DNA of 43,993 nt, from contig JANQIV010000145.1 in the NCBI GenBank assembly GCA_028282005.1, positions 1 through 43,993 on the forward strand, in the 5' to 3' direction. A program made the position numbers and the translations under genes. This DNA comes from Melioribacteraceae bacterium (lineage in GTDB: Bacteria > Bacteroidota > Ignavibacteria > Ignavibacteriales > Melioribacteraceae). The notes under the pieces are model-generated. The model was not told the origin of the DNA. It worked only from the letters and a program-made list of their open reading frames with translations, and ran no database searches. Shown here in pieces: positions 1 through 43,993 of this stretch. Position 1 is the stretch's first letter. Each line of letters begins with the position of its first letter.

Positions 1-18
1 AATCAAAAACATCGCTAG

Positions 19-747
19 TTAAGCGGCTTTTACTTCGTCTGCAATATCTTGAGAAATCAGAATCCTTCCACAAGATTCACAATTAAACATTCTCTTGGAT
101 TGACGAATTTCAATCTGCCTTTGTGGCGGAACAACATTATGACAACCTGAACAAGCTGAGCGGATAATAGGCACAACAGCTTTACCGGCTTTAGCTTTGC
201 GGATTCTCATATAAGCATTGTAGTCAGGCTTTCTTACAGTGTTAGCAACTTTATCTCGTTCCACTTTAAGATTATCTTCTTCTTTTTCGTTTGATTTGAT
301 AATCTTTTTCAATTCTTCTTCTTTAGTTTTAAGCTCTTCATTTAATTCATCTAATTCCGGAGTTAACTCATCAATTTCAATTTTCAACTTCTCCATTAAT
401 TCTTCTAAAGCGATGTTTTCGTTTTCAAACTTTTCAATACTTTCTTCAGAATGATCTATTTCTTTTGTCAGCGCATCGTATTCTTTATTGTTTCTTACTT
501 TATAAAGCTGGGCTTTATATTTTTTTAGATCACTGTTCATTTTTGCTATATCGTTGTCATTGTTTTTCCTTTTTTCAACAGCGTCATCTTTTTCTTTTAT
601 TTTCGAATCGATTACCTCTTTCTTTTCATTGATTCTACCAGTCAGATCATTTACGGCTAAAGGTAAATCTCCTCTTAGCTCTTCAAGTTGATCAAGTTTA
701 TCATCAATCAACTGAAGCTCATATAGTACTTTTAATCGATTAACCAA
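19..747 (-). CDS. Coiled-coil protein with C-terminal C4 zinc ribbon (DUF164/CdsZ-like)
   Basis: The 242-residue product has a long charged coiled coil (about residues 10-170, rich in Glu and Lys) followed by a four-cysteine zinc ribbon: CSGC at 199-202 and CESC at 223-226. This is the usual architecture and length of the DUF164 zinc-ribbon family. The proteins are cytoplasmic and probably bind nucleic acid or ribosomes, but the exact role here is inferred. The start codon lies 11 bases after the stop of the Nif3-type gene, and the two often travel together in bacteria, so they are probably one transcript. Family confidence is high and functional confidence low. Confidence 0.9.
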   Translation of the reverse strand: MVNRLKVLYELQLIDDKLDQLEELRGDLPLAVNDLTGRINEKKEVIDSKIKEKDDAVEKRKNNDNDIAKMNSDLKKYKAQLYKVRNNKEYDALTKEIDHSEESIEKFENENIALEELMEKLKIEIDELTPELDELNEELKTKEEELKKIIKSNEKEEDNLKVERDKVANTVRKPDYNAYMRIRKAKAGKAVVPIIRSACSGCHNVVPPQRQIEIRQSKRMFNCESCGRILISQDIADEVKAA

Positions 748-758
748 TTTTAGACTCC

Positions 759-1871
759 TTACATTTTGAAAAACTTTACGGGATTGGTTGATCCCTCAAA
801 CTTGTAAATATTTATTTCATTATCGTTTATAAACTTTTTTAATTTCTTTTGAACAATGTTCAGAACATGAATTTCTGTTTCATAATGGCCGGCATCAACA
901 AACAAAATTTTGTCTTTTGCCTCTTCAAAAGAATGATACTTAATATCAGCCGTTACAAAAGCATCCGCTTTTAGTTTTATCGCTTTCTTAAGTAAATCCG
1001 AACCGCTTCCTCCGCAAACCGCCACTTTACTTATTGTATCATTATTTACAATTGAATGTCTTACGGAATCAGTTTTTAGGGTTTTACAAACATGAGTTAA
1101 AAAATCTTCCGTATTCATTGGAGCTGCAAGTATACCGATAACACCGTAGCCGTAATTAACATTTTTATTTTTTAAAGGATAAACATCAAATGCTGGTTCT
1201 TCATAAGGGTGTGCACTGATCAGAGCTTTTGTGACTTTATTTATTTTCCAAGAATCAACTAAAACTTCCAATCTAATTTCATCTACTTTTTGGAGGGTTT
1301 CTTTTTCACCAATTGCCGGATTAGCATTTTCAGAACTTAAAAATGTGCCATGACCTTGCAATCTATAACTGCAATTACTGTATTCCCCGATTATTCCCCC
1401 GCCAGCTTCAAAAATTGCTTTTGAGACTTCATCCAGATTTTCTTTAGGTACAAATGCTACTAACTTAAATTGATTGCTCTCCTGATTAGCAAGAAATTGC
1501 TGCTTTTCTAAACCGATCACATTTGCAAGTTCAAAGCTTACACCTTCTTTTGTAAAATCTAAGTTAGTGTGTGCACTAAAAACAGTGATATCGTTTTTTA
1601 TTAATTTTTCTATCAAACTCGATTTTTCGTCTTTGTCAAAATCTAGTTTTTTAATTGGATTAAAAATGAATGGGTGATGTGTGAAAATAAAATTGCAGTT
1701 TTTCGAAATTGCTTCGTTTAGTACTTCTTCGTTCAGTTCTAGGGAGAGGAGGATGTTTTTTACTTTTGTTTTACCGGAGCCGACTTGAAGTCCGACATTG
1801 TCTCTCTCCCAAGCTACGCCTGGTGGAGCCCAGTCCTCCATATATTTTATTAGATCAGTACAATACATCAT
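759..1871 (-). CDS. Nif3-like dinuclear metal centre protein (YqfO type)
   Basis: The 370-residue product matches the long YqfO form of the Nif3 family, in which a PII-like domain (about residues 130-235) is inserted between the two halves of the Nif3 fold. Candidate metal ligands are visible: H65/H66 in THHPFIF, H101 and D105 in SAHTNLD, and H329/E331 in GHYETE near the C-terminus. Family members form toroidal hexamers with two metal ions per subunit. They have been linked to GTP cyclohydrolase I-like activity and to metal handling, but the true role is unsettled. The gene starts ATGATG; either Met is possible. It is followed after 11 bases by the zinc-ribbon gene. Confidence 0.93.
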   Translation of the reverse strand: MMYCTDLIKYMEDWAPPGVAWERDNVGLQVGSGKTKVKNILLSLELNEEVLNEAISKNCNFIFTHHPFIFNPIKKLDFDKDEKSSLIEKLIKNDITVFSAHTNLDFTKEGVSFELANVIGLEKQQFLANQESNQFKLVAFVPKENLDEVSKAIFEAGGGIIGEYSNCSYRLQGHGTFLSSENANPAIGEKETLQKVDEIRLEVLVDSWKINKVTKALISAHPYEEPAFDVYPLKNKNVNYGYGVIGILAAPMNTEDFLTHVCKTLKTDSVRHSIVNNDTISKVAVCGGSGSDLLKKAIKLKADAFVTADIKYHSFEEAKDKILFVDAGHYETEIHVLNIVQKKLKKFINDNEINIYKFEGSTNPVKFFKM

Positions 1872-1872
1872 T

Positions 1873-1911
1873 TAAAATAAAAAAAATGCACTCATTCAAT
1901 CGAGTGCATTT
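1873..1911 (-). terminator. Intrinsic terminator downstream of ispG, just upstream of the Nif3 gene
   Basis: A perfect 10-bp stem (AAATGCACTC at 1884-1893 pairing with 1902-1911, 8-base loop) is followed, reading the minus strand, by a U-rich run opposite the A tract at 1877-1886. It lies about 127 bases past the ispG stop and about 13-40 bases before the Nif3 start codon. It could end the ispG transcript or act as an attenuator for the Nif3/zinc-ribbon pair. Confidence 0.75.
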
Positions 1912-2037
1912 AATCGTGATTTAAACCTTTATTTGTCTTATTTCTTTTGCCTGCGATATTTTCAAAGTTCCAAAACTTATATATTAGTAAAGCAATATAG
2001 CTTAAAAGCAGGTTATATTCAATAAATTAACAATTGA

Positions 2038-3981
2038 TTAATCTTGGGCAACTGGTTCAACCCACATGTTGTCTTCTTTAATCAAATCAATCAATTGGTC
2101 AACCGCAAACTCGGACTCAATGTTTCTTTTTACTACTTCTTTGCCTCGGTAAAGTGTTATCTTTCCGACACCGGAACCGACGTAGCCATAATCAGCATCA
2201 GCCATTTCGCCGGGCCCATTAACAATACAGCCCATAATTCCGATTTTAACTCCTTTCAAATGTCCGGTTCTGTTGCGGATTTTATTGGTTACTTCAACAA
2301 GATCAAACAACGTTCTTCCGCACGAAGGGCAAGCAATATATTCTGTTTTTGAAATTCGAACACGCGCTGCTTGCAATATTCCGAATGATAGTAGATTGAT
2401 AAATTCTTTGTTTTCATTTTCACTGTCTATCCAGACTCCGTCGCCGAATCCGTCAACAAAAAGTGAACCTATGTCGGTTGAAGAAAAAAGCATTAATTTG
2501 TGTTCTTCAAGATTGCCGTAGCTTCTCTTAATTATTACAGGATTTTTAATTTCTTTGTTGAGCAAATCAATAAAAATTCTGCGCTGCTCAGGCATGCCGT
2601 GCGAATTGTCTGTTTCGATAATGAAAATTACTTTCTCGTCATTTTTGATTTTTTCGAAATCGTCACTTAAAACATCATCCAAATCCAATAAAACGAAATT
2701 CATTAAAAATGATTTTTCTTTGGCAGAGATGTATTTTGTAATTGATAGTAATGGAAATCCTTTTGATTTATTATCTAATGATTTCCAAAACTCAAAATCG
2801 TAAATAGCTTTGCAGTTATTGGGGATATCAAAATTAAGTTCATTTTTCCCAAGATAAATAAGATCGGCAGCAGCATCGGTCATATTCCATTTGTCAAGCT
2901 CTTCAGAATATTTTAATCCAACTTTCTCAAAATCGGAATAATTGACTTCGCTTAGTTTGCTGAAATCAGCAACAACTTTTGGAGGATTTTTATAGCCAAT
3001 ACTAGCAACTTCAAATGAACTTCTCTTTTGATAATCAAATGGATTATATGGCAGATCGTCAACCGGGATAATGGTTTTATGATCTTCTCTATCTTCATAT
3101 CGGTCTGCAAGATCAATTGCAACCGGGGCTTCATTTTCCGGTTCTTCAGTTAGCGATACTCTTATGGTATCGCCGATACCGTCTTCAAGCAAAGCGCCAA
3201 TACCCAATGCTGATTTAATTCTTCCATCTGCACCATCGCCGGCTTCAGTTACTCCCAAATGTATTGGGTAGTTCATTCCGCTTTCGATCATTTTATTTAC
3301 AAGTAAGCGGTAAGCTTCAACCATAACTTGTGTGTTGCTTGCTTTCATCGATAAAACTAAGTCATGGTAATTATGATCTTCACAAATACGAATAAATTCC
3401 AATGCCGATTCAACCATCCCCAAAGGTGAATCGCCGTAGCGACTCATAATTCTGTCGGATAGTGAACCGTGGTTTGTACCGATTCGCATTGCTGTTCCGT
3501 GCTCTTTACACACTTTCACAAGCGGAGAAAATTTTTCATAAATTCTTTCAATCTCTGCATTGTACTGTTCGTCTGTATATTCAATTATGTCGAATTTCTT
3601 TTTATCAGCATAGTTACCCGGGTTAACTCTAACTTTTTCAACAATTCGTGCAGCAACTTCAGCAGCATTTGGTGTGAAATGAATATCAGCTATTAGAGGA
3701 ACATGTACTCCTCTTTTCTTTAATTCATCTTTAATGTCTTGAAGATTCTTAGCTTCTTTTATACTTGGGGCAGTAATTCTCACATATTCGCACCCAGCAT
3801 CAACCATTCGTATCGTTTGTTCTACCGTTGCAATCGTGTCCATCGTGTCAGTTGTCGTCATCGATTGAATTCGTATCGGATTTGCTGCCCCGACAGCAAC
3901 ATCTCCGATTTTAACTTCTCGTGTTTCCCATCTTGAATAGTTTGTTAAACTATTACAGTATTTATTCAAAGTTTCTACCAT
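2038..3981 (-). CDS. ispG: 4-hydroxy-3-methylbut-2-enyl diphosphate synthase, long form
   Basis: IspG (GcpE) catalyses the penultimate step of the MEP isoprenoid pathway, reducing methylerythritol cyclodiphosphate to HMBPP with a [4Fe-4S] cluster. The N-terminal TIM barrel covers about residues 15-300. The C-terminal reductase domain holds the three cluster cysteines C551, C554 (CPSC) and C585, with the NGPGE motif at 588-592. At 647 residues this is the three-domain form, with about 230 extra residues between barrel and cluster domain, as in Chlorobiota, Bacteroidota and plants rather than the roughly 370-residue proteobacterial form. The start ATG at 3981 fits the family N-terminus. The gene stands alone and is followed by a strong hairpin. 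Confidence 0.97.
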   Translation of the reverse strand: MVETLNKYCNSLTNYSRWETREVKIGDVAVGAANPIRIQSMTTTDTMDTIATVEQTIRMVDAGCEYVRITAPSIKEAKNLQDIKDELKKRGVHVPLIADIHFTPNAAEVAARIVEKVRVNPGNYADKKKFDIIEYTDEQYNAEIERIYEKFSPLVKVCKEHGTAMRIGTNHGSLSDRIMSRYGDSPLGMVESALEFIRICEDHNYHDLVLSMKASNTQVMVEAYRLLVNKMIESGMNYPIHLGVTEAGDGADGRIKSALGIGALLEDGIGDTIRVSLTEEPENEAPVAIDLADRYEDREDHKTIIPVDDLPYNPFDYQKRSSFEVASIGYKNPPKVVADFSKLSEVNYSDFEKVGLKYSEELDKWNMTDAAADLIYLGKNELNFDIPNNCKAIYDFEFWKSLDNKSKGFPLLSITKYISAKEKSFLMNFVLLDLDDVLSDDFEKIKNDEKVIFIIETDNSHGMPEQRRIFIDLLNKEIKNPVIIKRSYGNLEEHKLMLFSSTDIGSLFVDGFGDGVWIDSENENKEFINLLSFGILQAARVRISKTEYIACPSCGRTLFDLVEVTNKIRNRTGHLKGVKIGIMGCIVNGPGEMADADYGYVGSGVGKITLYRGKEVVKRNIESEFAVDQLIDLIKEDNMWVEPVAQD

Positions 3982-4037
3982 AAATATTCTTTCAAATTTT
4001 TGGTTTTAAACAATAGTGAATATAAATAAGTTCTGAA

Positions 4038-4568
4038 TCAGAATTGATTAATATTAGATGAAATCTTTTCAGTAATTAATTCAGCAAATTCTTGCGAGGA
4101 ATTCGGATCACGGCCGGTAATTATTTTTCCATCAACAACAGTGCTCTCATCAAAGTAATTTGCACCAGCTTTAGTTAATTCTTTTTTGTCATCAGGATAG
4201 CAAGTAGCATTTTTTTCACCCATTAATCCGGCCTTTGCAAAAATTACCGGGGCACTGCAGATTGCAGCTATTAACTTTTTTGAAGCAACAAAATTTTTGG
4301 AAGTCTGAATTAACTTTTCATTATTCCAGTAATCTTTAATCCCGGACCCGCCAATTATTACAATTGCAGCAAAATTTGAATGGTTTGCATTATACAGCAG
4401 AACATCGGCTTTTATTTTTAATCCGTTTTTGCCAACACACAACCCTGGTGCATCCGATGCAATAAAAACTTTTAACCCGGCTTTTTCTAAAACAGACTTA
4501 ATTGTTAAAAACTCGTTGTCGTTAAAATTTGAAGCTGCAATAACTAGAAGTACACTTTTAGATTTCAA
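4038..4568 (-). CDS. DJ-1/PfpI family protein
   Basis: The 176-residue single-domain protein has the DJ-1/PfpI fold signature. The nucleophile elbow is AAICSAP, with C104 as candidate reactive cysteine; IIGGSG lies at 71-76. The residue after the cysteine is Ser rather than His, closer to DJ-1 (AAICAGP) than to PfpI or Hsp31 proteins with a Cys-His pair. Family members act as glyoxalases, chaperones or stress proteins; no specific substrate can be assigned. There is no signal peptide. The gene is divergent from dnaG across a 141-base AT-rich promoter region. Confidence 0.88.
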   Translation of the reverse strand: MKSKSVLLVIAASNFNDNEFLTIKSVLEKAGLKVFIASDAPGLCVGKNGLKIKADVLLYNANHSNFAAIVIIGGSGIKDYWNNEKLIQTSKNFVASKKLIAAICSAPVIFAKAGLMGEKNATCYPDDKKELTKAGANYFDESTVVDGKIITGRDPNSSQEFAELITEKISSNINQF

Positions 4569-4709
4569 GAAATTTCCAATTTTAATTAAGCGAATTTACG
4601 AAAGGAAAAATTTACAGACAATTAACAGTTTTTTTAGTATTATAAAATTATGTTTCTGTAATTGCAAAATACTTAATATCTTTGAAGCCGCTAAAATTAA
4701 CTTTAACCG

Positions 4710-6581
4710 ATGCGAATACCCGAACAAAAAATAGAAGAGATTAGACAGACTGCAGATATAGTTGATACTATTTCCGGATATGTTCAACTAAAAAGACGAG
4801 GAAGAAACTACGTTGGCCTGTGCCCATTCCACAATGAAAAAACCCCATCTTTTACGGTAAGTGGTGAAAAGCAGATATTCCACTGTTTTGGATGCCATGC
4901 TGGAGGCAATGTATTCAAATTTGTGATGGATTATAAAAGTATCTCATTTGTTGAAGCTGTGCAAGAAGTGGCAGAGCAAAATGGGATAAAAATTGAATTT
5001 GAAGATAAATACAAACCGGAAGAACAATCTGAGCAGGAAATTCTTTATGATATAAATAAACAAGCTGGGCTTTATTTTTCCAATAATTTATTGAAAAGTG
5101 AAGAAGGGGCTGTTGCAAGGAATTATTTCAAAAATAGAAATGTGAAACTTCAGACGCAAAGAATTTTCGGGTTGGGCTATGCTTTTAATGAATGGGAGCA
5201 TTTGTTACAATTTGCCCGGGATAATAAAATTGATTTACAAAAAGCTAAACAGATTGGGTTGATTGATACTCGCGACAACGGAACATATTACGATAAGTAC
5301 AGAGGACGGATTATGTTTCCGATATTTTCAACCAACGGCAGAGTAATAGCTTTTGGCGGAAGAATAATAACTGGACAAGAGAACACTGCTAAATACATAA
5401 ATTCACCTGAGTCGATTATTTATTCGAAAAGACGTTCGCTTTATGGACTGTATCATTCGAAAGAAGAGATCAGAAAAATTGATAAAGCTATTTTGGTTGA
5501 AGGTTACATGGATTTGATCTCCCTTTATCAAGCTGGGGTTAAACACGTGGTAGCTTCCTCCGGAACAAGTTTAACAGAAGACCAGGTGAAGCTTTTATCA
5601 AGATTTACAAGAAACATAACAATACTATTTGATGCTGATCCTGCCGGACAAAGAGCTGCAATGCGGAGTATTGAAATATTATTAAAAGAGGATTTCGATG
5701 TGAAAGTTGTTGCTCTGCCTGATAAAGAAGACCCGGATTCATTTGTGACTAAGTATGGTAAAGATCAATTTAATGAAGAAGTAAACAAAGCTAAGAATTT
5801 TCTTGAGCACCAACTTAGCCAATTTGAAAAAGATGGAATGCTCGAAGACCCGGTAAAGCAAGCTGAAGCCATAAGAGTTTTAATTTCGTCTGCTGCTTTA
5901 ATAACTGACGAATTGAAACGGAATCTGCTTTTAAAATCTATTTCAAGAAAATTCAATCTCCGGGAAAGGCTGATTGAAACTGAGCTTGAGAAATTTTTAA
6001 GTAAAAATAGAAGCGAAGAAAAAAAAGAGTCGCAAAAAAGGGCAGTAAAGAATAATCTACAAAATGGCAATACGACAAAAACCGAAAAAACAGAATCCCT
6101 AAATTTTGAATTAGAATTAATAAAACTACTTTTTGAAGGTGATGAAGAAATTACCGGATATATTTTTGACAATATTTTGCCGGAAGATTTTGAAAATTCA
6201 ATTCCACGTTCAATTTCTGAAATAGTTTATAACTGTTTTACGTCTGATATAATTACACCGGCAGGAATTATTGAAAAAATTGAAGATGAAGAACTCAAGC
6301 AATATGTATTTAAGCTGACAATTGATAAAACTTCGATTAGTAAAAAATGGGAAGATATTGCCCACGAAGGCTCGTCAGAAAATAAATCTAAACATTACAC
6401 TTTTGATTTAATAAAAAGCTATAAATTAAAGAAGGTTGATCAGCAGATTAAAGAGAATAATTCAAAAATGAACAGCGAAATTGGTGAGGAAGAATTATTG
6501 GAATTAATGCAGTTTAACAAAGAACTTCAAAACGAAAAGAAAGAATTAATTGAAAAAACAGAATTTACATCACTGAATTGA
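4710..6581 (+). CDS. dnaG: DNA primase
   Basis: DnaG synthesises RNA primers for replication. The 623-residue product has the N-terminal CHC2 zinc finger (C38, H41, C59, C62) and the catalytic core. The TOPRIM domain (about residues 258-345) shows LVEGYMD and, further on, LFDADPAGQRAA with the acidic metal ligands. The C-terminal part (about 420-623) is the divergent helicase-binding region, with a Lys/Glu-rich linker near 430-450. Length and domain order are normal. The ATG at 4710 gives the canonical N-terminus IPEQKIEEIRQ. The GH13 gene follows after 7 bases, so read-through is likely. Confidence 0.97.
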   Translation: MRIPEQKIEEIRQTADIVDTISGYVQLKRRGRNYVGLCPFHNEKTPSFTVSGEKQIFHCFGCHAGGNVFKFVMDYKSISFVEAVQEVAEQNGIKIEFEDKYKPEEQSEQEILYDINKQAGLYFSNNLLKSEEGAVARNYFKNRNVKLQTQRIFGLGYAFNEWEHLLQFARDNKIDLQKAKQIGLIDTRDNGTYYDKYRGRIMFPIFSTNGRVIAFGGRIITGQENTAKYINSPESIIYSKRRSLYGLYHSKEEIRKIDKAILVEGYMDLISLYQAGVKHVVASSGTSLTEDQVKLLSRFTRNITILFDADPAGQRAAMRSIEILLKEDFDVKVVALPDKEDPDSFVTKYGKDQFNEEVNKAKNFLEHQLSQFEKDGMLEDPVKQAEAIRVLISSAALITDELKRNLLLKSISRKFNLRERLIETELEKFLSKNRSEEKKESQKRAVKNNLQNGNTTKTEKTESLNFELELIKLLFEGDEEITGYIFDNILPEDFENSIPRSISEIVYNCFTSDIITPAGIIEKIEDEELKQYVFKLTIDKTSISKKWEDIAHEGSSENKSKHYTFDLIKSYKLKKVDQQIKENNSKMNSEIGEEELLELMQFNKELQNEKKELIEKTEFTSLN

Positions 6582-6588
6582 ATAGAGA

Positions 6589-8067
6589 ATGAACTATAAC
6601 CCGAGCATTTATGAAATTAATACGAGAGTGTGGATAAGGCAATTCGACACAGAAGACAAAAGAGCAACTCTAGATGATGTTCCGACAACATATTGGGATA
6701 AACTTAAAGACAAAGGAATGGATTACGTTTGGCTGATGGGTGTCTGGAAAATTAATGAAGAGGCGATTGAAAAATATTGTTTTGAAGATGGCTTAAAACA
6801 AAGTTATTCAAAAGCTTTAAGAGATTGGAAAAAGGAGGATGTAATTGGCTCACCGTATTCAATTGATATTTATGATGTCAATCCGAATTTGGGAAGCTTA
6901 AAAAGTATTCACAGAATTAGACGGGAACTTAATAAAAGGGATATGAAATTGATTTTGGATTTTGTCCCGAATCATTTCAGCGCCGAGAGTGCTTTGATAA
7001 AATCCCAACCTGATCTTTTTCTGCAAGTCGATAAAGAGAGATACGAAGAAGATAACCACACTTACTTTAAGCCTCACGATGATATTGATAATTATTTCGC
7101 GCATGGAAGAGATCCATTTTTTCCAGCTTGGCAAGACACAATTCAAGTAAATTATTTTAATGTTCACGCCCGTGAATACATGATTAAAGTGCTGATCAAT
7201 CTTACAAAATTTTGTGATGGTGCACGCTGTGATATGGCTATGCTTTCATTGAATAATGTTTTCAGAAATACTTGGGGTAGCGTTGCAAAGCAAAACAGTT
7301 CCGGACTGGCAAAAGACGAATTTTGGAAAACAGCAATTGAAATTGTAAAAAATGTTTGTCCGCATTTTATTTTTATTGCTGAAGCTTATTGGGGATTGGA
7401 ATGGGAATTACAACAGCAAGGTTTTAATTATACTTATGATAAAAAATTAACTGACAGACTGAAATCAGATTTTGTACCCTCAATTCATGATCACCTTGAA
7501 GCTACTGACGAATATCAAACTAAATCGATAAGATTTATTGAAAACCATGATGAAACTAGAGCTGTTACAAAATTTGGATTAGACAAGTCGTTAGCAGCTG
7601 CAGTAATTTATAGTACTATTAAGGGTATGCGGTTTTTTAATGATGGGCAGTTTGAAGGCAAAAAAGTAAAACTCCCTGTGCAGCTTGGTCGGGAACCAAA
7701 AGAAAAAATAAATGGCTACGTATATTCACATTACAAAAGGTTATTGGAAATTACTAAAGAAGACATTTTCAAAAAAGGAGATTGGCAGTTAGTTGAAGTA
7801 TCACCTGCTTCGGATAATAACGACACGTATATTAATTTTCTGTGCTGGAAATGGAGTTATAAAAATGAAAATAAGTTAGTTGTTGTGAATTACTCGGGAA
7901 TGCTATCAACTTGCAGAATTAAGCTTGAGTTGAAAGGTTACCCTGAGGAGATTACTTTACATGATCAATTGAACGACGATACTTATATTCGGTCCTCAAA
8001 TGAAATTTCGACCGAAGGTTTGTATATCGAATTGAAAAATTACAGATGCCACATATTCTCTTACTAA
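6589..8067 (+). CDS. Cytoplasmic GH13 alpha-amylase family glycoside hydrolase
   Basis: The 492-residue enzyme carries the GH13 conserved regions in order: LDFVPNH (region I, about 124-129), GARCDMA with D215 as predicted nucleophile, IAEAYWG with E265 as acid/base, and ENHDE with D321 as transition-state stabiliser. There is no signal peptide, so it acts on cytoplasmic alpha-glucans or oligosaccharides; substrate and hydrolase versus transferase activity cannot be told. The C-terminal 90 residues form a beta-rich domain as expected. It sits 7 bases after dnaG and 11 bases before a family 2 glycosyltransferase, so the three may share a transcript. Confidence 0.92.
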   Translation: MNYNPSIYEINTRVWIRQFDTEDKRATLDDVPTTYWDKLKDKGMDYVWLMGVWKINEEAIEKYCFEDGLKQSYSKALRDWKKEDVIGSPYSIDIYDVNPNLGSLKSIHRIRRELNKRDMKLILDFVPNHFSAESALIKSQPDLFLQVDKERYEEDNHTYFKPHDDIDNYFAHGRDPFFPAWQDTIQVNYFNVHAREYMIKVLINLTKFCDGARCDMAMLSLNNVFRNTWGSVAKQNSSGLAKDEFWKTAIEIVKNVCPHFIFIAEAYWGLEWELQQQGFNYTYDKKLTDRLKSDFVPSIHDHLEATDEYQTKSIRFIENHDETRAVTKFGLDKSLAAAVIYSTIKGMRFFNDGQFEGKKVKLPVQLGREPKEKINGYVYSHYKRLLEITKEDIFKKGDWQLVEVSPASDNNDTYINFLCWKWSYKNENKLVVVNYSGMLSTCRIKLELKGYPEEITLHDQLNDDTYIRSSNEISTEGLYIELKNYRCHIFSY

Positions 8068-8078
8068 AATAAAACTCT

Positions 8079-8765
8079 ATGAAAGTTGCTGTAATAATTC
8101 CTGCTTACAATGAAGAAAAATCAATTGCCAAAGTTATTAATGATATCCCTAAAGATTTTGTTCATGAAGTTGTAGTTGTTAATAATAATTCTACTGATAA
8201 TACTGTTGTAGAGGCTGAAAATGCTGGAGCAACTGTCCTACATGAAACATTTCAAGGTTACGGAGCTGTTTGTTTAAACGGAATTAATTATTGCAACAAA
8301 AATAATTATGACATTATCGGCTTTGTTGATGGCGACTATAGTGATTACCCGGAAGAAATAAAACCGATGCTCGAATTAATTGTGAATGAAAATTATGATT
8401 TTGCTTTGGGAAGCAGAGTTATAGGCAAACGTGAAAGTGGTGCTCTTCCATTTCAATCGAGAGTGGGAAGTATTATTGCCGGATTTTTAATTAATTTTTT
8501 TTGGGGATTCAAATTTACAGACCTTGGCCCGTTTCGCGTTATTAAAGCTGATAAATTAAATGCATTGAAAATGCAGGATAAATGGTATGGGTGGACAGTA
8601 GAAATGCAAATAAAAGCTGCAAGGGATAAATATAAAATAAAAGAAATTCCAGTCCGCTACAGAAAACGAATCGGCAAAAGTAAAATCACCGGTACAATAA
8701 AAGGCACATTAATGGCTAGCATTATTATACTCAGCACAATCTTTAAATTCGCCTTCAAAAAATAA
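8079..8765 (+). CDS. Family 2 glycosyltransferase (DPM1/polyprenyl-phosphate type)
   Basis: The 228-residue GT-A glycosyltransferase opens with VAVIIPAYNEEKS and has a metal-binding DGD (D84, D86) inside FVDGDYSDYPEE. ALGSRV follows, and a C-terminal PVRYRKRIGKSKITGT motif is typical of dolichyl- or undecaprenyl-phosphate sugar transferases. A weakly hydrophobic C-terminal helix (about 205-225) may touch the membrane. It lies 96 bases before the TIGR04283-type transferase of the arsenosugar region. Family 2 transferases of this class do occur near TIGR04282/TIGR04283 genes, so it may belong to that pathway, but the separate spacing leaves this open. Confidence 0.9.
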   Translation: MKVAVIIPAYNEEKSIAKVINDIPKDFVHEVVVVNNNSTDNTVVEAENAGATVLHETFQGYGAVCLNGINYCNKNNYDIIGFVDGDYSDYPEEIKPMLELIVNENYDFALGSRVIGKRESGALPFQSRVGSIIAGFLINFFWGFKFTDLGPFRVIKADKLNALKMQDKWYGWTVEMQIKAARDKYKIKEIPVRYRKRIGKSKITGTIKGTLMASIIILSTIFKFAFKK

Positions 8766-8861
8766 CTCACTCCTTTTTGAACATTAGCTTTATAAAAAGT
8801 GTTGTGCTGTTTAAGTCAACCAAGTTACAATTTAATTATATCATTGAATCTAACTTAAGGT

Positions 8862-9536
8862 ATGGAAAAATATTCAATTATAATCCCTGTATTAAATGAA
8901 GAGGAAAATCTTCCAAAACTCTTTAAACACCTTAAGAACTTCAAAGAGAATTTTGAGATAATACTAGTTGATGGTGGCAGTAATGATAATTCTATTGAAA
9001 TTATTAAAGGTCAGGATGTAAAATACTTTAAAAGCGAAAAAGGAAGAGGACGCCAGTTAAATTTGGGCGCAGAAAATGCCTCCGGAGAAATTTTAATTTT
9101 TCTTCATGCTGATACGTTTCTTCCTTCTAACACATTTACCTTATTAAGTAATGAATTTAATTCCAGTGATGCACAAGTAGCTACATTTTCTTTGAAGTTC
9201 GATGTGGACTGCAAGATATTAAAGTTTTATGAAAAGTTTTCCCGGGTTGATTCTATTTTTACTTGTTTTGGAGATCAGGTAATAATTGTTCAAAAAGAAT
9301 TTTTTAACAAAATTGGAAAATTTCCAAACTATAGTATAATGGAAGATGTTGATTTTTTAAGAAGGGCACGCAGAAGTACAAAAATTAAAAAACTCAATGC
9401 ATCTGTAATCACTTCTAGCAGAAGATTTTTAAAGAAGGGGAAGATTAAGACACAACTCTTAAATGGTTGGTATATTTTGCAATATCTTATTGGGGTTGAT
9501 CCTGATAGAATTTATACCAAATATTTTAGTAATTAA
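8862..9536 (+). CDS. TIGR04283-type (arsenosugar-associated) family 2 glycosyltransferase
   Basis: The 224-residue GT-A protein starts YSIIIPVLNEEENL and has VDGGSNDNS (36-44), the diagnostic GRGRQLNLGA (61-70), LHADT with the metal motif H82-A-D84, then FGDQVIIV and the late MEDVDFLRRARR. GRGRQ plus FLHADT plus GDQ plus MEDVDF is the signature of the family called rSAM/selenodomain-associated transferase 2 or TIGR04283 arsenosugar biosynthesis glycosyltransferase. Its usual partners (TIGR04282, an AhpD-like protein and ArsS) are 8-11 kb downstream on the same strand, beyond the TolC/binding-protein/kinase operon. The pathway role comes from family knowledge and context; the sugar donor is unknown. 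Confidence 0.88.
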   Translation: MEKYSIIIPVLNEEENLPKLFKHLKNFKENFEIILVDGGSNDNSIEIIKGQDVKYFKSEKGRGRQLNLGAENASGEILIFLHADTFLPSNTFTLLSNEFNSSDAQVATFSLKFDVDCKILKFYEKFSRVDSIFTCFGDQVIIVQKEFFNKIGKFPNYSIMEDVDFLRRARRSTKIKKLNASVITSSRRFLKKGKIKTQLLNGWYILQYLIGVDPDRIYTKYFSN

Positions 9537-9741
9537 AGTAAAATCCTAATTTTATTTTTAATGGAATGAATGACCAGTCGTCGTACAATTAGCCAGCCTC
9601 ATCTCATTAATTGCAATAATAAATGACTTTTTAGCTAAATTTTGTTTAAAATGAACAATTATGTAACAAAATAATGTCAAAAGCATAATTATACTATTAA
9701 AATATTGCTTCCTTCCGAAAAAAAAGAAAGAGGAAAATAAT
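9537..9741 (+). promoter_or_regulatory. Presumed promoter region of the TolC / binding protein / kinase operon
   Basis: This 205-base AT-rich gap precedes the seven-gene operon. No clean sigma-70 pair is seen. It holds ATGACTTTTT (9623-9632) and TTTTGTTTAA (9640-9649); both decamers recur, overlapping, before the AhpD-like/arsS genes at 19425-19440. A good ribosome binding site (AGAGGA) lies just before the ATG at 9742. The promoter call is inferred. Confidence 0.4.
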
Positions 9742-11142
9742 ATGTTCATCAAATTACGTTGGATGTTAATAACTTTATCTGTTTTTACATTAACATTTGG
9801 TAGAAGTTTAGATGGCAATTATGAAAACCTAACACTAGATGATTGCATAAAAATAGCCTTGGAAAATAATAAACGAATTTCAATTTCAAATTATGATATT
9901 GATATAGCTTCCGCACAATTAAGACAAGCTAGATCAGGGAATTGGCCTTCACTTAATCTAACTTCCTCAGCTACGATTCTTGATGAAGATCCTGTAAATA
10001 TTAATCCAGCGTTTAGGATGGAATTAAAAGATATCGAACTAGCTGGATTGAGTATTCCTTCGCTACCTGTAAATGTGCCTGAAGAAGTTATAACATTAAT
10101 GGATAATAAGAATATTATGACGGAAGTTGATTTAATGTTTCCAATTTTTACCGGTGGGAAAATATCTTCTTTAATTAATCAGGCTAAAAATAATTTGGAG
10201 ATGTTGAACAATAAAAAAGTAAAATCAGAACTCGAAGTTATTTATGATACAAAAAAAATGTATTACACTTACCAATTAACAAGAAATCTTTTTGAAATTG
10301 GCGAAGAAGCACTTGAAAGACTTAAAGTTACATTGGAATTAACAGAAAACCTCTATAAAAACGGAACTGGCCGTGTCACAAAAATTGATTTCCTCCAAAA
10401 TAGTGTAGTTGTTGAAAGTGTTAAGGGGATTGTATCAAGGTTGGAAGAAAATCATTTAATTTCAAAAGAAGCTTTAAAATTTATTATTGGACTAAACTGG
10501 AATGATTCTATTTCAATCTCAAACGAAGAAATTCCATCTATGTCTATTTCGCAAACTGTAAACGACTTGGTTTTGACTGCAAGAGATAACAATCCAGTAA
10601 TAAAACAAATTAATCAAGCATTGAAAATCTTCGAATCAAAAATAGATGAAGCCCAAAGTGATTATTACCCAAACATAGCACTTATAGGCAAATACACAAA
10701 TATTGTAAATTCTTATGACTACGGTATTGTTTCGGATGCTATGAAAAACAGGTTTATGATTGGCCTAGGTTTGAATATGAGTCTCTTTAATGGTTTTAGA
10801 ACAGCTAATAAAGTAGATGAAGCTGAAGCTGGATTAAAGCAATTGAATTCAAAGAAAATACTCCTGGAGAACGGAATTTCACTAAATATACATCAGCTTT
10901 ACTATAAAAATAAAGGAGCTGAAGAACGACACGGTTGGGCAACCAATGCAATGGAACTTGCAATTGAAAATAGAGACTTGGCTGAAAGAGCATATAAAAA
11001 TGATTTAGTTGAAATTGAAGAGTTCATAACTGCCCAGGTCATGGAGTCAATTATGAAAGCACAATACCAATTAGCATTATTTGAAAAAGCCAACTTAGAT
11101 GCTCAATTAGAAAAAACTTTAGGGAAAAATCTAGTTAACTAA
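9742..11142 (+). CDS. TolC-family outer membrane efflux protein
   Basis: The 466-residue product has a signal peptide (about 1-20) and the two-fold repeat of outer membrane efflux proteins. The first repeat starts LTLDDCIKIALENNKRI; the second starts near NDLVLTARDNNPVIKQI. Each has long Gln/Asn/Ala-rich helices, typical of the TolC tunnel, and the second contains LGLNMSLFNGFR. TolC proteins are trimeric exit channels that normally work with an inner-membrane pump and a membrane-fusion protein, neither of which is encoded nearby. Only 3 bases separate it from the first PhnD-type gene, so it is the first gene of that operon. Placement between arsenosugar genes suggests export of an arsenical or a signalling role, but this is inference. 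Confidence 0.93.
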   Translation: MFIKLRWMLITLSVFTLTFGRSLDGNYENLTLDDCIKIALENNKRISISNYDIDIASAQLRQARSGNWPSLNLTSSATILDEDPVNINPAFRMELKDIELAGLSIPSLPVNVPEEVITLMDNKNIMTEVDLMFPIFTGGKISSLINQAKNNLEMLNNKKVKSELEVIYDTKKMYYTYQLTRNLFEIGEEALERLKVTLELTENLYKNGTGRVTKIDFLQNSVVVESVKGIVSRLEENHLISKEALKFIIGLNWNDSISISNEEIPSMSISQTVNDLVLTARDNNPVIKQINQALKIFESKIDEAQSDYYPNIALIGKYTNIVNSYDYGIVSDAMKNRFMIGLGLNMSLFNGFRTANKVDEAEAGLKQLNSKKILLENGISLNIHQLYYKNKGAEERHGWATNAMELAIENRDLAERAYKNDLVEIEEFITAQVMESIMKAQYQLALFEKANLDAQLEKTLGKNLVN

Positions 11143-11145
11143 AAT

Positions 11146-12066
11146 ATGAAAGTAGCTTATACTAAAATACAAATCCCAATTAAACGGTATCTAGTAATAT
11201 TCATTTGTTTTTTTCTTGGATTTTTTAATTGCTATTATTCTCAGGAAAACATAAAAAAGTTTTATGAAATAGGTTTATCAAAAAAAGCATTTTTGGATTT
11301 TACTGCTCAGGATGCAAAAGCGGCTGCAAAAGTGCTAGCTCAAAAAATATTTGAAAAAATGGACCTGAATTATTCTCCGAAAGTTAGAGTTTTTGATGAT
11401 TTATCTTCAATTGAAAAAATTATTAAAAACGATGTGCTGCATGTTGTTATTTTAACTACACCTGATTATATCAAATTAAGAGAAAGTGTAAAAGTAATAC
11501 CATTTAGTATTCCTGTATTGTTTGATAAAACTTTTGCCAGGTATTCTCTTATTGTAAATAAAAATAGCGGGATATCAAATGTTTCTCAATTGAAAGACAA
11601 AAAAATAATTGTGCTTGCTAATGCTGATGATGAAAATATTTTTCCGATCCTGTGGATTAATCAAGTATTAAACAAAAAATTTAAACAAAAGAGTAATAAG
11701 TTTTTTTCAGAGATCAAGATAACATCAGTTGCAACGGATGTTATTCTCCCGGTATTTTTCGAAAAATATGATGCATGCATTTTGACAGAAGACTACTTCA
11801 AAATTCAGGCCGAATTGAATCCTCAAATTAATAGCAAATTAACTGTAATGGATAATTCTGATGGGTATGTTATTGCATTGTTTTGTTTTACAAGCAAAGG
11901 AGAAAAAGAAAAAAATCAAGAAATCTTAAAAGCTTTTTATGATATGCACAAAACAACAAACGGAAAACAATTGTTATCGGTTTTTAAAACTGATCAATTA
12001 ATTCCTTATAAAGAAGAATACATTGAAAGCGTTGAAAAACTTTTAAACGATAGTTTGAAAGAATAA
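11146..12066 (+). CDS. PhnD-family periplasmic binding protein, copy 1 of 5
   Basis: The 306-residue protein has an N-terminal signal anchor or peptide (about 12-32) and the PhnD/phosphate-phosphonate type periplasmic binding fold: DAKAAAKVLAQKI near 56-68, GISNVSQLKDKKIIV (142-156), then LPVFFEKYDACILTE and the C-terminal signature MHKTTNGKQLLSVFK (267-281). The conserved stretch ELNPQI occurs in all five copies. Cysteines C211 and C247 belong to the pair shared by copies 1-4. No permease or ATPase is nearby, so it is more likely a ligand-sensing partner of the histidine kinase than a transporter subunit. Copy 2 is its closest relative by eye. The ligand is unknown; arsenite, arsenate or phosphate are candidates from context. 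Confidence 0.88.
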   Translation: MKVAYTKIQIPIKRYLVIFICFFLGFFNCYYSQENIKKFYEIGLSKKAFLDFTAQDAKAAAKVLAQKIFEKMDLNYSPKVRVFDDLSSIEKIIKNDVLHVVILTTPDYIKLRESVKVIPFSIPVLFDKTFARYSLIVNKNSGISNVSQLKDKKIIVLANADDENIFPILWINQVLNKKFKQKSNKFFSEIKITSVATDVILPVFFEKYDACILTEDYFKIQAELNPQINSKLTVMDNSDGYVIALFCFTSKGEKEKNQEILKAFYDMHKTTNGKQLLSVFKTDQLIPYKEEYIESVEKLLNDSLKE

Positions 12067-12111
12067 TAGCGAATTAAAAAAAATTATAAGAATTTCGATT
12101 TTATTTCGAAT

Positions 12112-13065
12112 ATGAATACAAGTAAAACAAATAGAGGAACCAGTAATTATTTGCAAAGATATTGGAAATGGATTTTAGGAATTATCCTTTTGTCGTTTTC
12201 TTTTAATTTGGCTCAGGAGAAAAGCAATCAAAAAGAATCATACGAAATAGGTTTTTCAAAAAAAGCATTTCTCAATTTTTCCATTCAAGATGGAAAAGCT
12301 GCGGCAAAAGTTCTTGCTCAAAAAATTTTCGAAAACCAAGCCCCAAATTATGAAGCTAATATTACTGTGTTTGAAAATCTGCAATTATTGAAATCGTTAG
12401 TTAGTAATGATAAACTGCATTTGGTGACACTTACATCCCCTGATTATTATGTGGTTAAAGACCAATTAGAGTTAACCCCTTTTTGCGTGCCCGTTTTCTT
12501 TGGAGACCAATTCAGCAAACTGATTCTAGTCGTAAAAAAAGGAAACGGAATTAATAATCTAAAATCATTGAAAAACAAAAAAATAATAGTTTTTGCGAAC
12601 ACAGATATTGATAATAGTTTCGCATTAATGTGGATTGATAATATTCTGATGAAAGAATTTAATGAAACTAGCAAAACATACTTTTCAGAAATTAAGTTAT
12701 CTTCAAAAACCTCAGAGGTTGTGTTACCGGTTTTTTTTGACAAATATGATGCATGTATCATTACAGAAGGATTATTTGATGTACAATCAGAATTAAATCC
12801 ACAAATAAAAACGAAGCTTGATTTAATAAGGGAGTCAGACAAATTTATAATTGCCTTAGTTTGTTTTACTAAAAAGGGTAATAAAATTGCCAATGATGAA
12901 GTAGTAGATGCGTTTCTAAATTTACATAAAACTCAACAAGGAAAGCAGTTGCTATCTGTATTTAGGGCAGACAAAATAATTCCTTATAAAGAGGAATATT
13001 TGATGTCTGTTGAAAAAATAATTGATGAAAATAAAAAGCTGAAAAAACAATTGAATAGCAGATAA
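12112..13065 (+). CDS. PhnD-family periplasmic binding protein, copy 2 of 5
   Basis: The 317-residue protein pairs with copy 1: YEIGFSKKAFLNF against YEIGLSKKAFLDF, a shared KAAAKVLAQKIFE, and QQGKQLLSVFRADKIIPYKEEY near the C-terminus. The signal or membrane segment is about residues 20-35, preceded by a basic N-terminus. The conserved cysteines are C215 (KYDACII) and C251 (ALVCFTK), with an extra C125 not shared with the others. It is separated from copy 1 by 45 bases, the largest gap within the operon, and from copy 3 by 13. A recent tandem duplication of copy 1 is likely. Same presumed role: periplasmic ligand sensing for the downstream kinase. Confidence 0.88.
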   Translation: MNTSKTNRGTSNYLQRYWKWILGIILLSFSFNLAQEKSNQKESYEIGFSKKAFLNFSIQDGKAAAKVLAQKIFENQAPNYEANITVFENLQLLKSLVSNDKLHLVTLTSPDYYVVKDQLELTPFCVPVFFGDQFSKLILVVKKGNGINNLKSLKNKKIIVFANTDIDNSFALMWIDNILMKEFNETSKTYFSEIKLSSKTSEVVLPVFFDKYDACIITEGLFDVQSELNPQIKTKLDLIRESDKFIIALVCFTKKGNKIANDEVVDAFLNLHKTQQGKQLLSVFRADKIIPYKEEYLMSVEKIIDENKKLKKQLNSR

Positions 13066-13078
13066 TAACAGAAACAAT

Positions 13079-13975
13079 ATGAAAATTTCAAAGCTACTAT
13101 TTTTTTTGTATCTAATTCTTTTTACAGAGGTTTTTTTAACGTCAACAATCAATTCTTTTCAGATAACCGAAAAAAAAATATTTCAATATGCTGTTTCTGA
13201 CCAAGTCTTGTTTGGAATTAATATTAATGATGCCAAACTCGCATTAGGTACATTACTTAAAAAATATGTTGAACATGAAAGTATTGAATATGAGGTTAAA
13301 GTCAAATTGTATGATGATCTTGATAAATTAGCAGAAGATTACCAGAAGTATAAATTTGATATTGTATCAGTGTTGGCAACTGAATATTTCTATTTAAAAC
13401 AAAAAATAAATATAGAACCCTTTTTAGCAACTGTTCGTAGTGAAACATCTTCTTCAAGGTTTTTGCTAATTACAAACGATAATGATCAGCTTAATAATAT
13501 TGATACTTTTCAAGGAAAAGATATAGAATTTTACTCTAATCAAAAATTAGATTATAGTGTTACATATAAATTATTAGAGGAGTTTACACAAGAGAAATTT
13601 GAAAAACCTGCTGATGAAATTTTTAGTAGAATGGTTCCTTTCAATAATCCGCATAATTCTTTGCTTAAAGTTTTCTTTGATGAGGTTGACTTTTGTTTAA
13701 TTGAAGATTCTCAGTATGAATTAATTACAGAATTAAATCCACAGCTAAAAAGTGAATTAAAAATAGTTTATTCAACAGATAAAATAATTCCTGCGATTGC
13801 TTGTAAAACTGAGTTTACTCAAGATGAGAAATTCTTTAGTGATAAAGCAACGAATATGCATAAAACAATTTATGGTAAACAGTTGATGGGTATTTATAAA
13901 GTAAATAAAGTATATTCAATAACCGAAAAAGATATTGAGTCAGTAAAGAGATTATTTACAAAAAGCGATAAATAA
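13079..13975 (+). CDS. PhnD-family periplasmic binding protein, copy 3 of 5
   Basis: The 298-residue protein has a signal segment at about 5-26 and belongs to the second subgroup with copy 4: FQYAVSDQVLFGININDAK here against FRFAISDQVLFEINVNDAK there. The conserved cysteines are C206 (EVDFCLIED) and C242 (AIACKTEF), again exactly 36 apart. ELNPQLK and MHKTIYGKQLMGIYK are present. Copy 3 lies 13 bases after copy 2 and 9 bases before copy 4, so translation is probably coupled. The N-lobe and C-lobe boundaries match the other copies, so it should be a complete two-lobe binding protein. The ligand is not identifiable from sequence. Confidence 0.87.
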   Translation: MKISKLLFFLYLILFTEVFLTSTINSFQITEKKIFQYAVSDQVLFGININDAKLALGTLLKKYVEHESIEYEVKVKLYDDLDKLAEDYQKYKFDIVSVLATEYFYLKQKINIEPFLATVRSETSSSRFLLITNDNDQLNNIDTFQGKDIEFYSNQKLDYSVTYKLLEEFTQEKFEKPADEIFSRMVPFNNPHNSLLKVFFDEVDFCLIEDSQYELITELNPQLKSELKIVYSTDKIIPAIACKTEFTQDEKFFSDKATNMHKTIYGKQLMGIYKVNKVYSITEKDIESVKRLFTKSDK

Positions 13976-13984
13976 ATTGTAACT

Positions 13985-14881
13985 ATGAATTTCAGAATTC
14001 TATTTTATACATTAATTATGTTTACATCAATTTGTGCCCAAATTGAAAAAGATAGTAAAAAAACTTTTCGTTTTGCTATTTCTGACCAAGTCTTATTTGA
14101 AATAAATGTCAATGATGCAAAAATGGCTCTCACATTCTTAGTGGATAAATATGTTGAAAGCGAAGAAATTGATTATAATTCGGAAATGAATATGTTTTCC
14201 GACCTAGACAAGTTAATCCTGAATCATTCTGAAAAACCATTTGAAATAATATTTCTTCTCTCAAGCCAATATCTTTATTTGAGAAATAAAATAGAACTGA
14301 CACCCTTTGTAGCAAGTTCAAGACGAGATAATCCCTTCACGAGCTATGTTATTGTTGTAAAAAAAGATTCCGGAGTAAATAATCTAAAGGATTTATTATC
14401 AAAAAAAGTTGATTACTATTCTAATCCAAAACTTGAATTCAGTATAACTTTAAAATTGTTAAAAAGATTATGTGATATTGAATTTAATAAACCTCCTGAT
14501 AAAGCATTTACCACAATTGAACCTAGGGAAAATGCCCAAACAGCTTTGCTGAATGTTTTTTTTGAAAAAATTGATGTGTGCTTAATAGAAAAGTACCATT
14601 ATGAAATAATTAGCGAACTAAATCCTCAGATAAAAAAACAAACAAAAGTATTGTATGAAAGTGAAGAGTTTATTACTGGGTTAGCATGTTTCACTCCTTA
14701 TTCAAGGGAAAAAGAACTTTTTTTGGAAAAAACAGTAACGATGCATGAAACTGTTTATGGAAAGCAATTTATGGATGTATTTAAGATTGGCCGCGTTTTT
14801 AGAATAACAAAAGAAGATTTAAAGACTCTTGAAGTTTTGTTTGAAGACTCTAAACTAATTAGTAATAAATTGGCAAAATGA
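13985..14881 (+). CDS. PhnD-family periplasmic binding protein, copy 4 of 5
   Basis: The 298-residue protein has a short signal peptide (about 1-18, ending SICAQ). It is closest to copy 3 (AISDQVLFEINVNDAK, NYYSN-type loop near 144, ELNPQIK, MHETVYGKQFMDVFK). The conserved cysteines are C199 (KIDVCLIEK) and C235 (GLACFTP), 36 apart; C17 and C163 are additional. Its stop overlaps the start of copy 5 by ATGA. The two subgroups (1/2 and 3/4) plus a divergent fifth copy suggest stepwise duplication, with possible diversification of ligand or affinity. Confidence 0.87.
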   Translation: MNFRILFYTLIMFTSICAQIEKDSKKTFRFAISDQVLFEINVNDAKMALTFLVDKYVESEEIDYNSEMNMFSDLDKLILNHSEKPFEIIFLLSSQYLYLRNKIELTPFVASSRRDNPFTSYVIVVKKDSGVNNLKDLLSKKVDYYSNPKLEFSITLKLLKRLCDIEFNKPPDKAFTTIEPRENAQTALLNVFFEKIDVCLIEKYHYEIISELNPQIKKQTKVLYESEEFITGLACFTPYSREKELFLEKTVTMHETVYGKQFMDVFKIGRVFRITKEDLKTLEVLFEDSKLISNKLAK

Positions 14882-15801
14882 AAACAAGATATTTAAAGAT
14901 TATATTGATGTTAATATTCCTTATTGGATTTAACTACTCTTTCGGTCAAGAAAACTTCAGCGAAAAAGATACTCTGAGAATAGGCATACCAATAAACTAC
15001 TTGGACTCATCTATTAAACCACGTGATGCAAAGGCAGCTTTTACAATGTGGACGAATTACTACTCACAAAGTTTGAAAGAAAAAATTGGTCTAGAATTGG
15101 AAATGAAATTCTATTTATATGAAAATATAAATGACCTGAAAAGAGACGTGATTGATGAATTTTTAGATTTAGTTAGCATAGCTACTTACGAGTACCTTAC
15201 ATTCGATGGATTGGAGAATTATGAAATTAAACTTAGTGGATTAAAAGGAACAGGAAAGAATTCAAATTACTTAGTTATTTGTAATATTGATTCAGAGTTT
15301 AGGCAAATGAAAGATTTAGATGAGATGAATTTTTACTCTAATGTTAGAGATAAAAACAACTTGATGAATCTTTGGTTAAAGAAAATTTTATTTGAAGAAG
15401 GAGTAAAAGATAGTAGAAAGTTTATGGATAATATGAAATTGGAGCTTGAACAAAATCAAATCATTTATTCTGTTTTTTTTGATAAGAAGGTGGCAGGGCT
15501 TGTAAGAAAAGATGTACTTGAATTGGTATCCACTTTGAATCCACAAATCAAAAATAAAATAAAAATTTTACACCAATCAAAAGATTATGTTGAAAATGTA
15601 ACAGTTTTAAAAAAGGCATTGTCAGATAGACTAAAAAGAATAATAATCGAGAATTCAACAAGATTCCATGAAACTGTGAAGGAAGAACAGCTCTTAAGTT
15701 TCTTTAAAGTAAATAGGTTAGTTGAATTAGAAGAATCGGATTTGAAGAACTCAAAAGAACTATTAGAAGAAATATATGAAATCCAAAAATTGCAAAAATA
15801 A
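14878..15801 (+). CDS. PhnD-family periplasmic binding protein, divergent copy 5 of 5, lacking the cysteine pair
   Basis: The 307-residue protein has a signal peptide (about 1-23, ending SFGQ) and the same fold landmarks (PRDAKAAFTMW, STLNPQIKNKI, FHETVKEEQLLSFFK), but it is clearly the most diverged. The first conserved cysteine is replaced by Gly (KKVAGLV, G207) and the second region (ENVTVLKK) has none; the only mature cysteine is C135 in another place. It starts in a 4-base overlap with copy 4 and ends 3 bases before the kinase ATG, so it is the copy most tightly coupled to the kinase. It might be a structural adaptor between the kinase and the other copies, or bind a different ligand; both are inference. 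Confidence 0.85.
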   Translation: MKTRYLKIILMLIFLIGFNYSFGQENFSEKDTLRIGIPINYLDSSIKPRDAKAAFTMWTNYYSQSLKEKIGLELEMKFYLYENINDLKRDVIDEFLDLVSIATYEYLTFDGLENYEIKLSGLKGTGKNSNYLVICNIDSEFRQMKDLDEMNFYSNVRDKNNLMNLWLKKILFEEGVKDSRKFMDNMKLELEQNQIIYSVFFDKKVAGLVRKDVLELVSTLNPQIKNKIKILHQSKDYVENVTVLKKALSDRLKRIIIENSTRFHETVKEEQLLSFFKVNRLVELEESDLKNSKELLEEIYEIQKLQK

Positions 15802-15804
15802 TTG

Positions 15805-17871
15805 ATGATAGGTTTTAAGATAAAATATCCAAATCCCAACAAATTTTTCAGTGGAGTTGCCTTTAAATTTGCAATCGTTACCTGGATATTAATCATTATA
15901 ACTTTGATATTCTTTATCGCAATAAGTTTGCCATACAGAAGAGCAGTTTTTTATGAAAGAATGGAGCAGGAAGCAAATAATATTTCTTCTTCAATTGTAA
16001 ATGCAAATCAGTCTGCATTAATAACCGAAGAATATGCTTCAATAGTTGAGCAATGCATTCAGTTAGTTCAAGGGAGTAATTCAATAAAGTTTCTTGTAAT
16101 TAAAAAAAATAATGGACTTGGACTTGTATTTACAAACGAAGGCTGGAAGATTGATACAGTTTATACAGATTGGCAAATTAAAGGTGATGAAAATTTCGAA
16201 GTTATCCAAAGCGATATTGTAAATGAAGAAATCTTTCAATATGCATATCATTTTACTTATTCAGGTATAGATTGGGGTTGGATATTTGTCGGACTTTCAT
16301 TAGAAGATTATTATAAAGCAATTTTTGATCAGACTTTTCGGACAATAATTATCGCTGTTATTTTAATTGTATTTAGTTTTGTAATTTCAATCTTCTTTAC
16401 AAGAAAAATTACTAACCCGATAAGAGTTTTGGACGATATAACTAGACAAATTGCAAATGGGAATTTAAATACTAAAGCTGAAATTTATACAAATGACGAA
16501 ATGCAAAATTTAGCCGAGTCATTTAACTTTATGACCAGATCTCTAAAAAGTGCTAGAGATAATCTTGAAACAAGAGTTGAAGAAAGAACTGCACAATTAG
16601 CAGAAAGTAATAAAGCTTTAAAGCGCGAAATAACAGAAAGATTAAAAGCTGAAGATTCCTTAAATAAGTATAACTTTAGACTCGAAGCCCTACAAGAAAT
16701 ATATCGCGGTATTATAAAAGCGATTTCAGTAAAAGAAATAATACAACAAACACTTCTGAACCTTCAAGAAAATTTTATAACCTTTAAAAGAGCAAGTGTT
16801 ATGCTCTATGAAACAAACAATGGGAATGTAAATATTTATGCAGTTACAAAAGACGATAATGACAATCTTAAACAGGTTAATGAATTCTTTAAAGTAGATG
16901 CATTTTCTCCAATTACTATTTTTGATGACAAAGGTTATAAAATCGTTAATGATTTGAATGAAATTGCTAAGAAAACCAAATTAGAAGAAAAGATTTATAA
17001 AGAAGGAATTAGATCATACGTAACATTTCAACTCGGATTTCAGGATAAAGTAATTGGCGAATTGAGCATCGGGACAGATAAAACAAAAGAGTATTCAGAA
17101 GATGTAATTAACACAATTTTAGAAATTAACAATACATTGGCCTTAGCAATAGCTCAAGCTGATTTACAAGAAAACATTAAGAGAAATGCTGAAAATCTTC
17201 AAAAATCTCTCGAAGAAAAAATGGTTTTATTGAAAGAAGTTCACCATAGGGTAAAAAATAACTTACAAGTTATTTCATCTTTGCTTTATTTACAGTCTGA
17301 AAAAAGCAGAGATGAGAAAGTCCTTAAGACATTGATGGATAGTCAAAGTAGAGTGAAATCAATGGCGCTAGTTCATGAAAAAATTTACAAGTCCAGCGAT
17401 TTCTCAAAAATAAATGTTTCCGACTACACAAAAAGTTTAGCTGAAATAATAATAAAATCTTTCAATGAAACTTCTAAGCGCATACATCTTTCGTTCGATA
17501 TTCAAGATATATTTTTACCAATAGATGTTTCGATTCCTTTTGGATTAATTGTTAACGAAGTTCTTACTAACATTATGAAACATGCTTTCACAGAACAGAA
17601 TGATGGCAATATAGAAATAGGTATTTCAGAGAGTAGCGATAATACGGTTACTCTTTCAATAAAAGATGATGGAAAAGGATTACCTGATGATTTTCTTGAA
17701 AAGTCGAAAGCTTCTTTAGGTATGCAGCTAATTCACAATTTAACCTTACAGATAAATGGTAAACTATCTTATGAAGAAAATAGCGGTACGCTATTTAAAG
17801 TTATTTTTGCAAAACCTGGGACTTATGATGTGGATAAAATTTCTTATGTAACGAGTAACAACCATTCTTGA
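15805..17871 (+). CDS. Membrane sensor histidine kinase (HAMP-GAF-HisKA_2-HATPase)
   Basis: The 688-residue kinase has transmembrane helices at about 21-43 and 178-198 flanking an extracytoplasmic domain of some 130 residues. HAMP follows (about 197-250), then a coiled coil, a GAF-like domain (about 308-452), a HisKA_2 dimerisation domain with the phosphoacceptor motif [11 protein letters not shown] (H480/H481), and a HATPase with N-box NEVLTN (N584) and DDGKGLPDD. The ATG at 15805 is preferred over an adjacent TTG at 15802. It closes the operon, 3 bases after copy 5. No response regulator is encoded in the operon or next to it, so its output partner is elsewhere. HisKA_2 kinases often signal to unusual receivers. 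The extracytoplasmic domain is the natural contact for the periplasmic proteins. Confidence 0.93.
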
Positions 17872-17949
17872 ATGTGAATAAAAAATGTAAAGATTCTTAC
17901 AGTTCCATTCACTAATAATTAATATATTTCAGAAACTATTAAATAATTG

Positions 17950-18627
17950 ATGGCCAATAAAAAAGCTATAATTGTATTTGCTAAATATCCTGAGATGGCA
18001 AAAGTAAAAACAAGGCTTGCAAGATCCACAGGTGATGAGTTCGCTTTTCAATTTTATAAACTTTGTTGCTCGTACATTTTTAGTGAGATTAATAAAATTG
18101 TTTCCGAGGATTTACAATGTTATTTATTTTATTCAGGCTCAAAACACTTGAAAAAAATTAAAGAGTGGGTAGGGTATGATTTTGAATATGAGTTGCAATT
18201 TGGCAATGACCTTGGCGTTAAGATGCACAATGCATTTGATTATGTGTTTTCAAAAGGTATTGAAAGATGTGTAATAATAGGGACAGACATCCCGGATATA
18301 AACAATAGTATTCTACAAGAAGCTTTTGAACATCTTAAAGAAAATGATTACGTTATCTCCCCTTCTGCTGATGGCGGTTATAATTACCTTGGCATGAAAA
18401 GATTGAACCAACAATTATTTGAAAATGTTAAGTGGAGTACTAACGAAGTATTTCCTAAAACGATTAAGCGAATAAAGAAAACAACTGATAAATTTATAAT
18501 AGCTGATGAGTTAATTGATATAGATACTGAAGAAGAATTACAAGATTGGATTGATGCTTATGATGGAAATACGGAACTAAAATCGAAAGTAAAAAAACTA
18601 TTGTTGCAGAATAGGAACGTCGGGTGA
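17950..18627 (+). CDS. TIGR04282-type (DUF2064) arsenosugar-associated transferase
   Basis: The 225-residue protein has a nucleotide-diphospho-sugar transferase-like fold: AIIVFAKYPEMAKVKTRLA at the N-terminus, IIGTDIPDINN in the middle, SPSADGGYNYLGMK and WSTNEVF toward the end. This combination marks DUF2064/TIGR04282, named for its association with arsenosugar biosynthesis and ArsS-type radical SAM proteins. The ATG at 17950 is preferred over a TTG three bases upstream. It lies 78 bases after the kinase stop and overlaps the DUF547 gene by GTGA, so the two are co-translated. The donor and acceptor are unproven; a role in attaching or preparing the sugar part is inferred from the family. 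Confidence 0.9.
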   Translation: MANKKAIIVFAKYPEMAKVKTRLARSTGDEFAFQFYKLCCSYIFSEINKIVSEDLQCYLFYSGSKHLKKIKEWVGYDFEYELQFGNDLGVKMHNAFDYVFSKGIERCVIIGTDIPDINNSILQEAFEHLKENDYVISPSADGGYNYLGMKRLNQQLFENVKWSTNEVFPKTIKRIKKTTDKFIIADELIDIDTEEELQDWIDAYDGNTELKSKVKKLLLQNRNVG

Positions 18628-19403
18628 AAAAGCTTTCTTTTTTCTTAATAATAATTTTTCAAACACAATTTGTTTATTCTCAGGATCAGCATGTAATATT
18701 CACTGAGGTATTAAAAGACTATATTATTGATGGTTTTGTAAATTATGCTGATTTAAAAAACGACAATAGATTAGATACTTATTTAAATCAACTCGCGAAT
18801 ACTGATACAAATGACTTTCAAAATGAAAATGATGAATTAGCATTTTGGATAAATGCGTATAATGCATTTACATTACAAGTTATTGTTGAAAATTACCCTT
18901 TAGAAAGTATTAATGATTTACACTTTGGCGGATTAATTATAGGATCAATTTTGAGTAAAACAATTTGGGATGATGATAGATTCGTTATCAAAGATAAAAA
19001 GTATTCACTTAACAATATTGAGCATGATATAATCCGTGAAAAGTTTAATGAACCAAGAATTCATTTTGCTGTTGTGTGTGCGTCTATAAGTTGTCCTTTA
19101 CTATTAAACGAAGCTTATGAAGGACATAAATTAATCGAACAATTAGAGAAACAAACAATCGCATTTTTTAATGATGAGTCCAGAAATAAATTTAACTTAA
19201 AAAATAGAGTTGCAGAAATATCTAAAATAATGGATTGGTATGATGATGATTTTGGCGACAATGATTCTGAAGTATTAAAATATATTTCAAAATTTTTAGA
19301 AGATAAAATCTCTAAAGATGTATTGACAAATATTAATGAATGGAAAATTGATTATTTACCTTATGATTGGGGATTAAACGAGGTGAGTAAAAAAAGTAAT
19401 TAA
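18624..19403 (+). CDS. Secreted DUF547 domain protein
   Basis: The 259-residue protein has a signal peptide (about 1-19, ending VYSQ) and a DUF547 domain with FWINAYNAFTLQ (74-85) and a later VCASISCPLL containing two cysteines. DUF547 is widespread with no established activity; a papain/transglutaminase-like relationship has been suggested. The GTG start overlaps the stop of the TIGR04282 gene, the strongest evidence that it works with it. DUF547 genes recur near arsenosugar-type genes, which supports but does not prove a pathway role. It is followed by a 113-base gap that may hold a new promoter. Confidence 0.85.
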   Translation: MKKLSFFLIIIFQTQFVYSQDQHVIFTEVLKDYIIDGFVNYADLKNDNRLDTYLNQLANTDTNDFQNENDELAFWINAYNAFTLQVIVENYPLESINDLHFGGLIIGSILSKTIWDDDRFVIKDKKYSLNNIEHDIIREKFNEPRIHFAVVCASISCPLLLNEAYEGHKLIEQLEKQTIAFFNDESRNKFNLKNRVAEISKIMDWYDDDFGDNDSEVLKYISKFLEDKISKDVLTNINEWKIDYLPYDWGLNEVSKKSN

Positions 19404-19424
19404 ATTTGTTATTATAATTTTGTG

Positions 19425-19466
19425 ATGACTTTTTGTTTAACAATGCTTATTCTTTATAAGGCTTTT
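19425..19466 (+). promoter_or_regulatory. Candidate promoter/operator before the AhpD-like gene and arsS
   Basis: The gap after the DUF547 gene contains ATGACTTTTTGTTTAA (19425-19440), whose two overlapping decamers also occur before the TolC operon. TTGTTT followed after about 16 bases by TATAAG gives a weak sigma-70-like pair. It is unproven, because AT-rich DNA yields such matches by chance. Confidence 0.3.
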
Positions 19467-19516
19467 CAAAAAAAATCAAAACTATAAATCAAAAATAATC
19501 CTTGGATGGAGTACAA

Positions 19517-19849
19517 ATGGAAACATATTACAATCCTGCAGATTTAGCTAAGTTTGGTGAAATTGGCGAAGGTGCACCAGAGCTTTGGAAAAAATTTAGT
19601 GAATGGTATGGGGAGGTATTTAAAGAAGGTGCATTGAGTGAAAGAGAAAAATCTTTAATCGCTTTAGCTGTGGCGCATGCAATTCAGTGTCCGTATTGCA
19701 TTGATGCTTACTCACAAGATAGTCTTGCTAAAGGTGCCGACCTTGAACAAATGACAGAAGCAGTGCATGTTGCCAGTGCAATTCGTGGTGGTGCTTCACT
19801 TGTCCACGGTGTTCAAATGAAAAATATAAATGAAAAAATGACAATGTAA
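19517..19849 (+). CDS. AhpD-like CPYC protein, arsenosugar-associated peroxidase-like family
   Basis: The 110-residue carboxymuconolactone decarboxylase/AhpD-fold protein has the redox motif CPYC (C58, C61) inside AHAIQCPYCIDAY, followed by H84 in EAVHVASAIRGG. The length and the ELWKKFSEWYGEVF start fit the family annotated as arsenosugar biosynthesis-associated peroxidase-like protein. The ATG at 19517 is chosen because GGAG lies about 5 bases upstream; an earlier TTG at 19502 has no such site. It is 16 bases before arsS and surely co-transcribed with it. A thiol redox role in the pathway, perhaps supplying electrons or protecting an intermediate, is inference. Confidence 0.88.
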   Translation: METYYNPADLAKFGEIGEGAPELWKKFSEWYGEVFKEGALSEREKSLIALAVAHAIQCPYCIDAYSQDSLAKGADLEQMTEAVHVASAIRGGASLVHGVQMKNINEKMTM

Positions 19850-19865
19850 TTGAGAGGAAATTACT

Positions 19866-20912
19866 GTGGAAGCAAGACACAAATCAATGAAAGCTTTTGG
19901 CGAATCGCTTGCCGATGTAAATGAACAATTGAAAATTATTAATCAGCCGGGTGATTTTCCTTTCTTTGATGAAAAATATAAAGAAACTGGCGAAGAAGAA
20001 TTGAAAGCCGGAAAAATTGAAATCTTTCAAATGAATCTCGGCAAGATGTGCAACCAAGTCTGTAAACATTGTCATGTTGATGCTGGCCCGGACAGAAAAG
20101 AAATTATGACAAAAGAAACAATGCAGCTTTGTCTAGAAGTTCTTTCAAAGACAGATATCCCAACAGTGGATCTAACCGGTGGTGCTCCTGAGATGAATCC
20201 AAACTTTAAGTGGTTTGTTGATGAAGTAAGAAAATTAAATAAACATGTTATGGTGAGATCAAATTTAACAATACTTGTCACCAACGGATTTGAAGATTAT
20301 GCAGATTTTATGGCTAACCACGAAGTAGAGATTGTTTCGTCTCTTCCCTATTATAGAGCATCTTACACCGATAAACAAAGGGGGGAAGGCGTATTTGAAA
20401 AATCAATTTCTGCAATTAAAAAGTTAAATGAACTTGGTTATGCAAAAGAAGGATCCGGCTTAACGTTTAATTTGGTTTATAATCCAGTTGGTGCTTTTCT
20501 TCCGCCTTCGCAAACAGGTTTGGAAAAAGATTACAAACGTGAGCTAAAAAATAAATTTGATGTTGAGTTTAACAGTCTCTTTACAATTACTAACATGCCT
20601 ATAAGTCGTTACTTAGATTACTTGATTGCTTCTGGTAATTATGAAAGTTACATGAACAAACTTGTAAACTCCTTCAACCCAGCTGCTGCGCTAAACGTAA
20701 TGTGCAAAAATACTTTATCAATAGGGTGGGATGGATATTTATACGATTGTGATTTTAACCAAATGCTCGAAATGCGTGTTAACCACGGGGCGCCAAAACA
20801 CATAAGAGATTTTGAAATAAGTATGCTTGAAGGCAGAAAAATAGTAACTGGGCAGCATTGCTATGGCTGTACAGCAGGCGCAGGTTCAAGCTGCGGAGGT
20901 GCTACTGCTTAA
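19866..20912 (+). CDS. arsS: Arsenosugar biosynthesis radical SAM protein ArsS
   Basis: The 348-residue radical SAM enzyme has the cluster motif C62-x3-C66-x2-C69 (CNQVCKHC), GGAPEMNP as the usual GGE-like strand, and a C-terminal DUF3641-type domain with C280, C295, C332, C335 and C343; the tail CYGCTAGAGSSCGG is typical of ArsS. ArsS is thought to transfer the 5'-deoxyadenosyl group to dimethylarsinous acid made by ArsM, the first committed arsenosugar step. The GTG start at 19866 is supported by GAGAGGA 7 bases upstream. Some family members carry selenocysteine in the C-terminal part; here the codons are ordinary Cys. No arsM gene is present in the window. A strong hairpin follows. Confidence 0.93.
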   Translation: MEARHKSMKAFGESLADVNEQLKIINQPGDFPFFDEKYKETGEEELKAGKIEIFQMNLGKMCNQVCKHCHVDAGPDRKEIMTKETMQLCLEVLSKTDIPTVDLTGGAPEMNPNFKWFVDEVRKLNKHVMVRSNLTILVTNGFEDYADFMANHEVEIVSSLPYYRASYTDKQRGEGVFEKSISAIKKLNELGYAKEGSGLTFNLVYNPVGAFLPPSQTGLEKDYKRELKNKFDVEFNSLFTITNMPISRYLDYLIASGNYESYMNKLVNSFNPAAALNVMCKNTLSIGWDGYLYDCDFNQMLEMRVNHGAPKHIRDFEISMLEGRKIVTGQHCYGCTAGAGSSCGGATA

Positions 20913-20916
20913 TATT

Positions 20917-20947
20917 TAGGATTCCATTTTTTTAAGATGGAATCCTA
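20917..20947. terminator. Hairpin terminator between arsS and the convergent MarR-GNAT gene
   Basis: An 11-bp perfect stem (TAGGATTCCAT at 20917-20927 with 20937-20947) encloses a T-rich 9-base loop directly after the arsS stop. The stop codon of the convergent gene lies in the right arm, so the structure may serve both strands. The T tract after the stem is short. Confidence 0.7.
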
Positions 20948-21901
20948 TTTCAGTTTTAATAACATTTCTATATTAGTTCGCTTGTATTCACTCTCTCGTA
21001 ATTGAACCTTTTTAAAACCGAGTCTTTCATAAAGTTTAATTGCAGGTGTCAAAATTGTATTTGATACTAAATAGACTTCTTTTGCATCAAGCTGTTTTGC
21101 TTTTTTAATTATTGCCAATCCAAGTTTTTTACCTATTTGTTTGCCACGGTAGTTTTCATCAACAGCCATTTTAGCCATTTCATAAACTCCATTGCCGTCA
21201 TTTATTAGGGCTACTGTTCCAACTATTTTCCCTTCGTATTCAGCGAATAATATTGCACCGCCTTTATCAATGATATACTTTTTAGGGTTATTAAGGGAAA
21301 TTTCATCTTGCTTTTCTACAGTGAAATATTTCTTTATCCAGTCAAAATTTAATTCAGCAAAATGTTTTGCTAATGATAGTTTAAAATCTAATATTGTTAC
21401 TTCATCCATTCTGGAAGTTTTGATTGTTTGATTGACTCTATCAAAAAAACTTTTCTCTTTTAAAGATTCTTCCATTTCTTCAACGGCAAATAAAATATTG
21501 TTTGCGTGTTTAGAAAATACGTCAATTAGGCTTTTAGACATACCGTCCCAAAGCGGCTCCATTTTCGGAATCATTTCTAAAGCTTTTTCAGACAATGAAA
21601 TGCTTCTTTTTCTGCTGTCTGATTTATCCGGCACTGATTTAATAAGTCCTTTGGTTTCTAGTTCTTTTACAAATTGACTAATTGCCGGGTGTGATAAATC
21701 TAATCTCTCAGATAATTCAACTATCCCAAAACTTCCTTCTTTATAAAGCAGGTAAAATACAGGAAACCATTTCGGATTAAAGTCGATTTCATATTCATTG
21801 TAAATTGATGACACATCTTTCATGAATGTATCACTCAACCTTTTAAGCCTGCTACCGAGAACTAATTCCGCAAATTCTCTCATGTTTTTTCCATTATTCA
21901 T
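20945..21901 (-). CDS. MarR-type regulator fused to a GNAT acetyltransferase
   Basis: The 318-residue two-domain protein has a MarR winged helix at about 1-150 (LSERLDLSHPAISQFVKEL recognition helix, then wing PDKSDSRKRSISLS). A GNAT domain follows at about 165-318, with MAVDENYRGKQIGKKLG as acetyl-CoA loop and IKLYERLGFKKV near the end. Such MarR-GNAT fusions are known, but targets are mostly unknown. The ATG at 21901 is listed; an internal ATG at 21883 has a better ribosome site (ATGGA). A TTGACA-17-TATATT promoter with a 12-bp palindrome just after the -10 lies immediately upstream and suggests autoregulation. Confidence 0.9.
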   Translation of the reverse strand: MNNGKNMREFAELVLGSRLKRLSDTFMKDVSSIYNEYEIDFNPKWFPVFYLLYKEGSFGIVELSERLDLSHPAISQFVKELETKGLIKSVPDKSDSRKRSISLSEKALEMIPKMEPLWDGMSKSLIDVFSKHANNILFAVEEMEESLKEKSFFDRVNQTIKTSRMDEVTILDFKLSLAKHFAELNFDWIKKYFTVEKQDEISLNNPKKYIIDKGGAILFAEYEGKIVGTVALINDGNGVYEMAKMAVDENYRGKQIGKKLGLAIIKKAKQLDAKEVYLVSNTILTPAIKLYERLGFKKVQLRESEYKRTNIEMLLKLK

Positions 21902-21909
21902 AATTATAT

Positions 21910-21951
21910 GTAAGTACTTACTAATATAGCATTATAATTCCTATATGTCAA
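21910..21951 (-). promoter_or_regulatory. Promoter and palindromic operator of the MarR-GNAT gene
   Basis: Read on the minus strand, TTGACA (21946-21951) is followed by 17 bases and TATATT (21923-21928), a near-ideal sigma-70 promoter. The perfect palindrome GTAAGTACTTAC (21910-21921) begins one base after the -10 and should cover the transcription start, a classic place for a repressor operator. Confidence 0.75.
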
Positions 21952-22025
21952 TACTGGGTATTTAATTTCATTCTTTTTGAAGTTGGATGAATAAAATTAT
22001 TTAGCTCTTTTGTCAGAAGTTCAAT

Positions 22026-22535
22026 TTAATTTTCAGTATTAACGGGTTTTAATTTTTGAAATATTTGAATCCTGTTTCCGTTATTATCTAAAACTATGAA
22101 AGATTTTTGGTTTAATTCTTCTTCAATAAAAATCTCTCCCCTAAAACTTACTTCCTTTTCTTTTAGCTTGTTAAACAAACTTTCGGCATCTTTTACAAAG
22201 AACCCCGTTTTAAATAATCCCTTTAAAAGAAAATCCCTCTCTAACTTAGGTGTTAAATCTTCCAGGGATTTTATACCGGGCACACTAATCAGCTCAACAA
22301 CTAAATTATTTCCTTTTAAAATCCTTATCTGATTCGCCCCTTCATTCCAACTGAGTTCTTTTGCAACTTCCAGTCCAAAGACATTGGTGTACCATTTAAC
22401 GCTTTCCTCAAGATTTTGAACAGAAATAGCAAAAAAGTGTGATCCCTCAGTTTCGTATTCGACTGGTTTGGATGTTTGGGAAAAATTGTATGTAAAAAGT
22501 ATCAATAAAAACAGCAAGATATTCAGTGATTTCAT
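22026..22535 (-). CDS. Exported VOC/glyoxalase superfamily protein
   Basis: The 169-residue protein has a signal peptide (about 1-19, ending NFSQ) and one VOC module: HFFAISVQNLEESVKWYTNVFGLEV starts near residue 33 (first 20: HFFAISVQNLEESVKWYTNV), and FIVLDNNGNRIQIFQK closes it. VOC proteins form dimers of beta-alpha-beta-beta-beta units and include metal-dependent lyases and dioxygenases as well as binding proteins. A periplasmic location is unusual for glyoxalase I, so the function is open. It is divergent from the Lrp-type gene. Confidence 0.85.
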   Translation of the reverse strand: MKSLNILLFLLILFTYNFSQTSKPVEYETEGSHFFAISVQNLEESVKWYTNVFGLEVAKELSWNEGANQIRILKGNNLVVELISVPGIKSLEDLTPKLERDFLLKGLFKTGFFVKDAESLFNKLKEKEVSFRGEIFIEEELNQKSFIVLDNNGNRIQIFQKLKPVNTEN

Positions 22536-22595
22536 TTAGCCTCCGATAAATAATCATTATAATGATGTATTTTAGAATAATTGTCATAAAGGTTC

Positions 22596-22624
22596 TTGAC
22601 ATGCAGAATAATTTGCGCTATATT
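22596..22624 (+). promoter_or_regulatory. Sigma-70 promoter of the Lrp/exporter operon
   Basis: TTGACA (22596-22601), a 17-base spacer and TATATT (22619-22624) form a near-consensus promoter. Transcription should start near 22631, which places the true start codon of the regulator downstream at 22658. Confidence 0.8.
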
Positions 22625-22657
22625 AAACTGTATTTGAAAAATAATCAGAAAAGGAAT

Positions 22658-23116
22658 ATGGATTCTACAGACAAAAAGATTTTGACGCTTCTACAAGATA
22701 ATAGTCGCATAAGTAATTCGGAAATTGCCCGACAAATTGGAATGGTTCCTTCAGGCATACTGGAAAGAATAAGAAAGCTAGAAGAAAACGGATACATCAA
22801 TGATTACACGGCGTCGGTCAATCCGGATAAAGTTAATCTCGGGTTGCTGGCATTTGTGTTTGTTCGGACTGATGACATGGCAGGCGAATGGAGTACGGCA
22901 GAAGAACTTGCAAAACTTGAAGAAATTATGGAGCTGCATCATGTTGCAGGAGAGGATTGCTATTTGTTAAAGGTGAGAATGGCAAACAACAAAGCCCTTG
23001 CTGATTTTATGAGAGAGAAACTGACCCAGATTAAAACTATTAGATCAACTAAATCTGTTATTGTGCTGGATACTGTGAAAGAAACTTCAAAAATTCAATT
23101 ACCTGAAGTGGAGTAA
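22658..23116 (+). CDS. Lrp/AsnC family transcriptional regulator
   Basis: The 152-residue protein has an N-terminal helix-turn-helix (MDSTDKKILTLLQDNSR, then NSEIARQIGMVPSGILERI) and a C-terminal RAM ligand-binding domain (about 65-150) with HHVAGEDCYLLKV. This is the usual Lrp/AsnC length. The reading frame is open upstream to 22562, but the ATG at 22658 is chosen because it gives the canonical N-terminus, follows AAAAGGA closely, and lies after the strong promoter. An EamA-type exporter follows within 12 bases, so it probably senses an amino acid or related metabolite and controls its export. Confidence 0.92.
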   Translation: MDSTDKKILTLLQDNSRISNSEIARQIGMVPSGILERIRKLEENGYINDYTASVNPDKVNLGLLAFVFVRTDDMAGEWSTAEELAKLEEIMELHHVAGEDCYLLKVRMANNKALADFMREKLTQIKTIRSTKSVIVLDTVKETSKIQLPEVE

Positions 23117-23128
23117 TTGAGAGAAAGC

Positions 23129-24088
23129 ATGAGAGACGGGAGGCCTTCTTTGACAAATATTGAACACCCATCTAAGATTAAAATTGTATTAGCTTTTACA
23201 GCTATATATTTTATTTGGGGTTCAACTTACCTTGCCATCAGATATGCAGTAGAAACGGTGCCTCCTTTTTTTATGGGGTTTACGAGATTTGTAATTGCCG
23301 GTGCAATTATTTTGTTGATTGTTAAATTGAAAAAAGAAAAGCCTGCAACTAAAAAAGATTGGGTGATTGGAGCAATTTCTGGTTCGTTAATGTTTGGAGG
23401 TGGAAATGGTGCTGTTCAGTGGGCAAGCCAATTTATGCCGTCAAGTTTGGCAGCTATTGTTGTCGCAACAATCCCAATTTGGATGATACTTTTTCATTGG
23501 ATTCAATCAAAAGCAAATAAGCCTGATCTTCTAACTATGGCAGGAGTTATAGTTGGAATTATTGGTGTTATTCTGCTTACTGAAATTGAAGAAGAAGTTT
23601 TGATAAATAATAATCAGTTCGGGGGGACTGTTATTTTAGGAATGATTGTACTTATTATGGGAACTATGAGCTGGTCTGCCGGATCACTATATTACAGAAA
23701 CTCCAAACCGACAGTTTCTTCAATGAATATGGCTGGTATACAAACTTTCTGTGGTGGATTTACAATGCTGATCATAAGCTTGTTCAAGGGAGAACCACAA
23801 AACTTTGATGTCAGTCAGGTTTCTTTGCTTTCGGTTTTTTCAATGACATACCTAATTTTATTCGGAACGCTGATAGCTTTTCTCTCATATGTTTGGTTGT
23901 TAAAAGCCAGCACGCCTGCAAAGGTTAGTACTTATGCGTACTTTAATCCACTTGTTGCTATATTACTTGGTGGATTGATTGCGGGAGAGTTACTAACTAT
24001 ACACATGTTTTTAGGAGGTGCTGCCATTTTAATTTCGATAATTCTCATTAACAAACCTTGGAAGCAACTTAAGCTGCTAAAAAAATAG
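23129..24088 (+). CDS. EamA-family (DMT superfamily) inner membrane transporter
   Basis: The 319-residue product has ten hydrophobic helices and two EamA repeats. The first opens FTAIYFIWGSTYLAIRYAV and contains GGNGAVQWASQFMPSSLAA; the second ends near TYAYFNPLVAILLGGLIAGE, the family signature for drug/metabolite exporters. Substrates of this class include amino acids and many metabolites; none can be assigned. The ATG at 23129 is preferred to a TTG directly after the regulator stop. Co-transcription with the Lrp-type gene suggests amino-acid or metabolite efflux under its control. Confidence 0.92.
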   Translation: MRDGRPSLTNIEHPSKIKIVLAFTAIYFIWGSTYLAIRYAVETVPPFFMGFTRFVIAGAIILLIVKLKKEKPATKKDWVIGAISGSLMFGGGNGAVQWASQFMPSSLAAIVVATIPIWMILFHWIQSKANKPDLLTMAGVIVGIIGVILLTEIEEEVLINNNQFGGTVILGMIVLIMGTMSWSAGSLYYRNSKPTVSSMNMAGIQTFCGGFTMLIISLFKGEPQNFDVSQVSLLSVFSMTYLILFGTLIAFLSYVWLLKASTPAKVSTYAYFNPLVAILLGGLIAGELLTIHMFLGGAAILISIILINKPWKQLKLLKK

Positions 24089-24262
24089 ATTACGTCCACA
24101 AAAGTTTGTAATTCCAAAGTGATTAAGATACATTGCACTTTAGCTTAAATATTACTTGATATTCTGGCCTCAGGCATCACTTCATTTATTTTTAAGCTTT
24201 CTGAAGAAACAAATCATCAAAATTGTTTCCCGCAAATAATTATAAAATATACAGGAGTTAAT

Positions 24263-24529
24263 ATGAATATATTCGTTGGTAACTTATCGCCTGAAGTAAA
24301 CGATTTCGATTTGCAAGAGGCCTTTGAAAAATTTGGTAAAATCAAAAGTGTAAAAGTGGTGGTTGATATTTTCACTCAGCAATCAAAAGGATTTGGATTT
24401 GTTGAAATGTATAACGATAAAGAAGCGGCAGTTGCAATTGAAAAACTTAATGTTACGGAGCTGAAAGGAAAAATGATTCAGGTAAATAAAGCCAGACCGC
24501 CAAGAAAAGGAAAGGGACGAAGATTTTAG
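24263..24529 (+). CDS. RRM-type RNA-binding protein
   Basis: The 88-residue protein consists of one RRM domain with RNP2 IFVGNL (3-8) and RNP1 KGFGFVEM (42-49), followed by a short basic tail (RPPRKGKGRRF). Small bacterial RRM proteins of this kind, common in cyanobacteria and the Bacteroidota group, bind single-stranded RNA and are often cold-induced. AGGAG precedes the ATG. The 174-base upstream gap shows no certain promoter. The last codons overlap the convergent HxlR gene by a few bases. Confidence 0.95.
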   Translation: MNIFVGNLSPEVNDFDLQEAFEKFGKIKSVKVVVDIFTQQSKGFGFVEMYNDKEAAVAIEKLNVTELKGKMIQVNKARPPRKGKGRRF

Positions 24530-24858
24530 TTTGCTTCTTTAATAAACATTCCCCATTCTCTCAATTTTTCAATTACAGGTATTGTAGTTTTCCCAAGTTC
24601 CGTTATAGAGTATTCCACTTTTGGCGGAACTACGGGATAAACTTTTCGGCTTATAAAACCATCATCTTCAAGTTCCCGTAACTGCTGAGTAAGCATTTTA
24701 TAAGTTATTTTCTTCAAACTTTTTCTTAACTCCCCATATCTCCAAACTCTATCCTTTAACCTCCATAAAATTGGCATTTTCCACTTCCCACCGATTTTAT
24801 CCAGTGCAAGTTCAACGGGATTGTTATAAATTTTACCCTTTAACGTAAATTCCGGCAT
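24526..24858 (-). CDS. HxlR-type winged-helix regulator
   Basis: The 110-residue protein has the HxlR signature: ALDKIGGKWKMPILWRL, then RYGELRKSLKKITYKMLTQQ (recognition helix) and EYSITELGKTTIPVIEKL in the wing and last helix. HxlR proteins are dimeric regulators of stress or aldehyde-response genes. Some sense electrophiles through cysteine, but this one has no cysteine, so it would need another signal. It is divergent from a DJ-1/Hsp31-like gene with a palindromic site between them, so control of that gene and itself is likely. Confidence 0.93.
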   Translation of the reverse strand: MPEFTLKGKIYNNPVELALDKIGGKWKMPILWRLKDRVWRYGELRKSLKKITYKMLTQQLRELEDDGFISRKVYPVVPPKVEYSITELGKTTIPVIEKLREWGMFIKEAN

Positions 24859-24913
24859 TAATTTCTCCTAAAAAATATTCTTGTTTAAGTCATTATTTAC
24901 AAAACTTACCTAA

Positions 24914-24944
24914 TTGATAGTATACTACTAAAAAGTGCATACTT
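24914..24944 (+). promoter_or_regulatory. Candidate HxlR operator overlapping the promoter of the DJ-1-like operon
   Basis: TTGATA (24914-24919) and CATACT (24938-24943) are spaced 18 bases apart. A perfect palindrome TAGTATACTA (24918-24927) and a second inverted site AAGT-GCAT-ACTT (24933-24944) overlap the -35 and -10. GTATAC-type sites between divergent genes are typical for HxlR regulators. Confidence 0.55.
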
Positions 24945-25013
24945 GTCATAAAGGAATATATAAACTAATTTTAGTAAAAATAATTTATAAATCAAAAAAG
25001 AAAGGCGATAAAA

Positions 25014-25751
25014 ATGAGCGCTAATGTAAACGTATTGAATACAAAAAAAATTGCTTTGGTTGTAGCTAACCCTTCGGTATCAAAACAAACGGGGTGGCCC
25101 ATCGGTTTTTGGTGGTCGGAACTTACTCACCCTTATTGGGAATTTACAGAAAAAGGATACCAGGTTGATATTTTCAGTCCTGAAGGCGGTGATCTAGAAG
25201 CAGACGGATTCAGTGACCCGGAACATGAGAGCGGCTACTCAGCACATGATTTAGTTTCACTCGGATTCAAGAAATCTGAAAAACATTTAGAACTGACTAA
25301 AAGCACAAAATCTATTGATGAAATAAAAGTTGAAGAATATGATGCAATATTCTTAACAGGGGGACAGTCGCCAATGTATACTTTTATCGACAATGAAAAG
25401 CTGCACAAATTATTTGTTGATTTTTATGAAGCCGGAAAAATAGCTGCCGCAATTTGTCATGCAACGTGTATTTTATTAAAAGCTAAAACTTCCGAAGGCA
25501 AACTGCTTGTTGAAGGAAAAACATGGACTGGTTTTGCAGACAGCGAAGAAGCATTTGCAGATAATTTTGTAGGGCAAAAAATACAGCCGTTTTGGATTGA
25601 AGAAGAGGCAAGGAAAATTGAAAATACTAATTATATTAATGGCGGGTTATTCAAGTCGTTTACCGTGCGTGACGGAAATTTAATCACCGGGCAACAGCAA
25701 TATTCCGGAACTACCGCAGCCAGATTAGTAATAGAAGCATTGGGAGTATAA
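25014..25751 (+). CDS. DJ-1/PfpI superfamily protein, Hsp31/YhbO-like
   Basis: The 245-residue protein has IFLTGGQSPMY (112-122) and the nucleophile elbow AAICHATCILL with C148-H149, the Cys-His arrangement of class I glutamine amidotransferase-like Hsp31 proteins. PIGFWWSELTHPYWEF at 29-44 and the E in SELTHP match the acidic third residue region of this group. These proteins degrade methylglyoxal or protect against reactive carbonyls. There is no signal peptide. Divergent from the HxlR regulator and 2 bases before the NADP-binding gene, it is part of a probable aldehyde/carbonyl stress operon. Confidence 0.9.
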   Translation: MSANVNVLNTKKIALVVANPSVSKQTGWPIGFWWSELTHPYWEFTEKGYQVDIFSPEGGDLEADGFSDPEHESGYSAHDLVSLGFKKSEKHLELTKSTKSIDEIKVEEYDAIFLTGGQSPMYTFIDNEKLHKLFVDFYEAGKIAAAICHATCILLKAKTSEGKLLVEGKTWTGFADSEEAFADNFVGQKIQPFWIEEEARKIENTNYINGGLFKSFTVRDGNLITGQQQYSGTTAARLVIEALGV

Positions 25752-25753
25752 TT

Positions 25754-26371
25754 ATGAAAATAGCAATCCTAGGTGCAGGTAATGTAGGTAGCGCCCTTGC
25801 AAAGCAATGGGCACAAGCCGGACATGAAATCAGTTTGGGTGTAAGAGATAAAAACTCTGAAAAGGCAAAAAAACTCGAAGGCTTTAATGAAAATCTAAAA
25901 GCTTACGATATGAAAGAAGCAGTTGACAAATCTGAAATTATTTTAGTTTCGCTTTCAATACCGGCAATAGTGCAAGTCGCAAAATCATTGGGTGACTTGA
26001 GTAATAAAATAGTTATTGATGCTACTAATTCTGTGTTTGGCAAACCCGATCCTTACAAAAATGCTTTTGAAGCTTTTAAAGAAATAAATATGTGCGATAG
26101 CATTGTAAAATGTTTCAATACTACCGGATTTGAAAATATGGAAAACCCGGTTTATGACGGAAAAAGAATAGATATGTTTGTAGCCGGTAAAAGCAGTAAA
26201 GCTAAAGAGGCTGCAATCCAGCTTAGCAAAGATGCCGGTTTTGGAAATTGCTATGATTTCGGCGGCGATGATAAAGTTGAGCTGATCGAACAATTTGCAA
26301 TGGCCTGGATAAATCTTGCAATTGTGCAAGGTCATGGAAGAGATATTGCTTTTAAAGTTTTGAAAAGGTGA
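25754..26371 (+). CDS. NADP-dependent oxidoreductase, F420-reductase-like Rossmann protein
   Basis: The 205-residue protein has an N-terminal Rossmann fold with IAILGAGNVGSALAKQWAQA, then VRDKNSEKAK, where the Arg after the second strand suggests NADP(H) preference, and KCFNTTGFENM in the middle. It belongs to the NADPH-dependent F420 reductase-like / pyrroline-5-carboxylate-reductase-like group often annotated as NAD(P)-binding domain protein. F420 itself is unlikely to be used, as no F420 genes are visible here. It is translationally coupled to the upstream DJ-1-like gene (2-base gap), which suggests detoxification under HxlR control. Confidence 0.88.
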   Translation: MKIAILGAGNVGSALAKQWAQAGHEISLGVRDKNSEKAKKLEGFNENLKAYDMKEAVDKSEIILVSLSIPAIVQVAKSLGDLSNKIVIDATNSVFGKPDPYKNAFEAFKEINMCDSIVKCFNTTGFENMENPVYDGKRIDMFVAGKSSKAKEAAIQLSKDAGFGNCYDFGGDDKVELIEQFAMAWINLAIVQGHGRDIAFKVLKR

Positions 26372-26404
26372 ATTTGAAGTCAAGAGGCTTTACAAAAGGA
26401 TTAT

Positions 26405-26522
26405 TTGCCATTTTGAACCGAACGGAGTGAGTGTGCTTGTCCCGCTTCCTTCAGCGGAGAGAAATCTTCTTTTTGAGCCTAATTCAAAAAGATTCTCACA
26501 TCGCTTCGCTCCTAAGAATGAC
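26405..26522. repeat. Interspersed intergenic repeat of the TGTCATTCTGAGGAGCGAAG kind
   Basis: On the minus strand this stretch reads TGTCATTCTTAGGAGCGAAG followed by AGAATCTTTTTGAATTAGGC, and on the plus strand GAACCGAACGGAGTGAGTG. These closely resemble a short repeat scattered in intergenic regions of many bacterial genomes. It is not coding; the open frame across it is incidental. It fills part of the 434-base gap before the tricorn gene. Confidence 0.6.
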
Positions 26523-26567
26523 AAACCTGGGCCTTAGATGTAGTTTCAATAGCTGCTGTAAATCTAA

Positions 26568-26745
26568 TTACTTTTTTGGAAATTCTTTTGGAGTTAATCC
26601 GGTATCCTTCTTAAAGATTTTGCAAAATGATTCGGCTTGTTGAAGGCTAACCTGTTAGCTATTTCTTTAACAGTTAAGTTAGATCGTGAAAGAAGAGCTT
26701 AAGCTCATTCAATTTTTTTATCAATTATCCAATTCTACTTTGAAT
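26568..26745 (-). pseudogene. Remnant of an AraC-family regulator C-terminus
   Basis: Reading the minus strand, a first frame gives NWIIDKKIE, then two in-frame stops, then ALLSRSNLTVKEIANRLAFN, a clear AraC helix-turn-helix. After a frame change near 26640 the sequence continues as SFCKIFKKDTGLTPKEFPKK and a stop at 26568. Together they align with the last 60 residues of an AraC-type DNA-binding domain. With stops and a frameshift and no upstream part, this is a decayed fragment left beside an interspersed repeat. Confidence 0.8.
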
Positions 26746-26805
26746 TCCTTATCACTTTAATTAGTTTTTGATTTGAACTATTCTCAAAAAGAAAGGAAAC
26801 GTAAC

Positions 26806-29800
26806 ATGACAAAAGCATTTAACCTTTTTTTGCTTATGCTTTTATTTATTGCTTCTAGTAATGTTTTTGCTCAGGAAGCAAGGCTGTTGCGCCAGCCTCA
26901 TATTAACGGTGACAAAATAGTATTTATGTATGCCGGTGATATTTATACAGTTCCAGTCGCGGGGGGCGTTGCAACAAAATTAACATCATTCGAAGGATAT
27001 GAAGTCTTTCCAAAATTTTCTCCCGATGGAAAATGGATTGCATTTTCAGGGGAATATAATGGGTCGAGACAAGTTTATGTTATCCCGTCAAAGGGAGGAA
27101 AACCAAAACAAGTAACTTTTTATCCCGATGCCGGTGTTATGCCGCCAAGAGGTGGCTGGGATCAACTTCCTTATGACTGGACACCCGACGGGAAAAAAAT
27201 ATTTGTCCGCATGAACCGTACACCACACGGACAAAGAATAGGAAAGTACTTTTTGGTTGATCCGTTTAATGAAGGTTTGGAAGAACCTCTTCAAATTCCG
27301 GAAGGCGGTCCAGCATCTTTATCGCCAGATGGAAAAAAAGTAACCTATTCGATAAAGTCGCGAGAATTCAGAACTTGGAAAAGATATAAAGCGGGATTTG
27401 CTCAAGACGTTTTTATTTATGATTTAGAAAAAAATGAAGTTGAAAAAATTACTGAATATCCCGGAACGGATAATTTCCCGATGTGGATTGGGGAAACGAT
27501 TTATTTTAACTCCGATAGAAATGATGTTGAGTCAGATGATCCGCGAACACTAAATATTTTTGCTTATGATCTAAATACAAAACAAACAAGGAAAGTCACA
27601 AACTTTAAAGAATATGATGTTATGCGTCCTAGCAGAGGAGGAGATAAAATCGTATTCGAAAACGGCGGGCATCTTTATGTACTTGATACAAATACAGACC
27701 AAGCAAAAAAGATCAATGTTATTATTAAGAATGATAAAGTTTATACAACTCCGGTTTATAAAGATGTTTCAAAAAATATAGAATCATATTTTGTATCACC
27801 ATCCGGAAAGAGGGCGTTATTCTCAGCTCGAGGTGATCTCTTCACCGTACCTGCAAAACATGGAGATATTCGCAATATTACTAATACTCCGGAAGTAAGA
27901 GAATTTTCTGTCGACTGGTCGCCTGACGGTAAATATATCACATACATATCAGAGGTGTCTGGCGATTATGAATTATACATAAAAAAGTATAACAGCCAAG
28001 AGGATCCTATTCAGCTTACCTTTAATACCGGTTCATGGATTACCGGGTATATCTGGTCGTACGATAGTAAAAAAATAGCTTTTGCAGATAAAAAACATCG
28101 TCTTCGCATTGTTGATATTGATTCCAAAAATATTTCTGAAGTTGATATAAATAAATATGGCGGATTTGGAAGATACAGGTGGTCACCTGATAATAAGTGG
28201 ATTGTTTATACCAAGGGTTCGGAAAACGGACTATCATCAATATGGTTGTATTCTCTTGATGATAATAAAAAGTACCAACTTACAAGCGATAAAACTGATG
28301 AATCAAACCCCGTATTTTCCCTTGATGGAAAAACACTCTCATTTGTTTCTAGAAGAGATTATAATTGGGTAAACCGCAACTTTGATGCAAAAATCTATAT
28401 CGGAACTTTACAAGCAGATACGAAAAAACCGTTTTCTTACCGTAATGATGATGAGGAAATAAAAACGGATTCTAAAAAGAATGGAGATAATAAAAAGAAA
28501 GAGGGAAAGGAAAACAAAGATGAACTCGTTATAAAAATTGATATAGAGGGTTTTGAAAATCGTGTTGATGCTTACCCGGTATCCACGGGAAGATATTATG
28601 CTCTTACGCCGGTGAAAGACGGTTTACTTTATATGAAAAACGGCTCCTTATATAAGTTTGATCTTAAAGAGAGAAAAGAAACAGATATAATGAAAGGAAT
28701 TGGCAGTTATATATTAACGGCTGATGATAAAAAATTTATGTATCAAAAGGGAAGCGATTATGGTATTGCACCATTAAAACCAAAACAGGAACCAAACGCT
28801 GGAAAACTAAATCTTTCAAAAATGAAGATGAAAATAGACCCTGTTGTTGAATGGCGGCAAATTTATACCGACGGATGGCGGATAATGAGGGACTGGTTCT
28901 ACGATCCAAATATGCATGGTGTTGACTGGAAAGCAATGCACGATAAGTATTTACCGTTAGTTGAACATGTTGCTCACCGCACAGACCTTGATTATATATT
29001 TGGTGAGTTGATTGGAGAATTAAATGCGGGGCACACTTATGTTAATTCGGGAGATGCAATAACAGCGGAAAGAATCCCAATCGGGCTGCTCGGATGTGAA
29101 TTTGTTGCAGATGGTGATTTTTATAAGATATCAAATATTTATCAAGGTGAAAATTGGAATGATCAACTGAGGTCACCATTAACTGAGGCCGGTATTGATG
29201 TAAAAGAGGGTGAATACTTAATTGCTGTCGATGGAAAAAAAGTACAAACCGATGAAAATCCGTATAAACATTTTGAAAACAAGTTGGATGCTGAAGTTAC
29301 ACTGCTGATAAACGATAAACCGTCAAAGGATGGCGCAAGAGAAGTAAAAGTAAAACCAATCGAATCAGAGACGGCGCTGCGTCATTATCAATGGGTAGAA
29401 AATAACCGGAAGATTGTAGACAAACTTTCAGGAGGAAGAATCGGTTATATTTATGTGCCTAATACAGGAGTCCCGGGATTCACAGAATTCTATAAAGGTT
29501 GGTTCAGTCTAAACCATAAAGATGCATTGATAATTGATGAACGCTATAACGGCGGCGGGCAAATACCTGAACCAATGATTAATGATATGTCAAAAAAGAC
29601 TCTTCAATATTGGGATCTGAGAAATACTGAACTTGTGACTACCCCGGGTATTACACACGAAGGACCTAAGGCGATGTTGATAAATGGCCGTTCCAGTTCT
29701 GGTGGCGATGCGTTCCCAGACTATTTCAAAACTCTGGGGTTAGGACCACTTATCGGTCAAAAAACCTGGGGTGGATTGATTGGGTATTCCGGCAGTCCAC

Positions 29801-30036
29801 GATTTGTTGACGGCGGCGGATTTGCAGTCCCTCAATTTGCTTATGTAAATACGGATGGGGAATGGGATGTAGAATATTATGGTGTAGAACCTGACATCGA
29901 AGTGTTTGATGACCCAGCATTAATTCAAGCCGGCCGTCAGCCAATGCTGGAAAAAGCAGTTGAATATCTTCTTGAAGAATTAAAGAAAAATCCTCCTAAA
30001 AAAATTACACGTCCGGATGGACCGATAAGAAATTAA
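26806..30036 (+). CDS. Secreted tricorn-type protease (PD40 propellers, PDZ, S41 peptidase)
   Basis: The 1076-residue protein has a signal peptide (about 1-22, ending VFAQ). PD40/WD40-like beta-propeller repeats reach about residue 640 (FSPDGKWIAFSG, WTPDGKKIF, WSPDGKYITYI and others) and include a Lys-rich insert near 560. A helical core domain, a PDZ domain and the S41 peptidase domain follow. Catalytic features are GHTYVN (His), IDERYNGGG, and RSSSGGDAF with the nucleophile Ser at about 963-965. Tricorn proteases degrade peptides. The ATG at 26806 follows AAAGGA; an in-frame TTG 33 bases upstream lacks support. It is monocistronic, ended by a strong terminator. Confidence 0.94.
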   Translation: MTKAFNLFLLMLLFIASSNVFAQEARLLRQPHINGDKIVFMYAGDIYTVPVAGGVATKLTSFEGYEVFPKFSPDGKWIAFSGEYNGSRQVYVIPSKGGKPKQVTFYPDAGVMPPRGGWDQLPYDWTPDGKKIFVRMNRTPHGQRIGKYFLVDPFNEGLEEPLQIPEGGPASLSPDGKKVTYSIKSREFRTWKRYKAGFAQDVFIYDLEKNEVEKITEYPGTDNFPMWIGETIYFNSDRNDVESDDPRTLNIFAYDLNTKQTRKVTNFKEYDVMRPSRGGDKIVFENGGHLYVLDTNTDQAKKINVIIKNDKVYTTPVYKDVSKNIESYFVSPSGKRALFSARGDLFTVPAKHGDIRNITNTPEVREFSVDWSPDGKYITYISEVSGDYELYIKKYNSQEDPIQLTFNTGSWITGYIWSYDSKKIAFADKKHRLRIVDIDSKNISEVDINKYGGFGRYRWSPDNKWIVYTKGSENGLSSIWLYSLDDNKKYQLTSDKTDESNPVFSLDGKTLSFVSRRDYNWVNRNFDAKIYIGTLQADTKKPFSYRNDDEEIKTDSKKNGDNKKKEGKENKDELVIKIDIEGFENRVDAYPVSTGRYYALTPVKDGLLYMKNGSLYKFDLKERKETDIMKGIGSYILTADDKKFMYQKGSDYGIAPLKPKQEPNAGKLNLSKMKMKIDPVVEWRQIYTDGWRIMRDWFYDPNMHGVDWKAMHDKYLPLVEHVAHRTDLDYIFGELIGELNAGHTYVNSGDAITAERIPIGLLGCEFVADGDFYKISNIYQGENWNDQLRSPLTEAGIDVKEGEYLIAVDGKKVQTDENPYKHFENKLDAEVTLLINDKPSKDGAREVKVKPIESETALRHYQWVENNRKIVDKLSGGRIGYIYVPNTGVPGFTEFYKGWFSLNHKDALIIDERYNGGGQIPEPMINDMSKKTLQYWDLRNTELVTTPGITHEGPKAMLINGRSSSGGDAFPDYFKTLGLGPLIGQKTWGGLIGYSGSPRFVDGGGFAVPQFAYVNTDGEWDVEYYGVEPDIEVFDDPALIQAGRQPMLEKAVEYLLEELKKNPPKKITRPDGPIRN

Positions 30037-30051
30037 CTTTTTAAAAATCTT

Positions 30052-30083
30052 GGTGTCAAGACCCAGATCTTGACACCTTTTCT
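30052..30083 (+). terminator. Intrinsic terminator after the tricorn gene
   Basis: A perfect 10-bp stem (GGTGTCAAGA at 30052-30061 with TCTTGACACC at 30068-30077), a 6-base loop and a following TTTTCTT form a good rho-independent terminator 15 bases after the stop. Confidence 0.85.
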
Positions 30084-30114
30084 TGAAATTCAAAATCTTG
30101 CTCTCGAGGTCCAC

Positions 30115-30233
30115 GAGCTTGTCCGAGAATTGTCGAGATGTCAAACTGAGCGAAGTCGAAGTAGGTCTTGTGCTTTAAAAATCCGGTTCGACTCCGCTCA
30201 CCGTGACATAATAATTAGTTCTCGGACAAGCTC
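30115..30233. repeat. Nested inverted-repeat element (119 bases)
   Basis: The outer arms are perfect 15-mers: GAGCTTGTCCGAGAA (30115-30129) against its complement (30219-30233). The inner arms are 22-mers with four differences: TGTCAAACTGAGCGAAGTCG... near 30139 against the complement of the stretch ending in TGACA near 30207. The inner sequence resembles the widespread GTCAAACTGAGCGAAGTCGA intergenic repeat. There is no coding content. It could be a MITE-like or REP-like element. Confidence 0.75.
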
Positions 30234-30261
30234 CCACGTTTCGACAGTGCAGAATTCTCAC

Positions 30262-30291
30262 CCCCAAAATCCGCCGCGGCGGATTTCGGGG
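30262..30291. repeat. GC-rich perfect palindrome
   Basis: AAATCCGCCGCGGCGGATTT (30267-30286) is a perfect 20-base palindrome extended by CCCC/GGGG arms. It is strikingly GC-rich in an AT-rich region. It lies between two convergent genes and could end transcription on either strand. Confidence 0.75.
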
Positions 30292-30320
30292 ATTTGAAAT
30301 GACAAAATGTTTAGGGTTTC

Positions 30321-31262
30321 TTAAAGCGGCTTTACAGGCACACAGATATCCATAATAAATAAACCTTGCGGTTCTTCTTCCGGACCTTTATGATATAATT
30401 CAAAGCACGGATTGTCTGCTGGCTCAAATCCGCTGTTTGGCAGCCATTCGCCGTACAAAGCTTTATAACCGTTTTTAATTTCGAGATGAGTGCCTTCAAA
30501 GCGATAAACCGCGTATTTGCCACCTTTGATAACCAGCTCATCAACCCCGTCGGACGGTTTGATGTCTTCACTAATTGTGATACAAGCATCATAGCGACAT
30601 TTATCTTCCGGGGTAATTTCAGGATTATCGTATGATATACCGATAAATTTTGTATCCGGGCCTAGCTGGCCATTTGCACCGCCCCACGAACATAGTTTAT
30701 CCCACGTCTCCTTAATTTTTTCATGCTTATAACCTCCGTGCCAGGAAACAAATGCTACACGCATATCAGAAAATTCTTTTACTTCTACTTTCATTTCGGT
30801 TCTCCCTTCATTTGTTTGGAAATTGTAAATTACATTTCCAAAATAATCTTGAGAGATATCCCAAACTTTACCTTGCTTGCTTTCGATTTTGCCATTCTTG
30901 CTATTAATTATTGCATCTCCATTTTTTCTAAATTCGCTGGCTGACATACTGAAGTGTGACTTAAAGGCTCTCGAAAAAACTGCAGAAGATGAAAACCCGC
31001 AATCGAATGCAATGTCGGTAATAGGCCTTTTTGTGTTTTTTAAAATATTAGCCGCTCTCTCCAGTCTAACTCTTTTAACAAAGTCCTGTGGAGTTTCTTT
31101 TAAGAGTGAAGAAAATATTCTATGGAAATGAAACGGTGAAAAGAAAGCCTCACTTGATAAAGAATTCAGGTCAAGATTTTCAGTAATATTTTCGTTAACA
31201 AATTTTACAACTTTCTGAATTCTAGATCGGTATTCTTCGAATGATTTATCTGAATTTTTCAT
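30321..31262 (-). CDS. AraC-family regulator with GyrI-like effector domain
   Basis: The 313-residue regulator has an N-terminal AraC-type double helix-turn-helix (about 8-115: LSSEAFFSPFHFHRIFSSLL, then ITDIAFDCGFSSSAVFSRAF). A C-terminal GyrI-like small-molecule binding domain follows (about 155-313: VAFVSWHGGY, GKYAVYRFEG, LYHKG). This reversed order, DNA-binding first, is typical of the SoxS/Rob-like GyrI subgroup, as in Rob. The effector is unknown, often a hydrophobic or cationic drug. The start at 31262 matches the family. It is monocistronic; the neighbouring two-component pair is 62 bases away on the same strand. Confidence 0.94.
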   Translation of the reverse strand: MKNSDKSFEEYRSRIQKVVKFVNENITENLDLNSLSSEAFFSPFHFHRIFSSLLKETPQDFVKRVRLERAANILKNTKRPITDIAFDCGFSSSAVFSRAFKSHFSMSASEFRKNGDAIINSKNGKIESKQGKVWDISQDYFGNVIYNFQTNEGRTEMKVEVKEFSDMRVAFVSWHGGYKHEKIKETWDKLCSWGGANGQLGPDTKFIGISYDNPEITPEDKCRYDACITISEDIKPSDGVDELVIKGGKYAVYRFEGTHLEIKNGYKALYGEWLPNSGFEPADNPCFELYHKGPEEEPQGLFIMDICVPVKPL

Positions 31263-31324
31263 ATTCGAAATTTACTATTCTTTTTATGTTTAAGGAATAA
31301 ATGTGGCATAAGATTGAAAAATTT

Positions 31325-32062
31325 TTATAAAAAACTTGACTTACAATCCTGGTCCAGTACAGATAAGACATGCTTTTTGTAGTATCTGCCGATTGTTAGT
31401 ATTTTACCGGGTAATTCAATACTTGTTGCTGAATATGCTTTGATACGGTCAAGCGATACAATATAAGAACGATGAATTCTAACGAATTTTTCTGATGGAA
31501 GTTCATTCTCCATGTATGCCAAAGAAAGATAACTAATTATTTTACCCTCATTTGTAACAATATTAATATAATCTTTAAGCCCTTCGATGTACAAAATATT
31601 TTTGAAGTATACTTTTATATTTTTTTTGTCGGATTTAACATAAATATATTGCTTTAGGGGGGTGTCAATAAATGACAGTGGAGCGTTTTTTTCAATTACT
31701 TTTGTTTCATTTTGGTTTAACACTTTGTTAATAGCTTTAAGGAATCTCTCAAATGATATTGGTTTCAACAAGTAATCGACAATATCAAGTTCGTAACCGT
31801 CAAGAGCGTATTCACGGTATGCTGTTGTGAATATTACTTTAGGCGGACTCTTTAACGTTTTTAAAAATTCTAACCCGGTTATTTGCGGCATTTTAATATC
31901 AAGAAATATCAAATCAATTTTCTTTTTGTTCAATACGTTGAAAGCGTCAATGGCATTGTAGCAGACTCCTGATAATCTTAGCATGTCAATTTTTGATAAA
32001 TAATTTTCAATCACCTTAGCTGCTAAAGGTTCGTCTTCAACAATTAAGCAATTTAGTTTCAT
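31325..32062 (-). CDS. LytTR-type response regulator
   Basis: The 245-residue protein has a receiver domain at about 1-120 with acidic pocket ED (10-11), phosphoacceptor D55 (LIFLDIKMP), conserved T79 (FTTAY) and Lys in LLKPIS. A LytTR DNA-binding domain follows (about 140-240: YIYVKSDKKNIKVYFKNILY, FVRIHRSYIVSLDRIKAY). Its start overlaps the kinase stop by 4 bases, so it is the cognate partner of that kinase. LytTR targets are commonly secretion, cell-envelope or adhesion genes; the DUF5916 gene divergent from the pair is a possible target, by inference. Confidence 0.95.
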   Translation of the reverse strand: MKLNCLIVEDEPLAAKVIENYLSKIDMLRLSGVCYNAIDAFNVLNKKKIDLIFLDIKMPQITGLEFLKTLKSPPKVIFTTAYREYALDGYELDIVDYLLKPISFERFLKAINKVLNQNETKVIEKNAPLSFIDTPLKQYIYVKSDKKNIKVYFKNILYIEGLKDYINIVTNEGKIISYLSLAYMENELPSEKFVRIHRSYIVSLDRIKAYSATSIELPGKILTIGRYYKKHVLSVLDQDCKSSFL

Positions 32063-33123
32063 GTTTTACTAAGCCCGGTTTCAATATTGATTTTTAATTT
32101 TACCATAAAGGAATCCTTTTTATTATAGATTTCTAATTCGTTATTATCTCTATAAATTAAATCAAGCCTTTTTCTAATATTCCTTAGTCCAATTCCCTCG
32201 TTAAATTTAGCAGTGCTCTGCACTTGATTATTTTTATTCTCGGCAGTAAAAAATAATGTATCTTCATATATTTTTAAATCAAGTTTTATCCACGATTGGT
32301 TTATTGATTCTCCAGCTCCGTGTTTAAAACAGTTTTCAACAATTGGCAAAAGCAACAGCGGTGCAATATACTTATCCTCTAACGAACCCTCTATATTAAA
32401 ACTAAAATCAAGCTTGTGTTCATACCTTATTTTTTCCAGTTCAATGTAATTGTTTAAGACTTGTATTTCTTTAGACAACTGAATTTTTGGAACATTACTT
32501 TCGTATAACATAAAACTCAATAGCTTGGAAAGTTTTAACAGGGCATTCGCTGTTTTATCTGATTTCTCGAGGGCTAAAGAATAAATGTTATTTATAGTAT
32601 TGAACAAAAAATGCGGATGTAATTGTGCTTTTAAGTATTTTAATTCGGCTTCAAGTTTTTCATTAGCAAGTTGTAATCTCAGTTTTTGTTCATCATACCA
32701 GTTTTTGACCAGGATAATTATAGAGGCTATGCCCACAATTGGGTAAATATAAATCGTAGAGTGAATTAATCTAAGAACATTGAAGAAATTACCCTCGGCA
32801 AAGTCCGGGTCAAGCTGCAGCGGGAAGATAATATAAAACTGAATTGCTCTTCTTAATAATACCGAGGCGGATACCGAGATAGCTAAATAAACAAAGAATT
32901 TTAAAAACTTCTTTTCTAAAAGATATTTATAGATGATAACATAAATAGTGTAATAAGTAACACAAATTCTAAGGGATAAATTAATGAGCTCTAGCGCTAA
33001 ACGATCAGTGTCAAATGTATAAAAGAAGCCAGCGAAATTGAGCCGCAAGATGAAATGCAGAATCCAAAAAATAATGTGCCCTATTATAGTAATATTTTTT
33101 TTGTTTATAAAAAATTGCTTCAT
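32059..33123 (-). CDS. LytS/YpdA-type sensor histidine kinase
   Basis: The 354-residue kinase has about four transmembrane helices in the first 140 residues (near 12-30, 48-68, 75-95, 118-140) and a short coiled coil. The His_kinase domain has AQLHPHFLFNTINN (H171 as phosphoacceptor) and the HATPase has LLLLPIVENCFKHGAG and GIGLRNIRKRLDLIY. There is no separate extracellular domain, so it probably senses a membrane-linked cue. Translation is coupled to the LytTR regulator through a 4-base overlap. A 245-base intergenic region separates it from the divergent DUF5916 gene. Confidence 0.95.
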   Translation of the reverse strand: MKQFFINKKNITIIGHIIFWILHFILRLNFAGFFYTFDTDRLALELINLSLRICVTYYTIYVIIYKYLLEKKFLKFFVYLAISVSASVLLRRAIQFYIIFPLQLDPDFAEGNFFNVLRLIHSTIYIYPIVGIASIIILVKNWYDEQKLRLQLANEKLEAELKYLKAQLHPHFLFNTINNIYSLALEKSDKTANALLKLSKLLSFMLYESNVPKIQLSKEIQVLNNYIELEKIRYEHKLDFSFNIEGSLEDKYIAPLLLLPIVENCFKHGAGESINQSWIKLDLKIYEDTLFFTAENKNNQVQSTAKFNEGIGLRNIRKRLDLIYRDNNELEIYNKKDSFMVKLKINIETGLSKT

Positions 33124-33368
33124 AATACTTCATCTGTTTGATATCAATATAGTATGATTTAACACAAAATTATACTAAAGCGATCAGATATTAGATAAAC
33201 TACGGGTTTACATCCTTTAACAACATGTTTTAATCTCTAAAGTGACCTTAGAAGTAGAATTAGTTTACGAGGCTTTCAAAAATAACATTCATCTAATAAC
33301 TCTGATTAATTAGAAGCCAATAATTATATACGGCAATTACTTTTGCAAATGTATTTAGGGGGATTAAA

Positions 33369-35621
33369 ATGAGAATACTGCTTTTCCTGTTTTTCACTAG
33401 TTCGTTTGTTATTTCACAAGAGATTGCAACAAAAGGGGAATCTACTGCTGCTCTAATCGGTACTTCCGAATTTGTTCTGGACGGTTTATTAAATGAGGCT
33501 ATCTGGAATGAAGCCTTGAAGTTTACCGACTTCAAGCAGGAATCACCCAAAATAGGTATTGAGTCGACTGAAATTACCGAAGCCTATGTAACATATGACG
33601 AGAATTATATTTACGTCGGCTTTAAGAATTATTACCAAAATACGGATGATATTTTCGCCTCGGTTTTGGAGAGGGATCAAAATATGGAAGTTGATGACTA
33701 TGTTCAGGTTATAATTGACTCCAGGAATGATAATAGTAACGCTCTTTCTTTTCAAACTAATTTGCTTGGCGCAAGGCGGGATAGTGAGATTACAGAAAAC
33801 GGCGGCGTTTTTAACTCATCGTGGAATACCTTCTGGGACGCATCTTCCTCGATCACCGATTTTGGCTGGAGTGCGGAATTCAAAATACCTCTTTCATCAC
33901 TTCGATACGAAGAAAAAAGCAAAAATGAAATGGGGTTTAAGTTTATTAGAAAAATTAGATCAAAAAATGAAGTAACGATTTTCCCGTTGAAGCAATGGAA
34001 TATTGATAAACCCCTTAATAATCTTACAAACTCTGTTGATATTGAATTCGACTCTTTACCAAACAAGAGCCCGCTTTATGTTTCTCCTTATGTAATTAAT
34101 ACACTAAGTCAAACATCCAATTTGAATGGAGCACAAACAAATTATAGCAAGAATACCGAGTTTTTAAGTGGCAAAAATTATTTCGGAAATAGCGGTTTAG
34201 ATAGAGTTCTAAGCAATGTAGGAATTGATGTGAAGTATAAATTGAATTCCAGTAACACACTTGATATAACTTTGAATACCGATTTCGCTCAGGCGGAAGC
34301 AGATGATAGAATTATAAACCTTACGCGCTATTCAATTTCTTTGCCCGAAAAAAGAGCTTTCTTTCTTGAAAACGCCGAACTTTTTAACTCTTCAATGTTC
34401 GATCATGATTTCTTCCATTCAAGAAGAATAGGAATTGAAAACGGAAGTAATGTGCCTTTAATAGGTGGGATAAGGCTGGCGGGAACAACCGGAAATTTTG
34501 AGTACGGGTTTCTTAACGTACAAAGCCATTCGATGGAGGTAGAGAATATCGATGCCCAAAATTTTACCGTACTTAGAATTAAAAATAAAATAAGCAAAAA
34601 CGAATCTTACATCGGAGGAATTTTCACAAATAAAATTTCCGTGGAGAATTCAGACTTTAATAGGTTAGCGGCGATTGATGGTTTTTACAGATTCGGGAAT
34701 AGTGTTACCTCGGTTTTCTTTTTAGCATCAAGCTTTGATAACAACATGGAAAACTTTAGAAACAAGGCTTTTGGTTTTAGAGTAAATAGATTTACCCGAC
34801 AGGGTTGGGGATTTGATTTAAGATTCAGGGAGTATCAGGAATTCTTTAATACAGAACTAGGATTTTTGCCCAGGCCCAATACGAGAAGGCTTACTGTAAG
34901 GAATGATTATAGGTTTGTTTTTAGAAACAGTTCATGGTTATCCCGTTTGACAATTGGTAATTGGAATACATTTTATTGGAAATCATCCACAAACCAAAAA
35001 GAATTTTTCCAGGCCAACCCGTTTGTTATAACTTCATTTACAGACGGGTCTTCAATGGTTTTATACACACCGTTTTACCAGGAAGATAGGTTGTTCGACG
35101 ATTGGAATTTCTCTAATGATATAATAATTCCTAAAGACAAATATATAATGAAGGTTTGGGAAATACGGTATAATTCTGGGAAAGGGAAAAATTATTCATG
35201 GTCTTTTAACGGAACTATCGGTGATTTTTACGGGGGTGATCAAGTTAGTTTATCTCCCGGTATAAATTACATTTTCGATAAGAATTTTAATGTAGAATTA
35301 TTGGTTGATTATAACAGGCTTTCTTTTCCCATAAGTTTTTCCAACTCCGGTGATAATGTTGAAACTCGCGTTTTATATTCAACAAAGCTCAATTACTTTT
35401 TTTCGTCGGAGATTTCGTTAAAAGCTTTTCTTCAATACGATAACCTAAGTGAAACTCTTGGATCTAGTTTGAGATTACGTTATAACCCGAATGAAGGTAC
35501 CAACCTCTATATTGTATTCAATCAAAATATAAACACTCAGAGACAACGGTTTTCGCCTGAAAAACCTTTTATAGATAACCAAACACTTATTATAAAATAC
35601 TCTCAAACTTTTTTGATGTAA
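33369..35621 (+). CDS. Outer membrane protein with CBM9-like domain and DUF5916 barrel
   Basis: The 750-residue protein has a signal peptide (about 1-17, ending VISQ). A CBM9-like domain follows (about 30-215: VLDGLLNEAIWNEALKFTDF, YVTYDENYIYVGFK, SAEFKIPLSSLRY). A DUF5916 beta-barrel occupies the rest, with the family signature SLPEKRAFFLENAELF and HSRRIG. DUF5916 proteins are presumed surface proteins of the Bacteroidota group; the substrate is unknown. The final residues end in alternating hydrophobic positions as expected for a barrel. The TPR gene follows after 28 bases and is probably co-transcribed. Confidence 0.92.
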   Translation: MRILLFLFFTSSFVISQEIATKGESTAALIGTSEFVLDGLLNEAIWNEALKFTDFKQESPKIGIESTEITEAYVTYDENYIYVGFKNYYQNTDDIFASVLERDQNMEVDDYVQVIIDSRNDNSNALSFQTNLLGARRDSEITENGGVFNSSWNTFWDASSSITDFGWSAEFKIPLSSLRYEEKSKNEMGFKFIRKIRSKNEVTIFPLKQWNIDKPLNNLTNSVDIEFDSLPNKSPLYVSPYVINTLSQTSNLNGAQTNYSKNTEFLSGKNYFGNSGLDRVLSNVGIDVKYKLNSSNTLDITLNTDFAQAEADDRIINLTRYSISLPEKRAFFLENAELFNSSMFDHDFFHSRRIGIENGSNVPLIGGIRLAGTTGNFEYGFLNVQSHSMEVENIDAQNFTVLRIKNKISKNESYIGGIFTNKISVENSDFNRLAAIDGFYRFGNSVTSVFFLASSFDNNMENFRNKAFGFRVNRFTRQGWGFDLRFREYQEFFNTELGFLPRPNTRRLTVRNDYRFVFRNSSWLSRLTIGNWNTFYWKSSTNQKEFFQANPFVITSFTDGSSMVLYTPFYQEDRLFDDWNFSNDIIIPKDKYIMKVWEIRYNSGKGKNYSWSFNGTIGDFYGGDQVSLSPGINYIFDKNFNVELLVDYNRLSFPISFSNSGDNVETRVLYSTKLNYFFSSEISLKAFLQYDNLSETLGSSLRLRYNPNEGTNLYIVFNQNINTQRQRFSPEKPFIDNQTLIIKYSQTFLM

Positions 35622-35649
35622 ATCACTTATTAAACTCGAAGGAAATAAA

Positions 35650-37167
35650 ATGGAAAATAAATTATTAACTAAACACAGCAGAGCGGGCAAAAAAAGAAGA
35701 GGAGAATGTTTCATAATTTTTTTAGCGTTTACAATATTTTTAGCTCCGTCACTGAGTTTTTCAAAAACATTGCAAGATAATAAGCTAATGAGTGTTACTT
35801 ATAAATCCGAAGAAGCAAAAGAATTTTTTGATAAAGGGATGGAACTGTTTAACAAGAATCAAGAAAATGAGTCTTATGAATATTTCAAAAAAGCCTCGGA
35901 GATTGATTCAACCTTTGCTTTGGCTTTTGCTTTTAAAGGCAGGTTACATCCGTCATTTGAAGGTAAAAAGAAAAACATAGCACATGCGTTAAGGTTAAGT
36001 ACTAATGCAACAGAAGGAGAACGCATACTTATATCGGCGCTAAACGCATTTTACGTTACAGACGAAAACGATAAAGAATATATGTTTTATAAACAGCTTG
36101 TTGAAAAATATCCTGCTGATCCGCTTGTGCGTTACTTTTGGGGATTCGCAAATTGGAGGCATGGAAGAAGTAATTATCAATTAGCTGAAGAAGAATTGAA
36201 AAAAGCTATAGCTTTGGACCACAGACTTGCAGCGGCTTATAATGATTTGGGATATGTATTAAGCGAATTAAAAAAGTATAATGAAGCAAAAAACATGTTT
36301 ATGAAATATATTGAACTAACTGAAGGCAATGTGAATGCCTACGATAGCTACGCTGAAGTGCTCTTTAAAATAGGTAATTATGAAGAGTCGTTAGAAGCTT
36401 ACAAAAAAGCTCTTGAAGTAGACGCAAACTTTTTTTGGTCAAACCTTGGGCTTGCCGTAAACCTGAGCTATTTAAACCGATTTGAAGAAGCAAAGGAAAT
36501 AGTTGCAAAATTAAGGGATAAAGCCAAAAATCAAAGAGAGAGTAGACACGCAAAGACAGCTATTCTAATCTTTTTTATTGCTTCAAATGATTTGGAAGGA
36601 GCGATTAGTGAAATTATAAAACAATACATAGAAGCTGAAGATAAAAATCATATCGGGGGAATGTATAGAGCGCTTGTTAGATGGGGCGATATATTATCTG
36701 ATAGGGGTAATCCAGACGAAGCGATAATAAAATACAACGAGGCAGAAAAAACAATTCAAAATTCAGGTTTACGTTTAGAGACTAAAAATAGGGTGAGCGA
36801 GCAAATACTGTTTAAAAAAATTAGAGCAAACTTGGAGGGGAAAAAAATTACTGAAGCACGAAAAAAAATAACATATTTAGAAAAATTAATATCCGGTAAT
36901 TCCAAGGGTAATTTACTCACTTACTTGCATGAGTTTAAAGCAAGATTAGCCTTTGAAGAAGGTGATTACGAAAAAGCGATTGAACAAATTGATAAAACGA
37001 ATGAGACGTTTACTAATATTTATACTAAGGCCTTGTTTCTAAAAAAAATGGGTAAACGTAATGAAGCTTTAAAACTTTTTTGCGATGTCCTTAACTACAA
37101 TTTATTAAACGATTTTGATTATAGCCTGGTGCGAAGGAAGGCTCGTGAAATTTTAAAGACGTTATGA
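35650..37167 (+). CDS. Exported TPR repeat protein
   Basis: The 505-residue protein has a basic N-terminus and a hydrophobic segment at about 21-40 acting as signal or anchor. Tetratricopeptide repeats follow: AKEFFDKGMELFNKNQENES, AAAYNDLGYVLSELKKYNEA, AYDSYAEVLFKIGNYEESLE and more to the C-terminus. A well-placed AAGGA precedes the ATG. TPR proteins scaffold protein complexes; nothing points to a specific partner except the DUF5916 gene 28 bases upstream. There is no kinase or DNA-binding domain. Confidence 0.9.
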   Translation: MENKLLTKHSRAGKKRRGECFIIFLAFTIFLAPSLSFSKTLQDNKLMSVTYKSEEAKEFFDKGMELFNKNQENESYEYFKKASEIDSTFALAFAFKGRLHPSFEGKKKNIAHALRLSTNATEGERILISALNAFYVTDENDKEYMFYKQLVEKYPADPLVRYFWGFANWRHGRSNYQLAEEELKKAIALDHRLAAAYNDLGYVLSELKKYNEAKNMFMKYIELTEGNVNAYDSYAEVLFKIGNYEESLEAYKKALEVDANFFWSNLGLAVNLSYLNRFEEAKEIVAKLRDKAKNQRESRHAKTAILIFFIASNDLEGAISEIIKQYIEAEDKNHIGGMYRALVRWGDILSDRGNPDEAIIKYNEAEKTIQNSGLRLETKNRVSEQILFKKIRANLEGKKITEARKKITYLEKLISGNSKGNLLTYLHEFKARLAFEEGDYEKAIEQIDKTNETFTNIYTKALFLKKMGKRNEALKLFCDVLNYNLLNDFDYSLVRRKAREILKTL

Positions 37168-37334
37168 TTTTGAACAAACTCGCTAAAACCTCAAGAGAGC
37201 TGTTTTAAAAAATATAAACCGTTGAGTAGTCGTATTAACCATTAAAACATTGCTGTAACCGCTTAGAAGAAAATCCATTCCATAACACATCGTTTCACTT
37301 TATTTTTGCGCCACATTAAAAACAGGGGGAAACT

Positions 37335-37675
37335 ATGTTTAATAAATATATTTTCACAATAATAGCATTCTTTTTTTTATTTCTTTCTTCAAAAATTTCT
37401 TCACAAGATTCACCTTTGTGGGGCGACTTAGAACCCGGTGAATATGCCGTTGGTTTTAAAGTCATTAATAAAATCGATCACTCGAGGCCAATAAAAGATA
37501 AGTACGATCAAAACGGAAATTTCCTGGTGAAAATCGGGGACGTCCTATTCAGATGACATTCTGGTATCCGGCTGAAAAATGGTTTAATTATTCTTTCAGG
37601 CTTCATTTAAAACATTTGAATGAAGCAATATTAGTGAGCAGAAGGTACTCTAAAAAATTGAAAAGCATGTTGTAA
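37335..37675 (+). pseudogene. Frameshifted, truncated N-terminus of a secreted alpha/beta-hydrolase-like protein
   Basis: The first frame encodes a signal peptide (ending ISSQ), then LWGDLEPGEYAVGFKVINKI and KYDQNGNFLVKIG, and stops at 37556. After a one-base change in the GGGG run near 37537-37540 the next frame continues GRPIQMTFWYPAEKW, which is what the N-terminal region of dienelactone-hydrolase/PAF-acetylhydrolase-like proteins looks like (RPIQxxxWYPA). It then runs for 34 unrecognisable residues to a stop at 37675. The hydrolase core is absent. It is probably a decayed gene; a sequencing error could explain only the frameshift, not the missing core. Confidence 0.7.
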
Positions 37676-37730
37676 AAATACTTAGACTGTTTTGATTTTG
37701 ATCAATTACAACCACCGGATTAAAAAGTAA

Positions 37731-37779
37731 GGCAGATAGCCTGCCCACTGAAGTTTTAACATAGGCGGGGCTGTCTGCC
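37731..37779. repeat. Imperfect inverted repeat
   Basis: GGCAGATAGCCTGCC (37731-37745) pairs with GGCGGGGCTGTCTGCC (37764-37779), with a 18-base loop. It lies between the broken hydrolase gene and the convergent TPR/DUF1579-like gene and could be a terminator or a REP-like element. The rest of the 315-base gap from 37557 to 37871 shows nothing else beyond the hydrolase remnant. Confidence 0.6.
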
Positions 37780-37871
37780 CAACATTATGTAAATTCAGCT
37801 CCCAGCTTCATTTACAATCTTCCAAAGTAACATAAGAACTGCAACGGCTTAAAGTATAGACAATGCAAAAG

Positions 37872-38780
37872 TTAATTCTTTTTTACATATAGGCCGTCAA
37901 ACCAAGGCACCCAAGTATTCCCGCCATCGTTTGATGTTTCAAAAAATTGGCGAACGTTGCCGTCTTCTAACGGAGTCCATGTTCCTCTAAAATCTGTTTT
38001 GCTGCCGTCGTTGGAAATTAAATCGCCAACAAGTCTCATAGCACCGTCTTCAAAATTCCCGGAAATATCAACAATGTATCCACCGGTTGCTGTCCAAAGC
38101 TGTCTCCATTTTTTTGTTGCCGGATTGTAGTAATTTACACTCGATCCTACATTACCGGCTGAGCTTGTCCAGCTTTCGTAAAGTGCGCAACCGCCATTTA
38201 TTTTAGTGATTATATTTGTTCCTTGTTGTGGCCCATCCGGATTTTGATAATTGTAAACCTCCCACTCGCCAATCCAGAAATCAAACTTGCGGTAGTTGTC
38301 GTCATATTCGCACGGAGTAGCGTTCTTTTTAACGCCTTCAAGTAATTCGGCAAATTTTGGATTATTACGGAGTTTATCAAAATTTGCGTCACTTTCAATT
38401 TGACTTACATTGCTGTAACCAGCTTCCACTGCTTTGCCTAACCAGGTCATGGCATTTTCATTTTCGTTCATCAAAGAATAAGTTGTTGCAATTTGATAAC
38501 GGACAAAAAACGGGAAAAACCCTTTTTCATTTGCTGTCTCAAAAGCAGGCAATGCTTCTTTGTATTTTGTTAAGTTGAAATACGAACTCCCGAGTCTATA
38601 CCAGGCTTGAGAATTTTCGGGTTCTTCTTTTGTTATTTCAGAGTAAGATCGAGCTGCTTCCTCCCAATTTTTATCATTATAAAATTGATTGGCAGCGTCT
38701 TTGTTTGATTGAGCCATAGTTAAAGTCGCCATTATTAAAAAAAGTACTAAACGATTAATTGGTTTTTGAATATTTATCAC
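37872..38780 (-). CDS. Secreted protein with TPR repeats and a DUF1579-like lipocalin-type domain
   Basis: The 302-residue protein has a signal peptide (about 1-23, ending TMAQ). TPR-like repeats follow at about 25-145 (ANQFYNDKNWEEAARSYSEI, AWYRLGSSYFNLTKYKEALP). The C-terminal domain (about 160-302) has FDFWIGEWEVYN, YYNPATKKWRQLWT and FRGTWTPLEDGNVRQFFE, resembling DUF1579-type beta-barrel proteins, often found as stand-alone secreted proteins of unknown function. It is the last of a minus-strand series, 34 bases after the FG-GAP gene. Confidence 0.85.
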   Translation of the reverse strand: MINIQKPINRLVLFLIMATLTMAQSNKDAANQFYNDKNWEEAARSYSEITKEEPENSQAWYRLGSSYFNLTKYKEALPAFETANEKGFFPFFVRYQIATTYSLMNENENAMTWLGKAVEAGYSNVSQIESDANFDKLRNNPKFAELLEGVKKNATPCEYDDNYRKFDFWIGEWEVYNYQNPDGPQQGTNIITKINGGCALYESWTSSAGNVGSSVNYYNPATKKWRQLWTATGGYIVDISGNFEDGAMRLVGDLISNDGSKTDFRGTWTPLEDGNVRQFFETSNDGGNTWVPWFDGLYVKKN

Positions 38781-38814
38781 TTATTCGCTCCTCGTTAATT
38801 ATTTATTTGATAAC

Positions 38815-40383
38815 TTATTTCATTTTAGCTAATGCTGTGTTACCTTCTTTAACATTATAAAAACTGTTTGCTTCAATATTTTCAAACTTATCAATTTGAC
38901 CCGATGGCCAATGGATTTCCACAGACATAACAGTCTTTGCTTTTCCTAATCCAAAATGTGCTCTTAAATCGTTTTGCCCAAGAAAAGTTGCTTGTCCGCC
39001 AACTTCTCTGTATTGTGTTACAGCTTTTCTGTTAGTTTTTGTTGTTACCCAAACTTTAGCACCCATTGCCGACCTATTGGATTTTGTCCCTTCCAGTTTT
39101 AACACAAACCATCCATTGCCGTTGTCCAAATCATTTCTATAAAGATAATTGACATCCCCGCCTTGTATGTATCCCGTTTTGTTAGGAACAAATAAATCTA
39201 AATCGCCGTCGTTGTCGTAATCTCCAACGGCAGCGCCCCATGTACTATGTTTTGTAGTGACCAAATGACCTTCAGTAATAGTCTGAAAAGTGCCGTCTCC
39301 TTTATTCATATATAATTTGTTTGGTTGCTGGCCTCCGTTACTTACAAATAGATCAAGATAAGTATCATTATCAAAATCCCCCCAGACATGAGCGAGTGAT
39401 ATTCCAATGTCATTGACTAAATCGCCTTGTGTGATACGAGTATAACGTGAGCTGTCAGGGCCGCCATCATTTCTATAAAAATTATTTTTTAAGCCGCCTA
39501 ATGATCCGCCCCAATTAGTAATATAGGCATCGAGATCCCCATCATTATCGTAATCTATAAAATTCCAAGTTTGACCGTCTATAGAATCTTGTGTGAACAA
39601 CTCTCTATTTAATCTTTGGAAATTTGCTTTACCAGATTCTTTCAATAAGTTTTTATACATAAAATCCGGAGCTACAGTGCCGTTGGCTGGACCGCTGCCG
39701 ATAAAGAGATCAATATCACCGTCCAAATCATAATCTGTCCATGTTGCATTCGTAAAAGGTGCGGAAAAGGATGCTACCGGTGAGCCTTTAACCTGAAAGA
39801 AAACTCCGTTACCTTCGTTATGTAAGAGATAGTTGCTGGTTATCGGCATACCCACAAATTTTGCGGGATGTGTTACGAAAAGATCAAGTAACCCATCGTT
39901 ATCATAGTCTCCCCAAACAGCGTTAAAACCTCTTATTGGGCTACTGCCTTGGTCAAAAGAATTATTTATTTGAAAATTTCCGTTGCCCAAATTTTTGTAC
40001 ATGAGTGAGCCTAAAGATGAAAAGGCATTCACAATAAATAAATCAATATTACCGTCGTTGTCGTAATCACCCCAGGCATTTCCAAAAGTAGGAGTTTGAA
40101 GATTTGTAATCTCTCCTCGTGTTATTTTCGTAAACTTATCCTTGCCGTCATTTCGGTATAATGTGTTATAGCCAATCGGAATATTAGCGTTTGATAAGAA
40201 AAGATCAATGTCTCCATCATTGTCATAATCGATCCAGCTTGCACCGTTGGTGTTTGTTGTATCTGTTGCTATATCTCCCGTTGTTATTGGTACAAAATTT
40301 TGTGCAATCAGATTAATTGAAGAAAAAGTAATGAAAGAGATTAAAAGCATCAGCTTTTTGATTTTGTTTATTTGCGTACTCAT
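38815..40383 (-). CDS. Secreted FG-GAP/VCBS propeller protein with ASPIC/UnbV C-terminus
   Basis: The 522-residue protein has a signal peptide (about 1-27, ending LIAQ) and seven calcium-loop repeats of the DYDNDGDIDLFxxN kind, consistent with a seven-bladed propeller. One repeat is altered (DFDNDTYLDLFVSN). The ASPIC/UnbV domain covers the last 95 residues (SNRSAMGAKVWV, VGGQATFLGQNDLRAHFGLG, VEIHWPSGQIDKFENI). This is the CRTAC1-like architecture common in Bacteroidota and Planctomycetes secreted proteins. The ligand is unknown; calcium binding is expected from the loops. It sits 34 bases before the DUF1579-like gene. Confidence 0.94.
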   Translation of the reverse strand: MSTQINKIKKLMLLISFITFSSINLIAQNFVPITTGDIATDTTNTNGASWIDYDNDGDIDLFLSNANIPIGYNTLYRNDGKDKFTKITRGEITNLQTPTFGNAWGDYDNDGNIDLFIVNAFSSLGSLMYKNLGNGNFQINNSFDQGSSPIRGFNAVWGDYDNDGLLDLFVTHPAKFVGMPITSNYLLHNEGNGVFFQVKGSPVASFSAPFTNATWTDYDLDGDIDLFIGSGPANGTVAPDFMYKNLLKESGKANFQRLNRELFTQDSIDGQTWNFIDYDNDGDLDAYITNWGGSLGGLKNNFYRNDGGPDSSRYTRITQGDLVNDIGISLAHVWGDFDNDTYLDLFVSNGGQQPNKLYMNKGDGTFQTITEGHLVTTKHSTWGAAVGDYDNDGDLDLFVPNKTGYIQGGDVNYLYRNDLDNGNGWFVLKLEGTKSNRSAMGAKVWVTTKTNRKAVTQYREVGGQATFLGQNDLRAHFGLGKAKTVMSVEIHWPSGQIDKFENIEANSFYNVKEGNTALAKMK

Positions 40384-40432
40384 AATTCCCCCTTAGTAAA
40401 AATTACGCAGTATGAATGAATATTAATTAAGA

Positions 40433-41176
40433 TTACATCATTTCCCAAAGAATGTGACCGCCGTTAGCTAAATCAAGTTTAAGTTTTATTACGTATGGAA
40501 TTTCTTTAGATAGCCAGAAGGTAAGACCTTTGTTTGTCTTTAGTTTCCATGTTTCTCGTGTAGTGTTTTTATCGGCAGGCACAGTCTCTTTTTCTTGAAT
40601 TTCCGCTATTAGCCAGGAAAACTTAGTTTCAGAATTATCGTCATAAATCGGTAATTTAGCAATTAGCCCCTTTTCAAAAGGAAGGCCAACTAGTAGTATC
40701 CCGTATAAACTCCAGTCGAATACATTTATTGATAACGTTTCTTTTACATCAGTTTTTGTCGAATCTTTAGGAGTAAACTTGTTCCCAGTTATTTTATTGC
40801 CTTCGAATTTAAAGAAAGTAAAATTACCTTTTGGAGTATTGGTAGCTGCAGTTGATGGTATTAGTGTTTTCTTTTCAGTAAAATTAGTCCAAGTATCCAA
40901 AAGATTTCCGTTAGGATCGTAAATATCTTGAACTCTGTGAAGATAAACTTTCTCTTTTAATTCCATCATTTGCATATAATCGGTCCAGATTCTAAAAAAC
41001 GATTTTTTCCCGTCAGCAGTAGTAAAGGTTACTTCCCATTTATTAGTATAATTTTCAATGAAAGAACCGTTTATTTTTTCGTTCCCCGGTAAAATAACGA
41101 GTGTATCTTTGATTTGAGCAGTAATGGATATTATAGATGATATGATAAGTGTAAGAATTATTAGTTTTTTTTGCAT
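40433..41176 (-). CDS. Secreted protein of unknown function (DUF3108-like features)
   Basis: The 247-residue protein has a signal peptide (about 1-20, ending ITAQ). The rest is beta-rich with many Trp and aromatic residues (WTDYMQMMELKEKVYLHRVQ, RETWKLKTNKGLTFWLSKE, IPYVIKLKLDLANGG). The late part resembles the closing strands of DUF3108/outer-membrane lipoprotein-carrier-like proteins, but I do not recognise it with confidence. It is separated by 49 bases from the FG-GAP gene downstream and probably belongs to the same transcript. Confidence 0.8.
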   Translation of the reverse strand: MQKKLIILTLIISSIISITAQIKDTLVILPGNEKINGSFIENYTNKWEVTFTTADGKKSFFRIWTDYMQMMELKEKVYLHRVQDIYDPNGNLLDTWTNFTEKKTLIPSTAATNTPKGNFTFFKFEGNKITGNKFTPKDSTKTDVKETLSINVFDWSLYGILLVGLPFEKGLIAKLPIYDDNSETKFSWLIAEIQEKETVPADKNTTRETWKLKTNKGLTFWLSKEIPYVIKLKLDLANGGHILWEMM

Positions 41177-41547
41177 TATTTAACACTACCTTCAACTATT
41201 GATTGTTGGTTAATATAGTATGTCGATTAGTGAAAGTCGTTAAATCCAAGAAATATTAACAACAAAAAAGGATAATATGGATAAATATTTTGCCAAAGAT
41301 TAAATCCCGTAAGGTGCTTAAGCGTCAGCTTATGGTGAAATATTTTTTCTGTAATAAGTGTAACTTTCAAGTTGTGGGTAGGATGATTGAAATACACTTA
41401 TGGGCTTTAGCCCAATAACTACTTTATTATTGGACTAAAGTCCGGGAAATTGAAGGTGATATTAACCTCAGGAATAAATGTCTAAGCTATTAAACATTAC
41501 ATTCATTGTTAAGTTAATATTTATGTGTAAGAGGATATGGTATTTTA
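41177..41547. other. Intergenic gap with a palindromic repeat
   Basis: Apart from the paired hairpins at 41402-41443, this 371-base stretch shows no gene. CTTAAGCGTCAGCTTATGGTG near 41317 (cttaagcgtcagcttatggt) looks like part of another short intergenic repeat. No promoter for the minus-strand gene at 41176 is certain. Confidence 0.5.
41402..41443. repeat. Double hairpin repeat (GGGCTTTAGCCC / GGACTAAAGTCC)
   Basis: GGGCTTTAGCCC (41402-41413) and GGACTAAAGTCC (41432-41443) are each self-complementary 5-bp hairpins. Together with the adjoining AATAA/TTATT they are also inverted relative to one another (17-base arms, two differences). It resembles dispersed intergenic palindromes. Confidence 0.75.
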
Positions 41548-43293
41548 TTAGTTCAATTTCACTTTCAAAATTACTATATCTTCCAGCTCTTCCATTGGCT
41601 GTATTGAAACGGGGATTCCCTGTTCATTCCAAACATAAGCGCTTCCCATTTGCCCGTTTGCCAAATAATAATAATAGTTGCCTGCAATTTCACCTGTAGC
41701 AGCCTGGTCAAAATTAGGGTTGTGTGATTCAATAATTTTTGTCCCGGTGATTCTATACCCGGTTTCATCGAGTGAGTATTGATTTATGCTGTTATTAGGA
41801 TAACCGGTTTGATGGCAGATTAATGTGCCATTATAAAATGCCATACCGTCAATTCCTTCAAGAGATACATCTGCGGGATATCGAATCAACTGCCAGTTCT
41901 TTAGTTGTAAATTTAAAGCAGAAATACCTTCCGTACTTGCAACGTACAGAATAGATTCATCTTCGTTCAAAGCTAGTCCGTTTAAGAAAAAGAAAAGGGG
42001 GTCGGCTTGATAAAATAATTCTAATTCGTCTTTATCTTTTGGGATTTTATAGATTTTTGAAGTCATTGATTCAGTCATGTAAATATCACCGTTTGATGCT
42101 ACCGTGATATCATTAAAAAAATGGTTCTCTCCTTTGTTGTCGTAATCGTATTTTTTTATAAGTTGCCCGGTTGTTAAATCATATTTGTGAATTCTTGATT
42201 TAGCAGTTTGCGGAATTACTTTTTCCTGTGTTGTCATCCCTTGCGGATCAAATGCGGAAACTACCCAGAGGTGATTACTTTTTTCGTCTACTTCCATTCC
42301 GAAAGTGCTTAACAAATCATCTTCAGCCTCTTTTTTAAAATCTGATACTTTGCCGTCCTTTGTAATCAGCAAAATTTTTCTTTTGTACATTGAACTTAAA
42401 TACAGCTTGCCTGTATTGTTATCAAAGGCCACTCCTTCCGGCACCAAATCTTTTTCGGGGATTATAAAAGCAATTTCACTATTATTTACGGGCTTTTTGG
42501 CTGCTTCAATTTTTTTAAGAACCGTTTCAAATCCGGATAGGGAAGAGAGTTTATTGAAAGTGGAATCTTCTTCAATGTTGCTGAGCAGGTAAAACCGCTT
42601 ATCCGCTATCCGGTCAACAATTTTAAGGGCTTTCTCATATTTATTGTTTTGAATCAAAGCTTTTGAATACGAATAAAGCACGGCAAGGTTTTCAGTATTG
42701 AGCCAGTATGATTTTTCAAAATTATCGAGTGCCTTTGTAAAATCTTTTTCCCGGTATGCAGCTAATCCTTCGGAATAGTACTCATTATAATTTGCTTTGT
42801 CCAGATCATTCCTTGTCGAAGTGTTTGAGATGATTTTCCATCGACCGTTTATTTTTTTGTGGGTTGCTGTCCATGCAAAAACCGTAGCACCTTTTTCCCA
42901 TTCGTCATTTTCGTTTTTACCTCTGATTAAAATGATTTTTCTTAAATACATTTTTGCGAGCGAGCCGTCGTCAGATATTTTTATTCGCGGTTCCTCGAGA
43001 TCATCCCATTTAATATACTGCACTTGATTAAAGTAATATTCAAACCGTTTTTTAATTTCACTGTTTGACGCATTGGAGATATTCCCGCCTCGAACAGAGG
43101 TCATTGAATCAGCTATTTGACTAACAAGTAATTCAGCGTCTCCGAATAAATGAGCCTTACGTTGTATCTCATTTGATTGAAGCAGTTTGCCGATATCTTC
43201 TTGCCGTTCTTTATCAGAATATTTTGAACAAGAAAAAAAGAGAAAGCAAATTGTGAACAAAAACAAAAGCGATGTTCTTTGATTGGAACCCAT
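41548..43293 (-). CDS. Lipoprotein: NTF2-like domain, TPR, SMP-30/NHL-type propeller
   Basis: The 581-residue lipoprotein has a lipobox ending at C22 (LFFSC). An NTF2/SnoaL-like region follows at about 40-155 (AKMYLRKIILIRG, ATHKKINGRWKIISNTSTRN). A TPR pair lies at about 165-245 (GLAAYREKDFTKALDNFEKS, YSKALIQNNKYEKALKIVDR). A six-bladed SMP-30/gluconolactonase or NHL-like propeller fills about 275-560 (PEGVAFDNNTGKLYLSSMYK, FNDITVASNGDIYMTESMTS, LNGLALNEDESILYVASTEG). The three-part architecture is uncommon. The propeller may bind lactone or peptide; no catalytic metal site was confirmed. It is anchored to a membrane, facing outward from the cytoplasm. Confidence 0.9.
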   Translation of the reverse strand: MGSNQRTSLLFLFTICFLFFSCSKYSDKERQEDIGKLLQSNEIQRKAHLFGDAELLVSQIADSMTSVRGGNISNASNSEIKKRFEYYFNQVQYIKWDDLEEPRIKISDDGSLAKMYLRKIILIRGKNENDEWEKGATVFAWTATHKKINGRWKIISNTSTRNDLDKANYNEYYSEGLAAYREKDFTKALDNFEKSYWLNTENLAVLYSYSKALIQNNKYEKALKIVDRIADKRFYLLSNIEEDSTFNKLSSLSGFETVLKKIEAAKKPVNNSEIAFIIPEKDLVPEGVAFDNNTGKLYLSSMYKRKILLITKDGKVSDFKKEAEDDLLSTFGMEVDEKSNHLWVVSAFDPQGMTTQEKVIPQTAKSRIHKYDLTTGQLIKKYDYDNKGENHFFNDITVASNGDIYMTESMTSKIYKIPKDKDELELFYQADPLFFFLNGLALNEDESILYVASTEGISALNLQLKNWQLIRYPADVSLEGIDGMAFYNGTLICHQTGYPNNSINQYSLDETGYRITGTKIIESHNPNFDQAATGEIAGNYYYYLANGQMGSAYVWNEQGIPVSIQPMEELEDIVILKVKLN

Positions 43294-43388
43294 CCCTGCC
43301 CTCGATTTGATTGAAATAAAGTAAGTTATTTAGATGGTTTATCCTTAAAAAAGTTTAGGTCAGAATTATTTTAGCCCTCAAAAATGAA

Positions 43389-43993
43389 TCATTTTAAGAG
43401 AAGCATTTTTTGAGTCTTTGAATGATTACCGCTTTGTAATCTGTAAAAATAAATTCCGCTCGGCAAATCACTTGCTGCAGTAAATTCAATTATGTGTCGC
43501 CCCTCATTTAAAGTATCGTTAAGTATCACCAAGATTTCATTACCCAAAATATCATAAACTGTAAGATTAACTTTACTTGTCTCAAAAATTGTAAAGCTGA
43601 ATTTGGTTGTTGGGTTAAAAGGATTTGGGTAATTCTGACTTAAATTGAAGTTACTTAGTACGTTGGAATTTTCTTTTTCTATTTTAGTTGGTGTGTAAAT
43701 CGTAAATTCTGTTGAATCCCGATCGTAATTCTTTAGAACTGCAATTAATTTATGAACACCAGGTTCCGGTAGGTAATATTCATTTTCATGTGTATTTTCA
43801 AAAATAATTGTGGTGTCTGCAGGAATTATAAACGTAGTTGGCACAGTTAGACAGCCATAAACTTCACAACTGCAAAAGTCATCAATGTAATAGTCTGTAA
43901 TACAGCTATGTGCAAATCTCAAAGTGTCAGGTATATTTGTGGAATTCTGAATTATATAATTAAATTTTATTGTATCGCCATATTCAAATTCTG
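43389..43993 (-). CDS. Partial secreted protein with BsuPI-like domain and T9SS sorting tail
   Basis: The reading frame is open to the right edge of the window, so the N-terminus lies outside. The visible part starts EFEYGDTIKFNYIIQNSTNI and resembles a BsuPI/IPI-like beta domain (cysteine-rich HSCITDYYIDDFCSCEVYGC). It ends with a type A type IX secretion sorting domain: LSQNYPNPFNPTTKFSFTI, LTVYDILGNEI, LPSGIYFYRLQSG and a final basic KTQKMLLLK. The tail directs export through the type IX system. The NYPNPFNPTT version is typical of Ignavibacteria and related phyla. The true start cannot be given. Confidence 0.88.
   Translation of the reverse strand, partial: EFEYGDTIKFNYIIQNSTNIPDTLRFAHSCITDYYIDDFCSCEVYGCLTVPTTFIIPADTTIIFENTHENEYYLPEPGVHKLIAVLKNYDRDSTEFTIYTPTKIEKENSNVLSNFNLSQNYPNPFNPTTKFSFTIFETSKVNLTVYDILGNEILVILNDTLNEGRHIIEFTAASDLPSGIYFYRLQSGNHSKTQKMLLLK

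What the first reader, a model, noticed from the sequence alone, without database searches (positions are those of the whole stretch)
8862..20912. Arsenosugar gene set wrapped around a TolC / five-receptor / histidine kinase operon
Seen: TIGR04283-type transferase, then TolC, five PhnD-type proteins and a kinase in one tight operon, then TIGR04282-type transferase, DUF547, AhpD-like and ArsS, all on one strand. Known: TIGR04282, TIGR04283, the AhpD-like family and ArsS define arsenosugar biosynthesis loci; AioX, which senses arsenite with the kinase AioS, is a PhnD-family protein. Inference: the inner operon is a dedicated multi-receptor arsenic or phosphate/arsenate sensing and possibly export module for arsenosugar synthesis. 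I know of no described system with this composition.
Basis: partly seen in the sequence, partly recalled or inferred. Interest (0 to 1): 0.87.

Follow-up and report, generated by a model that had tools for sequence, protein, structure and literature searches.

The report
TolC, receptor and kinase sensing module
What looked like an arsenic-sensing unit inside an arsenosugar gene set is a self-contained gene kit (an outer-membrane channel, several receptor proteins and a signalling kinase) that recurs side by side in at least six other bacterial phyla without those genes beside it, and it likely senses something other than arsenic.

Summary
In detail: coordinates hold, and TIGR04283, TIGR04282, TIGR04169 and ArsS pass their cut-offs around a TolC / five PhnD-type receptors / HisKA_2 kinase operon.

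The arsenosugar reading of the inner operon mostly fails. In 164 genomes of the order, ArsS is in 28, the module in 11, both in 2 (1.9 expected). The other ten module genomes show no arsenosugar gene beside it, nor do 30 named loci from other lineages. The five receptors keep 0 of 7 AioX pocket residues; AioX/ArrX-like receptors of the same order keep 6.

What is there seems more interesting: a TolC / 1-6 receptors / Cache-kinase module, complete in 17 of 21 named loci with both flanks visible, in at least six other phyla. Its TolCs group together, and TolC and kinase-sensor distances run together (r 0.88). It likely works as a receptor-fed envelope sensor. In the window it sits between two transferase genes that are fused or adjacent in relatives.

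Against: a second genome probably has a module receptor and TIGR04282 on one 36.5-kb contig, so a sister lineage may share the linkage. Ligands, TolC's role and the response regulator are unknown.

The parts
8862..9536 (+). TIGR04283 arsenosugar-type glycosyltransferase; in 8 relatives the N-terminal half of one fused protein
   Evidence: 239.7 bits over cut-off 182; fusions
9537..9741 (+). 205-bp gap before TolC, likely start of the inner operon's transcription; left edge of the module
   Evidence: no shared 10-mer between the two edges; promoter-like sites are near shuffle level
9742..11142 (+). TolC-family outer-membrane channel of a type tied to this module
   Evidence: Pfam OEP; module TolCs of the named loci 338-554 bits against 26-125 for other TolCs of the own genome; one group 100/99 in a tree with long outgroup branches
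11146..12066 (+). receptor 1, PhnD-fold binding protein of the FF/ELNPQ type
   Evidence: PF12974; 0 of 7 AioX pocket residues
12112..13065 (+). receptor 2 (49% identical to receptor 1), modelled at pLDDT 91
   Evidence: model; fold match ArrX TM 0.81 by target length
13079..13975 (+). receptor 3
   Evidence: pairs with receptor 4 in tree
13985..14881 (+). receptor 4
14878..15801 (+). receptor 5, next to the kinase; groups with the last receptors of G031 and G114
   Evidence: tree (support 92/93)
15802..17871 (+). histidine kinase: TM, periplasmic single-Cache-like sensor, TM, HAMP, HisKA_2 (H-box at 481), HATPase_c; the relatives G056 and G031 also show GAF
   Evidence: sensor shared with module kinases of other phyla
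17872..17949 (+). 78-bp gap to TIGR04282, right edge of the module; in 7 of 9 visible modules of the order (window counted) a response regulator gene stands at this place, but not here
   Evidence: relatives
17950..18627 (+). TIGR04282 arsenosugar-type transferase (listed from a TTG at 17947; ATG at 17950)
   Evidence: 191.9 bits over cut-off 134; start
18624..19403 (+). DUF547 protein, frequent member of this arsenosugar gene set in relatives
19502..19849 (+). TIGR04169 AhpD-like protein
   Evidence: 192.4 bits over cut-off 120
19866..20912 (+). ArsS radical SAM protein (TIGR04167)
   Evidence: 456.4 bits over cut-off 300
20917..20947 (+). terminator-like hairpin after ArsS (14 pairs)
   Evidence: the scan as a whole is at shuffle level (6 found, 5.4 expected)

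Best explanation
The inner operon is a TolC / receptor / Cache-kinase module that recurs as a unit in at least six other phyla, and it likely works as an envelope sensor in which periplasmic receptors would bind ligands and press on the kinase's sensor domain; its place inside the arsenosugar genes is likely a rearrangement of this lineage and not its purpose. Shown: gene content, the shared TolC type and sensor domain, the missing oxyanion pocket, chance-level joint occurrence with ArsS, and the arsenosugar order without the module in relatives. Inferred: receptors are exported (hydrophobic N-termini), each takes a ligand other than phosphate, phosphonate or arsenic oxyanion, and a loaded receptor docks on the single Cache domain. 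The kinase would phosphorylate itself at its H-box histidine (about residue 481) and pass phosphate to a response regulator. The regulator is the next gene in most near kin but absent here, so the partner would be encoded elsewhere. The matched TolC would be the outer-membrane passage for the ligand or for what the system responds with; the window's operon has no pump or adaptor gene. In other phyla some neighbouring outputs are c-di-GMP enzymes, which suggests control of surface behaviour.
For: Order survey: receptors of this type in 11 of 164 genomes (12 hits at E 1e-20 less G006, whose receptor is AioX/ArrX-like). TolC beside them in 11 of 11 and the kinase in 10 of 10 where the contig reaches. 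Regulator next to the kinase in 7 of 9 visible, not in the window or G498. Named loci: 17 of 21 with both flanks visible are TolC-receptors-kinase; TolC in 20 of 26 visible, kinase in 19 of 25 visible. Sensor scores 192-335 bits. 18 module TolCs group apart from 5 other own TolCs (100/99); TolC and sensor distances correlate, r 0.88, 0 of 5000 permutations, and 0.94 without the five nearest kin. Pocket: 0 of 7 in all five window receptors against 6 of 7 in five AioX/ArrX-like receptors of the same order; the site is strongly constrained in the controls (1 of 10,000 random column sets as low) but not in module receptors. Site: G503 has AmyA-GT-fusion-DUF547-TIGR04169-ArsS with ArsS 81% identical and no module. 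G031, G114, G420 and G499 hold the module in the interval between glutamine synthetase and a macro gene; the own genome has another, weakly kinase-like gene there. Outputs: four of the ten neighbour proteins tested are RR-GGDEF proteins.
Against: No ligand, docking or phosphotransfer was tested. Vertical descent alone could give part of the TolC/sensor distance correlation. Four of 21 named loci with both flanks visible lack the triad: L094 has the kinase but no TolC, and L101, L110 and L113 have lone receptors. The receptors' nearest solved relative is still ArrX. The pocket's higher variability in module receptors is not significant (647 of 10,000 random sets as high). P0006 and P0060 probably share a 36,534-bp contig, so the arsenosugar linkage may not be unique to this genome. 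TolC may serve another pump of the cell.
Confidence: 0.66

Rival explanations
1. Dedicated arsenic sensing: the receptors would bind arsenite, arsenate or an organoarsenical and switch on arsenosugar synthesis.
For: Position inside the gene set; ArrX is the nearest solved relative; an ArsM over its cut-off elsewhere in the genome; probable second genome with a receptor and TIGR04282 on one contig.
Against: 0 of 7 pocket residues in all five receptors; joint occurrence with ArsS 2 of 164, 1.9 expected; none of 28 other ArsS loci read carries the module; none of 30 named module loci carries arsenosugar genes; an arsenic-type X-kinase-regulator set in the same phylum is of another type (L081).
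Confidence: 0.07
2. Regulatory capture: the module moved between TIGR04283 and TIGR04282 and its promoter now likely drives the downstream arsenosugar genes, so that arsenosugar synthesis in this lineage answers to the module's own, non-arsenic, signal.
For: 78-bp gap between kinase and TIGR04282 and no terminator-like site in it; 205-bp gap before TolC; linkage probably kept in a sister genome whose TIGR04282 is 59% identical.
Against: No transcript data; promoter and terminator scans are near shuffle level; the sister linkage rests on equal contig length and sources only, and none of the 8 proteins is listed with that contig.
Confidence: 0.2
3. Receptor-fed export: TolC is the business end. 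The receptors would collect compounds in the periplasm for export through TolC by a pump encoded elsewhere, and the kinase would report the load.
For: TolC is in 20 of 26 named loci with visible upstream flank and has a history matched to the kinase sensor; a PhnD-fold sterol-transport protein is a fold match (7t1m).
Against: No pump or adaptor gene lies in the window's operon. At the other loci most neighbours were not annotated: only ten named-locus neighbour proteins went through Pfam, and none was a pump or adaptor.
Confidence: 0.15
4. Assembly artefact: the contig wrongly joins the module to the arsenosugar genes.
For: The window is one contig of a 271-contig genome; the linkage was seen in no other held genome examined.
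Against: Two false joins would be needed, at clean gene borders on both sides; genes on both sides match one uninterrupted locus of G503; P0006 and P0060 suggest the same linkage elsewhere.
Confidence: 0.04

Closest known systems
AioX-AioS-AioR and ArrX/ArxX arsenic sensing sets (PMC5908839, passages read)
   Same: PhnD-fold periplasmic receptor encoded beside a sensor kinase; ArrX is the nearest solved structure
   Different: Five receptors, an added TolC, no regulator gene here, none of the seven AioX pocket residues, no arsenic redox enzyme beside it
TtrS/ThsS kinases with PhnD-like sensor domains (PMC5408782, passages read)
   Same: PhnD-like fold used for signalling to a histidine kinase
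   Different: There the receptor is part of the kinase; here receptors are separate, several, and come with TolC and a Cache-type sensor domain
SBP-stimulated sensor kinases such as BctC-BctE (PMC9602780, passages read)
   Same: Free binding protein that would dock on the kinase's periplasmic domain
   Different: BctC belongs to an uptake transporter; the window's operon has no inner-membrane transporter, but an outer-membrane TolC channel and a receptor array
Arsenosugar gene set TIGR04282, TIGR04283, TIGR04169, ArsS (NCBIfam names)
   Same: All four members pass cut-offs in the window; DUF547 often belongs to it in relatives
   Different: Interrupted by the module between the two transferases

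Membership tests
AioX/ArrX/ArxX arsenic receptors | pocket residues Tyr88, Cys106, Tyr131, Ser161, Ser163, His192, Asp210 (PMC5908839) | tested here: not met
   0 of 7 in all five receptors; 6 of 7 in G331 X and in five receptors of the same order
AioX/ArrX/ArxX arsenic receptors | PhnD-type class II binding-protein fold | tested here: met
   model of receptor 2, pLDDT 91; ArrX TM 0.81 by target length
XSR arsenic sensing operon | X, S and R genes together beside an arsenic molybdoenzyme | tested here: not met
   no regulator after the kinase and no molybdoenzyme in 8862-20912; contrast L081
XSR arsenic sensing operon | arsenite or arsenate binding | not testable with these tools
   needs purified receptors
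PhnD/PtxB phosphonate or phosphite uptake receptors | equivalog score and an oxyanion (Ser-x-Ser) site | tested here: not met
   31.5 bits against PhnD cut-off 261 for receptor 1; Ser161/Ser163 positions not kept in any of the five
Arsenosugar biosynthesis gene set | TIGR04282, TIGR04283, TIGR04169 and ArsS over cut-off together | tested here: met
Arsenosugar biosynthesis gene set | ArsM present in the genome | tested here: met
   G000:C181, 304.5 bits over cut-off 263 (which marks one TAA in the match); the frame there is open for 286 aa up to the match's end
Tripartite efflux system | TolC-type channel with two OEP repeats | tested here: met
Tripartite efflux system | adaptor and inner-membrane pump in the same operon | tested here: not met
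   none between 8862 and 20912
SBP-stimulated two-component system | kinase with periplasmic sensor domain next to receptor genes | tested here: met
SBP-stimulated two-component system | receptor binds the sensor domain and changes kinase activity | not testable with these tools
   needs binding and phosphorylation assays

The most novel reading that the evidence does not exclude
A trans-envelope sensor: a dedicated TolC channel, an array of interchangeable periplasmic receptors and a Cache kinase act as one apparatus, with TolC itself part of signal reception. It would be spread over many phyla as a unit and swap its cytoplasmic output (c-di-GMP enzymes, hybrid kinases, stand-alone receivers). 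In this lineage it has in addition taken over half of an arsenosugar operon.
Probability: 0.25. Interest if true: 0.85.

Novelty: new variant of a known kind. Interest (0 to 1): 0.62.

Why it matters
Characterised binding proteins that talk to kinases often belong to uptake transporters, as BctC does (PMC9602780, passages). Here a family of receptors without the oxyanion pocket goes with its own TolC type and its own Cache kinase in at least six other phyla, in arrays of one to six. If TolC takes part in sensing, it gives an outer-membrane channel a role that none of my literature searches showed for a two-component system. It also warns against assigning arsenic function from neighbourhood alone.

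Tried and rejected
Arsenic or phosphate sensing by pocket residues: rejected. Splitting of a fused transferase gene by the insertion: not settled; fused and separate TIGR04282 genes are mixed in the tree (at least three changes) and G500 has two overlapping separate frames, so I claim only that the module sits at that junction. Recent foreign origin from base composition: module genes have 26-31% GC like neighbouring TIGR04283, TIGR04282 and DUF547, so no signal; no direct or inverted 10-mer at the edges. A response regulator elsewhere in the genome: 136 matches to the hybrid regulator-kinase of G031, none stood out as the partner. Plasmid-borne copies: no match for P0010 in the plasmid collection. 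Rfam: no RNA family in the window. The genome of P0006 is not among the 391 genomes drawn from the class (best identity 37%), nor evident in the order.

Rows dropped before counts: G006 was left out of the 12 order hits because its receptor is AioX/ArrX-like. The receptor tree used 14 named loci. Receptor frames under 150 bits were left out. Searches were scripts that failed and were rerun. In the phylum survey (24 of 395 genomes at E 1e-6) I count only G000, G031, G114 and G420 (E 1e-48 or better) as module type; of the weaker ones G331, G046, G016 and G001 are AioX/ArrX-like and the rest were not all checked.
Full report
OBSERVATION. The four arsenosugar families pass their curated cut-offs, and DUF547 is a frequent member of the set in relatives. 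Between TIGR04283 and TIGR04282 lie TolC, five PF12974 receptors and a kinase with HAMP, HisKA_2 and HATPase_c, with spacings of -4 to 45 bp inside and 205 and 78 bp at the edges. No call names the organism; kin proteins are labelled Ignavibacteria, Ignavibacteriaceae and Melioribacteraceae.

THE MODULE WITHOUT ARSENOSUGARS, NEAR KIN. A profile of ten receptors was run over 164 genomes of the order at E 1e-20. Twelve had matches; G006 is left out because its receptor is AioX/ArrX-like, so 11 remain. In all 11 a TolC of the same type lies next to the receptors, and in all 10 where the contig reaches, the kinase with the same sensor follows. None of the ten besides the window has an arsenosugar-set protein in the stretch read, 5.9 to 19.9 kb. 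A response regulator follows the kinase in 7 of 9 visible cases: a REC-PAS-HisKA hybrid in G031, G056 and G114, a stand-alone receiver in G420, G494, G499 and G512. It is absent in the window and in G498. In G031, G114, G420 and G499 the module sits in the interval between enolase/glutamine synthetase and a macro-domain gene; G493 and G512 show one side of this slot (glutamine synthetase and macro named by Pfam, enolase by recall). In the window's own genome that slot holds another gene with weak kinase similarity, so the module's place differs between the window and these kin.

ARSENOSUGAR GENES WITHOUT THE MODULE. ArsS is in 28 of the same 164 genomes at E 1e-60. Both are in 2 (the window and G114), against 1.9 expected. 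In G114 they lie on different contigs. Stretches around 28 other ArsS genes were read (the 27 other order hits plus the short G019 contig); none holds module proteins, though the stretches run from 3 to 19.9 kb and several are cut short. Eight carry TIGR04283 and TIGR04282 as one fused gene and G500 has them as adjacent, overlapping frames; many of the rest show neither gene near ArsS. The closest by ArsS, G503 (81% identical), has the window's order AmyA, glycosyltransferase, fusion, DUF547, TIGR04169, ArsS without the module; the two window genes align to its two halves, residues 3-222 and 227-442. So the module sits exactly at that junction. Whether it split a fused gene is open, since fused and separate forms are mixed in the tree.

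THE MODULE IN OTHER PHYLA. One scan of named genomes with receptor alignment A5 gave 30 loci. With profiles made from near kin, 21 loci show both flanks and 17 of these are TolC, 1-6 receptors, kinase; TolC is in 20 of 26 with visible upstream flank and the kinase in 19 of 25 with visible downstream flank. Four of the 21 are not complete: L094 lacks TolC, and L101, L110 and L113 are lone receptors. By record title and taxonomy the complete ones include Thermodesulfobacteriota (with Geobacter), Acidobacteriota, Nitrospirota, Verrucomicrobiota, Synergistota and Sumerlaeota. Two further labels, Clostridia and Actinomycetota, are doubtful bins for a TolC gene (my judgement). None of the 30 has a match to the five arsenosugar-set proteins. 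Module TolCs of these loci score 338-554 bits to the near-kin profile, other TolCs of the own genome 26-125. In a tree of 18 module TolCs (5 near kin, 13 of the 17 named) and 5 other own TolCs the module ones form one group (100/99; the tool warns of long outgroup branches), and their distances follow those of the kinase sensor (r 0.88; 0.94 without the near kin; 0 of 5000 permutations each). Shared descent explains part of this, but the tree also puts Geobacter with Nitrospirota, which suggests transfer as a unit. In the own phylum the strong matches are few: 4 of 395 sampled genomes at E 1e-48 or better, among 24 at E 1e-6.

RECEPTORS. The model of receptor 2 (61 sequences, pLDDT 91) is a class II binding protein nearest to ArrX. 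Seven residues line the AioX pocket (PMC5908839, passages read). All five window receptors have 0 of 7; nine further near-kin receptors (one of them a lone receptor) have 0 or 1; five receptors elsewhere in the order and the X protein of G331 have 6; of 15 other PhnD-type controls 14 have 4-5 and one has 2. G331 is a positive control in the same phylum: ArsR, a methyltransferase, an SBF-family transporter, X, a kinase, a sigma-54 regulator and a molybdopterin oxidoreductase in a row (L081), with X matching ArrX at 5e-53. In the controls the pocket columns are strongly constrained (1 of 10,000 random sets as low). In 61 module-type receptors they are somewhat more variable than average (647 of 10,000 random sets as high, not significant), while FF, ELNPQ, an Asp near the first helix and a Trp are nearly fixed. 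I read this as different ligands with a shared docking or structural core; that is inference.

KINASE. The sensor (20 sequences, pLDDT 86) matches WalK and Cache chemoreceptor domains with modest scores; Pfam sees sCache_3_2 weakly in 9 of 20 (best E 0.0024). Its motif VFHY..PF.YSGI.WGWIHVGLSL is shared from near kin to other phyla, with changes in the window.

OUTPUT. Of ten neighbour proteins that I chose from the named loci and put through Pfam, four are RR-GGDEF proteins (L091, L098, L115, L099) and one a sigma-54 activator (L090); the other five are unrelated or unclear.

AGAINST. P0006 (a receptor) and P0060 (the closest TIGR04282, 59%) both list a longest contig of 36,534 and sources ncbi, lgn, ena. 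They probably share a contig, so a sister genome may have the same linkage. None of the 8 proteins (kinase sensor search) is listed with that contig length, and none of the 120 TIGR04282 relatives listed (of 410) with the 27,601-bp contig of the closest kinase P0052 (65%). Neither contig could be fetched. Linkage kept over 59% identity would make regulatory capture more likely.

LITERATURE. Searches: PhnD with TolC and histidine kinase (0 papers); related word sets (15 listed of 15, 10 of 34, 12 of 36, 4 of 4); PF12974 with histidine kinase (3 of 3). No title, abstract start or read passage describes this module. I saw the search listings, and passages of PMC5908839, PMC9602780 and PMC5408782; the library lacks most subscription journals.

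VERDICT. A recurrent, apparently undescribed TolC-receptor-Cache kinase module, likely an envelope sensor, that in this genome lies inside an arsenosugar gene set. Ligands, TolC's role and the response regulator are not known.

Noticed in passing
L061, L066, L067, L068, L144, L152, L160, L165: TIGR04283 and TIGR04282 transferases occur as one fused protein of 427-464 residues in eight relatives; fusion needs at least three changes on the TIGR04282 tree.
   Followed up: partly
L027:94-3998 (own genome, C247): A second, different TolC, PhnD-type protein (with an STSG motif) and kinase stand in a row in the same genome; their TolC and receptor are not of the module type (32 and 42 bits).
   Followed up: no
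L081:5878-18434 (G331): An ArrX/ArxX-type arsenic sensing set with ArsR, methyltransferase, SBF-family transporter, sigma-54 regulator and molybdopterin oxidoreductase in the same phylum.
   Followed up: partly
L001, L002, L003, L004, L017: Five receptors in the window's order keep 6 of 7 AioX pocket residues, so AioX/ArrX-like receptors exist in the order at other loci.
   Followed up: no
L142:10263-12284 (own genome, C98): The glutamine synthetase / macro-domain slot that holds the module in relatives carries a 673-residue gene with weak kinase similarity here.
   Followed up: no
L078:7175-8080 (G114): A lone receptor of the module type, without module TolC or kinase beside it.
   Followed up: no
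L098 and L111: A locus labelled Clostridia groups closely with one labelled Synergistaceae in the TolC and receptor trees, so that genome bin label is doubtful; the same may hold for L089 (Actinomycetota).
   Followed up: no
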